From Zingiber officinale (taxonomy: Eukaryota; Streptophyta; Magnoliopsida; Zingiberales; Zingiberaceae), in assembly GCF_018446385.1 (NCBI RefSeq), contig NW_024589890.1, positions 62,001 to 126,000 of the forward strand: a DNA stretch of 64,000 nt, given 5' to 3'. Positions 1 through 64,000 of the stretch are shown here, in pieces. The notes under the pieces are model-generated. The model ran no database searches. It was not told the DNA's origin and saw nothing but the letters and a program-made list of their open reading frames with translations. The translations under genes were made by a program, and so were the position numbers. Numbering within the stretch: the first letter of the stretch is position 1; each line of letters opens with the position of its first letter.

Positions 1-230
1 TTCGGCAGAGGACGGAGGTGAAGCTGCAGGACCTGCCGCTGGTGATCGGCGCCTGCTGCGTGCTGCACAACCTGTGCGAGATGACGCGGGAGGAGATGGG
101 GGAGGAGCTGCTCGGGTTCCCGCTGGAGGACTACGATATGCTGAGCGTGAGCGGCGTCAGGTCCGCCGGCGCAGCGCAGGCGAGAGATGCAATTGCTCAC
201 AGCCTCTTCCATGGAACAGCTCCGCCGTAA
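1..230 (+). CDS. ALP1/HARBI1-like nuclease-family protein, C-terminal end
   Basis: Partial gene entering from the left edge; the reading frame starts at base 3 and ends at the TAA at 228-230. The visible 75 residues begin RQRTEVKLQDLPLVIGACCV and continue LHNLCEM, then RSAGAAQARDAIAH. This matches the C-terminal end of plant ALP1-like proteins (Arabidopsis At5g12010 type), which are domesticated PIF/Harbinger transposases with a DDE_Tnp_4 domain. The catalytic DDE part lies outside the window. Known ALP proteins have lost nuclease activity and act with chromatin complexes; whether that holds here cannot be seen. The high GC content and open frame argue for a host gene rather than a live Harbinger element. 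Confidence 0.85.
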   Translation, partial: RQRTEVKLQDLPLVIGACCVLHNLCEMTREEMGEELLGFPLEDYDMLSVSGVRSAGAAQARDAIAHSLFHGTAPP

Positions 231-1084
231 GCTCTATCTATTGAAAGTACGATCGGCAGTCGGCACGGTTTGATTTGTTTTGTAATTTACGTGCTAAATT
301 TTTTTTTGTGGGTCGAATAATTTATGTACTTTTTTTTAGCACGTATAATTCTTAATAATGCCACGGTCAATCTTTTGACTCGTCCCAGCGCCCTCATCAA
401 TTTGTCCCTAGATCAACATGGGGGAAGTTATGCTCGGTCACACCGAGTTTCGACCCCAAGACCTCATGTGACAATACCTTATGTCTTAACCATCGCACCG
501 CTCCGAAGGGACGATTGTAATGATGATTCAACCACAATTGATAATGATCCCTCTTAAAATTCATCATCTTCCTATGTTATAATTTGTGTTAGGAAGAGTA
601 GTCGGAGGCCGTTTGAAGTCTACCTCTCGGCGCCATTACAAAAAGTTGTGAACTTGATTGTAATGATGTTATTATGACTAGATTGTAATGATGATTCAGC
701 CATGATTAATTATTTATATTTTTTTAAAATCATCATTTCCTTATGTTATAGTTTAGATTAGAAAGAGTAGTCGAAGGTCGCCTGAAGGCTACCTCACTGG
801 CGACGAGCAACCTGATCACTTGTCCTTCATCGTCAGACTTTGGACAACTTCCGGCCACCCATCTTTGATCTAAACTATAACTGAGGGATGATAAATCTAA
901 GGAGATATTATAATCAATTGTGACTAGATTACCATTATGATATAACCCTAATTCCATATAATCTATCCTCTAGTTAAAATGAACAAAGAGATCGGATCTT
1001 CCAGCGCCATTAAAAAAAAAAGTTGTGAACTTGCCACTTGGCGCAAGCCCAAGTGTGATTCTGACTAAGCACGATTTTAGCAGC
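231..1084. other. Spacer with SINE and duplicated segment
   Basis: No gene seen. The stretch holds a minus-strand tRNA-derived SINE (about 380-512). It also holds an imperfect direct duplication: about 512-625 resembles about 683-800, sharing a block around GATTGTAATGATGATTCA and another around GAAGAGTAGTCG. A further piece of the same unit, 'CCAGCGCCATT...AAAGTTGTGAACTTG', recurs at about 632-655 and 999-1035. Confidence 0.5.
380..512 (-). repeat. tRNA-derived SINE, copy 1
   Basis: Read on the minus strand, a box-A-like block (GGTTAAGACATAAGG) is followed at tRNA-like spacing by a box-B-like block (GGGTCGAAACTC). A body ending in a block rich in GGGCGCTGGG follows. The same order and body recur at 3144-3342, so this is a dispersed family. 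Ends are approximate and no clean target duplication was found. Confidence 0.6.
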
Positions 1085-1110
1085 TGGGCCGTGGCCCGGC
1101 AGATGGGCCA
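1085..1110 (+). promoter_or_regulatory. GGGCC/site II-like promoter cluster of the SUVH fragment
   Basis: Three GGGCC or GGCCC cores lie within 26 bases (GGGCCGTGGCCC and then TGGGCCA), about 110-130 bases before the ATG at 1216. TGGGCC site II elements bound by TCP factors are typical of plant housekeeping promoters. The element suggests the truncated gene still carries its native promoter. Confidence 0.4.
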
Positions 1111-1215
1111 TTGGATGCTTGATATAGAAGGCTCCGCAGGCAAGCTGCTCGCTCTCCGTCGTTCGTCACTTTAAATTCTGATTAGGGGCTAGGGTTCATC
1201 GTCTCGCAACATCGG

Positions 1216-1698
1216 ATGGGAACCAAGCATACCAGCCGCGGCCCTAGGCGGCGGAGTAGCGTCTCCGCCGTACGAGACTTTCCGAAGGGATGTGGCCCGT
1301 CCGTTGATCACCCTCCTACGTCCTCCAATCCCGAGCCGTCCTCCCCGAACGACGTCCCGGAGGTGGAGGCCGTACCGCGACCTCCGGGCACCGATGAGAC
1401 GGAGGCCACTGCTTCTGGGGATCGATCGACACATGAAAGTTACGATTTTGACCGGCGGAGGAACCTCGCGTCGCCAATACGACGCTTCCCTGTTGGCTCT
1501 GGACGTGATGCTAACCCTAGTAATCCAAATGTGAAAAGGGGAAAGGATGACGTGCTCGGCGTCAACAAGCAAAGCCAGGACGGCGCACTTGAAAAGATTG
1601 TGATTGTTTCGGCTCTCATGGCTGCTCCCAACTGTCCTTGGAGAAATCCGAGCAAGGTTCGCCTGAGGAAGCCGGCACGAACCAAAGTCTCTGAATGA
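1216..1698 (+). pseudogene. SUVH5/6-like H3K9 methyltransferase, N-terminal fragment only
   Basis: An open frame of 160 codons begins at the ATG at 1216 and ends at TGA. Residues 13-28 (RRSSVSAVRDFPKGCG) match the conserved 'R-x-VSA-x-RDFPxGCG' motif of plant SUVH proteins. Residues about 133-143 (ALMAAPNCPWR) match the second SUVH N-terminal motif. The family normally continues with a RLFQ helix, an SRA methyl-DNA-binding domain, pre-SET and SET domains; none can be found between 1698 and 9000. What remains is a promoter, a 5' UTR and the disordered N-terminus, so no methyltransferase activity is expected. It could be the stump of a 3'-truncated gene or a duplicated gene fragment. The frame is undamaged, so the truncation may be recent or a short protein may still be made. 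Confidence 0.6.
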
Positions 1699-1801
1699 AC
1701 AGTCGAAGCCTTTCCACCGCTTACTTTTGGCTCAAGAATATTTTGTCTGAATAGCATAATCGTAGGATGTGAGTTATCCCTGTGCCCCTTCGCATGGTCA
1801 C

Positions 1802-2287
1802 CTCAATGCCTTGCGCTGCTCATGTAACTTGTTTCTGTTATTGTGTTACTAGAGATTGGGTAGTCTTGATTTGTTTCTTGGAGAAATTTGTGTTGTATTT
1901 TCGTACAGTCCTTGACACTTGATGCTTATTCATCTCCTTGATTGCACATACACTGGTAAAGAAAACAAGATTGATTGATTTGGGCAAAACTTTAGCTTTT
2001 CTGATCTAGTTTCTTGAACTTTTCCTCGTACATATATATATAGTCTCAATGCCTTGCGCTGCTCATGTAACTTGTTTCTGTTATTGTGTTACTAGAGATT
2101 GGGTAGTCTTGATTTATTTCTTGGAGAAATTTGTGTTGTATTTTCGAACAGTCCTTGACACTTGATGCTTATTCATCTCCTTGATTGCACATACACTGGT
2201 AAAGAAAACAAGATTGGTTGATTTGGGCAAAACTTTACTTTTCTGATCTAGTTTCTTGAACTTTTCCTCGTACATATATATATAGTT
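1802..2287. repeat. 243-bp tandem direct duplication
   Basis: The block starting CTCAATGCCTTGCGCTGCTC at 1802 is repeated from 2045 with only a few substitutions, giving a period of 243 bases. Each copy ends in a short TA run (ACATATATATATAG). High identity implies a recent duplication. It begins just downstream of the SUVH fragment and may include its former 3' flank. Confidence 0.9.
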
Positions 2288-2299
2288 TCAAAGCTCTTT

Positions 2300-2650
2300 C
2301 CCAAGTTGGAGTTTTGAAGCTTAATAGAATCACAGCATAACAACTTCTCTGGGATTTGATAAACTTATCTGCCAACTAATCATTGGACAATAAAGTGATA
2401 CAAATTTCCTTAAGTTGCTTGTTTCTCAAAAATTTAAGGTCAATATCAGCATGCTTGGTTCTTTTGTGAGACACTGAATTATATGTAATGTTGATTGTAG
2501 TTGATTATCACATACTGCCATTTCAGTTCCTGCCTTGGCAAATCATTCACCAAACCATTTCTCTCACATGTCAAGTACCACAAAACACAACATTTTGACA
2601 GGGATCACAATTGACAATTTTGGATTTTGAGAAAGTTGACAGTTGCATAT
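2300..2650 (-). mobile_element. Ty1/copia relic (RNase H end of pol)
   Basis: On the minus strand a stretch translates to a recognisable copia RNase H tail, with the block 'DNQSTINI' followed by 'SHKRTKHADID', the counterpart of the family's CDNxAAIxI...RTKHIxID motif. No LTR was identified beside it. It is a broken fossil with several breaks. Ends are approximate. Confidence 0.6.
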
Positions 2651-3143
2651 CTGTAGTCAACAATACTGCCATGGCATAGTTATGATTTGGTCCAATTTGA
2701 GCAAGAGAAGCTTAGATATGATCTCTGATACGTATATGCAGAGACAGTTGAATAATATGACTCGCATGATAAGATCGCGACCTAACATGTCTAACATGCT
2801 CAAATATGGATAGGATACATGGCTTAATTGATTTCTACAAAAGAAGCAGGATTGCACTCTTCTCCACATATACTTCAGTCTGGAGATCTTCTACACATAA
2901 TGACCATTCAACTTGAATTTGGTAATCTCTTAAATGCCCAAAAGGATTAGTACTTTGTACATAAACTAAGGGTTATTAATTTTCTTTGAGATGGTTTCTA
3001 CTTATTTATTCTGGTAAACTCTGATTGGGCACTTCTTCAGTTAGTACCTCAAAGAAATGGATACCTGACCTTAAAAGGATATGTTAGTTCACCCATGATT
3101 TTGCTATTAAGAAGCAAGTCCATTGTGGCAAAAGGCGAATACG

Positions 3144-3342
3144 CTCGCCCCCAGCGCCCCCATCAATCCGTCCCAAGGCCAACACGGAGGAGGCAAATCA
3201 CGGGCGGCTACTAGCCTTTGAAATAATGACTAGCTCATAAGGGAGGTATTTACCTCGGTTTTGCCGAGATTTGAACTTTAGACCTCATTGTGACAACACC
3301 TCATGTGCTAACCATGCTAACCACTAGACCCATCCAAGGGGG
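3144..3342 (-). repeat. tRNA-derived SINE, copy 2 (same family as copy 1)
   Basis: On the minus strand, CTAGTGGTTAGCATGG and a box A block are followed by a box B block (GTTCAAATCTC) and a body ending in GGGGGCGCTGGGGGCGAGCG. Order and body agree with the copy at 380-512. Box A is preceded by a short internal repetition of GGTTAGCA. Confidence 0.65.
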
Positions 3343-3345
3343 AAA

Positions 3346-3700
3346 AAAAAAACTGTATGGGTAAACTTTTTATATTGACTGACACCACCGCCGAAACGAC
3401 CCCTTATTAGAAACCCCGAAGGGATTTTTGGGTGAACGATACCACTTAATTGATAAGAGCCTAAGCAGGGGGTGCTCGAACCTGACACCTCAGTCAAAGG
3501 GTACAACGTCATAACCAGAGCACCCTTGGTTCGGTTGTAAAATTATATGGGTAAATTTTTTATAGTGATCGACAGCACCGCTGAAACAACCCCTTATCAG
3601 AAACTCCCGAAGGGATTTTTGGATGAACGGTACCACTTAATTGATAAGAGCCTGCTCAAAGGGTGCTCGAACTTGTCACCTCAGCCAAAGGATTTATAGG
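3346..3700 (-). repeat. Two adjacent copies of a second SINE-like family
   Basis: Two similar units lie head to tail, about 3346-3536 and 3539-3700. Both carry GAAGGGATTTTTGG, TACCACTTAATTGATAAGAG and a box-B-like GGTTCGAGCACC (minus strand). The first also has a box-A-like GCTCTGGTTATGACG upstream of box B. The second lacks this head. They look like tRNA-derived SINEs of a family distinct from the copy at 3144-3342. Confidence 0.55.
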
Positions 3701-5192
3701 ACAGGAACCTGGCCCCTTATTAAGAAGCAAGTCCATGCCACCACAGGAAGTGGATTTATAGGATAAAGAACGTTAGGAAGATCATTGACTTGCAAATGAC
3801 TGTAGCTGAAGATTTTGATGTGGATTGGTTAGTTGTCTGTGGAGGACAAACAGAGAATTGCTTCGAGGTGAGTAGGAGATTCCATGGAGGACAATAGCTT
3901 AAGTGAATTTAACCTTTATTGAGATCGGGCAAGGTTGGCATAGGCTTTGTCGAGATTTGGCACAGCATTGTCGTGGGAGGATTTAACATAGCTGGTGAAG
4001 TTGATGAAGGTCGAGGTGTAGGATAAATGGATGAAGGATGAAACAAGATCTAGCAAAATCAATGAACGACCTTAAATAGGCAAGAATCTCAATTGATGTA
4101 TTTTGTTGGGAGGACAAAGCAAGAGAGGGAAAGGACTAGATGTAAGATTTTAAAGAAGTGGATGGGAGCTGTCTTCTTCCTAGCGTTGACTTGGGGATAT
4201 GAAAGACAAATAGAGAATGAAAAGATTGATAGAAAATCTTGATCAATCTTTTGAATGGGTGGTAGTCATCTGAGCAACAAATAGCCTTTAGGTCATACTC
4301 ACCTTTGATTGCTGCATGCAGAGCATTTGTGCAATCACCTGGAATCAATTCGGAACACAGCCACCGTCGCTCCTGCGCACTCCAGAAAATGCAAAGAGAT
4401 GGTTACTCAAAGTCCACCCAATCGCAGGGAATGAAACGAAGGATGCCTCAACCCCACAAACCACAACTCGGCACATCACAAGTGCAGCTGTTTTGTTTAT
4501 CAACTAAAGAACAGATTCCCCCAATTAAATGACATAAAGAGAGTGGTGATGCAAGTATTCCTCTCTACTAGCACCTGTCTGTATTATTTAACTCGTTTTC
4601 CCGTTTCTTTTGTAGATATGGATGAACAAAGTTTCTCCTTTGAGTCATCTCCATGCTTCCTTTAATTCCAATGCGACATGCTTTTAGCCCTGTTTTGTCA
4701 TGCTCAGCGCAAAGTACTTCTATATAGCAGATGCTATCTTTTCACTTCAGATTCCATTTTCCTCACTTATTTTCTAGAGTAGTCTTTGCTTTGCTAAGGT
4801 TTGTACTTTGTATGTGTATGCATAGGCTTTTGATGCTGGCACTATCTTTATATATTTACTCTCGCATGGAAACATTCAATCAAACTGGTTATACATATCC
4901 AGTATGTGAAATCCAAACTCCCCCAAATACAAAGAAGTTTCTTTGTGATGATTTTCTTTTTATTATATTTGGATTACTTACAAAGACTAAACTTTAAGGT
5001 GAAATGTGATTGGTTGAGGGGGAGGTGTGTGCAGTGAAACTGTATGGCGTTGCAGACCAGACACAGTTAGTTAAACAGCATAGGTTGAGACTTGAGATAG
5101 AACAGGGAGAGTAGAAAAATGCTTATCGATAGAGTGCTAGTGGCCCAATTTGGTTCCATTCAAAGATGGAAACCCCTGGCTGTTTCTCCCCG

Positions 5193-5200
5193 CTATATAA
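5193..5200 (+). promoter_or_regulatory. TATA box of MIR156
   Basis: CTATATAAACC sits about 150 bases before the mature miRNA. Plant MIRNA genes are RNA polymerase II genes with strong TATA boxes. Transcription would be expected to start near 5225-5235. Confidence 0.65.
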
Positions 5201-5335
5201 ACCTCACCTTGCTGCACCTTCAACGTCAGAAAACAAAACCCCAAACTGAAAAACTTTGCAGTGCCTCCAAGTTATCGAATCGGCCTCCTCCGCGACTGAA
5301 ATGGGAGCACTCGTGGTTTGGTTAGTTCTTCGCAG

Positions 5336-5442
5336 TAGAGAGCTGACAGAAGAGAGTGAGCACCCATGGTGCTTTCTTGCATGATGAGGAGTGAGTGCTT
5401 GAAGCTGTGTGTGCTCACTTGTCTTTCTGTCAGCTTCCACTA
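5336..5442 (+). ncRNA. MIR156: MIR156 precursor hairpin
   Basis: The mature 20-nt miR156 sequence TGACAGAAGAGAGTGAGCAC is present exactly at 5344-5363. About 50 bases downstream the opposite arm reads GCTCACTTGTCTTTCTGTCA and continues GC (5413-5434). It pairs with the first arm with the small asymmetric bulge usual for miR156/miR156*. The arms extend outward as AGAGAGC and GCTTCC. miR156 guides cleavage or translational repression of SPL transcription-factor mRNAs and sets the juvenile-to-adult transition. The primary transcript probably starts near 5230; its 3' end is not visible. Open frames crossing this locus are incidental. Confidence 0.95.
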
Positions 5443-6944
5443 AGTACTGAACTTTGTTTATCATGCATGCTGCAATTCCATATATCTGCTTCTTTTTTCT
5501 TGACTACTTTTTGGGTTTTTAGTTCTTTGTTGCTGTATTCTTTCTCTGCATGGATCATGCTTCATTCATGATCTCGATGGTCTTTAGTTTTCTTATTGTT
5601 TATAAAGGTGGCCAAATATCTACTAAAGAGATTGAGATGCTCAGGTGGGTGAAGAGGATAGTGGCTGCCTTTGGACAAACAGCCCTCACGTGCAACAATA
5701 CTAGTTTATATCGAAAGTTTATGTTCATCTTTCTACTGCCATAGTGTTTGCAACTACTTTTTTTTTGACAAAGTCCTTGTTTAATGAAATTGTTTATTTG
5801 AGAGTTAGAAATTGGAGATATAGTTCTTGCATATGTTATTATCATTGTTTTACATGTTTCTTTACGTGTATTTGTTGTTGTCCTAATGAGATATTTAGTT
5901 GGTTAAAGGATAATAGATTTATTACAATGAGGTAGAGATTAATTTCGATGGACGCATGTTATATGGAAAAAAATTTTCTTACTCTTAATCACTTAGCAGT
6001 CGATTATAAATTGATTCTGTGATTTATCTATCTTTACATAATTGAGAGACGGACTATGAGAAATATTTTGGATGAGCATAATCATCTTTGCTGGTTGCTG
6101 AGAGAGTTTTAATTTTTGTGAAATTTAGTAATGTCTAGACATTAGAAAGTGTCCTCCCCTTTCAATACTTTGTGCCCTTGTGATCATAAGAAGCTACCAT
6201 CCAGTTTTCAATTTCCAAACGCAATATTATCAAAATGTAAACCTAATCAACTCTTTCTTTTTTTTTCAAAAGTAGTTGTCTATTTCTTTCAAAAAATTCT
6301 TTGTTGCTGTCTCACGAAATCTACAATTGTTTTTGTTTGACTCGTAGCCATCGAAAAAAATTCCAATCGTGCTCTTTCAAATGCATTATAACATCTTGGT
6401 GTGTATTCTATTGAATTATGGATTAATTTAATGGAAGCAATTTTGGTTCTGTTTTTTTCAACCGAAAAATAAAATACAAAATATCATAGAGAAGGAATTT
6501 GTTAGGGGTGAAAAAAATTTAGTTAAATCGATGAAATTTTAAAATTTGGTTAGGCCATTTTGATATTTTATTTTTTCCCAAAAATATTAATTTTTTTATT
6601 AATTCGGTTCGATTTTAATTTTTATTTGGTTAAGTCGGATAAATTAAAATAGAAAAAAAATTGAAAATTTTTTCATGGTTGAATCATAATTAACAAAATT
6701 TAATTTCAGTTTTAATTAAATCCATCGTTAGTAGAAAAATTTGATTAATTTAATTAATTAAATTTTTAATAAAATTAATTAATATTTTATTAGTTTAATT
6801 CATTTAATTTTTATTAAAAAATTTAATCAATTCAATTGAATAAAAAATTAATTTATTTGATTTTTAATTTATTTAATTTGATTCTATACTATTTTAACCG
6901 AATACTCGTATCTAGAATTTTTTTTAAAGTATTTTTTATGCTAA
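5443..6944. other. Spacer downstream of MIR156
   Basis: No gene recognised. The first part may be the 3' region of the primary miRNA transcript. From about 6420 the sequence becomes strongly AT-rich, with low-complexity AATTTAATTAAT-like runs. Confidence 0.4.
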
Positions 6945-8120
6945 GGGCATTTTCAATGATTAAATCTTTCAATAATTTTTTTTTTAGTTTCTAATATGCC
7001 ACATCAATGCTACATCACAAGTATAAAAAGCTTTTAAAATATCTCCAATGGTTAAACCTTTCAATGAGCTTTTTTATAATTTTCAATATGCCACGTCATG
7101 TCACATCACAAGCATAAACATCTACTATATCTCCACAGTGAAAAAACTTCCATACAATTTTTTGTGTGTGTCCTATATTATAAATCATATATTGTTATTT
7201 ATTAATTTTTAATTTAATATATCTATATTATTTTCATTTAATATTTTAATTAATTTATGATTTTAATTTTATTTATTTACAATTTTTAATTAATAAATTT
7301 ATGATTTTAGTTTAATTATAATCATTTCTATATTTTTAACTTATCTCAAATATAGTTATTTTTAAAAGAAAAAAAATCATTTTAATTATTATTAACTATT
7401 TATGAAATAAAATATTACACCAAATAATTTATTTTTAATTATTTAGAAATAATCACTTTCAAGAGAAAAAAATAAATTTAAAAACTCAAATATATTTTTA
7501 AATTAAAAATCCGAAACTTCACTTACACAATCATAAAATCTCTTTTTAATTAGATTTTTCAATTTTACAAATCTTTTACAAAATTTGCATCAGAGATTCT
7601 CGTCATTAAGTTACTTAATTTGTGGGTCCTACATTACAAATCATACATCTTTATTTTTATTTTTTCATCTAATATCTCTATATAATTTTTACTTAATATT
7701 TTATTTAATTCTCATCTTTAAATTAATTTATTTGTAATTTTTAATTAATAAATTAATAAACTTATGATTTTTAATTTAATTTAATTTGTAATTTTTATTT
7801 AATATTTAATTAACTTATGAATTTTAATTTAATTATAGTCATTTGTATTTTTTTTAACTTATCAAATATATTTATTTTCAAAAGAAAAATGTATAATTTA
7901 ACTATTAAATAAAATATTTAATGATTTTAAAAAATCAAACATACAATATTAATTTTTCAATGATTAATGGCTCCATATTCAAGAGAAAAAAACAGGTTTG
8001 AAATATCAAACTTGCTCTTAAAATAAAAATCTCAAAGCTTATGTCTCCACTCATTAGAATTTTTTTGTTGAGCTTTTTCAACTTTATAAACCTGTTAAAA
8101 TAGCTGCATTGGAGATGCTC
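6945..8120. mobile_element. Tourist-like (PIF/Harbinger) non-autonomous element, 1.18 kb
   Basis: The ends are imperfect inverted repeats: GGGCATTTTCAATG on the left and, read inward from the right, GAGCATCTCCAATG. Both ends are flanked by TAA (6942-6944 and 8121-8123), the three-base target duplication of PIF/Harbinger elements. The inside is very AT-rich with no transposase frame. A second copy of the terminal motif (ATCTCCAATGGTTAAAC) lies at about 7040, suggesting an internal duplication or nesting. Confidence 0.65.
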
Positions 8121-8782
8121 TAACATACTACCAAGAGTCGGCATAAGTTGTTTTATTAATTATTGAATTATTTATTTATCAACATGACAAATTTTTCACG
8201 TTTTAAAATATTTATAATATTTTATAAATTATTTCAATCATCCTAAATTCCTACACCATCAGCTTAAGGTCAACAATTCATGCGAGATTCAGATTGACAG
8301 ATTTGGATTGACGGATTAATGAATTTATGGATTGGAATATTAAAACTTAAACTTGATCTCATTAATATTTCGTTCGATCTGAATTTAATTTGAATCAATT
8401 CACAATCTAAATTCAATTTAATCCGATTCAAAATGACTCATTTATAAAAAATAATTTTATTTTAACTAAACTCAATCCAAATCTAATTTTATAAAAATTA
8501 TATTTATTTTAATCAACTCTATCAGACTTCAATCTAAAAATATTTATAAATAGATTATAATCAGATTATTTTAAATAGATCTGAACCCGATTTATTTATT
8601 AATAGATAAATCATATCAATTAAATTGATTCCGAACCTTATCCGATAAAATTTGATCCTAATCTAATTTTTTTTATGTTAAATTTGGATGGTGTTTTGCT
8701 GTCGAATAAAAAATTACACTCCTAGCCATCACAGCTTTTTAATATATTTTTGTTAAATACCTCATGTTTTAATACTTATTAA
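8121..8782. other. AT-rich spacer
   Basis: No gene. It is dominated by AT-rich text with repeated GATTTGGATT / AATCTAAATT-like words, probably an old unclassified repeat. Confidence 0.3.
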
Positions 8783-8999
8783 GGGTGCGTTTGATTTGTA
8801 CTATTTTTATTTTTATTTCCTAAAAAATGTGCGTTTTTTATAAAACAGAAAATGACTTTTTGTCATTCTCTGTTTTTCTAGAAAACGATAGTCAATTTTT
8901 TAAAAAACGCGCACGAAAAACGTAAATCAAACACCGTTTTTCAGAAAATACACGTTTTTCAAAAAATAAAAATGGAAAATGTACGTACCAAATGTCCCC
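8783..8999. mobile_element. Tourist-like MITE, 217 bp
   Basis: The left end GGGTGCGTTTGATTTGTAC and the inverted right end GGGGACATTTGGTACGTAC form long imperfect terminal inverted repeats. They continue inward through matching T-rich and A-rich arms. TAA flanks both ends (8780-8782 and 9000-9002). Small size, hairpin layout and no coding capacity fit a MITE. Confidence 0.75.
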
Positions 9000-9542
9000 T
9001 AAAATTCCCTAAACCTTGTTCTCTTATTAATAAATACACCTAAATCATTCATTTATTAAAAAAAAAAAAAGGAAAAAAAAAGACATACTTTGTCAGCAAA
9101 AAAACTTATTAAAAAATATTTTAAATTTCGAGGAGCAGTTTTAAAATTGCAATGTCGTTAAAACTTACCGTAGATTGGGTTCGAGCCAAGTGTACCCAAC
9201 CAGCCTAACTGGATCGGCCGTGATAATCGCTGTTTTTGGACTGGAAGTCGAAACCAACAGCCACAGGCAGACGGCAGACCAATCTCCTTTTCCTTACGTC
9301 AAAGCTGTGCTCCCCCGAATGCAATGCACTCAACGATCCATTAACAAATCGCCGCGTGCCTTACTCTTCGTGCCGCACAATAAAATCACGAATCGTAAGG
9401 CAGCTCTCGACGGACCGATGCGCGCTCGAGCCGTAAACCGTCGTTATCCTGCCCCGTTTTATTTCCTGGCGACTCGCCTCTTGTCTGTCTTTCTCTTTCT
9501 TCCTCCTCGTCTCCTCCGTTTCTCTTGCGAACGGCTCGCCCT

Positions 9543-9550
9543 TATAAAAA
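9543..9550 (+). promoter_or_regulatory. TATA box of the glycine-rich membrane protein gene
   Basis: TATAAAAA lies 196 bases before the ATG at 9739, in a region where GC content rises sharply. A start site near 9575 would give a 5' UTR of about 165 bases. Confidence 0.5.
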
Positions 9551-9719
9551 GTATCTCCCCACCGCCACCAACTATTTCCGTCGCCTTCTTCGCTTTCCTT
9601 TCCCTTTCTCTTTCCCGAATTAGCAAAAGTGAAAGGAAGGAGAGGAAGCTGTGCAATTCCCAACCCTGGGGCGGGGGAATCGTCCCTTGCCCTAATTCCC
9701 CTCCGGCTGAAGCGTGGTG

Positions 9720-9944
9720 ATGAGTTGCACCTCCGCCCATGGCCGTAGCCTCCGCGTGTTTCCTCGTGGTCCTCCTCGTTTCGTTTGGCTACCCTGCGGT
9801 CTGCTTCCCCAGGCTGGACGGTGGCGGACTGGATCGCGGGGATCGATTCTCGATCTTGAACTACGAGTCTTTGTGGCACGATTACTCTCCGCCTTCCCCG
9901 CCTCCGTCGCCTCCGGACCCGCCCTCGGCTTCCTGTGGGGATGA
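9720..9944 (+). promoter_or_regulatory. Upstream open reading frame overlapping the main start
   Basis: An ATG at 9720 opens a 74-codon frame that runs past the main ATG at 9739 in another frame and ends at 9944. Its context (GTGATGA) is weak, while the main start (CGCCCATGGCC) is strong. Leaky scanning would therefore still allow main translation, but the upstream frame could dampen it. Confidence 0.4.
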
Positions 9945-12900
9945 CTTGGGTGGCACCGGCGACTTCGACAGCCTCTGCGAGGTCCACACCAGCGTGCAGC
10001 TTTCCAACGACGTCTTTGTCAAGGCGAATGGGAGCTTCGTGGTCTACCCGGATGTGGTGCTCAGCTGCCCGCTGGCGGGGTGCTCCCTCGTCATCAATCT
10101 TACAGGTGAAATCCGGATCGGACACAATGCAAAGATTGTGGCCGGGAAGGTGCGATTGGCGGCGGGAAACATGAGTCTAGCTGACGGCGCAGCCATCAAT
10201 ACTACGGCGCTCGCAGGGGATCCGCCGACACAGACCAGTGGGGCCCCTTCCGGGATAGATGGAGATGGTGGTGGGCATGGTGGAAGGGGTGCGAGCTGTG
10301 TGGTGAAGGAAGGTCAGACACAGGAGGACTCCTGGGGTGGAGACGCGTACTCCTGGTCATCTCTGACGGTGCCTGTTAGCTACGGAAGCAAAGGGGGCTC
10401 AACAAGCAGGGAGAAGGATTATGGAGGAGGAGGCGGTGGGCAGATCTTCTTCATAGTCAAGGATTTTCTTGAGGTCAATGGAAGCCTTTTGGCTGATGGT
10501 GGCGAGGGCGGCTCTTTGGGTGGTGGAGGGTCAGGTGGGAGCATCTATGTCAATGCAACCAAAATGTAAGTGCAAATATAATGTCGGTTAACATGCTTCT
10601 ACTATGGGGTTAAATAGAGTAACATTGTTAATATTCTGAATGTAAAGTTTGATATCTCCTTAATCAAAGTATGCTTAGTACACTACTTTCACCTATGATA
10701 AAAGCTTTATGTTCGTTTTCTCCTTGACTACTAAAGCTTTGTGGTGTATTGATATAGCCTGCCTGCTAGATACACACTAATACTTTGTAATCTATAACAA
10801 ATACTCAACTAGATATGATCTGACAACAAATTCTTTAAGCCCTAATGAAATGTTCTCTATTATCAAATCAAACTATGTTGTGTCTAGTTTTTGTGATGAG
10901 CTACTATTTCAGTTCTCCATAAAGAATCACACGAGTTTAATATGTATGGTTAAATATTGAAGCTGATTTTTGTATATTTTGTTTTAAGATTTTGTTGACG
11001 CTAATCAAACATTTTTGTCTGAGTTGAATTCTTAAAATTTGGAGTCAACTGATCTGCATTGTTAAGCATGAAAATCATGTGTGCGTGGTGAATACTGTAC
11101 CTTTGAATGTAGTAGCTTGGATGTTTCTCTTCCATGTGGACTTTGTAACACAACTTGAGAAGCATTTTTTTTGCTGTCAAGCTAAATAGAATAACTATCG
11201 ACACACAACATCATGTGATAGATGGTCTTCATGTTGGAATATTTTTACTTGTGAGTACAGTAGCACTAACCTAGCAGATGTTTGTCATGGCTTAGTCATA
11301 TGCTTTGAACTAGCTTAGGGGAATTTACTTTGCATTAGTCTTATTAATTAACTCTTATCTTCTTCAAAGTAGTCATGCAGTCAGGACCATTTTAGTTAAG
11401 TTGTAAGCAATTTGGAATACAGCTATGATATTTAGGATGAATGAAATGATAACAAAGCTTATCTGTGATTCCAAATTCTTTACGCTTCTACAAGATTGGT
11501 GGTTCTTTCCTTTAATGATATTGGATTTGGTCAATCCTAGAAATTAGATAATTGACCTGCAATTTTTTATTTCTAGTATAAGTTGGAAATCCTTTTACAT
11601 TAGTATGTGTAAAGTGTTTATGCTGAATACAAACTCATGATATCTTCTATTTTCTGTTTGAAACTAATATGCAATCACAGACTTTGTATTGATTACTCTC
11701 AGATATTGAATGAATAAAACGATGTCTATCAGCATGTATGTGTCTGCATATAATATTTCAGTTTTGAACATTGGTAACAATCATTTATATGTGGCAAATT
11801 TTACTTTGAAAACATTCCATAAGGTTTTAGGTTCGTAATTCGCCTAGTGAAATTCATCTGCTATAGTAGTACTTGAAAGTCCCCTTAGTCATGCGTACAT
11901 GTGATAATTGAAGCTTGTTTTACCAGTGACCAAGAAGTAAAAAAGTGCATAGTTTATTAACTAGAAATATCCTTGTCATTTAGTGCTCATATATATGTAT
12001 TTATATATTTTTTTTATAAAAGCTTGCTGAATTCTTGCCCTTATTGTACAGTTGAGTTAATCTGCTTGTGATCTTTGATCAATATACCAAATTATTCTGT
12101 CTTGCTGAAGATCTCTCTAATTTTCTTTTTCTAAGAGCAGGAAAGGCACAGGCATGATAAGTGCATCGGGAGGTTGTGGCTTGGCTGGTGGTGGTGGAGG
12201 TCGTGTTTCAATTGCTGTATTCAGTTGGCATGATGAACCACATGTTTTTGTTCACGGTATGGTTATGATTTATCCTACTTGCAGTACAACTAGTCTATTT
12301 TTTGAGAGTCTAAAGTGACCATTATTTTAAAAAGCCAATGAAAGAGGCTTTTATTCTATTAGCACATTCATTCATGCGATAACAAGTTTTTATAGTATCA
12401 TAATCTCTTTTCTCTCTTATAATGAGATTGTTGACAGAGGCGCACTATATATGCTTCATAACCTTTGGTGGATTACGCCGCCACGGGTTGACGCATTTGG
12501 TACTTGCATGGGTGATTGCTTCAATAGGTCTTGGGGTCAATGACTAGCGGGTGCAAAAAGCTTCGCTGGTGCCTGACCTCCCCATGCAAAGGGCTACAAT
12601 GCTAGGGCAAATGTCTTCCTTGATTTACCCCCTTCCAGAGAGTGTGGGGCTGCTCTGGAGGGGCTACTAAGGTGACGGCTTCACCTTTTGCTCCAATTAA
12701 CCTTTGTTGCATTACTTGATCCACTTGTTCAAGTCACCTTGTCTCATTGTCTTATTATACCACAGCCACCAGTCCAACCTTGCTATTGGATAGAAGTCGT
12801 GTCCATCCCTTTTTTGAGTTCTCATCCCCCCAACCCACTTGACTCCATCCCACTGACGCAGTTTTATCCCATCCTCTCTCTAGACAAGCCTCTATCACTC

Positions 12901-15900
12901 CTATTTTGCCTTTGTACAGGATCTCTAGAGTACCACCTCCAACTTTGCTTGACAAACATGAATTCAGTGCGACAGAAGTTAGGCATATCTTGCATCAACT
13001 GTTGTTAATTGCATGGGATGGGACTACATATGCAAATTTACATTGATTGATCAAGATCTAAATATATGGAAAATTCAACAACAGACTTGCTTAGATAGTT
13101 GAATCACTGCCTTAGCCACAATCTCCTTTGAAAATCATTTGTAACATGACTCCATGTGCCATAATACTTTGGTAAAAGAAATCCATATGGAGAAATCTAC
13201 AAAAATCTTCTTTATTGTGGTTTAGTTTGTTCAACTTGACTTTATAACCATAATTATTTGTTATTAATCCTATATAGACAATTATCAAGCCGAAATAACC
13301 TTATCACCATGAGAGATCTAGACAATAGTTTGATGTTTTGTTTTGTAGTAAGGTTTTGGTGCTTGGTTGGAATGAGATGATGCCAATGTCAGCTAATGTA
13401 CAGTATGCTGGCATGTCATCCAGCTGGTTGACATCAATTAGAGGAAAAACCAAGGATGGGAAAACAGGGAAGAAGAGTATCTAATATATTACTACTTCTG
13501 CTGCTACATAGAGTACTGCTATTGTGTCTACCCATGTTGGTTTTAGTTAGATTTACATGATAAGATATTTTGACCTTCGAATCGAAATGATGCACCGTAA
13601 AACCTAATGTAGACTGTAGGTGTGAGAATGATTAAATCAAATACTCTTATTTAAAAAGTTCTAAAGAATTTATTAATAAGTTAGTTGTTTAATTTAAAAA
13701 ATACACAAGCCAATCACTCGATTAATGTAAACCCTGCAAAAACACAAAATGGTAATATGCATTACCAATTCATGCTTAAGAAGATTTAATTCTGGTTTTT
13801 AGTGGTCCTAATGCAAGTGCAAGTCAACACTACAGGAATGAAAATAGATCCGGACATAAGTTACGGGATATCACAAAATTAATTGATAGCTGAGCCCTCT
13901 AATTCCAACAACATGTTAGATCTAACACGTCTCATTGGTTAACTGTCATCAAAGACTCTTGATTGCAAAAGTCTCATTAGGTTGAATCTAGAGATGCAAC
14001 AACTGTAGTTGGGCAGAAACTGTTAATCTTACTGCAGCTAATGGAAGGCAGTTGCAGGGCTGTTGACAGGCAGTAGGCAACATGACCAACGATAATTGGC
14101 TTGCAGTGGCTCTGGACAATGTTGCCTAATCAACAAGAGGCGGAATTGGGCAGTGACGAGGAGAGATCCACTTGTTCATAGTGCTCATGGGATAGACAAG
14201 GACTATGACAAGATTGAGGTAGACCAAGCTTTCTTCTTCTTTAGGTAAGCAAGGAGGTTACAAGATCACTACTGAGTGCCAATTGATGGAAGGCCCGACA
14301 GGTTCTCATTGAAGTGGATTTGTTGAGGAAGAGGAGAGCAAGTTTGGGATGTGGGATGACTCTCCACCACCTTGTGATGGTGAGAAGTTGTAGGTGAGGG
14401 GATGCATCTACTAGTGAGAAGTTGTAGGCAAGTTCAACATGGAAACGACTGTTGGTGAATCTTACAGACTTGCAATGGCTAGCAACTCTAATGCAAGCTG
14501 ACAATAGGAGGGAACCTGAGAGTTCTGTTGCAGCAGGAAGAAGCCATATGTCTGTGACTGCTTCTTCAGAGAATCAGTTCAGGAGGGAACTGCTTTCTGT
14601 TTGGCTCTGGATAGAGTGAGTTGTTTTGGCTTGTCATAGTTGCAGTTAGTTAACACAACAATTGTGGATGCTAGAAGCCCTCTAGCTGGTAGCAAGGCTT
14701 GGAAGGGTGATGACTAGGAGATGGTTGGATGATGTGGTAGGAAGCATGGAGAGGAATTTGGATGAATCAGTGTAGGGGATATTGGAGTATCAAATAAAAA
14801 ACCAAATAGGAATTCAATTTTGATACAACACCCAAATCCACCAAACTCACATGGATTGGTATAGCACATGGATAGTTTTTTTTCTAACACAGAAATAGAA
14901 GAAAACTCATAAATAGAACTTTATTATCGTAAAATATGATTTACTTTTGGGTCTAAGGGCCCTTTTATAAAACAACCAAAGGTTCTAATCTTCTTAACTA
15001 TTTCTTTTTTCCAAAACAAGGTATTCTGATTTAATACCTTAATAAATATAACAAAATTTCAAACTTAAACAATTTTTAGGAATTAAAAAATTACTTGTCT
15101 AAATTTTTTATTTAAAATATTATAATTTTATCCCTATTTTAATCATAATTGTAAGCCACATTACTTCTCCACTGATTTCTTTGGATTGATCATTTTGTAC
15201 TTATGCCCATCATTAATTCATTATAACTCATGTAAGACAGTTTCATTAAAAAATTGCTTCATAATTTCAAAAGCAGTTTTATTTTTAAAGGGTATGAAAT
15301 ACAATTTTGATAATTTATTTTGTTATTTAGTAGAGCCGAGCCTTTGTGAAATTGTTTTTGATAAATCCTATAAAAGACGTGTCATCTCATTGACATTGTT
15401 ACATTTATCTAACCTGAATTCTCTTTTCTTTCTCCTACAGAGACTCACTGAGTTGATGAACATGGCTTGTACTGTGACAGACATGTTATCGCTTCTGTCT
15501 TTATGTTTGTGTGCATATAGTTTTACTGATCTCCATTTTTCTGCTACCTTTTAAATGCTGTTCGTTAATGTTTTCAGTATCAAAATTCAGATTATTGATT
15601 CTTGTTTGGGCTAATTTATGGTTCTTAGGGAATCACCCTTTTGTAAATGCTTGGGTTTTGTATATGCATGGTTTGTTATTTATTGCATATTTTTTTCTTG
15701 TGGCAATTGAATAGGTTTCTGAAAGTACTTCAATGCACATTGTGATTACCTGAACGACCTTAGTGCTGTAGTTCTTTTGTGAGATTTCACATAAACACTT
15801 GGTTTCTAGTTGTTAATTTCCCAGTTTTGCAACTCTAAAATAGGCTTAACTATTTCTCTTTTGAGTAGGTGGTTATATACCATGTTTGTGTGATGTCAAA

Positions 15901-17497
15901 ATCTGATTACGACAAGACTAAGCGTTGTGTGCTCTTTTTGGCATTTTTGTTTTATGATTATTATTTAGACTTTAAGCTGGCTTTAAGTCACTTCTTCTTT
16001 GTGTTTGCATTATCAGAATTTTTTAGGGGCTCATTCTTTTAATTTCTTCTAAATAGGTGGAAAGAGTTCTCGCTGTCCTGATAATGCGGGTGCTGCTGGA
16101 ACACTTTATGACTCAGTTCCTAAAAGCCTTATAGTTAGCAATCATAACCGTTCAACACAGACTGATACACTTCTACTAGAATTTCCTTATCAGCCGCTTT
16201 GGACAAATGTTTTTATCAGGAATTGTGCCAAAGTTGCTGTTCCTCTACTATGGAGTCGAGTACAGGTCAGTTTTCTTGCTTGAATGCTATTTTGTTTGTT
16301 GAGCAGTATTATTTTCCAAAATCCAATTGTCTGTGACTATGTGAGGAACTTCCATTAGCTTTCAGGTTGTCCAAAATATTAATAAAACATAGCACAAGGA
16401 GGATTTTGGTGATTAAGTATAGGAAGAGACCCACTTGCTGTATTGTTGGTTTAGTAAATTTCATGAAGAGAATAATTCTTGCACTGGGGATTTTAGTTTT
16501 GACATTTCAGGGTTAATCTATTATCTATGGTTGATTGGTTTAAATGTTATGGTTAGTTGAAATATTAGAAAACTATGTTAACCCTACTAATGGAGATTCA
16601 GTACCGCAAAGAGATATCTGATAGAAAAATAATCATACTAATTAGGTAAAAAAAAATAAGTATGCAATACATTTGCGTGCTTCTTGTTTATGGAAATCAG
16701 TTTGGTGTGCAAACAAGTACTATGCTAGACAAATGTTTACAGCTTATATGGAAATTTATTTTCTTAAAGATGGATCTCTTATAAATTGGAAAAATGTAAA
16801 ACAAGATCAATTTAGTAATAATTGAAGAAACATAAATTGCTAGAGGACATAAATGCATAGAATTTAACTGTAGATATTATCATTTCCATGCTTATGGGTG
16901 GCATGTATAGCTAAGGATTTTGTAACTGCAATCATATTAGTAAGTGATACAACTACTTAAGAATTTCTACAGAGATTGCTTTAGGTATTGTTTAATTACT
17001 TCTTGTGGTTTCTTTCAAAACACAATATCTGTCCACTTTCTGATGAAAATATTACAAGGTTGCTTTAGGTACTGATGGTATAGAACTATGCCCATAACCA
17101 GATGGCTCCAAATAGTTTTGAGAGACGGGTAGGACTTTTTCGGAACTTCAGAACTTACTAGAGCAGACAAGCTTGGACAAAATTGATTTTTTTTTTTTGT
17201 GCATTTGGCAATATGTTAGTGACCCATTGATTGATGTAGCTTCATACATGCTTTAAAATCTCGTGCAGAACCGCCCCGGTACAGGCAAAACATTTCGCTT
17301 TGCTTGCCGACCAGCACTGGCATGCCCTAGGCCCCGTGGCGAACGTGTCGCACAAGCCCTGCTATCGTTGGCAAAGAAGAACAGGCCGGAAATTAGCTTT
17401 TAATTAAATAAACCTTAGGTTAATAATCTCAATCAACTTCTAGTTATAATAGGGATAATTTAAATAGGCTTAAATTAACTTTAATAAAACTATCCCA

Positions 17498-17553
<56 letters not shown>

Positions 17554-20500
17554 TATTTAGATTAATTTTTTTAGTATCTATTTTATATTTAAGAAATACC
17601 GAAATTATATCGGCACGACATGACACGGTATCGAAACCGTATCGTTCTGATCCAGACCGAAGTCTGGGCATGGATTGAGATTTTAAACCATGGTTTCAGA
17701 CGCGTACAAGTTCAGAGGATTTATTTTATTTTTTGAAATATATCAAATTTGCTTCGTCTCATATGGTTGTCATTGGTCTAACTGGTAAATTTAGCTAAAA
17801 GTGTTGTATGCCAAAACTGTGATGATATCATGATAATTTAGCTAAAATAAACTACCGAAGTCACTGAAGCCTTGTTTTTTCATACATTTTAAAATTTGGA
17901 TTCATTTTCTTTTAATGGTAATGCTTTTATGTCTCTTATTTAACATGGTTTTGTTAATGGTTTATTCTTAAAATGGTAGTTTTAAATGTGGGACAATAGT
18001 GATATTTTTATCTGATTTTATGATATTTGTGCAGTTGGCTTGGATGTGTAGATTGTATAGGTTGTATAGGTGTCTTGTTTGGATGTTTTTTCAATAACCT
18101 AGTCATGGTATTTTGTTTTCCTTGTTTCAAATGCTTTATTGTCGACTTCATGTTTGAAAACCCATTTGCTTCTTTCAGAACAACTTACCCTACTCTCTGT
18201 AATTACCAGGTTCAAGGGCAACTTAGTCTACTTTCTGGTGGCATATTGACATTTGGTCTGACTCATTATCCTTATTCCGAGTTTGAGCTTATGGCTGAAG
18301 AACTTTTGATGAGCGACTCAGTAATTAAGGTTCTCCCAGAACAATTACTTCTCATTGTCTTTGTTACTCCTTTATATTATCAGCAACATATTTTTTCCCC
18401 TCAATTCAATTGTTTGCTTATTGGTGCTAGTTTGAAGTTCAGCCTTGGAACCATGCTAAAGGTTGCTCCTTCTTTAGCTAGTGTAACATGTGTTTAGAAC
18501 TCTAGTAATGACATTTGCAATTGTGGGGTTAAGGCTGCACCATTGATCATTGAATCACTGGTAGGCCTTGCAATGGATGGAGCCTCATGAACGGATTCAT
18601 ACATTTTTTTTTAGTTTGTCTTTTTGATTTCCTAATTTAGTTGGTAAAAAGTATCTTGTTGATGACAACTAACCTGTTCAATGCAGCTGGCCAAGTGTGA
18701 AAAGTTAAGAGAACAAGATAAACAAGTTCTCATCCTAATATCATTCATCTGCTATACTTGCAATAATATGGCTTCAAAATCTGCGATTTCTTTCTGCCTG
18801 ATATTTTTTTTTATTTGATAAATGGATTCATACCTGTATCTTTAATTTTCTGGTAAGAAGAATAATCAATAAATATGATTGATGAAACGGATGATTGCTA
18901 ATAATTTGTTGAAGATGTCCATGTTGATATCCATATCCCTACTTCATCATGCAAATTATTGTGTTGGTGCTGCTATTCTCATCACTTTATTTTGCTTGAT
19001 TAATGAATTTTATCAAGTTAAATGTCAATTGCTATCTTAGAAGGTAATTGATCTTCCATCAGATATTTATTGTTTGTTCATGTCCAATTTTAGGTGTTCG
19101 GTGCCTTACGAATGTCTGTTAAAATGCTTTTGATGTGGAATTCTAAAATGATCATTACTGGTGGTGAGGATACAATAGTAGCAACGACATTGCTTGAAGC
19201 GAGTAATTTGATTGTTCTAAGGGTAAGTTTGTTCTTATTCTGGGCTAAATTTGTTTATTATCAGTTTTTATTTTTCAAAACAAGATTAATTGGTGGGCAA
19301 AGGATTGGTGAGATGAGCCAAATTTTATTCATTAACTTTCTTTACAGGAATCATCTGTCATACATTCAAATGCAAATCTAGGAGTTCATGGTCAAGGTCT
19401 GCTCAATTTATCTGGGCCAGGAGATGTAATTGAGGCACAACGTTTGATCTTGTCACTTTTCTACAGCATCCATGTATGTTTATGAGTTATATGCTTATTT
19501 TCTTTCTGTTGTTATTATATGATTGCTCGATGCAGTTATTCATATGATTTAGAATATCAATTCTAGTACTATCACCAACTAAATCTCATTATCTTTTATA
19601 GTTAAAATTTACTATTCAAAACCTTTTTTTGCTTTTGATTGATGTCATTTAGTACTTTCTTCTTGTCCATTTGTCATATTTGTTAGTCTGTTATTTGGTT
19701 GATCTGGTTTCTTATCAAACCGTTATCTTCTTCCATTGCCAACTTCGCTATTATTTAAGCAGAAACTTCATTGAATTGCTTGTCCAATAAAGCCATATTG
19801 GATGTTGGGCATGAATGTTATGTAAAAGGTCGCCTACGCTTAACATGGATTGGTTGTTTTAGACATACTTTTTGGTGTCTATGACAATATGCTGCAGATA
19901 TTATTTTTATTGGAAAACTTCATTTTGCATGAGTTTTACAACTTTTTCATTTCATCCATTATCCCTTCTGTCATTATCAGATTTGTGTTTAAATCTTTAT
20001 TATCTTTCATGAAATTCTTATTCTTCTTCACCCCCTTCTACTTTACCAAGAATCGATCCCCTTTCTCTTTTCCTCTTGCATGTTGTCCATCTCAATTGAA
20101 CAATTTACCATGGTTAACCATGTTGTATATTGCAATTGATCAATTAGCTATTATTGTATGAATTACTTGAAAATGTCCATCGTGGCCACCTCCCTGATGA
20201 TGATGATGGAACTGATCCACCACCACTCTTTGAGATGGATTGACTTTTCTACAAGAATCTCCACACCCTTTACTCCCACAATATTACGTTGACTTTCTGA
20301 AAATCTTGCTTGGCATGATGATCATGAGGTGCTCCACTTCACTCTTTCATTCTGCATGTTGAGTGCTTCTTATGCTGCTAAATCCCTTCAATTCCCTCCA
20401 TAATGAGGCTGACTGTTCAATGACATCACCATCATGATCATTATGGATGACAAGGAGCCAAGCACAGAGGCATTTAGTTTCATAAGGGTGTTGTTTCTAA

Positions 20501-23500
20501 TAGCAAGGCGACCGTTTGGCGAGTCCATTTGTGATGTGCAACTTTTTTGACAACTCTTTCCTTGATTCAAATTTGTTCAAATCATAATCAGCAGGCCATC
20601 TTCTTGTTATGCAAGAATCCCAAGGAGCAAAAAGTGAAAAACTTTGTTGTTCACACAGTTGTGGATATCTACAACATGATTACAATGAAAAATCGCTTGA
20701 GCATGATTATAGTGAACAAAGAGATTTTTTTTTGCTGCTTGCTTGCTCAAGCTTACTAGCTTTTGAAAATGTCCTAAAATGAAATGCAATATCGTAACCA
20801 ATCTAATAACTATAGTATTTCTGATAACAAGTCAAGGGTTGTTATAAGGATGACTTGGGCTAATGCACTTCACTTTTTGAGCAAGCTATTGTTTTTTTAA
20901 TTAAATGAATAACATATGTATTATATGGACTTAGTATTTTGAGCCAGTTGTTTAGCATAACAAAGTTTAATGTATTATTAGTTCTCTCATCTGGTCAAGG
21001 GTGTTGTGATATGCTCAAGCATTTTGTTGGACGTGATGGATATTGGCAGCACTTGACCAACAATGAAAGTTTGGTTCTAGTGCCTACAACCCAATGCTAT
21101 CAGTGCCTAAATGCTTAGACAAATTGTCATATTTTATTCATGATTGATTAATCTAGACCAATTTTTGGTGCACAACTTTATGTCTTAGCTTTGAATATCA
21201 TTTGAACCTCAATAACACTGGAGTGATTGCATAAGCAAACTAAAGTAAGCAAAATGGGGAAATTTAAATAATTCAATTATATTAACTCAATGAACCTTTG
21301 CCTTTATTTGTTAGACACTTATCTTTGTTATGAGAATTCTCTTGCTGCCTCTGCCATGTTGTTTGATTTAGCTCTCATACTACTTTTTGTTCAAATATCA
21401 GTATATAAATGGGACTTAGGTTTTACTTATTAGAAATGTTGAACATGTTATGCTGGATTCTAGATCAACAAATTACTGGACAAATTTTATACCTCCGCTT
21501 GTCAACATTTTAGTTGTCAGAAAATCAATTCATTTGCACCATTTGATTAACTTGAGTTTTTGGTTGATACTATTTTCTACCAATATTTCCATCATAAACT
21601 GACTCACTTCCTCATTTATGTTGTTTCATGCTGCTGATAAATCTATGATGTTTACCTGTAATGCTTAAATTCTCAGATCGTTTCGATCCTCTGTAGGTTG
21701 GACCTGGATCCATTCTGCGTGGGCCACTGATAAATGCAACTACTGATAAAATGTAATTTGTTTGCTCTCTTTTCAGAGGATATTATCTACCTTCCATTGT
21801 TCACTTGAATTGTGTTATCTAACAAGTTAAATTTTGCTGTCTGGCATGTATACTTGCTTTTAGGGCCCCAAGTCTGAATTGTGAGAAAAAAGATTGTCCA
21901 TTGGAGTTAGTTCATCCACCAGAAGACTGTAATGTCAATACATCACTCTCGTTCACCCTCCAGGTAAATTTTTTTCATTAGTGTCTGTCTCTTTTGTATT
22001 AAGTTTCTTGGATTGTTAATATATTTTCTTGTTTTCAGATTTGTCGTGTTGAAGATATTGATGTTGCTGGCCTTGTTCAAGGAACCGTTGTTCATTTCCA
22101 TAGAGCAAGAAGCATTGTTGTGTACCCCACAGGAAAAATAAGTGCGACTGGTTTGGGTATGAGCTTTTTTAAACCTACTGAAATTTTATTTTCCTTTTTA
22201 ATATTCCCAAAAGTTATTTGTGTTTCATTCACGTATTTTGTTGTTTAATTGTCCTTGGTTGATAATAGGAATGGTTTTCTCAGGAAAATAATGATATGTT
22301 GTTGTCTTCCATAGTTACACTTGGTTTTTGCTGCATTTTGATGAGTCATACCATTCTACCCTACCAAACATGGTCATTGTCCATTTTTTCATTATTTAAG
22401 CATCAATTATTGCTTATTTAAGTCACCATACTGTTTTCTTTTTTATCTGGAGTCCTTGATATTTTCTCTAAATACATTTGCTACATAATTTTCTTTTTTA
22501 TGACAACTTGGTTGAAATAACTAATTTTTATCATTATTTATATTTTCCATGATACATATCTGCATATGTTTTATTTATATTAATGTATGACATTATACAA
22601 AAACACCCAAGATTCAGTTAATCTCATTTTGATATTTCAATTCATCTTGCCATTTACTCATCTTGCGGTTTCAGTTGAAAAAACTGTTATGAGCTAAACT
22701 ATCACAAATGTATCATTTGTTCTTGAAGTGTCATTGATTGTTTGCAGCTTAGTTACCTTGACAAAGCTAAACACTTGGTTCTTAGTATTTCTTTTCTTTG
22801 TATGTTTGATGTGATTCACTTGGTCAACTTACATGCTTATTCTGCACTTTTAGGATGCCTAATTAAATCCTTCACTTTACCATTGCATATTGCTGCGTGG
22901 AAGTTGCATAATTGCTGTTCTAATGACTATTTAAAGTACCACACACCTTCTTTGTTAGAGGCCATTCTTTGAGTAACTTCCAATAGAGCTATCAACATCC
23001 AATCTTTTAGTTGTTTTTCATTTTCTTTTTATCTTCATAATTTGATGAAAAGCTTAAATACGAGGTCATTCACTTAGGATATTATTTACTTTGGAATAAA
23101 TTATTATTTCTGGCTATAGATTACTAAAGTTTTGTCTAAAATGATTTCTTCTACTTTATCATAAGTGTTAGAAAAGGGCATTCATGCACATAAGTTTATA
23201 TATTTTATATTGGATCTGATGACTTGGTTTTTCTCATCTCTCTCTCTTTTTGCTATTCCATAGGGTATGTGTCTCAAATGCAATATGATAAATCCACCTT
23301 GATGCATTGTTTTGCTTATGTGCAGGCTGCAAAGGTGGTGTTGGGCATGGAAATATATTAGAGAATGGTGTTGGCGGCGGCGGTGGGCATGGTGGAAAGG
23401 GTGGAGATGGGCGTTTTAAAGATCTCATTGTTAATGGTGGCATTGCCTATGGAAATGCTGATTTTCCTTGTGAGCTTGGTAGTGGTAGTGGAAATGACAG

Positions 23501-26500
23501 TCTATCTTACGCAACTTCTGGTGGTGGTATCATAGGTGTGTCTCTCCTGTGATAAACTTTCTACTTTGTTTATTGCTGCAACATTTTAGGTAAAAAAGGT
23601 TCAAAGAGAGTGGATTCTGATTGATAGGAAAAATTATTTACTTAGTTGTGGTCTACTCTATCATGTCTGAATCAACTACATATCAATCTACCTTTTGGCA
23701 TTCACCAGTTAACATTATTGTGTACTTATTCATGTTCTTTAAATTCTTTTAAAACTTTGTACATTGCTAATACCTTCTTCTGGATTACTGTTGCCATCAC
23801 GACAACCACTACAGTTATGGGTTCAATGGAACATGCTCTAGTCAGTTTGTCTGTTGATGGCTCAGTTGAAGCAGATGGGGAAGATTTCAAAGAAGCTAGC
23901 ATCATCACTGGCTTGTCAGATGCAGGGCCTGGTGGTGGTTCTGGCGGTACAATTCTTCTATTTTTGCACTCCTTAACTCTTGGTGATTCCTCTATACTTT
24001 CTAGTGCCGGTGGGCTTGGCAGCCTTAGTGGTGGTGGTGGAGGAGGTGGTGGAAGGATTCACTTTGATTGGTCTGATATTCCTACTGGTGATGAATATCT
24101 TCCAGTTGCAAATGTAAAGGGAATCATAAACACAAGGTCTGAGTTTATTCCTCCATGCAGATAAGGGGAAACTAAAATTGTTTGTTTAAAACTTCACGTC
24201 CATGAATATCTCTTGAGTAGTTTGTTTAAAAATTAAAACTGTTAGCATTAATTTGACATAGTCAAAAAATTTAGGTCGTCCTTACCTACTTTGGGAAAGT
24301 TCTTTGCCTTTATCTTAGCATGTTTGGTTTGCCAAAAAAACAGTATCTAGTTGAACTGGATGCCTGCAATATCTGTTTATTGATCTTGGTTCTAATGGAT
24401 CGCTAAGTTCATCATTCATTTTCTCATTGGTTGCTGGTTATTTGTATAAACTATTAGTCTATTACCAACCGAAGTCCTATATATATTGATCACTGTCTTG
24501 ATTGCCCCTTTTAAGATTAAAAAAATAGCACATAAACATCTTTTAGCTCTTTAACGAAGATGAACTTATATAAAGTTTGTAAGTGATTTCAATATGATAA
24601 GATCCATTTTTTTCACTGAATGTAGGAATGGATTTATGTTAGATGCTTATCATCGTATGAGGTCTCTTTTATTCATTAGAAGTGAATCATCTTTACATTA
24701 TATATTCAAGTGGTTATCATGGGTGATTCTTTATGTTTTTACCTATTTCACTTGAGATCCATTTTTCATAATTATTTTAATTTTGAGGGAATAATATATA
24801 GTTGGATTAAATCTAGTTTCAACAAATTAACGGTAGGTTTGACATTGCATTTGCATTTTAAACATGCGTTTAGGAAATGCACTTTGTCCAAAAGAGCATT
24901 ATGCAAAATTAGTTTAGTGTCAAACAATTTGTATCTCAACGCAATTAGTGTATGATAATATATATCTCATAATTGCTTTGTTTGTCAGTGTATTTAAAGA
25001 ACACTTTTTGCTTCAAATAGAACAATAAAATATAGTAAAAAAATAGAATAAAATATATTGATTTAAATTTAAAATTCATTAATATATTGTAATTTTCTAC
25101 CCTATTATTTTTAAATATAATTATCTCAATGATTAATTTGTGATTTTTTTTTTCATTATAATTTTTTTTTATATGATTTTGTCATTAATGAGATATTAGT
25201 TATATTGCTTTGTTGGTAAAAAATAGAACTCATTTAGCCATTTTATATGTTATAATAAACATATAATTATTAGTATGTAAGATTCTAATCATATAAACAA
25301 TGTCGTTTGTTTAATAAAATAATACTTTTAAATTATTTGTATTGCCTTATTATTTTCATATATTTTAATGATTAGAATAATCATAATGATATTGTTTCAT
25401 TATTTATAATGTTATTTTAATGTTTTGTAAAAATAGCATTGAGGTTGTCATTCTCTTGCATAAATAAACTTTTTGCTATGTTAATATATTAATTTTCGTG
25501 AAAACTTCTTTTATTCTCCCTAGTAACTAGACTTGAGTCCATTAGGATGTTACTAGATTATAAGTGATTTCACATGGATGTTAAGTTCACATTCTTAAAT
25601 GAGTTAAAAAAGTATATGTTGAACAACTAGTTTCACATTCAGTCTCTAACACTCGTTTTATCTTAGCCTATTAACTAAAGCTGGTATGTAAATGTCTGTT
25701 CCTTTAGCATTATCTTCACAAACTGCAAAAATGTTGTAAATACGATAATAAGTAGCTCATTAATTGATTATATTAATTTGTGCTTTATTACAACATTTTA
25801 CTATATGACATTTGCAATATATGTATCACATTTCATTATTTTAAATTATTAGTATCTTTCAACAGTGGAGGCATTAGCAGAGGCCATGGTTTGCCAGGAG
25901 AGAATGGAACACTTACTGGAAAAGCCTGCCCTAAGGGGCTTTATGGGATTTTTTGCAAGGTACTTGTTTTTAATTTAACACTATGTCATTGTTTGAATCT
26001 AGTGTTGTGTCATAGCTAAAATATGTCGTTCTAGTAAACTATCAAATTCCGATAGTTATTAGTGTAAGTAATCTCTTTTGTGTTGGTCGTTCAATCATGT
26101 CGGTGAACATTGTAACGTGTCAGAACTTGCTACACTTTAGCACACTTTGACAAGCATGAAGTCAAGAAATGTTTCTTATTTTTTAAGCTTATTTCTTTTA
26201 AATTCTAATTTGACCATCTATTGTTCATGCTTATTTCTAAAAGATTTGACTATTTATTTTTCATATTTCTAAAAATAAGGTAATAGAAGAAGATTAGAGT
26301 ACAATAACCAAGCTTTATCCCACTAGGTGGGATTGGCTATATGAATTTTTTTGTCATTGAGCTCTATCTCCTACTATATCATCATCTATACTTAAATAAA
26401 TTTTATCTTATTTTATTGTTGTGAACCGAGCCTTTTTTGATCTTCCTCTTCCTCGTTTGATATGTGTATTTGTCATAGTTTCATATCATCTAACTGAAAC

Positions 26501-29500
26501 ATTTATTAGTCGTCTAAGTACATGTCTGTACCAAGGTTTAAAATTTCGACTTGTCGAGTTTCGGTCTCAGATCGGAACGATACTGTTTCGGTATCGTATC
26601 GTGCCGTGCGGATACAGTTTCGGTATTTTTTTTATTTATATATAGTAATTATAAGATAAATATATTTATAGTGTATATAAAAATAAGTTGTATATTGATT
26701 TATTATAAATTCTCAATTATTGAATAATTTAATATTGTTAGAAAAAATAATTAAAAATAGTTTTATTTAAATAGAATTGATATATCAATAATTCAAATTA
26801 AAATGGAAGTATCTATAATTATAATAATAATAATAATAATAATAATAAGTATATAAATTAATACAAGATATTACTTTATATTAATAATAATTATATAAAT
26901 TAACTATTTATTCATTTAATTAATTATTAATTAAATAATATATATTTTAAATAGTAAAAAAATATCAAGTAAAATTTTTTTAAAAAAAAATCAGAATATA
27001 AATATAATTTATTAGAATTTTTTTTACAATTTTTTAAATTTTTTTAGAATTTTTAAATAATTTTTTAAAATTTAAATGAAATTTAAAATAACAAAAAATA
27101 TATGAAAATATAAATAAGAATTATTATATTTTTTTAATTTTTAAATGGAATTTAAAACATTATTTTTCAGAATATTAATTAATAAAATTTATTAAATTTA
27201 TTTTAATTTTAAATATATTTTTTATATATTTTATTAGGATAATTTAATTAGGGTTTATAAAAGTCTCTTCGAAATATCACACATCCTCCTTAGGAATTGT
27301 TTAAATAAAATAAATAATTATTGAAAATAAAAAAAACTCGGCGGAAGCGTCCGGTGACGTCGGCAGGGTCGCCAGACGCTTTCAGCGACGCCTTCGGTGT
27401 TGCAAAAAGCGTTGCACGCGACGCCTTCTGTGTCGAAGGTGTTGCCGAACGTCGCCGGAGGCGTACCGCGTCTCCTTTGGCGCCATCGAGACACTGTCGG
27501 AGGCGTCCCGTGTCTCCTCCATCGTCGTCGAGACGGGGACGCCTCCTGTGCTGGTTTCAGCTGTCCGGTAGAACGGTGATAACCGTTTATGCCGGGCGGC
27601 ACGGAACGACATTTCATGCCTTGGCCCGTTCCATCTTAAATGTCTCTCTCCCTCAATAGATGAAACTCCAACTTCCTCTCTAATGCTTCTCATTTCTTAT
27701 TTTGTATGTCTACACATCCATCTTAACATCCTCATCTCTGTAACTCTTATCTTCTGCTCATGTGCTTGAGTCCTAGCCTAACATTCAACTCCATATAACA
27801 TAGTAGGTTTAACTGTGGTTTTATAGAACTCTCCTTTAAGTTTTAGAGGTATTTTACGGTCGAAGAAAACTAGAGTAATACAATTAATATAATGACAACC
27901 ATGCTCTATCTCACTAGGTGGGGTTGGCAGGGTAATACAATTAATAATTTTAACACTATTTTAACTCAATCAACATATACGGAAGCAAAAATAAGTAAAA
28001 AAATCATTTTAATTTTTATTATTTAATTAATATATAGTTTTATTAAAATTTATTAAATGAGTAATACTCGTGAATTCATCTTTCAAGCTTAAACACATAC
28101 TGAAGTGTGTGTTTCGGTAAGGTATATTACAACAAAATTCAAATTAGATTGACTATTTAATTGCTATAGTTTTATATATTAAGGTAAAAATAAACTAATT
28201 GAAAGGTCATTAAAAAGGTAAAGCTCATCTAAATTTATCTTGGCATGCTTTAATGGTGCCAAAGTGTAATGAGTGTTGGCACAAAGTAGGTATAAAAATC
28301 AGTGAATGAAATCTAGAGCGGTGCTGCTCGAAACGGACGATTTTTACTATTCTGACTTGGGACCGGCATCGGCACAACACACGCAACAATTTCACGTGTG
28401 TCATTGTGTGCATCACACACGCGCAACAGAAGGACGAAGGAAGGAATCAATTCGGGGATGAAGACTTACTTGGAATTATTGGTGAAAGATTAGGTCAATG
28501 AGGTGGCGGTGGTGAGGCTACTGTGATGAGGCAGCGACGAGGTGGCGGCTGCGATGAGGCGGTGGTGGTGGCGATGTCAAAAAAATTGCGATGGGAGGCG
28601 GAATCGCAAGTTTGAGAAAAAGTTAGGTTTATTAAAACTTTTAAATAAAACCATTATATTATATATATAATTTTTAATTTCTAATTAATTATTATATAAA
28701 TTATAATTATATATTATAAAAATGAATAATTAATTAAAGAAATTGCTAATTAATTAATATAATTATAATATAATTTTATATTTTTATTATTGCTATTAAA
28801 ATTATAAAAAATTAAAGTAAAAAAATAGATAATTTAAAATAATTTTAAAAGCAAACTTTAAATTATTGTTATAAATTAAAAATAGATTAAAATTTTATAA
28901 AAATATTTAAAATAATTTTGAAATTTTATAATAATTTTAAAATTTAATAAATAATTCTAAAAAATTTAATTGTTAAAAAATTTAAAATATATATAAATTT
29001 TTAAATAAATTTGATTTTAAGTTCAATATATATATATATATATATATATATAATGATTTTTGTGTTAATTTATATAATTATTATAGATAATAATTTTTTT
29101 TATCTTAGAATCAATTTGAGATTTGAAATCATGAATACTAACATACTTAAGCATATGAACACATTTTAATCTTTATTTTAGAAGTTTTGATAAACTTATG
29201 CTGTTAAGTTACATCACATTAATATAACAATATATATTAGATAAATATATAATAAACATGGTCTGAGACCGAAACCTTGGCACGGGTCGAGATTTTAAGC
29301 CTGGATCAAAATACACTATTTCAGCTGGTAATTAAATCTTGATCATGGAAAATAAAAATCATGCTTAGTCCCATGCATGATACTCATTTTTGTATTAGTA
29401 AGGTATAATTTATAGTTAAAACTATTATTTTTAAAATTTATTTCCCTATTTTATTGAATTGACTTTTTAATTGCTCTAGACTTATATTAGGAAGATAGAC

Positions 29501-32500
29501 CAAGTGGATTAGGTTGTAGACTATTTTTTTTGAATTTATCTCACATGCGTAGGAGTATATCATGCTGAATGGTGGCATGACATAACACTGAATGTCAACA
29601 TGATGCAACTCTGAAATTTTACAGTTCTGGTTGAAGACAAACTTCGGCATAACTTGTGATTTTAAACCTTGCTCTATGCTATTTGGAGCTTAGTCATAAT
29701 ATGCTTGGAACGAACTAGTACTTTTGCCTGTTTGGTAGAATGTTGCAAGATCTGTATTTTTTATAAATGACTAATATACATCCTATTGCCTCAAAAAGTC
29801 CATTGTTCTATATCCTTTGCTTGTCGTTGGTGGGCATTCTTATTTTGGTTCTTTCCATATAAACCAATGTTGATACTTCTCCATATACTTTGCTGTTTGT
29901 AATTTTGATTCTCGCTCTTAAGAAATTTAAATTCCTTTTTGAATGCTTTAGGAGTGTCCGTTGGGAACCTTTAAGAATGTTACTGGATCTGATAAAGCTC
30001 TATGTTACCCATGCCCATCTAGTGGACTTCCACATCGTGCTATATATACAAGTATTCGAGGTATTCTCCTTAGCTACCTTTCAATTTTTCTTTAATTTTA
30101 TGTTCTCTGCCTAAGTTACCTGATCAAGTATTAGTTGAAGTTGATTAGTTGGATCATTCATTTTTATCTATTTTTTTTTAAATGTTCAATTTAGTTAGTG
30201 TTCTTGCAATTAGACTTATTTATTGAATCACCATTACCAGGAGGTGTTGCTGAAGCTCCTTGCCCATACAAATGTGTTTCTGAGAGATATCATATGCCAC
30301 ACTGTTATACGGCTCTTGAAGAATTAATATACACTTTTGGTGGTCCGTGGTTGTTTGGTCTCCTCCTTTCTGGTCTTCTTATCTTATTAGCTTTAGTCCT
30401 AAGTGTAGCACGCATGAAATTTGTTGGTACGGATGAGTTACCAGGTCCTGCACCAACTCAACATGGGTCACACATTGATCATTCATTCCCCTTTCTTGAA
30501 TCATTGAATGAGGTTCTTTACATTATCATTCTTCAATTTCATATTTATCCTTTCTGTTTATCAACTCCAATTGTTGTTTGATACTTTCTTACTGTGGATA
30601 GGTTTTGGAAACAAACAGGGCTGAGGAATCTCATAGTCATGTTCATCGAATGTTCTTCATGGGCCCAAACACTTTCAGTGAGCCTTGGCATTTTCCTCAC
30701 TGTCCTCCTGAACAAATTACTGAGATAGTGTAAGTTAGATGTTCGGTATTGATGCTATGTGGTCATAAGGTTTTCTTAGCTATAATTTGATTTATCATGT
30801 TTTTGACAGTTTAAAATTTTCTTCTAACTATTTTTCTTTAAGTAAGGGCATAACAACCATAGGTCTAAGTCATTTTGTACGGACCCCCTAACTCTTATTG
30901 ATATTTTTATCAGGTATGAGGATGCATATAATAGATTTGTTGATGAGATAAACGCACTTGCTGCTTATCAGTGGTGGGAAGGAGCTGTCCACAGCATTCT
31001 TTGTATAGTTGCCTATCCACTTGCCTGGTCTTGGCAGCAGTGGCGCAGGAGAAAGAAGTTACAGCGCCTTCGGGAATTTGTTCGGTCAGAGTATGATCAT
31101 GCATGCTTGCGTTCTTGCCGATCACGTGCTCTCTATGAAGGGCTTAAGGTTTGCTATCAGAATAACTTTCAACTTTTTAGTACCTTAATTCTCTCTTCAC
31201 ACTTTGACCTAATTCTAGTTCAATCTGCAGATGAAAACACAGTTATACCTATATTTTATTTAGAGCCTCTCTGTTTTCCTTTTCGGAAGAAGGAAATTCT
31301 AGTTTGTTCGTACTGTACCTTGTGTTGGCTGGATCACTATTTGCTGCCATGCTGACTCATTAGCTTGCATAATCTGAACTAGACAGAGAATTGTGAAAAG
31401 AAGTTACTCAATATGCATCCATGTTCTGGATAGAAGGGGGATTATAGTTCACATGCATGGTCATAGTCAAGTATTTGAAAATCCTGCATGCATTGTCTTT
31501 CTGTGTAACATGTTCTGTAGCTCCACTTTTTCAGACTAAAATTAGCCCATGTTATAAGCTATAGGGTTGTGGACTATCTAATGGTGAGTTGATGATCTGG
31601 CCCACACTTGGACTCTGGTGTGACCAGCGTTGCAGTCCAGTTTGGTTTAGGATTGCAATAAATGATACAAAATTTTCAGAAGATTTCTCTATTTGTTCTT
31701 TTGTCAATAAACTAAACTAGGAGATGCCATTGTTAAGTCTTACAAGTAATCTAACAGATGGAAATGGACAACAGTATATTCTGGTCTCCATGCCACTTTG
31801 CTGTTTTTTAACTTATGTTCAACTCTCAGAATGCCAAGATCACTACAAGTTTCTTAGATATCGTTGTTTGTGTGTATAATATAGGTGGCTGCTACCCCAG
31901 ATCTGATGCTTGGTTATTTAGATTTCTTTCTTGGTGGAGATGAAAAGAGACCAGATCTTCCTCCTCGTCTCCATCAAAGATTTCCGATGTGTCTTGTTTT
32001 TGGAGGTGATGGTAGTTACATGGCTCCTTTTTCGCTCCACAGTGATAATGTTCTGACTAGCCTTATGAGTCAGGTTTTGGTTCTTTCTCTGAAAAATCTC
32101 TAGACTTACCCTGTTTTTTTTTTTAAAAAAAAGTGAAATTTTATATTGCTATCCAATGAATAGATACAATGTTTCAGTCTTTTTATATTGCAGGCTGTAC
32201 CACCAACAATATGGTACAGGCTGGTTGCTGGACTGAATGCACAATTGCGCCTAGTTCGTCGTGGTCAGCTTAAAACCACTCTTATGCCTGTTCTCAGTTG
32301 GATTGAGACCCATGCTAGTCCTCCTTTGAAACGGCATGGTGTTTGCATTGATCTGGCTCGGATTCAAGCTAGTGCATTAGGTTATTCCCAACTTGGTTTG
32401 GTAGTTTATGCTGTGGAACGAGAAACCACAGCAATTGATGGTGGCTCTAGAGCTTTGAAAATGGATGAACCTTCACTGTAAGTCCTGAATTTATCTATAA

Positions 32501-34638
32501 CTTTTAGTTATTTCCTCGTGATATTATTTAGTATTCACCAAAGCCTTCTAGTTGAACTCAAGTTTTTTTCATGGACTAAATCCCATTATAAATTTGCACT
32601 GCAGTGTCCATAGCCCTCGTAGGGATAGTAAATCTAGTGATACTAGCAACAAAGGTTTGTTTACACATAAAAGGATTGGTGGAGTTCTAGATGGTCACAG
32701 CCTGAGACTGCTTGAGGAGAAAAGAGATTTGTTTTATCCCTTTTCACTCATTTTGCACAATACTAAACCTATTGGACATCAGGTGTGTTGTTGATCTAAG
32801 TTTATTTTAATTTTTCCATCCTAATCCTATAGATATATGAATAACTTGATGATGATCTTGATTTTATTTTATTTTTCTGTTGCAGGACCTTGTTGGTTTG
32901 ATTATATCAATATTGCTATTAGCAGATTTCAGCTTGGTCTTACTTACTTTATTACAGCTATATTCATTTTCATTGGCAGACATCTTGTTTGTTTTGTTTG
33001 TTCTTCCCCTTGGTATACTTTCACCTTTCCCTGCTGGAATCAATGCTCTTTTTAGCCATGGACCTCGACGATCTGCAGGCCTTGCTCGTGTATATGCACT
33101 ATGGAACATTACGTCTTTAATCAACGTTGTAAGTTGTTTGTTCTCTTGATTAGTTACTCTGGACTATATTTTGCCATTTTCTATTTATTCCAAAGGGTAC
33201 CAGCTTCTATTTTTTTCATCAAGTTCTGCAAATCTATTAGGTCACGGTTTAGCTACATTTAGATGCTTCTAAATACCAACTATGCTGAACATGAACCTGA
33301 TTTTGAATCTTAGAAACAATTGAAACAATAGACTTGAAAAAGTGGATAGAGGATCGTTTGCATTTAGGGAATAATATGGCATGAGATCCTAGAACAGATA
33401 TGATAGGTTTCTGTTGCAAGACAATGCTAATGGTGGCCATGGCCCTTATCCTTGAGTTCATTTGCCTTTATTTTTGTTGGGATTCACTCAAAATCCCACA
33501 TTGAAAAGATTTGGGAAAGATCATGGGGTTAAAAGGATGTAGGATATCTCCATTGACACGAGGAATTGGCATGAGCTTCAACTGTGTCGGTGAGGATCTT
33601 TGATTTCCGTGGGCATGCTTGACATGGTATGAAAGCGTATAATAAAGAGCAATAAATGAATGCATTGCTACACAAGCAACATCTAAAGAACTTAGGATTT
33701 TGGTCTTGCAGCATCTTTGTGATTGAAATAGTTGGCAAGACATACATTTGTTCAGTTACTATATTTGTTTGACCTAATCTAGCTTTTGGTCTATACTTGG
33801 TTAGGCTAGAGTTTTCTTTTTCACAGAATAATTCCACTTAGTTGCAGATTGAATCATATTTTGTGGTTTTATATCATATCATCGAAGGACTTTTTGCTTC
33901 TCTAACATTGTTGATGAGTATGATACTTTTATTGCACGCTGAGTTCTGCAGATGTGAAACATCAAGTTTGTTGTGAAATGTTAATATCATGTTTAATTAA
34001 TCCTAAGCTTGACAATAGAAATATGCTAGGAATTTCAAATTTCCAGTTTGTATAGATAAAATTAGTCAGCATTAGGTGGGTCAGAATCATTTTTTATTGA
34101 TGATATTTAGGTTTCTCTAGCCATGTTATGTCAAGTATCTTATCACTATTTAATGATGGAAATATACTATCATTAGGCTCCTAAATTTTATATATTGCAT
34201 TTTTTTTCTTGTATCTCAACATTGCAGATCGTAGCCTTCATATGTGGGTTTGTACATTACAAGTCATCCAGTCGGAAACATCAAAACCTACAGCCATGGA
34301 ATTTGGGCACGTAAGAAGCCTTCCCTGTCTCTAAGCAAATTGTTATTCATTATTTTCTTGACAATCGGCAGCGTTTCCTAGAAGTTAGCTACGTACATAC
34401 GAATTGATACATTGATGATCCATTAACTTCATAGATATATACAGATAGAATACATGGAAATTCAACTTTGTTCTTACTGTTAACATACAGGGAAGAGAGC
34501 GGATGGTGGTTGTTTCCAGCTGTTCTTGTTCTGTGTAAATGTGTTCAGGCAAGACTTGTAGATTGGCACGTGGCTAATTTAGAGATTCAAGATCGTTCGC
34601 TGTATAGCAACGATCCGACCATTTTCTGGCAGTCATGA
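9739..34638 (+). CDS. Large glycine-rich multi-pass membrane protein (At5g11700/At4g32920 family)
   Basis: Twenty-two exons: 9739-10565, 12141-12256, 16057-16265, 18210-18329, 19094-19222, 19348-19473, 21697-21752, 21864-21963, 22039-22156, 23326-23535, 23815-24136, 25866-25959, 29952-30060, 30241-30512, 30602-30729, 30914-31148, 31885-32073, 32194-32477, 32605-32782, 32886-33128, 34228-34310, 34491-34638. All introns are GT-AG; total 4,296 nt, 1,431 residues. A signal peptide (1-23) precedes a glycine-rich luminal or extracellular half with many N-x-S/T sites and GGGGG loops to about residue 775. A Cys-rich module follows (CPKGLYGIFCKECP...CYPCP, about 790-870), then a membrane segment (about 882-902). 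A cytosolic part holds SWQQWRRRKK. A membrane cluster (about 1276-1368) and a last hydrophobic segment (about 1388-1403) precede the end SLYSNDPTIFWQS. Family members are conserved across land plants; their function is unknown to me. Confidence 0.92.
12257..16056. other. Intron 2 of the glycine-rich protein gene
   Basis: 3.8 kb without coding evidence. It contains a plus-strand SINE (about 12456-12700). About 13850-14800 looks different: it is richer in GC, has the phrase GTGAGAAGTTGTAGG twice (about 14379 and 14417), and may be an unclassified old insertion. Confidence 0.45.
12456..12700 (+). repeat. tRNA-derived SINE, third family
   Basis: GCCACGGGTTGACGCATTTG (box-A-like) is followed about 40 bases later by GGTCTTGGGGTCAATGACT (box-B-like). 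A GC-richer body follows. The same head (CCACGGGTTGGCGTAGTT ... GGTCTTGGGGT) recurs at 38377-38440. The right end is approximate. Confidence 0.55.
17247..17693. mobile_element. TIR element with TA microsatellite, intron 3
   Basis: The left end CATGCTTTAAAATCTCG and the inverted right end CCATGGTTTAAAATCTCAAT form terminal inverted repeats. Next to the right end lies a GC-richer block around CGATACGGTTTCGATACCG (minus strand), homologous to the left end of the element at 26531. No transposase. A (TA)n run occupies 17503-17549. Superfamily unassigned. Confidence 0.55.
17503..17549. repeat. (TA)n microsatellite
   Basis: About 23 uninterrupted TA units inside the TIR element of intron 3. Confidence 0.95.
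19474..21696. other. Intron 6 of the glycine-rich protein gene
   Basis: 2.2 kb with only short chance frames. No recognisable repeat or RNA gene seen. Confidence 0.4.
24137..25865. other. Intron 11 of the glycine-rich protein gene
   Basis: 1.7 kb, very AT-rich from about 24940 onward. No element could be delimited. Confidence 0.4.
26531..27624. mobile_element. Non-autonomous TIR element inserted into the RTE LINE
   Basis: The left end CCAAGGTTTAAAATTTCGAC and the inverted right end CCAAGGCATGAAATGTCG form imperfect inverted repeats. The left 100 bases are homologous to the element at 17247-17693, and a further end of the same family sits at 29250-29304. The interior is very AT-rich with a GC-rich island at 27330-27620. 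Flanks GTCTGTACC and GCCCGTTCC may be a decayed 9-base target duplication, which would fit a Mutator-like element; that is uncertain. Confidence 0.55.
26821..26848. repeat. (AAT)n microsatellite
   Basis: About nine ATA/AAT units within the AT-rich body of the TIR element. Confidence 0.9.
27889..27931 (-). mobile_element. 43-bp RTE 3' tip with perfect target duplication
   Basis: The 43 bases contain the RTE 3' tail signature (CTCACTAGGTGGGGTTGGCA) and nothing else of the LINE. They are bracketed by identical 14-base repeats GTAATACAATTAAT at 27875-27888 and 27932-27945. It reads as an extreme 5'-truncated retroposition next to the older RTE copy. Confidence 0.65.
27946..29304. other. AT-rich part of intron 12 ending in a TIR-family end
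   Basis: No coding evidence. It contains a GC-rich GGTGGCGG/GATGAGG-repeat patch at about 28497-28590, a (TA)n run at 29026-29053, and at 29250-29304 an inverted terminal end (CCAGGCTTAAAATCTCGACC on the minus strand) of the same family as 26531. The partner end of this last copy was not found with confidence. Confidence 0.4.
29026..29053. repeat. (TA)n microsatellite
   Basis: About 14 TA units in intron 12. Confidence 0.9.
33475..33636 (+). mobile_element. TRIM-like LTR relic with primer-binding site, intron 20
   Basis: A segment starting TGTTGGGATTCACTCAAAAT, continuing with ATCCCACATTGAAAAGA and GGATGTAGGATATCTCCATT, resembles the short LTRs of plant TRIM elements such as Cassandra. It ends in CA at about 33624 and is followed by TGGTATGAAAGC, a decayed match to the initiator-tRNA primer site. 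No second LTR was found. Broken fossil, old. Confidence 0.55.
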
Positions 34639-35283
34639 CATATTTGAACTGAGTTACCCAAGTTAGAAGCGAACCTGACCTTTTTTTGGAGTCATGTGAA
34701 GGCTATAGGAAGAAAACAAGCTCTTTTTTGGTTTTTTTTTTGTCCACTTCTCTGCATCAGGCCCTATTTATCATTCATGATGCAGACTAACCCTAATGAA
34801 CATTGTGCAGTTACAGTTTTCACTTCTCTGTAAATATGAAAGTGTACCATTCATTCTTTTGTAGTTCAACTTATGTTTCCAATATAAAATGGTACTTTTG
34901 GTAATCAGAAATTAGCAAGTTTTGATATGTAACATTTAGATTTTACTGACTTTTAATTGTATCTAAATGTGCTGTACCCTTGTGTTTTTTTGTGGCCGTA
35001 GATAAATATATCATGAGCATCAAAACACTGTACCATGGTCTTATCTTTTAGGTGAATGATTCGTCACTTACATTTGGTACGCCGATATCGAGTGGGAGTG
35101 TGGTTCATATTATTCATCTATTTGATTGTATTAATGAAACGGTATTATAAGGGAAATGATTCAACTAATGGAGTCAATATGTTTCATCTGATTTGCTAAC
35201 TACTGGCTCATTTAACTAGACTTGATCTTGGTTCGGAATTGATAGTTCAATGGTTCTGTAAGATGTTACGGTTTAGAATATTA

Positions 35284-35360
35284 ATTTGGTGTAGTCTAAT
35301 TGGTAAATATTCATGGTTCTCAACTAGGAGATTTCGGTTCGAATTTTGGAAAACACTATA
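35284..35360 (+). repeat. tRNA-like SINE head
   Basis: GGTGTAGTCTAATTGG (box-A-like) and GGTTCGAATTTTGG (box-B-like) lie at tRNA spacing. The stems do not close as a tRNA cloverleaf, so a SINE head or tRNA pseudogene is more likely than a tRNA gene. Confidence 0.4.
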
Positions 35361-36614
35361 ATTTTTTTTTTTACAAATATTCATTAAAAAATAAAATAAA
35401 ATAATCAACTGATTCTGATTAATTCGACCATTGAATCGTAACCGGCTCTATTTAACAGGTAATTGGTCTGTTGACCTAGATTATGAATATAGTTCGGGTC
35501 TAATCTGAGATCAGATCATATTTAACTGTCTCCAACTTATTTAATCTATTTAATTATTCAACATCATTATTATTAGACCGCCTAAATGAATCGGACAATA
35601 AATTTTATGTTCGATCAACTTATTAATATTCATAAAATATAAAAATTATAAATAATTAAATAAATTTAAATTGAGCGTTTAAACTAAATTTAAATAAATT
35701 TAAGCTCATATAAAAATCAAGTTGAAGTTGAATAATTATTTCAACAATTTAATTCTCAACTTGACTTAATTATCTTGTAAATAAATTTAAACATCATAAA
35801 AGTTAATTTGATTCAGACTTGTTTACTGTCCTAATCCTTTCAACATTGTAAAGTTTGAATTAATGTCTATTTTCTTTAAGGAAGTTAGATCAAATATCAC
35901 ATCACACTTCGTCGACCATGGACATTTATAAGATGACGTTGATTGACGCTGTGACTGACCGACTCACCATAGCATGCGACCGAAGGTGCGGTCCGCATTC
36001 CTATACTTTTTTGGAAGAGAGTAAATGCAGGAGACTTCCTCCAACAACAGTAGTATATGGAGCATTCTATATTAGTTGGAAATCAATCCCGAACTTTATC
36101 TGTGATAAGACTCGTTCTGAATCAATTCGTGGGAGCAACAGACAGACTCACCATAGCGTTAGATATACAGATCTCAATTAATAAATGGGGTATGCCACGT
36201 TGCCACAGGTCTATTAATATAAATTATTGGATTTGAGAGGAGTTATTTTCAGTGTGATTTTAAAAGTTTATGATACAATCATTAATTTTAGAAGTTTATA
36301 TAAATTTATTAATATGTGTAAAGTGTCAATTTTCTCTGTGTAATAAAAATAAAGCAAATAAACAGAATTATTATTCTTCTTCTTTTTGATTTGCTTTCGT
36401 TAGTAGTTATAGCAATACATTTCTTATTCATGTTATTTTTTGTAAAACAAATGAATGGGCATCTTGATTTATTCGTAATATTCCTAGTACATTATAGAAA
36501 AATCATCTTCTCTTCTTTTTTTTTTTGCATTTTTGAAAGTTTTGTGATATTCAATGATATAAATGATTAATAAGGTATAATTTATATTATTTGTAGAAAA
36601 TACTATCTTTAAGG

Positions 36615-36639
36615 TATATATATATATATATATATATAT
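36615..36639. repeat. (TA)n microsatellite
   Basis: About 12 TA units in the spacer. Confidence 0.9.
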
Positions 36640-37060
36640 GACTTTGTAGGATGTGTTCTCAAATCATGACAACTAATGAATTTCGACACTTAACCAGATG
36701 CTGGTCCGTATATTAAGACCTTCACGTGCAGTGTTGGGTACTTGGGTAGCATTCATTCTCAAGAAGTCAAGATTAATTTGACCTTTTGTGCTTGGTTAAT
36801 TTTTTTCTTTAAAAATTAAATGTCCCAACTGACAACTACTCTAGGTGTATACGGATTTTCACAATTAATGCACATTTAGAAATTGACTTTTAAAAATATT
36901 CATCCTATTTAATATTTAAATTTTAATTTCCTTATTAGTCCTTGCTGTATGATAGGGTTGTAAATAAAAATAGTAATTTTGATGTTCGACTTTATAAAAA
37001 TTTATTTATATTTATTCATCAATTAAATATATAAATAATTTATTGAATTAAATGAAATAT

Positions 37061-37482
37061 TTAGTTTGTTAATGTTCATTTCATAAAAATTATGAACGGT
37101 TAATAAAAGTATATGAACTATATTTATGATTCAGGCATTAGGGTGAGATTTAGTGAGAGCAGATCTTCTGGTCCACAAATTATGGATTAGAAGATGGTCC
37201 ATTATATGAGGACCCTTGATTTGAATGGACTCTATTTTTAAATAGGTAGGATCCATGAGTTATTACCCAATTTCAAGGATTCATTCCCTTATTTGTATTC
37301 CTATTCCTATAATCCAAACATTAACAATGAGAATCAATGATTCTCATTTCCATTCCCCACTCCTATTACCCTAAATCAAACTCCCCCTTAGTTTGTTAAT
37401 GTTCATTGCATAAAAATTATGAACGGTTAATAAAAGTATATGAACTATATTTATGATTCAGGCATTAGGGTGAGATTTAGTG
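37061..37482. repeat. 95-bp direct repeats flanking a MITE-like core
   Basis: 37061-37155 and 37388-37482 are nearly identical (offset 327). The 232 bases between look like the rest of a MITE: GGGTGAGATTTAGTG at 37141 and, inverted, GGGGGAGTTTGATTTAGGG at the right, with TTA on both sides (37138-37140 and 37388-37390). The second repeat copy includes the first 15 bases of the MITE, so a duplication after insertion is the simplest reading. Confidence 0.65.
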
Positions 37483-37649
37483 GGTTTAATAAAAAGATTA
37501 GTGGTTGTACTTCTTTGATTGCACTATTAAGAAATATTTGCCATTAAAGAAGTACAATTCAGCATATTAAATAGGACCTTGACTCGAGCCCAAGAGAATT
37601 ACGAATCCAATCTAATATTTATCAATACAATTTTTATCACCTCCACGTA

Positions 37650-38155
37650 AGGATGTAAACGTGTTATGTCCGTCGTAAGTTATTCGGATCTCGATTTAAA
37701 AAAGAAAATTATTCGAGTTCATTTGATTAAATTAATGAGTCAAGCTCGAGTTTGATTTCAAACTCGAAAATATTATCGAGCCGAGCTCGAACTTAATAAT
37801 TTGATTCATGAGCCTATGAACATGTTCGTTTAGAGACTTGCGAATGCACAGACATATTCGTTAAAAGACTCATATGAGTTGAGTTTGAACTAAGCTCGTT
37901 TAATTTTAAACAAACCATTTTCAAACTGAGTTCGAACTAAACTCGATCGTTTAACTTTTAAACAAGCAATTTTCGAGCCGAGCTCGAGCCGTTTGTGAAC
38001 TATTTAATTTCATTATGAACCGATTTCGTGCTTAAGAATTAAAGTTTGAATCGAATTCGAACCAAGCTCGAGCTTAGATAAAACGTATTGAGCTCAAGCT
38101 CGAGTCTCTTACTGTTCGGCTGGGCTCGATTCGATTACGCCCCTATCCTCATAGA
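37650..38155. mobile_element. GAGCTCGAGCC-rich TIR element, probably hAT-like
   Basis: The region is full of CGAGCCGAGCTCGAG and AAGCTCGAG words on both strands. The end near 37650 (AGGATGTAAACG) and the inverted end near 38155 (AGGGGCGTAATCG) look like short terminal inverted repeats. No transposase; target duplication not clear. Family assignment is tentative. Confidence 0.4.
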
Positions 38156-38373
38156 TTAACACATTTAGTTCATAAAAGGATGTTACTGTCAATAGATTTG
38201 GAATCAATTCCTAATGACTATAGAATGTCTTGCTGGTTGCCATAACTCCTCTTTGCATGTGTTGTTGTTGGTGGGCATGGGCAAAATCCCTCATGATTTA
38301 TCTCCCTTCTAAACAGCGGAAACCTATTGAGATAACAGTTTTACTTTTTACTGTCAATCAACAAAACTTTTAT

Positions 38374-38444
38374 CGTCTCCACGGGTTGGCGTAGTTAGAA
38401 CCTTTATGAGTATTTACTCTAATAGGTCTTGGGGTATGATGCGG
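38374..38444 (+). repeat. SINE head, third family, cut by the LTR element
   Basis: CTCCACGGGTTGGCGTAGTT and GGTCTTGGGGT match the SINE at 12456. Homology stops abruptly where the GC-rich LTR-like segment begins. Confidence 0.5.
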
Positions 38445-39235
38445 TGATAAGGGGGGCCCGCCCGGTACGAGTCAACTGCCCAGGTAGAGGCCAAAGTCAA
38501 GGTGATCAACGTCAGTGTGTCAAAGGGCTCGTTTACGGAGCCGAGCAGAAGTCGACTACAATGGTCAATCAGACCAGATAATGCTCGATCGGCAACAGAC
38601 CTGTCCGGGCTGACCGCCTGTCTAACTCGAAACAATATGGTAAGATCGCTAGACGCTCAGTATGGAGCGACAGAACACCAAGGAGACCGGAGCGCTTGTC
38701 TGATCGGGAGGCGACAGTCTACTATACCCAATCGCTGCAAAGGAGAACAACCAAAGCCGACTGAGCGGAGGACTCCCCAGCCGAGCGACTACCCCGCTCG
38801 ACCGATCAGCAGAATCGTTGACCTATCTCGGGATATCCTTTTGGGAGATAGTGTCGTCGACATGGGGTGTGGTCAACAGGCGAATCATATGACGACAAAT
38901 CAGAGGACGTGCCTATGACCAATTGGAGAACGTGTCCATGACCATGTGTCCAGAACCAATTGGAGAATGTGTTCGCGACCAATAGGAGAACGTGCACACA
39001 CCTCAAAAAGCGTGCACGTAGCCCACCAGGGCATTATATAAAGAGGAGTCCTTATACCGCGGAGGTACGCATTATTCACTATTTGCCCTTATGTTACAGT
39101 TGTTCTGTCTTCTTCTTGCCGGCGACTAACTTAAACGTCGGAGGCTCAACGCCAAGGGCCCTTTCCCTGACTTAACACTGACATTTCTTGTGTTGCAGAG
39201 TGGAGCAGGGTTCACATCTAATTAACGCAACAACC
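38445..39235 (+). mobile_element. Probable solo LTR (Ty3/gypsy-like)
   Basis: A 0.8-kb GC-rich island in AT-rich surroundings, with no coding match. It has an LTR-like promoter (GCATTATATAAAGAGG at about 39031-39046). Downstream is an R-U5-like block (ACTTAAACGTCGGAGGCTCA and CCTTTCCCTGACTTAACACT) of the type seen in monocot gypsy LTRs, then GTGTTGCAG. ACCAATTGGAGAACGTG-like words repeat three to four times in U3 (about 38905-38995). No internal region or second LTR is nearby. Ends and target duplication are not certain. Fossil, moderately old. Confidence 0.5.
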
Positions 39236-39581
39236 ACATCCTCAGCTTGTCATCTCCACGATTTTCGAACATGATTAGGGTCAATTTCATAAAATATTTT
39301 TTACCTACTTGTATTTTATCGTGGATGGATGATATTGAATTTTAAATAATTAAATAAATTTAAATTAGGAGTTTGATATAATTCAAACGAATTAATAAGT
39401 GTAAACCAAACTCAACCAGGTTCAATCTCGAAAAATAAAATTCAACTGAAATTGGAACACTTGTTTAAACGATTTAGTTTTAAATTCGACTTACCTTTAT
39501 CTTGATCGATTATTTTATTAAATAAATTTAAACTCCTCTATTTAGTTTAGGCCCTAAATCACTCAATTCTCATCTCAATCC
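39236..39581. other. GDSL gene upstream region
   Basis: AT-rich, no gene. Part resembles the repeat at 35630-35790. Confidence 0.4.
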
Positions 39582-39589
39582 TTATATAA
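39582..39589 (+). promoter_or_regulatory. TATA box of the GDSL gene
   Basis: CTTATATAAGCC lies 51-58 bases before the ATG at 39640, giving a short 5' UTR of about 25-30 bases. Confidence 0.55.
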
Positions 39590-39639
39590 GCCTGCACTGT
39601 CCTGTCGGAGTGAAAAAGGGAGGAGCAAATATTGAACGA

Positions 39640-41172
39640 ATGGATACGTGGACCTTGGCCAGGGCCGCAGCCTTATCCCTTTTCGTTCTCCAGTTCGTCG
39701 GCGGCGTCGCGCAGCCTCTCGTGCCGGCGATATTCGCTTTCGGTGACTCGGCAGTGGACGTGGGCAACAATGACTATCTCACGGCCGCTTTCAGATCAGA
39801 TTATCCTCCTTATGGAAAGGACTTCCCGAGCCATCAGGCGACAGGAAGGTTCTGCAATGGAAAACTCGCCACCGACTTCACCGGTAGCCGCTAGCTAGCT
39901 AACTAGCCAGCTAGGTTTTGCACATTCATCTCAGTTTTCAATTCTGTCTCTGACACTCAATCGACTTCTGTCGTTGCAGCTGATACATTGGGATTCACCA
40001 GCTACGCGCCGCCTTATCTCAGTCCCCAGGCATCAGGAAGCAACCTGCTCATCGGCGCCAACTTCGCATCGGCGGGCTCCGGTTTCTACGACGGGACCTC
40101 CGACGCTTTTGTGGGCAAAAATCTCTCGATCGATCATCTTCGCCAAAAACAGAGCCACCGCTGACCTTTCTCTGTGTCGATATTGCAGAACGCGATCAGG
40201 TTGTCTCAGCAATTGAAGTACTTCCGGGAGTACCGGTCGAAGCTGGCCGCGGTGGCCGGCGACCAGACGTCCTCCTCCATAATCTCCGGCGCTCTCTACT
40301 TGCTGAGCACCGGGACCGCCGATTTCGTCCAGAACTACTACTCCAATCCCGCCCTCTCCGAGACTCTCTCGCCGGCGCAGTTCTCCTCCCTCCTCGTCGG
40401 CAGCTACGCGATCTTTATCAGGGTCGGAAACTAATTAATTAATCGATTAGAGATAGAGATATATGCATCTATAAAACGGCTGCCGCATCGTGCAGGATCT
40501 GTACGGATTAGGAGCTCGCCGGATTGGGGTGACCAACCTGGCGCCGCTGGGCTGCCTGCCGGCGACCATTACTCTGTTCGGCAGCGGAAGCGATGGGTGC
40601 GTCAGCCACCTCAACGAGGCCACGCTGGAATTCAACCGGCAGATCAACGCGTCGACGGCGTCGCTGGCGAGGCAGCTCCCCGGTCTCAAAATCGTCGTCT
40701 TCGATCTCTATCGGCCACTGTATGACCTCGTCACCAAGCCCGCCGACTTTGGTAACGACGCTCGATCTGCGAGTTTGACTTCATTCTAAACCTCGATGAC
40801 TCCGTCAACGTTGACTTTTACCTAAGTGAAAAAAACTGACCTACTTTTTTGAAACCGTGGTTGGCGCCCACAAGGATGACTAAATAATAAATTAAGCACT
40901 TTACTCTATATAATTTGATAAATTGTAAATTCGTTTTGCACACGAAGATAACACTTGTATGAATTGATCAACTAGGGTTCTTCGAGGCAAGGAAAGCGTG
41001 CTGCACCACTGGAACTGTGAAGACGTCGAGATACTTGTGCATTCCTCACTCAACCGGAATGTGTTCAAATGCAACTGGATACGTGTTTTGGGACACGGTG
41101 CATCCGACCGACGCGGCTAACCAAGTGATCTCTGACTCCTTCCTTAGCCAAGGGGGTGACCTTATTTTTTAG
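39640..41172 (+). CDS. GDSL esterase/lipase, secreted
   Basis: Five exons: 39640-39883, 39980-40110, 40189-40422, 40496-40751, 40976-41172; 1,062 nt, 353 residues, the usual family size and exon number. A signal peptide (about 1-24) precedes block I FAFGDSAVDVGNND with catalytic Ser37. Block II GANFASAGSG holds Gly107 and Asn109, block III GARRIGVTNLAPLGCLP holds Asn217, and block V DTVHPT carries catalytic Asp328 and His331. All SGNH residues are present, so an active extracellular ester or lipid hydrolase is expected; the substrate cannot be told. The start was chosen because ATG at 39640 is the first in-frame ATG, directly before the hydrophobic leader. Confidence 0.93.
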
Positions 41173-41820
41173 CTAAAAAGTGTGAATATATGTGCATAGT
41201 CATAAGGTTTGTGTGTTGTAAGTAGCTTAATTATTGGTATGAGTGTGTTACATTTGATTTGATTTGTTCGATTTCGATTTCAATCAGTTGAAATAATGAA
41301 ATAGTTATTTCTTATCAATTTTTTTCAATTGCCAATTGCCGCTTCGAACGTGCATGCTGCTCGAAGTATGATTCTTGCTTTTTAATTGAGATTGATCTCT
41401 TACTTACTACCTGTTCAAAGGCACCGACCAACAAATAATACTCTCCAAACTTCTACTCCTTTGTCTTTTCCAAAGAAAAAGATTGAAAGAAAAAGAGGAT
41501 AAAAACTGATTAAATAGGCTTTTTGTTTGAATTGAGATTACGAAATTCACTTAATTCGATTCATAAATTAATCGAATTAATTTAAAATCAATTTAATATT
41601 AATTAATCGAATTAAATCAAAATTTTATTAAAATTGAATTAACTGAATTAATTATTTCAATTAAACTGAATTAATTAAATTTATTTAAAATAATAATAAT
41701 AAAGATTTATATAAAATTAATATTAAATTAATCAAATTAACCAAATGTTGATCCTAATTGAGACCTCTGTTTTGTTCATATTCGATGAGAGATTTTGCGT
41801 TCTTTTCCTATTCCCGTATA
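41173..41820. other. AT-rich spacer between GDSL and CHUP1-like genes
   Basis: 3' UTR of the GDSL gene, then AATTAATTAAAT-type low complexity around 41520-41740. No gene seen. Confidence 0.45.
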
Positions 41821-41823
41821 AGA

Positions 41824-41844
41824 CACGTGGGTGGGCCCTGGGCC
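41824..41844 (+). promoter_or_regulatory. G-box and site II pair upstream of the CHUP1-like gene
   Basis: CACGTG (41824-41829) is followed at once by two TGGGCC cores (41832-41837 and 41839-41844), about 190-210 bases before the ATG. G-box binding bZIP/bHLH factors and site II binding TCP factors are the known partners of such sites. No clear TATA box follows. Confidence 0.45.
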
Positions 41845-42034
41845 TAGCAAGCAGTGGGAAGGCGAGGAAATGCCACCAAAAATGTAGGTCGAGGACGGTT
41901 GTACTGCGATCGCAAGTTCAAATCCGTCAAGATCAAGAGGTGGAGTTGACTGGGGGAGTGGAATCGAAGTGGAGGAGATGGTCGCAGAGGGGTCGCCTTT
42001 CTCTTCCTCCTCTCTTTGAGGGGAGAGCAGCTGG

Positions 42035-45000
42035 ATGCCTGATCGAGCGGGGCCATCTTGGAGTTCGGCGACGGGCGAAGCGTCGCCGGGTGGCCGTCGG
42101 AGAGGTGATAGGGATCTGAAGAATGTGGTCGTCAAGATCGGCATCGCCATTATGATTTCGTTCTGTGGATTCGCTTTCTCCCGGTTTCGGGTCCGCTTCC
42201 GCCGCTCGCCTTCTCCTCGAGCCTCGTCCTCAGGTTTCATCTGTAGATTTATGTTTATCTAAAGATCCGTTTCTTCTTACTAGTTGGGGTTAGGAATTGG
42301 AGAGGATTTGCAAAATTAGCGACCAAAAAGTTGGTTTTGACTGCATTGCATTCCTCAGCAGCTGGTGCAGGTACGGAACTTTGCGGGGAGGACAGCCGGG
42401 GTTGCCTTGAAGATGACTGTCGTAACCTCAAGGTTGGTGATTTTTGAAAGCTTTTAAGATCTCGTTTACCTAATTGTCGATTGGTTTTGTGTAATTTATC
42501 CTGTTTATATATGTGTGTGATCCTTTATTTGAAGATATCCACTGACATCCCTAGCGCCACTGAAGTCATGGTGGGATTGTCTCCTACCAGTACTAGCACA
42601 GATGAAGGAGAGTGCTTCCTGTTGCCCGAGTTTAATGATTTCGTGAAACAAGAATTTGAAGTGGCCACTGAGAAATTGGAAATCACGCTGATCACAAATC
42701 TTAGGGAGATGGTTTTGTCTCTCCAGGAGAGGGAGAGGAATCTTGAGCTTCAATTGTTAGATTATCATGTAGTGAAAGAGCAAGGAGCCGCTGTTCAAGA
42801 GCTTGAGAATCGGTTGAAGATCAATGCAACGGAGGCCAAGATGTACATGTTAAAGATTTACTCTTTGCAGGCTGAGAACCAGAAGTTGCGAGCTCAAGTG
42901 GAAGAGTACTCAAGTGTGATGAAAGAGCTCGAGGCTGCAAGAACTGAGATGAAACTTCTGGAGCATAATTTGAAGATTGATCAGGATCAAGCAAAAGAGG
43001 CATTGGCCGTCCTTCTCCAAAAGATCTGTTTTTTGAAACAAATGGGGCAGAAGAATGCAGATGCTGCTGCACTGGTCGAAAGGAAGTTGAATAGGTTGTA
43101 CAATCTGGAAGGTGAGACTATGGAACTCAGGATGATCAATTCTAGGTTGTCAAATGAGATTTTGAACCTGAAAAGGGAGTTAGAGTCTACACAAACAATT
43201 GCATCTCCAGTTGAGACTGTAATGGTATGTTGTAGTACTTCCACTAAATGATACTTCGATAAGTTTGATTATTGGTGTTTCTATTTGTAATTTTTCATCT
43301 TTAATAATAGTATATATAGGTAGAAGGGAATTATGTATAGGTAGAGATAACTACCTAGCATACTAAACAATGATGGCGATCCTCTTTTGTAGTGAGCATT
43401 ATTTGTCCAAAGTGTTCCCCTTCAATTCTCTCTATGGTGCTTGGCGAAACTCATCCGCATGAGAAACATCATCGTTGTCATTGTCACCTAAGTTCAGATT
43501 CCTTTCTCTGAAAGTGAGCAGTGCACAAGTTCTTTCTTTGGTTTATCTTAGCATGCAATTTATTTCATTGGCAGCATCTTCTCTGGTCTCCACCATTGTC
43601 GCCAGCCAAGTCTGAATTGTTGCCCATTGTCTTCCTTGTGATTCAGAGGAAACCAAGCAAAGCCTCGTTCCTCTGTTAAGCGACTCCTAAGTTGGGTTCT
43701 TCTCCCATGGGTTGTATCCCAATGACCCAATACCCAACAACCAATCCAGTTTGGCTACTACCTAGTCTACCATAGCAGCGTAGATCAAGACCTAACCTGT
43801 AGCATTCCAGCCCATACTTTTCTAGGGCTGGCCAACAACAATTTTCAACCCAATTAACTTCATACCAGTAATAGAATTTTATAAAAGGGGAATAAAAATA
43901 TTGGATTCCATCTCCACTCTGTCAACTTAGTTTAACTTCAGTTATTGTCAATACTTCATCCCAGCTGATTGCCTCATCTGCTCATATTATCTCTGATGTC
44001 TGTGCATCCTGTACTTTTGGTTTGTCCCCTTTTGAGACTCAGGTGCCATTGAACATATGATAGTCAGTGATAGCCAATGAGTCTCACTTATCAGTTAAAC
44101 ACATTGAAGATGGCTACTTATCACTTATGTTATATATAACTTCTGTATTATATTCTTGAATTTCCATTGAACATATTTTCTATTAGTAAAATTATTAGAT
44201 CATTGAATTGTTCTGTCATCTTTGATGCTACTTCTATTTTTATTCATGATTTGAAGATGGTATCAGATACGAGTTTATTGAGCTGACCAGTTTGATAAAC
44301 CTCTATTGTCTTCATCTCTTATGGCTACACTTACATTTTCAGATTCATGGATGTGCTGATCATCTCCTAAGGCACCTCCCTTGCGGGTATATAGAGGATG
44401 CCCACTGCATGGAAACACTTCGATACCTGTCTGAGACTCTCCCGCTCTCTAGTTGCTAAATGTCATCCTAAATCTCCTTTTTGTTGGGTTATCCCCGTTA
44501 CTTTTCTCAAAAGTACTTGTAAATATTTACTCTTCTATCCACTTTCTCATTTTATATAATCTCCACTCTAATTGGCGAAAATGCTTTGGCCAACCTCTTC
44601 CTCTCACTAGCTGCTATCTTCTATTGGCTTTGACATCAAAAATGTTTTCCTTCATGGTGATATTTTGAAGGAGGCCTCCATGGAGGTTTCTGCCATAGTG
44701 ATCTTTCTTAGGAGGCCTATATCGATAATTTATCGCTCAAAAGTGAAACTAGTTTGGCGGGTAAGCTGAATCTATACAAACTCAAGCAGTTTTCGAGAGC
44801 TTAGTTTTGAAAAAATCTCTGTAGTATGGCATGATCAATAATATTATAGTTTTAACTCATTTTATAGTTTAGAAGATTTATTCTTTTATTGTCTATATGG
44901 ATGATATTGTTATTACTAGTGATGACTCCATCGAGATTACAAAATTGAAAGGCTACCTTTATCAATATTTCCAAATTAAAGACTGGGTTAACTAAGGACT

Positions 45001-46804
45001 TCATTAGTATAGAGGTTGCTGGCTTAAAAGAGGTTATCTATATCACAACGCAAGTTTATATCAGATATGCTTAAGAAAGCTAGCATACTAAGGATTCAAC
45101 CTGTAGGTATTCTCATTGATCCTAGTGTCATATTATTACCAGTACACAAGGAAGCCACTAACTGATTCAGGGATATATTGTAGGGTGGTAGGAAAATTTA
45201 AACTATCTCAAAGTCACTAGAGTGTCATCAACAAGTTTTCAAGACATTCATGTCATGACCATTGGAAAGCAACTTCAAAGATCCTATCTGACTTAAAAGG
45301 TGCACTAGGGAAGGGATTTTAATTTTGTGATCATGGTCATTGTGGTATGTCTCCGATACAAATTGGGCAGGCGTTCCCCTATTGTACAGATAGACAATTT
45401 ACATTTGATTATTGTGTTTTTTAAGGAGATGATGCTCTTTCTGGATAATCAAGAAGCAAATAATAGTTGCAAGTTCAAATGCAAATGCAAATATAGGTCA
45501 GAGCCCTAGTAACATCCAAATTCATTTGGGTTAAGCATCTAATATCCGAGGTGGAATAATCCTCTGAAGCACCAATAAAACTTTAATATGACAAGGCTGC
45601 AATATAGCCTAGTAGATTTGCTAATCAATTGTTAAGAAAATCTAGAGTATATATATCTGTAACAAGTTAACTTTCTACAGTATATTTAAGGGGAGTCTTA
45701 TGAATAAATATATAAGATATGGGAGATCTACTTGTAAGCTTGTAAGAGGGATTGTGTGTGGAAGAATTCCTCTCAACAATTAGTTTACTTTGTCAAACTG
45801 TCGCTAGCTTGGCAGCTTTTGGGAAAGCATATGACGTTCATGTCATTATTGATGAATTTTGTAGGATTTTATGTATCAAAATTCCAATATAATTAAGGAC
45901 ACTGTTTTTTCTCCTTTTAATTTAGTCTAAGTGAATGGAAACAGGTGAACTTATATTAATTTTTTGGCAGGAGGAAGCATTGGAGGAAGTCAATCACTTG
46001 AGGAAGGTGAATGAAAAATTGATGATGGAGATAGAACAGCTACAAACAGATAGGTGTACTGATGTTGAGGAGCTGGTGTATCTTAAGTGGATTAATGCAT
46101 GCTTAAGATATGAGCTGAGGAACTATCAGCCAGTTACAGGAAAAACTGTTGCAAGAGATCTTAGCAGGAGCTTGAGTCCCATGTCAGAAGAGAAGGTCAA
46201 ACAGCTCATACTGGAATACTCCAACTTGGGATCTGATGAGAGAGGTTTAAATATTCTTGAAACTGATTCTGAGTTTTCTTCTTCTTCACAAACATCTACT
46301 GAAGAACCAGAAGATAGATCAATTGATGCCTCATCTTCAACAAGATATAGGACCTCAAGAAAAGCGAAGTTTATCAGCAAACTTAAGAAGATAATGCTGG
46401 GAAAAGGCAACTGGATCAGCAGAATTTCAGCAATAGATAAAACAAGCTTTGCAAATTCAGAAAGCAGAGGATCTTTCTCCACTTGTTCTTTGGATGATGT
46501 AATGCGAACAGATTCATACGATAGCGTATCGTTTATGAAAGATGAAACTGCCGCTGTAAATTTACTAGCAGAATTGGATGCACGGACAACTGAAAGCAAG
46601 CATGGTAAAGATCCTACCCGTCAAATTAACTCTAGGCTCTCTCTTGACTTGCAAAGCATACAGAAGCTCGATCTGGAAGAATCAAGAGAGGAAAAAGATA
46701 CCAGCATCCATGAGAAAGCTGAATTAAAGAAATTTGCATATGCTTTGAGAGATGCGAGAGGGATGCCCAAATTGAAGAGAAGATCATCATCCTGTAGATA
46801 CTAA
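42035..46804 (+). CDS. CHUP1-like / AR791-type membrane-anchored coiled-coil protein
   Basis: Four exons: 42035-42233, 42359-42432, 42535-43224, 45971-46804; 1,797 nt, 598 residues. One N-terminal membrane segment (about 31-51, VVVKIGIAIMISFCGFAFSRF region) is followed by an acidic linker and a long coiled coil (about 120-350, LQERERNLELQLLDYHVVKE onward). The family signature ELVYLKWINACLRYELRNYQ starts near residue 355. A Ser-rich region and a basic tail (KLKRRSSSCRY) end the protein. CHUP1 relatives and Arabidopsis AR791 (At1g52080) link membranes to actin. The proline-rich and C-terminal catalytic-like half of true CHUP1 is absent, which fits the AR791-like branch. Exon 1 start is the ATG nearest the membrane segment. 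Confidence 0.85.
44330..45920 (+). mobile_element. Ty1/copia pol relic with PPT and LTR remains, inside intron 3
   Basis: Recognisable copia reverse-transcriptase pieces occur in order: the 'DIKNVFLHGDI' block (about 44630), a YMDD-type box region (about 44900), the integrase-distal 'GKLNYL' and RNase H parts (about 45190-45500). A polypurine-like AAGGGGAG (about 45688) and a decayed LTR-like stretch follow. Same orientation as the host gene. Broken, with many breaks; old. Confidence 0.65.
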
Positions 46805-48342
46805 TGCCTTACTTTTGATCAGGTTACTTTAGTTACGCTCTCATACAGGAACCAACGAACTAAATTTTGTAAATTTTTTTCTTTCCACATGATGGACAAA
46901 ATATGATAAATGTAATGCAGTTTTCATGCGAAAGTTGAGAACACGACTTCTATTGTTCATACATTTACTTCTGTCACTCGGTTCTGAACTTGCACTCTCC
47001 GCTTGATATTTTATGGTTGTAAAGGTGGACTCAGTCCAATGGTTCAGAAATTGTAAGTCAATCTATGAGCGTTCTCAAGGCTAGTAGGATGCCCACTTCT
47101 TTTGTTCTTGGATAATTCTTTCAACAAATCTAAATGTCTCCCTTCTTTTCAATTCCTAAATGGAGTCATGACAAACACTGGTTAAGCAGCATCAAATATC
47201 ATTCAAAAGCAGCAGAGTAAAAGATAAGCTGATTTCCTCTGAATTAAGGCCTCAAGGATACCAAATTAAGATAGTGAATAATTGACTATGAATTTGCATT
47301 CGTATAGATACAAAGAGAGAAGTATTTCTTGAATCTGAACCATCACATACTATGGCAGTACTAATCACAAAAGAAATAAGTTTTATGGTAGGATTTGACA
47401 ACATGTTTGTTTTGACTTTGTTCACGGAGTCAATGTCCCTCGTATGCGAAGTATCACTTGCTGACTTAGATTTAACTGATATTTCAGTGGAAAGAACTGA
47501 TGGTCTTAACTAGGAGTTAGCTGAATAAGAAATTTATAGTTTCGGTGGAGGTTTATCTAAGTAGGGAAACAGAATCATGCTTTTAACAATCAGAAAAGGA
47601 AAGACAACTTGACATTTAGATCTAAAACAAACTCAGTGATGAGATATGATTCTGATTGACTCTACCAACCATACTTTTGTGGTTGACAAATCCTTGTCAA
47701 CAAAGGGTTTGCTAAGGTAACTTGTCATTTTCAAAATACTTTAGCAAAAGTAAAAAAATGATTCTCCATAAAGCCTCCACATTGCTGAAGTCATCACCTT
47801 AGAACCTCACTACTTGAATGGTTCTTGGGATTAACAGTGCAAAAATTAACATAATAAATTTATATTTACTTCTTCTCGGAAGGATATATAAAAGTTTTGA
47901 TTCAAGAGGATTCCAAGAAGGCTGTTTCTAACCTTCTTCAAACCATCCTGAGAAAGATGAAATTTAAAGAAACAGAAAAGAAGCCTACAAGGATTTTTTT
48001 TTTTCTTCTTTTTCTTCCAGTTTGATTTCTCAATTCCTCAACAGCCAAAAGGACCACAACCTTTGCAAAGTAATGCAAAATTGTGAGATAAGAAACATAG
48101 AACAGAACTGCACAGGTTATGATAAGTTTTCTGTAGATCAAACATGTCTTACAAGCTTGAATAATATAGAAACAAGTGTTTAATTCATCCATACTGTTTT
48201 CTGTAAGCATTAACCCGACCACTTACATGGTGCAAACGAATGGTTTGCAATGACATAATTATAGGTATTCAGCATCCTTGAGTTAAGATGCATCCAATAA
48301 TCCATATACATTTTGGCAAGCAATGTCGAACATACTACTCTA
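46805..48342. other. Spacer between CHUP1-like gene and LTR element
   Basis: Begins with the CHUP1-like 3' UTR. No further gene or repeat recognised in about 1.5 kb. Confidence 0.45.
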
Positions 48343-48347
48343 TGTTC

Positions 48348-49685
48348 TGTTGGTGCAACCTTAGGTCAAGGTTGACCTGGTTGACCCGACTTGAGGTGAC
48401 TTGACTCGAGTTGTATTTTGATGTTTGACTTGGGAAGATTGTCGGTGCAACCTTAGGTCAAGGTTGACCTAGTTAAGTTGCATGTTGATGTTTGACACTC
48501 GTGAGAGAATTCTATTCTTGATATGAGACAAGAATAGATGTTTGGGAGATTATTGGTGCAACCGTAGGTCAAGGTTGACCTGGTTGACCTGATTCGGGAA
48601 AAAGTCCAAGTATGGAGACTTGGCACTGGAAAAGTCCAAGCAGGGAGCTTGGCACGCGAAAAGTCCAAGTATGGAGACTTGGCACGGGAAAAGTCCAAGT
48701 ATGGAGACTTGGCTCAGGAGACTTGAGCAGAGGAAAGTTAGTGTGAGTAAAGTGGACTAAGATGTTAGAGAAAGTAAGGAAAGTCGAGGGGAAAGTCTAG
48801 ATGTAAAGAGAAAGAAAATCCATGGATGACGTTGAAAATCATGGATCAAAATCCGATACGGTGTCGACACGTTCTACGAGAGAAAAGTCGGGATATTGGG
48901 ACTGGCAGCTTCCCTGATGATTGCGTCGCGAGAAAGGTTGCCCGTGAGAGTTGGGGACGGGACGATCGTGGTCCGCAGACCGATCAGGGATTCGATCGCG
49001 ACACCTGATCGGTCTGGGGACCGATCAGGTGTCGAACAGAGGCTCTTGCGCCTAGGCTGATCGGTCTGTGGACCGATCAGAGTTCTAGCCGTTGCGACGC
49101 AACGGCTAGTTCTCTGCTGTTTCTTCTTCGCAGGTATAAAGGGGCTGAGGGCTTCTACAGGAAAACAATTCTTCTTCCTCCTTCCTGTTGCTAAGTACTG
49201 CTGTGCTTGAGTTTTGTTGAGCTCGTCCAAAGCTTCGCGTGAGCTTCCCCGACTGGAACAGCTGCTGCTGTTAGAGTTTTTGAAGCTGCTGCTTCATCCG
49301 GACTCCAGTCGACGAGAAAGCAAGATTGGTAGAGTGCTTGTGTATTCTTATTGTATTTCTTGCTTACTCTTTGTTCTTGTACTCTTTGTTTGCTGTTGCA
49401 AACATTTGTGGCGAGGTTTCTCCACCCACAAGGAGTATAGTGTATTAGCCGGTTCTCCGGGGACTCATCCACCGACGGATTGACTGGACTCGTCCACCTT
49501 ACGGACACGCCGAGGAGTAGGAGCCCTAATCTCCGAACCTCGTTACATCCTTGTGTTAAGGTTTGTTTTTCTTCTCTTTCGTTTCTTTGTATTTTCCGCT
49601 GCACTAACCTAATCGTAGGAAGAAACGCGAAAGATTGGGGTCGGCTATTCACACCCCCTCTCTAGCCGTTCAAAGGATCCTAACA
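48348..49685 (+). repeat. 5' LTR (1,338 bp)
   Basis: Its first 96 and last 717 bases match the 3' LTR almost perfectly. The 525 bases between (48444-48968) are not in the 3' LTR. They hold two more LTR-head-like starts (48440 and 48551, each with GGTGCAACC...AGGTCAAGGTTGACC) and a tandem array of about 30-base units at 48596-48715. TATA-like GCAGGTATAAAGGGG lies at about 49130-49144. Confidence 0.88.
48596..48715 (+). repeat. Four tandem ~30-bp units in the 5' LTR U3
   Basis: Four units of about 30 bases share AAAAGTCCAAG..GGAG..CTTGGC. Each contains a CCAAG/CTTGG inverted repeat. The array is absent from the 3' LTR. Tandem U3 repeats often act as enhancers in plant retrotransposons; that role is inferred here. 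Confidence 0.8.
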
Positions 49686-49745
49686 AGTGGTATCAGAGCG
49701 AGGCCGCTCTTCATCGGATCAACACCCGTGGGAGCAAAGCTAGAG

Positions 49746-51218
49746 ATGGATCAATTCGGAGAAGACATCACGATTCCACCCTTCTACAACGACAACTTCA
49801 CATATTGGAAGGTAAGGATGATGTATTTTCTTAGGACTAATATGTTGAACTGGTTTTGTGTACAAGAAGGTTTTTCTCCTCCAATGGATAAAGAAGGAGA
49901 GCCTCTAGAGAAGAACAAGTGGACGAAGGAACAAGTCCACCAATCCACGATCAACAATGAGGTAACTAAAACAATTGAATTTTCATTACCTACTAATATT
50001 TTGTGTAAGATAGGTAAATACAACAATGCCAAGGAATTGTGGGATAACTTGGCCAAGTACCATGAGGAGAGCTCCACTTCAAGCCATGAAGAGGAGCCTA
50101 GTGAGCCAAGTAGCTCACATCATGGAGGGAGCAAATTGGGAGTTGAGGGCTACTCAACATCCAAGGAAGAAGAGGAGGAGAGTTCCTCTTGCTCAAGTTC
50201 GGAGCAAGAAGAAGAAGTTTCCACCTCCGGAAGGGTTGAAGAAGAAAGCTCATCTCCATCCACAACCCTAGGTAACTCAAACACTGTGATTTCAAGCAAA
50301 TTACACATAATGTGTTTTGAGTGTAGGAAACATGGGCACTACAAGAGTAAGTGTCCAAGGAGGGTTAGGAAGACTCCACCGGCACCAAAAGTCAAGGGAG
50401 CCGGAGTCCCGACACGCAAAGGCAAGGAGCACGTGGTATGCTTCCAATGCAAGCGAAGGGGACATTATCGGAGTCAATGTCCAAGGGGGAGGCAACCTCA
50501 CAAGGACAAGGGATGCACATCGATAGGGGGAGCTAAGGCAAACCCTAAGGTACCTTTTAAGGCACACTATTGCAATTCAAATAAGAAACATGCTAGTAGT
50601 TTTATTGCTATTGCAAATAATGATAAGCATGTTAACACTAGAAATCAACACATGTGCTTAGGTGCTAAACATATTAGCCTAGGTAAGGATAACACTAGAA
50701 ATACCAACCCTAGGTTTAACGCTTCTAAAGTTAAGGAAAACCTAGGTAGAAATCCCAAGAAGACTAGACACATGCCTAGGAATATCTCAAGAGAAAATGA
50801 CAAATTAAAACTTGAGGTATTAGAAAGGGAAAATCAAGTCTTGAGGTCAAGACTTGATAATTTAGAAAAGGCTCTTAAAAACATGGAGAAGTCATCTCTA
50901 GGGTTTAAGGGTCAAAAACCAATGTCCAAGGACAAAAAGGGTTTGGGTCACAAACCTAAGTCCCAAATGGTCAAGCCCACTTATCACAATGTTCCATTCG
51001 ATTATGGAACAAAACCTAGGGCTAGGAAGACCATTACCAAGGTTACAAGGGGAGTCACCCCTATAGTTGACCTTGATGAGACCCAAATGACCAAGGCTTC
51101 AAAGCCTAAGAGGGTCATTAGGAGGGTTGCTAGGGAAGTTATCCCTAGTGAATATTTAGTGAACCCAATGAGCTCTAATAGGTATTGGGTTCCTAGGAGC
51201 ATTTTCTCTACCCCATAG
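49746..51218 (+). CDS. Gag of the LTR retrotransposon
   Basis: 490 codons from the ATG at 49746. An N-terminal capsid-like block (PPFYNDNFTYWKVRMMYFLR) typical of plant copia Gag (DUF4219/UBN2) opens the protein. A Ser/Glu-rich stretch follows, then two CCHC zinc knuckles (CFECRKHGHYKSKC near residue 189, CFQCKRRGHYRSQC near 232) and a coiled coil (about 346-378). The frame is open throughout. Part of the transposon fossil, not a host gene. Confidence 0.85.
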   Translation: MDQFGEDITIPPFYNDNFTYWKVRMMYFLRTNMLNWFCVQEGFSPPMDKEGEPLEKNKWTKEQVHQSTINNEVTKTIEFSLPTNILCKIGKYNNAKELWDNLAKYHEESSTSSHEEEPSEPSSSHHGGSKLGVEGYSTSKEEEEESSSCSSSEQEEEVSTSGRVEEESSSPSTTLGNSNTVISSKLHIMCFECRKHGHYKSKCPRRVRKTPPAPKVKGAGVPTRKGKEHVVCFQCKRRGHYRSQCPRGRQPHKDKGCTSIGGAKANPKVPFKAHYCNSNKKHASSFIAIANNDKHVNTRNQHMCLGAKHISLGKDNTRNTNPRFNASKVKENLGRNPKKTRHMPRNISRENDKLKLEVLERENQVLRSRLDNLEKALKNMEKSSLGFKGQKPMSKDKKGLGHKPKSQMVKPTYHNVPFDYGTKPRARKTITKVTRGVTPIVDLDETQMTKASKPKRVIRRVAREVIPSEYLVNPMSSNRYWVPRSIFSTP

Positions 51219-53077
51219 ATGGGTTAGAGAGTGTCAACTCCAATAAGAAGGGTAGTTAACTCAACTTTGAGGAAATTGACACTCAAGGAACATTTTCAAG
51301 GTTTTTGGAACCTTTGAAAATGAAATGGAATAATCTTTATCATTCACTCCTTGGAAGAGTAAAGTGTGCCAAAGTGAGAATATTTTAATCTTATTTGGCA
51401 CAATTTAAGAAAACCTAGAGAAATACCATAATTGGGATTTTGGTTTTCTCTTAGGGATATATGGGCAATCTAGGGTTAGATTTTAAGTTAGCTAAGGCTA
51501 AGGATACTTAGATATATTTTATTGATGTCATGCCATGACATCATATTTATTTTATTATCATTTGAAATGTCATGATATGTTAATGCTTAGGTTATCTATA
51601 TGTCATGCTCTAGTCAAGTTTCATACTTTATGCCATGACATCATGACTTTGGCACATGTTTTCCATTTATGATATCATTTATGCCATGTCATCATCTCTT
51701 GCATTAATAATCAATGAATTTGATTTAAGGATAAAAACACATTTTGATATTGAGATCAAAGTGTAGTTTAGCAAATGCATGAGAACTTAGTCTAAGATAA
51801 CCTAAACCCATATCTCACATCAAAATTGACTTGGATGTGTTTGATACACTTTAGATGTGTGTGAGATATTAGGATCATGAGTTAGGATCAAGGTACATAG
51901 GTCTTGTACCTAGATGAGCCTAATTCAAGAAATGAAGGATCATAGGGAAAGCTTGTGTACAAGTCATGTACATTTAGCCCTAAGATTATGGTCCTAAATT
52001 CAAATGGTTTTAAAAGCATTTTAAAATTGATTTGAAAAACCTTGATGAAGCTTTCCTAGTGATAGCATTCATCATTGACCGAAGTGATACAAAGTTGAGC
52101 TAAACTTGAACTATTTCAAAGTTTTTGAACTTTGTATCAAGATTGAAAAATGGAAGTTATTTTCATAGAAAACTATTTTTCCATGATAGTGTATGATATG
52201 AGGAATGTATCCTCAAAGTTTCGTAATTTTTGGAATTTTCTTGAATTTATTAGGAGTTTCTGAATTTCCGGAAGGGGAAATCAGAAATTCTGATTTCAGT
52301 GTCTGGATCGGTCCGGGGACCGATCCAGGGAAGCTCTGATCGGTCTGCGGACCGGTGGATCGGTCTGCAGACCGATCCAGTAAGATCCAGAAAGCTTGAT
52401 GCGATCTGGTGAAGGACGGATCGGTCTGGGGACCGATCCAGGGGGTTTCTGATCGGTCTGGGGACCGATCAGGGCGTGCCGAATTTCTGATTTTTCAGCT
52501 GGTGTCTGAAATTTCAGTTATGGAAGTGGTGTTTTTGGATTTCTAAAGGTTTGGAACTCTCTAAGACATTGTTGGTGCAATGGTCAAAGGGGGAGTTGAC
52601 TTTTAGGGGGAGTTTTTACTCCAAAAGACTTTTAAGGATTAGTGATATGAGATTATCACTAAGTTGATTGTTGAGTTTAGTATCAAGGAGGAAATTAAGA
52701 GTTTCAAATGAAAGGTATGGGACTTTCATTAGGAAGAAACTCTTGACCTTGATACCCTCCTTGTTCTTTTTGATGTGTGTCAAAAAGGGGAGAGTGTTCA
52801 TTGGAGAATTATCAGAAAACCCAAGTTAGGTTATCGGGTTAACCTAAGCTAGGGGAAGAATGTCTAGGAATGTTCAAGGAAGAACATTGGAATTCTTTTT
52901 GATGTGTGTCAAAAAGGGGGAGAATTATTGGAGAACCCAAGTTAGGTTATCGGGTTAACCTAAGGGGAGAATGTCCAGAGAATGTTCAAGGAAGGAACAT
53001 TGGACATTGGAAGATGATTGAAAACCTAAGTTAGGTTATCGGGTTAACCTAACTTGATTATGGTTTTGTCAAACATC
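51219..53077 (+). other. Non-coding 3' part of the LTR retrotransposon
   Basis: No pol domain. Contains five GATC-GGTC palindromes (52305-52471), three copies of a GTTAGGTTATCGGGTTAACC hairpin (about 52823, 52940, 53029), and two extra polypurine-like sites (52782-52794, 52911-52923). Confidence 0.7.
52305..52471. repeat. Cluster of five 20-bp GATC-GGTC palindromes
   Basis: Five near-copies of GATCGGTCTGGGGACCGATC lie within 167 bases. Three more sit in each LTR (48969-49080 region and 53315-53430 region). Loop bases vary (GG, CA, CG, TG) while the arms are kept. Confidence 0.85.
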
Positions 53078-53091
53078 AAAAAGGGGGAGAT

Positions 53092-54035
53092 TGTTGGTGC
53101 AACCTTAGGTCAAGGTTGACCTGGTTGACCCGACTTGAGGTGACTTGACTCGAGTTGTATTTTGATGTTTGACTTGGGAAGATTGTCCTACAACTGAAAT
53201 TAAATTAGTAAAAAAAAGAGAAAGAGAGAGTCTGAAAGTCAAAAGGAAAGTAGATGAAGTCAATAAAATAAGTCAGTCGGAACCAGAGACTTAGCGATCG
53301 AGACCCTCGAGGATTGATCGGTCCGCAGACCGATCAGGGATTCGATCGCGACACCTGATCGGTCTGGGGACCGATCAGGTGTCGAACAGAGGCTCTTGCG
53401 CCTAGGCTGATCGGTCTGTGGACCGATCAGAGTTCTAGCCGTTGCGACGCAACGGCTAGTTCTCTGCTGTTTCTTCTTCGCAGGTATAAAGGGGCTGAGG
53501 GCTTCTACAGGAAAACAATTCTTCTTCCTCCTTCCTGTTGCTAAGTACTGCTGTGCTTGAGTTTTGTTGAGCTCGTCCAAAGCTTCGCGTGAGCTTCCCC
53601 GACTGGAACAGCTGCTGTTGTTAGAGTTTTTGAAGCTGCTGCTTCATCCGGACTCCAGTCGACGAGAAAGCAAGATTGGTAGAGTGCTTGTGTATTCTTA
53701 TTGTATTTCTTGCTTACTCTTTGTTCTTGTACTCTTTGTTTGCTGTTGCAAACATTTGTGGCGAGGTTTCTCCACCCACAAGGAGTATAGTGTATTAGCC
53801 GGTTCTCCGGGGACTCATCCACCGACGGATTGACTGGACTCGTCCACCTTACGGACACGCCGAGGAGTAGGAGCCCTAATCTCCGAACCTCGTTACATCC
53901 TTGTGTTAAGGTTTGTTTTTCTTCTCTTTCGTTTCTTTGTATTTTCCGCTGCACTAACCTAATCGTAGGAAGAAACGCGAAAGATTGGGGTCGGCTATTC
54001 ACACCCCCTCTCTAGCCGTTCAAAGGATCCTAACA
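53092..54035 (+). repeat. 3' LTR (944 bp)
   Basis: Shares 53092-53187 and 53319-54035 with the 5' LTR. Its middle (53188-53318) is a different, purine-rich 131-base segment. It ends CCTAACA and meets the target duplication TGTTC. Confidence 0.88.
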
Positions 54036-54040
54036 TGTTC

Positions 54041-54215
54041 ATCTTCTTGAACTTAAACAGGAAAATCCTGGGCTCTCAATGGCTGCAGTTCCTGCTTCTC
54101 CATCGATCACCAGGAGTATATTTGTAGATGTCTAGAACAATTGTCTTGTCTTCTTTATTTAACTTAATCCTTCACCTTGGTTATTATTTCTAGATGTCCT
54201 GAACAATAAGCTCTT
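54041..54215 (-). terminator. Beta-galactosidase 3' UTR and poly(A) signal
   Basis: On the minus strand AATAAA occurs at 54154-54159, about 57 bases after the stop codon. Cleavage near 54130 would place the mRNA end about 90 bases short of the retrotransposon. Confidence 0.45.
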
Positions 54216-57200
54216 TCACTGAGCTGTTCTTCTTACCATGGATATGCCAGATGGGTCCGCACCCATCTCTTCGAAAACAACCAGAAGATTTCCAGTTGGC
54301 TTTAGCCAGGAGCGAGGAACATGATACCTGAGATTAGTTATCACACAACTGTTAATTATCTGCTTTAGCATAATCATTGGAAAACACTCCGTACCATTTT
54401 TGAGAAGAATCCCCACAATTAGTTTGGCATTTTTTCTCATTGTACGTTCCACGGTAATCACAATCACCACAAGAACCGGAAGCTTTGTAGGCAGGCCAAT
54501 AACGACCGATACTTTGCCCATTTATCCATATTTGACCTTTACCCATGCTACTCATATCTAAAGCCAATGGGTCATTCCCTGCTGGAGCATTGAAGTAAGC
54601 CTGGGAGATCAAAATGATTGAGTGAGACGATGATCATTAGAAGGGAGCAAACGATAGGACATATCAAACTAAAAGGAAAATAAAGAAACAGCACTTCGCG
54701 AGGATGCCTGCAGCTGTGCTATGCAATACAAACCTTGTGCCAAGTCATGGGCATTCTTGTGGATGCACCTCCCCACTCAACTGAAGAAGCTCCATTAAGT
54801 GTGTGAAGATTTAAATGTTCACCCTGTAGGCCAACCTGCACGACTCATCAAGGTTACAACTCATAATACTTGTGGGACATAAAATCAAAAAGAATATAAC
54901 ACACTGGGCAAGTTGTGCACATTCATAGACCTGGTAAGTCCATGTTTGTGATCCAAGGTCTCGTTTTCCTTCGTTTAGTCCTTCTAGAGTTACCGGACCA
55001 AGAACACCAGCATTCCATGTCTCAAAGTGGTTACCCACATTCTGAAACAAATAATAAAGGAACAAAGAATAACATTTATTCTTAGTTTTGAGGCATATAT
55101 TTTGCTGTATAATAAACCAGTTTTTTTTTTTTTCAAAATACAGGACAATAAGTCATGTTAATCCTATCAAGAAAATATATGTTTATCACAAGTTGTGTTA
55201 ATGCCAACTTTTTAAATTGGCTACATGGATCTTATCACTCTAATGGGTTCTATGAACTCACTTTTTATCGGCTTAAATCTACTTCCTATAACTCTAACCT
55301 ATTCAACAACATACCTAGCTAGAGAATTTTCTACTCATCTTTGAAGATGTACCTATGATCTTAACTTCCTTTTTTTCTAATTTCATCATCTATTAAAGCT
55401 ACATTTTCTCTTCTCGAGTAACTCATCGTTCACCCAACTAGGAAAGGTACTCACTGGCAGACCAACAGCTACACTTAAAATGGAAATCTTGTTCCTTCCT
55501 GCCCACAACTTTACATTTCCTGTATAAGTCAGCTTTGGACTGTCTAGTCCACCATAGACGATGCCTGCCAAAAAGTTGAAAGAGTTGTTTGAACCATACT
55601 GTAAATGATAAATTCTTGCAGAAGAAATTGTGGTGCTTGAACTAAAGTCACTCACCGATTCTTTCTCCATTGACGAAAACATGCATAGCATGACCAGCTG
55701 ACATCACGGTGAGGTAAGGGTTCCGGCCATTCTTCAAAAATTGCTCATTTGGGCTAATGTCAACACTGAGAAGAGAATTTTGTATTCAACTGAACATAAG
55801 CTGCAAATTAAGGTCCCAAAATATGTTCATGGCGATCTTCTACTCACGTAATAGTGTACCACATGTAGTCAGACTTGTCCCGTGTCATGCTTAGCTGCTC
55901 AACTAGTCCATTTTTTGTGAACGATTCATCATCCAATGAGTTGGTCTGCTCACTAAAGGACTTCCAAGAAAACTTGCCGACCCATGCCATTTTGTACTGA
56001 ATTGTCGGAGCTACTACCTGATCATAAATTGTCACACCATTTTCAAGAATGTTGAAACTTCGCACCAGTAGTATACAAGTTGGTTCTAAAGATAAATTTG
56101 AAAAAAAAAATCATAAAATAGATGAGTAGAACTTTGGACTGATAGTCTGTTTATTAAACTACTAAATTAATCCAAGCATAAAAACAATTATCATAAAAAA
56201 TACTTCTAACCCTTGCGGTATTGAATACGGCAGTTTTGCAATCAGGAAGTATACTGATGGACCAAGCTGGAAGGTCATAGCTCACTCCATTGAAAGTAAC
56301 CCTTGCAGATGATCTTGGGTTATAATTAGAAAGGAATGCTGCACAAGCACCTGCTTTTGATCTGTAAACGTGTGCCTAAAAGGAATTATGTGTAATTAGT
56401 TCAATTATTCACATGATTTGTTGCTATCCTACAGCCTACACAAACTTGTGAGATGAACCTGCTCATAATTTCCAAGTTTTGAAATTGTTGGATCTGCAGA
56501 TATGAGGGCTGGCTCAGACATTTTAATTGCTTTATGAAGATCTCTCAAATGACCCCATTTTGGTTGCCTCAAGAGACCTGAGTATAGTGACCGTCATTAG
56601 GCGAAGGAATTTCTAATTTGGCATTCGATGTATATATGTTACTGATGATTGATCGCATTATACAGCTACTTTAATACTTCAAAGAACAAAATGGCAGTGA
56701 AAAACCAGACAAAGAGGGCTGATAGGTTAAGTTGAGCTCTAATTCTTCACCCATACCATATTCATCTATCGGAGCATCATAGTCATAGCTTGTTGATATG
56801 AATGGGCCACCAGCTGTCCGACCAAAGTTTGTCCCTCCATGATACTAGATTCAACAGAAAAGAAAATAAATTCTTTTCTTTCGATATCACATAAAGGATT
56901 AACAATTAGTGAAACTGAATTGAACATTCAACTTCTTACCATGTAGTAATTAACAAAGGATCCACCTTTCTGTATAAACCTTGCAACAGCAAAAGCCAAA
57001 TCCTCAACTGGCCGGTGAGGAACTGGACCTCCAAAAGCGGTGAACCTGATATATATTATGAATGTGATGAATAAGTGCACTATATATCAAGAAAATATTA
57101 GTTGGCTGGTTCATTCTGAAGCAAAAGAAAAAAGTATTAATAGTTCAAGTGAAAATTACCAGCCAGTCCAAGCTTCAGTCCACATACTAGGTTTATAAGG

Positions 57201-58791
57201 TTTGTTTGGAGAGAAATAATCACAGTAGAACCCATTGCAAGTATTAATCTGAAAAGAAATTCCAATATCACTATTACATGATAATATATTTTTCTTAAAA
57301 GATATTTAATTATTTGAACTTCTACAAATAGATTTTTGTGATAATCATTGACCATGTGAAAAAAAGCATGCAAAATAAAGCAAAGCAATTAGTTGAAATA
57401 ATCCAGTGTAACAAATCAAGGGAACTCACAAGGCACTGGCATTGGGATTTCAATTTTGATACAAGAACTTCAAAATTTATGCATTGTATATCTATATACA
57501 TTCATTGCAATGATAATTCGAGTGGGCATAAAAGAAGTATTCTTTTGAACTTACTACTGGATCAGGTGCATCATCTTGTTTACACATGACCCATGGCACA
57601 CCGGTGTTAAGGCCAACTGCCATTTGAGCTGCCCACGTTGCATAATTCTTGGCGACAGAGCCACCATAGTAGTCCTCCAACGGACCATATTCATTTTCAA
57701 TCTGTTCAATTTAAGCACACAACTCAGAAGAACTAGAGAATTACTTGGGTGAAGCTATAGACTTAGTTTCCAATTCATTAGGGAGAAAAAAGAGAGTAAA
57801 TTATACCTGTGAGAGGATTATCGGGCCACCTTGAGACTGATATAATCCTTCAGACTTCATCATGGAGACAATTTTTTCAGTGAAACTCTCCATCGCAGCC
57901 TTTTACATGAACAAAGGAATGATTAGGTCAAGAGAGTAACTTGAGAGAAATAAAACAAGAAGAAGAATGTGTTAAATCTTACTTTGAAAGGTCCATTGTT
58001 AGTCCGGAAGCTGATACCAGGAACATACTTTAGCCAGATAGGAAATCCCCTGTTCCACAACAGAAGATGAACAAGTAAATATAATCAAAATGCGAAGTTG
58101 AGAAATTGATTTCACTTCTTTTGAAGGAACCTAGAAAAAAAAAATCCTTAGTTGACAGTAATCAGAAGCTTACCCAAAGTTCCATTCTGCACAAACATAA
58201 GGACCTATCCGAAGATGAACGTAGAGACCAGCCTGCTTCACCAGCTTAATAAAGCGAACCAGATCATAATTCCCTCCAAAATAATACTGCCAAAACCAAG
58301 GAAATCACCCAAAAAACTTTCTTAAAAATCACCAAAAAGTTACGAAAATGATAAAAGGAAGATTTTGAGATGGAATAACCAGCATACCTGGCCAGGGGAA
58401 GGCTCATGGCCGTTCCAGAACACATAGGTCTGGATGACATCCAAGCCGCCGTCTTTGGCCTTCTGTATGAGATCCGGCCACATCTGGAGACAAGGGACAA
58501 GTAAAAATAGGAACTTTACATAGCAAAACAAGTCCGAGTACCACAAAGGAGCCACATTTCACGCAGGAGCGGATTCCTCACCTCCGGAGTGCTGCGGGGG
58601 TAATGAATGGAACCAGAGATGAGAATCCTCCGCTGACCATTGATGATGAGGGCCTTGCGGTCGTAGGAAACGGAGGCGCCGACCGGAGCGAGCAGAGACG
58701 GCGAAAAAAACAGTATCGCTGCAGCCACCGCCAGTAGCAGAAGATCGGAAAGCCTCCGGCGGCGCCCAAGCGCCACAGGCTCGGCGTTCAT
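54216..58791 (-). CDS. BGAL: Beta-galactosidase, GH35, secreted
   Basis: Eighteen exons, in coding order: 58582-58791, 58388-58483, 58174-58286, 57983-58049, 57807-57899, 57555-57701, 57160-57248, 56940-57045, 56757-56844, 56459-56577, 56211-56375, 55848-56017, 55656-55765, 55455-55564, 54931-55041, 54734-54835, 54395-54600, 54216-54327; 2,214 nt, 737 residues. A hydrophobic leader (about 15-39) is followed by the GH35 domain. [14 protein letters not shown] spans exons 5-6 with acid/base Glu197, and MWTEAWTGW carries the likely nucleophile Glu267. The galactose-binding-like C-terminal part ([20 protein letters not shown]) follows. The protein ends [15 protein letters not shown] and has no SUEL lectin domain, like the BGAL2/BGAL4 group. 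Such enzymes trim galactan and other beta-galactosides in the cell wall. Confidence 0.95.
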
Positions 58792-61700
58792 TGCCTCCTA
58801 CAGATGTTCTCCGCGCAAAGGCGTCACCTTTATTTAAATTTCCTTATCTACACTGTAAGGAGCAGAATCTCTTCTTACTCTACCTCGATTGCCCGGTAAC
58901 TTTCTTTTAGACGGCACTAGTGTCTCCCTCCCTTCGCTTGCCTGCTCTGTACCATCATCTTCACCGAGAAAGAGAGGCAAAGGGAGGATCTTGGAGACTG
59001 CGGAGTAAAAGCAAGCATTGCTACTGAAATTTAATACCAGCGAGTGAAGCGAGGGCTAAGATTGGTGCTCGAATGGTGGGGTCTTTTCCTTCGACGCAGC
59101 AGGTAGCCGTGCGCAGTCTTTCGCCACGCACTTTTACCGGGCTCTGCAATTCTAAACCCGCCTCCACAGAGTAAAGAGGAAGCAAAAGACAAAAGAGCTT
59201 GTTCTTTGCTCTGGTGATGTTTAGTTACTACTGTGATTCCAAGAATATTTTCAAAACTAGTACAAAATTCGAAACATTGAGATGAAAAAAATTGAAAATT
59301 ATAACAAAAACACAACTATTGCCTTGGTTTCCAATATGCTTGTGGAAGAAATTGAGCATGATAAGTTTTGTATGATCAAACAGTGTTCTAAATAAATTGA
59401 GCATGGAAGAAATTTTTGGCAGTTTGATTGTATTTAGGGCCTACACTTTTGACAAAGAGCGAGCCTATTAGTGTAACAAGAGTTTGTTTAAGCAAAGAAA
59501 GTTGTTATGGTCCCTGAGTCCATAAATGTATTGAAAAAGACATTGCACCAACTATATAAAACAACCAAGCTTATCATGTTGCATATTCTTTTCAATGTTG
59601 TGGAATAAAAAAACAACAAAAACTTTAAATTAAGACTACTTTGACATTGCTTCTCGTATTTGAACTCCCCAACCCAAATGCCACTGATTCTCTATTTGAT
59701 TTCCGATTTTTTTTCTCTACTACTTGTGAAGATAAAGTTGGAGTTGAGTGTGTTGGTTGGTATAGACATTTTGTGACGCATATAATGAAACAATAATCAG
59801 TTCTGTTTAAGAGACAATGATATCTTAGGAGTTAGGACCAGACCTTGTCATTCATAAATAATAAAATGGAAAGCTAGTTAACTGAACTTGATTGGGTGCA
59901 TAACTTAGTCTTTTAAGAACTTCCCCGGGGGCACCATTCGATATTTTACTTTCTAAATCATCAGTTAAGAAAGAATTCTAGCATCATCAAAGTTTGCTAT
60001 GATCATTAGATGGTCACCACGGTACCTAAATCCTTATCAACCATGTTTGATAGATATATGAACCAAGCAAACATCGAAAGGTCGGTGTACAGACTCCAAT
60101 TGGATGTAGTTTCACATCTTCGGTTCTTTCTTCTCCTTTTTCGTCAAACTATTTCACAACAACTCTCTTATGCTTTTTCTTTCGCTTTGTTGTTGGGTCC
60201 TTGATGTCTGGAAGTAGGGTAGGTGGCCATTGATTACAGGTCCCTCCCTTACAGAAGGGATTCCCTAAAGCTGGGTTCTCCTGCCTTGTTCATTGTTAAG
60301 CAATTGACTATCCACCTAACTTTGTATCTGTAAAACATTTCACACTGATGTAATTCAAGGTTTTCTTTACAAGTAGATGCTTAAAAACTGCAGAACAATG
60401 ACAAATGATGTTTGTCATTGCTTACACAGTTGGAGTATTTTATTCGAATATTGATGTGTTTGGGCAAAATGAAGATGGTTTTCTTCTGAATAAGAAAGCA
60501 TTGGGTTGTCTCAGATTACTAAGCTCCATTGCTTACCTCTGTCTTATTCTCTACCATAAATTTTGTTCACTCAACTTAACTTTTGTATGTTTTATTTTGG
60601 ATGAAATATGAGAAACAAAATCAGAATTAAAGAACAATTAGTAGTGAATTGATCCTAGGAATCAGGGGTCTCCAGCTTGAATCATTACCTAAGTTCCATC
60701 TAAACACATAGATTATGTCTCTGTGCCATCCTTTTCATTTGTTAGCAGTGTGTTCTTATGAACATGAAGAGAGTCTCAAAGAGTGGACTCAATTGGAAAC
60801 ATGAGTCAGCATATCTATTCAGTTTAGATAAGAAGAAAGAGTTGATAAAAATATGAACTACTACTGAATGAGGTCATCAGTGGCAATATCATCTAATTAT
60901 AGTGAAACTAAGCTTAAACAATCACAACTTAATTCTTGCTGAACACTGACTCTTATCATTTAAAGCATGAGCAGGATCCAGGAGATGCCTTTAGATATAA
61001 TCCCTTACAAAGCATAAAGCCGCAACGAAAACCTTGTCCACAAAGTCATCATATTCTTCAACTGCTCAATAACTTTTCCTCTTGAAATACATCCAAAGAA
61101 AGGAATTGAAAATGACATACAAAGAATGCATTTTATACATGCAAGCTAAGCATCTCCAAGCATATCTACATATCTCCGATTCGGTGCCATTGTATCTTCC
61201 AAGCAACAATTGATGCCAAATATCTTAATGCAAGATGGGGCACCCCAATTTAGTCCTAGGTGGCAAATTAGGATTTCATTGTGTGATGGTAAGTTATTGT
61301 TAACTTACATTCATTTCTTGATCGAAGGCAGGATACTGAACATCCATGCAAATGGATCATAAAAAAAACTGATTTTAGTTGGATATCCATCCAATCGAAT
61401 CAACTGATTAAATGAGGTTCAGTAGTCCATTAATGGAGTTCAACCATCCACATGACTTGTGCTGATTCCAGCTGCACCATGTTCTAAATGATACTCAATT
61501 ATAGCCACTAATGTCTATCGAAAAGTAGTTGGTAAGCTTTTATCAACACAAACACATCTACTTGCTTCTTAAGAAAATGATTGGAGCACAAGTTGTGGAT
61601 GGTCTTGCGGTGATTGAAACTACATGACGCTTAGCAGGATAGATACAAGAAGTAGAATTTAAGTTCCAATTGGGTGGATTCTTTCCTTATCCCTTGCGAA

Positions 61701-62160
61701 CTCGCAATTCAAATCTCATCCTGCAAGAAACTATATAGTGTCTCTGATACTTTAGAACAGTGATCCCCTTCTCGATCAACATATCTAGCTTATGCGGCTT
61801 GGCTCCAACTCTGTTACTCGCGTGTTATAATGGACATGATCCACACACAACCTGCAATTCACAATCGCCAAGTTCCAATAGTCCTAAAATTAGGATTTTA
61901 GATAACAATTTCTTATGATTTATTATTCTCATGATAGTATAATAAGCGCAAACCTTAAATCAATCACAAAGACTATTGCAAGTCTTGGTGGGAAATAAGA
62001 AAATTATTCAAAATAAACCCTTTTAATAAGAAGAACTAATGATTGTACGGCAACCACAAAGATTTATATTAACTCTTAACTTAAAGGAAAAAATAAGGAT
62101 AATTATTCAAAAGAAAATGCCACATTTTAGGAGATATTCACTTGGATATAGGCCTTGAAA
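58792..62160. other. Spacer between the divergent beta-galactosidase and NAP1 genes
   Basis: 3.4 kb. The first 300-500 bases upstream of 58791 are probably beta-galactosidase promoter and 5' UTR. The rest has only short chance frames and no repeat I can name. Confidence 0.45.
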
Positions 62161-62167
62161 ATTGAAC

Positions 62168-62211
62168 GGGCCGATTAAATTGGGCCGAAAGGATCCGAAT
62201 TCAATCGGCCC
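62168..62211 (+). promoter_or_regulatory. GGGCC-type inverted cluster in the NAP1 promoter
   Basis: GGGCCGATT (62168-62176) and AATCGGCCC (62203-62211) form an inverted pair around a central TGGGCC (62181-62186). Telo-box-like CCCTAAA (about 62225) and TAGGGTTTT (62452-62460) lie downstream. Site II plus telo-box is the classic plant arrangement for growth and histone-handling genes. Confidence 0.5.
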
Positions 62212-62382
62212 GTCAACGACAGAGCCCTAAAACTTACCAATTTCGCAGTTTAGATTTATGGGATATCTGGACAACGCACACCCGAGTTGCAAACAAATGT
62301 TTATCCAATAGAAGTACGGGTAACCAAGTGGGTGTTAGTTGCTGGTCAACATCATTAATCTTTGCCTTCTGCGGTTGCCGGG

Positions 62383-62388
62383 TATAAA
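62383..62388 (+). promoter_or_regulatory. TATA box of NAP1
   Basis: GGGTATAAAGATCC, 127-132 bases before the ATG at 62515; start site expected near 62415. Confidence 0.5.
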
Positions 62389-62514
62389 GATCCACCGCAT
62401 CCCTCGGTTTCAAGCCTCTCAATTGCAATTTGCCACTCGTAACCCCGCGCCTAGGGTTTTCTCTTTGAAGCTTCTCATCTCGAGACAGGGGCAGCGGCGG
62501 CGGCGAGAGCGAAG

Positions 62515-62892
62515 ATGAGCAACGCAAAGCAGCAAGACGGCCTTAATCTCGCCGATCTGGGCGCCGGTCTCCATCTTTCTAGATCATATTTTCTTCACTC
62601 GTCCTGTTTCTCCCCGTTCTTGTTTGGTTCTGATGTTGGATTTGCTTGTTTTTGCAGCTTTGAGTGCGGAGGATAGAGCTGGTCTAGTCAATGCTCTAAA
62701 GGTGCTTTTTTGGGATGAACCGTGTTTGGGTTTTGGACGATTTGGAGGAGAATACATGGATAGATGTTTGTTAATGGTTCTTTTTTTGAGATGCAGGACA
62801 AGCTCCAGAGTCTGGCAGGGAAACATACTGATATCTTGGAGACGCTCAGCCCCGCGGTTAAGAAACGTGTCGAGTTTTTGAGGGAGATTCAG
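62515..62892 (+). CDS. NAP1: Nucleosome assembly protein 1 (NAP1), N-terminal exons
   Basis: Three exons are in the window: 62515-62566, 62658-62701, 62797-62892, giving 64 residues. They read [17 protein letters not shown], then [14 protein letters not shown], then [20 protein letters not shown] and [12 protein letters not shown]. This is the N-terminus of plant NAP1, an H2A-H2B chaperone that shuttles between cytoplasm and nucleus. The coiled dimerisation helix begins at the end of this fragment. The next exon, expected to start GQHDE/HDE-like, is not found before 64000, so the intron is over 1.1 kb and the gene runs off the window. Confidence 0.92.
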
Positions 62893-64000
62893 GTTCTCTT
62901 TTTCACTAAACTCGACTTTTTTCCCACGTCTGTTAATGTATTTGGATGGTCTTTTTATTTTGGCTGTTTTGTGGTGTTGTTATTGAGGATACTAGCAGTT
63001 ATCTTGTCCCTCTCTATTTAAGTCCTGGTATGATATATGACATCAAGTAGGTTTATTTAGATTTCTATTTCTGAAAAAAGAGTCCAAATATAACGACAAG
63101 AATGACATCATTGCTCTTGTTTATTTGTTTTATTCTTCAGCTTCAGATAGTTGGAGTTGTGTCTCTGAAAATAGTCTGTTCAAAATCATTTTCCTTTTAA
63201 GTCCTTATTTGTTTGGTAGATTGTTGAATACTGCACAAATTTGATTGCTTTACCTCCAGTTGTTACCTACCAACTTGACTTGACCATTTAACACTGGAAG
63301 GACTATAACGGTGCTCAAATGATGCTTGCTCTGTTATTTTCTTAAAATGTTGTAGAATAAATATTAAAAAGTGTATGACAGTGGTAAGCTGTTGGGTCCC
63401 TGATAGTTTCATGTATGCTATGCTTTTTCAAAGATGCATCTTTGGTCCTCTTAACATATTGTTTGAATGAAAATACGCAAATATCATAATCAAATAGTTT
63501 GTTAATCATACATGTATCTAATATAACTCCACAGAATGGTGGATAATGCAATGATTCAAAATTATAACACTACCATTTATTGAAATTGTACTCCTATGCA
63601 ACAGTTTTTGCTACCAGTTTTCTCAGATTATTGATCATACAAGTATTATGTAATATGAAAATGCATAAGTGCTATGCAACCGACACACTATATGAACCAC
63701 ATAATGTGGGCTTTGAATGTGCAAATTTTCTTGAAAATTTCTGCCAATGATGGTGTGCTAGGACATTGGTTTTGCTCATTAGATTTAGTTGCAGTTTTTG
63801 TGTCGTTGTGAAGAGATAGGTGTGTACTAGAAGGCATACATCATTTGGTTAAGGGAACAAAGAGTGTGAATGGTGCTGGCTATTGATTCTTTGTTTCATT
63901 CAGAAACCATAGCCCTTTCCTACATCATGCCTCAAGGCCTGCAACTTGGAAGTTCTCAATGAACTGGAACTAAAATAGGCCTCTCAAACAACAAAGATTG
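62893..64000. other. NAP1 intron 3 (incomplete)
   Basis: Begins at the GT after CAG at 62892. T-rich, no coding exon or repeat recognised to the window end. Confidence 0.6.

Follow-up and report, generated by a model that had tools for sequence, protein, structure and literature searches.

How a single LTR retrotransposon insertion can carry two LTRs that agree at both ends and differ in between is the question raised by an element in ginger (Zingiber officinale) DNA, found in a stretch of 64,000 nucleotides (the window) whose numbering is used throughout. The element, 5.7 kb in length, spans 48348-54035 and is flanked by a perfect 5-bp duplication, TGTTC, at 48343-48347 and 54036-54040; apart from this strandless duplication, all features are given on the + strand. 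Both LTRs have TG...CA ends, and the terminal direct repeats together with the target duplication mark the element as an LTR retrotransposon. The 5' LTR is 1338 bp (48348-49685) and the 3' LTR 944 bp (53092-54035); between them lie the LTR/PBS junction (49686-49699), a gag gene encoding 490 aa (49746-51218) and a linker (51219-53091).

Each LTR can be divided into a head, a U3 middle and a tail. The 96-bp head (48348-48443 and 53092-53187), which stops soon after an inverted-repeat arm, is identical at 96/96 positions; the 716-bp tail (48970-49685 and 53320-54035), comprising palindromic units, the TATA box, R/U5 (the borders of R and U5 are inferred) and a C-rich end, agrees at 715/716, the sole difference being a C/T 418 bases from the LTR end. 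The two LTRs are therefore identical at 811 of the 812 end bases that they have in common. Between head and tail, the 5' LTR contains a long middle of 526 bp (48444-48969) and the 3' LTR a short one of 132 bp (53188-53319), so placed that the difference sits upstream of the TATA box (TATAAA at 49135-49140 in the 5' LTR, with its 3' LTR counterpart at 53485). Under one scoring scheme, 47 of 500 dinucleotide shuffles reach the best local score between the two middles, and the reverse complement gives no better match than the forward strand. A long gapped alignment that would make the short middle a diverged form of the long one does exist, but under the second scheme 223 of 500 shuffles score equally, and this derivation was rejected. 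Nor is there leftover similarity in the 60 bases past either edge of the identical blocks when compared with letter shuffles (score reached by 748 of 1000 at the left edge and 186 of 1000 at the right). The first-pass annotation had described LTRs with common ends and unrelated U3 middles, and these comparisons bear it out; its lengths of 717 for the tail and 525 and 131 for the middles are corrected to those given here, the 717 having included one mismatched junction base. An LTR pair with matching ends and unlike middles is confirmed in the assembled sequence.

If two separate family insertions recombined unequally, unlike LTRs could be joined around one internal region, and the duplications at the two flanks would differ. 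The duplication here is perfect, as the first-pass annotation had claimed; two random sites in the window share a 5-mer with a probability of 0.0016, so a chance match is unlikely. This supports the earlier use of the duplication as an argument against simple recombination of two insertions, an origin which we consider extremely improbable.

The composition of the middles bears on whether either is a product of local damage, in which about 130 bases of filler replaced a lost U3 middle in the 3' LTR, or the 5' LTR grew by slippage. Plants commonly repair breaks by deletion with filler, and the short middle has no second copy within the window (its best other match there is 15 bases long, E 0.006), as filler might. 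Against this, the right edge of the short middle completes, at the junction, an intact family-specific palindromic repeat unit, TGATCGGTCCGCAGACCGATCA (53315-53336), which is unlikely for random filler; TGATCG occurs seven times on the + strand in the 58,312 bases outside the element. The long middle holds two further copies of the LTR-start module: the second (48440-48550) has 34 of 42 core bases as in the first, with a PPT-like GGGAAG and AT/TG ahead, and the third (48551-48592) has 39 of 42, with GGGAGAT ahead. They are followed by a 30-bp tandem array of four copies (48595-48713). Because the two module copies differ from the present head by 8/42 and 3/42 bases, the long middle was not made by slippage in the last round, its repeats being too diverged to be new. 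The lack of detectable similarity between the middles likewise suggests that neither derives from the other by deletion or slippage, which leaves local damage very improbable. Rather than damage, the two middles seem to represent U3 types that already existed in one family. The attachment end of the LTR and an inverted-repeat arm lie in the head, and the opposite LTR end lies in the tail with the TATA box, so RNAs with different middles could use the same machinery.

On its sequence features we read the element as a non-autonomous, gag-only derivative of the Sirevirus lineage (Ty1/copia). Five non-coding marks described for Sireviruses in the available text of PMC2829016 are present. The terminal PPT octamer AGGGGGAG (53082-53089) is followed by the AT/TG attachment site. 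Four exact copies of the octamer lie in the linker, the other three at 52588-52595, 52605-52612 and 52915-52922, where 0.02 would be expected by composition in 52501-53092; the published pattern is a linker cluster of about four (PMC2829016). A perfect 14-nt inverted repeat borders the terminal PPT, its left arm at 53068-53081 and its right arm at 53160-53173 within the LTR head. Palindromic CGG-CCG motifs stand upstream of the TATA box; exact CGGTC-n4-GACCG units number ten in the element (two in the 5' LTR, three in the 3' LTR and five in the linker, at 52305-52471) and zero elsewhere in the window. The LTR/PBS junction, finally, reads CA/AGTGG TATCAGAGC, the published form being CA / A(T or G)TGG TATCAGAGC (PMC2829016). 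By eye, a C-rich run is seen about 23 bases from the LTR end; the published C-rich integrase signal lies at about 21 (PMC2829016). The element departs from the lineage as portrayed in the same source in its length of 5.7 kb, where the average is 10.55 kb, with no pol detected, in a right inverted-repeat arm that begins 69 bases into the LTR instead of about 28 on average, in arms of 14 nt instead of 28 bp, and in two further PPT octamers within gag, contrary to their reported rarity outside the linker (PMC2829016).

Sirevirus gag is described as large, with a CCHC knuckle and a downstream coiled coil (PMC2829016). In the ginger gag, the zinc-knuckle family scores above cutoff (22 against 20.8 bits) in two stretches, and DUF4219 (E 0.026), copia gag (E 0.054) and a coiled-coil-like bZIP (E 0.22) appear below cutoff only. 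The stretch from gag to the 3' LTR has 50 listed ORFs with a minimum length of 25 aa; the nine that were scanned (42-58 aa) match no pol family. A single 490-aa ORF with zinc knuckles and no pol in the nine scanned ORFs support the gag-only status that had been assigned before. Such elements were reportedly described as TR-GAG by Chaparro et al. in 2015. The ginger element, with LTRs, PBS, PPT, a gag ORF and no pol detected in the nine ORFs scanned, resembles TR-GAG elements, LTR elements with a gag domain and without pol, as far as their description goes (PMC10025401, available text). A BLAST search (E 0.001) found no second copy of the element within the window; a gag query against viral contigs, a set without plants, returned four pattern matches and zero confirmed relatives, and one LTR pattern searched in prokaryote contigs and one in viral contigs, again without plants, gave zero matches.

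Three causes had been listed for the mismatched pair: gene conversion, template switching between co-packaged RNAs, and an assembly artefact. The list is right, but its second entry is too broad; the first-pass annotation also says nothing of the Sirevirus lineage, of the LTR-start copies in the long U3 or of earlier reports of unlike LTRs within one element. A template switch during minus-strand synthesis is rejected, because both LTRs would then be chimeric in the same way, as they are in the mini-Tnt1 insertion with a chimeric U3 (PMC2923131). For the two LTRs to differ, either the second strand transfer must be intermolecular or the template must be switched while plus-strand strong-stop DNA is being made. 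The first of these events has been inferred for HIV-1, in a model that ends in a provirus whose two LTRs are not alike (PMC5651808); the likeness lies in this DNA copy, and the differences are that HIV-1 is a retrovirus and that its mixed copy is a model step deduced from later generations.

We propose, tentatively, as the likeliest cause the co-packaging of two RNAs from one family, followed by an intermolecular joining of plus-strand strong-stop DNA at the second strand transfer. Two RNAs, one with the long U3 and one with the short, both inferred as parents, would be packaged in one particle, with polymerase presumably provided by an autonomous relative, and minus-strand DNA would be synthesised on each. 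The PPT-primed plus-strand strong-stop DNA of the long-U3 molecule would then pair through its PBS sequence with the short-U3 minus strand, and completion of both strands would give a linear DNA with a long-U3 5' LTR and a short-U3 3' LTR, whose single integration would produce a normal 5-bp duplication. Alternatively, a double switch during plus-strand strong-stop synthesis could lead to the same product in one round. On the two-RNA explanation the LTRs were already unlike at insertion, and the perfect 5-bp duplication and the TG...CA ends, which fit one integration, support it. The copy would be a first-generation product, because a following round of reverse transcription would equalise the LTRs; the identity of 811/812 end bases indicates that the event and the insertion were not far apart in time. 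On this reading the element is a young, non-autonomous Sirevirus-lineage copy that unites two U3 types of one family. The explanation also has its cost: it requires an earlier U3 exchange to account for parents whose ends match at 811/812 bases, or else two template switches, each falling precisely where homology ends.

The edges also fit an assembly join, because no similarity remains beyond the identical blocks. In such a join, by assembly or polishing, the true LTRs would be alike, and at a bubble with identical sequence on both sides the U3 of another family member would have replaced one of the two; breakpoints exactly at the edges of the LTR-common sequence are what a graph assembler would give. 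The window contains no N, and a 5.7-kb element with near-identical 716-bp tails has been closed without a gap, suggesting that long reads or clones were used; we regard an assembly error as unlikely. Ectopic gene conversion after insertion leaves the duplication intact and accounts for it as well as the two-RNA explanation does. A break in one U3 would have been repaired from a family member with the other U3, with the homologous head and tail bordering the tract, and non-allelic conversion among LTRs is known. Only 1 of the 812 common end bases differs, which leaves little time for conversion: with two substitution rates, this one difference gives about 47,000-88,000 years since insertion (95% limits about 1,200-490,000). 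Conversion also needs a donor with identical flanks, or a tract stopping exactly at the homology edges, and in plants it is much rarer between LTRs of different elements than within an element, according to the available text of PMC7251063. Gene conversion or ectopic recombination is nevertheless what the authors of PMC10787394 expected for the disparate copies of crapaud in Podospora, and for the ginger element we judge conversion somewhat unlikely.

The crapaud case is a precedent: in 7 of its 150 full copies the 5' LTR is unlike the 3' LTR, and the variation is, as here, mostly confined to U3 ahead of the TATA box; crapaud differs in being fungal and in carrying gag and pol (PMC10787394). 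Its authors also discuss template switching as an origin of new subfamilies (PMC10787394). Tnt1 shares a modular U3 (PMC1838419, PMC2923131), and mini-Tnt1 shows template switching between RNAs, with one U3 chimera in one of four sequenced insertions; the LTRs of that chimera are identical, as a minus-strand switch predicts, whereas those of the ginger element differ (PMC2923131). In template-switching complexes of Triticeae, the flanking duplication likewise separates products of reverse transcription from those of DNA recombination, but these complexes have three LTRs, two internal regions and highly similar outer LTRs (PMC1950507).

A more speculative form of the two-RNA explanation, unlikely as it stands, is a cassette exchange in U3, in which the whole block upstream of the promoter was swapped in one LTR only and the copy is a captured first-generation product. 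The cassette would be bordered by a PPT/attachment-like repeat (GGGAAGATTGTC) on the left and a palindromic unit on the right; Sirevirus-type repeats would serve as preferred plus-strand switch points, and such families would change their regulatory regions by way of mixed-LTR copies. LTR swapping has reportedly been described in soybean by Du et al. in 2010.

The mismatched pair is a good new example of a kind that is rare and already reported in crapaud, and its importance is lessened by the fungal report, in which a family that varies in U3 has copies whose LTRs do not match (PMC10787394). Copies with mixed LTRs could be misjudged by LTR-divergence dating or missed by LTR-pair finders. If real, the element would show, in one dated integration, how reverse transcription gives a copy two differing LTRs, which is usually deduced from descendants since the next cycle erases the mixture, and would help to explain how the regulatory U3 is replaced in plant copia families while the rest is kept.

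The element is a complete LTR retrotransposon (48348-54035, + strand) with a perfect 5-bp duplication, TGTTC, on both flanks, and recombination between two insertions fits poorly. The two LTRs differ in length, with 1338 bp in the 5' copy and 944 bp in the 3' copy. The heads of the two LTRs are identical at 96/96 bases and the tails at 715/716 (the sole difference, C/T, lies 418 bases before the LTR end), while the U3 middles between them, 526 bases in the 5' LTR (48444-48969, the long type) and 132 bases in the 3' LTR (53188-53319, the short type), are unlike. Local alignment of middle against middle under two scoring schemes gave scores equalled by 47/500 and 223/500 dinucleotide shuffles; the reverse orientation scored no better than the forward one, and the 60-base edges carried no signal, their score being reached by 748/1000 and 186/1000 letter shuffles. 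The like ends and unrelated middles described in the first-pass annotation are therefore confirmed, with the boundary shifted by one base.

The non-coding marks detected in the element are those published for the Sireviruses, a plant Ty1/copia genus (PMC2829016). The terminal polypurine tract (PPT) is AGGGGGAG, followed by AT/TG; four exact PPT octamers lie in the linker between gag and the 3' LTR (51219-53091), with composition predicting 0.02 in 52501-53092, and two further octamers lie inside gag, an atypical position. A 14-nt perfect inverted repeat flanks the terminal PPT, with its partner arm at LTR base 69, deeper than the average of base 28 given for Sireviruses (PMC2829016). Direct repeats upstream of this PPT (52764-53052, 73% alike across some 200 columns of alignment) carry PPT-like runs and inverted-repeat words. 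Palindromic CGGTC-n4-GACCG units occur ten times in exact form in the element and nowhere else in the window, with the TATA box downstream of them. Five units stand in the linker at 52305-52471; they resemble additional boxes that certain Sireviruses are described as carrying in front of their envelope gene, but the nine linker ORFs scanned gave no match to an envelope-like protein. The LTR/primer binding site junction is CA/AGTGG TATCAGAGC, and a C-rich integrase signal near the LTR end is suggestive only, as is a coiled coil in gag. The 490-residue gag matches a zinc-knuckle family above the Pfam cutoff in two stretches, and the DUF4219 and copia gag models below their cutoffs. No pol family was matched by the nine scanned linker ORFs (42-58 aa, out of 50 listed with a length of 25 aa or more). 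We file the element as a putative gag-only, non-autonomous member of the Sirevirus lineage, placed there by its non-coding marks rather than by a reverse transcriptase tree, and structurally as of the TR-GAG kind.

The attachment end falls in the shared head, together with the right arm of the inverted repeat at the PPT; the shared tail contains the TATA box and the LTR end and should include R and U5. The difference between the LTRs is confined to the part upstream of the TATA box, the usual place of regulatory sites. In the 5' LTR the LTR start occurs three times (48348-48592); over their cores the two extra copies in the long type match the first at 34/42 and 39/42 bases, and each is preceded by a PPT-like run, as if LTRs had grown through alternative plus-strand priming. 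A 30-bp tandem array follows both. These repeats have diverged far beyond the difference between the ends of the two LTRs, so the long type predates the present insertion. The right edge of the short type completes an exact palindromic unit, TGATCGGTCCGCAGACCGATCA, which is interrupted in the 5' LTR. As TGATCG occurs seven times on the + strand in the 58,312 bases outside the element, random filler would hardly have supplied this unit; filler repair or slippage fits poorly. The most likely reading of the two middles is that each is a genuine U3 type of one family, which we infer from sequence because no other family member was found within the window or in the non-plant collections searched.

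In standard reverse transcription both U3 copies derive from one U3. A template switch while the minus strand is being made, as in the one chimera among four sequenced mini-Tnt1 insertions, still yields two like LTRs (PMC2923131). We propose that plus-strand strong-stop DNA from one packaged molecule may have been joined to a minus strand belonging to another, or that a switch took place during plus-strand strong-stop synthesis; by either route a single integration site would end up with one internal region between two unlike U3s. Such an origin from two packaged molecules is our leading explanation, held tentatively at a little under an even chance. For HIV-1 recombinants, a second strand transfer between molecules has been inferred, and the intermediate product of the proposed model has unlike LTRs; the same study describes this transfer in cell culture as generally intramolecular (PMC5651808). 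Template switching between RNAs is reported in plant elements for Tnt1 (PMC2923131), and Onsen family members have recombined, with one LTR recombination event inside U3 (PMC5668417).

Ectopic gene conversion would likewise preserve the target duplication, and for 7/150 full crapaud copies with disparate LTRs in Podospora the authors expect conversion or ectopic recombination; they also discuss how subfamilies could arise when the polymerase switches templates between co-packaged RNAs (PMC10787394). We consider conversion the strongest rival but less likely than the origin proposed above: between-element LTR conversion in plants is described as much rarer than the within-element kind (PMC7251063), and the copy is young. 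One change in 812 shared bases gives an insertion age of about 47,000-88,000 years (limits about 1,200-490,000) under two assumed substitution rates. An assembly error would fit the exact edges of the unlike middles but not the gapless assembly, and is less probable still.

A beta-galactosidase gene with GH35 and galactose-binding domains lies on the minus strand at 54216-57710. A scan of eight flanking ORFs gave three matches above cutoff, two to GH35 and one to the galactose-binding domain; one more ORF hit the latter domain below cutoff. The final coding segment aligns with residues 671-706 of a solved beta-galactosidase of 718 residues, which we take to be the tomato enzyme, and more ORFs up to about 58558 presumably resemble beta-galactosidase. 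The gene and the lineage of the element together point to a plant host. The element is antisense to this gene and about 180 bp downstream of its apparent stop codon, so that read-through from the 3' LTR would enter the 3' end of the gene. Elsewhere in the window are direct repeats at 1802-2242 (198 bases, spacing 243 bases, 97% alike) and 37061-37482 (95 bases, starts 327 bases apart, 99% alike), and a 289-codon ORF on the + strand (45935-46804) that matched no Pfam family above cutoff and presumably resembles the C-terminal region of a CHUP1-like plant protein.

U3 modularity is already known from Tnt1 (PMC1838419), and elements with unlike LTRs from crapaud (PMC10787394). Without any claim to be the first plant case, the element adds an example of unlike LTRs in a putative plant Sirevirus derivative, one young enough to test.
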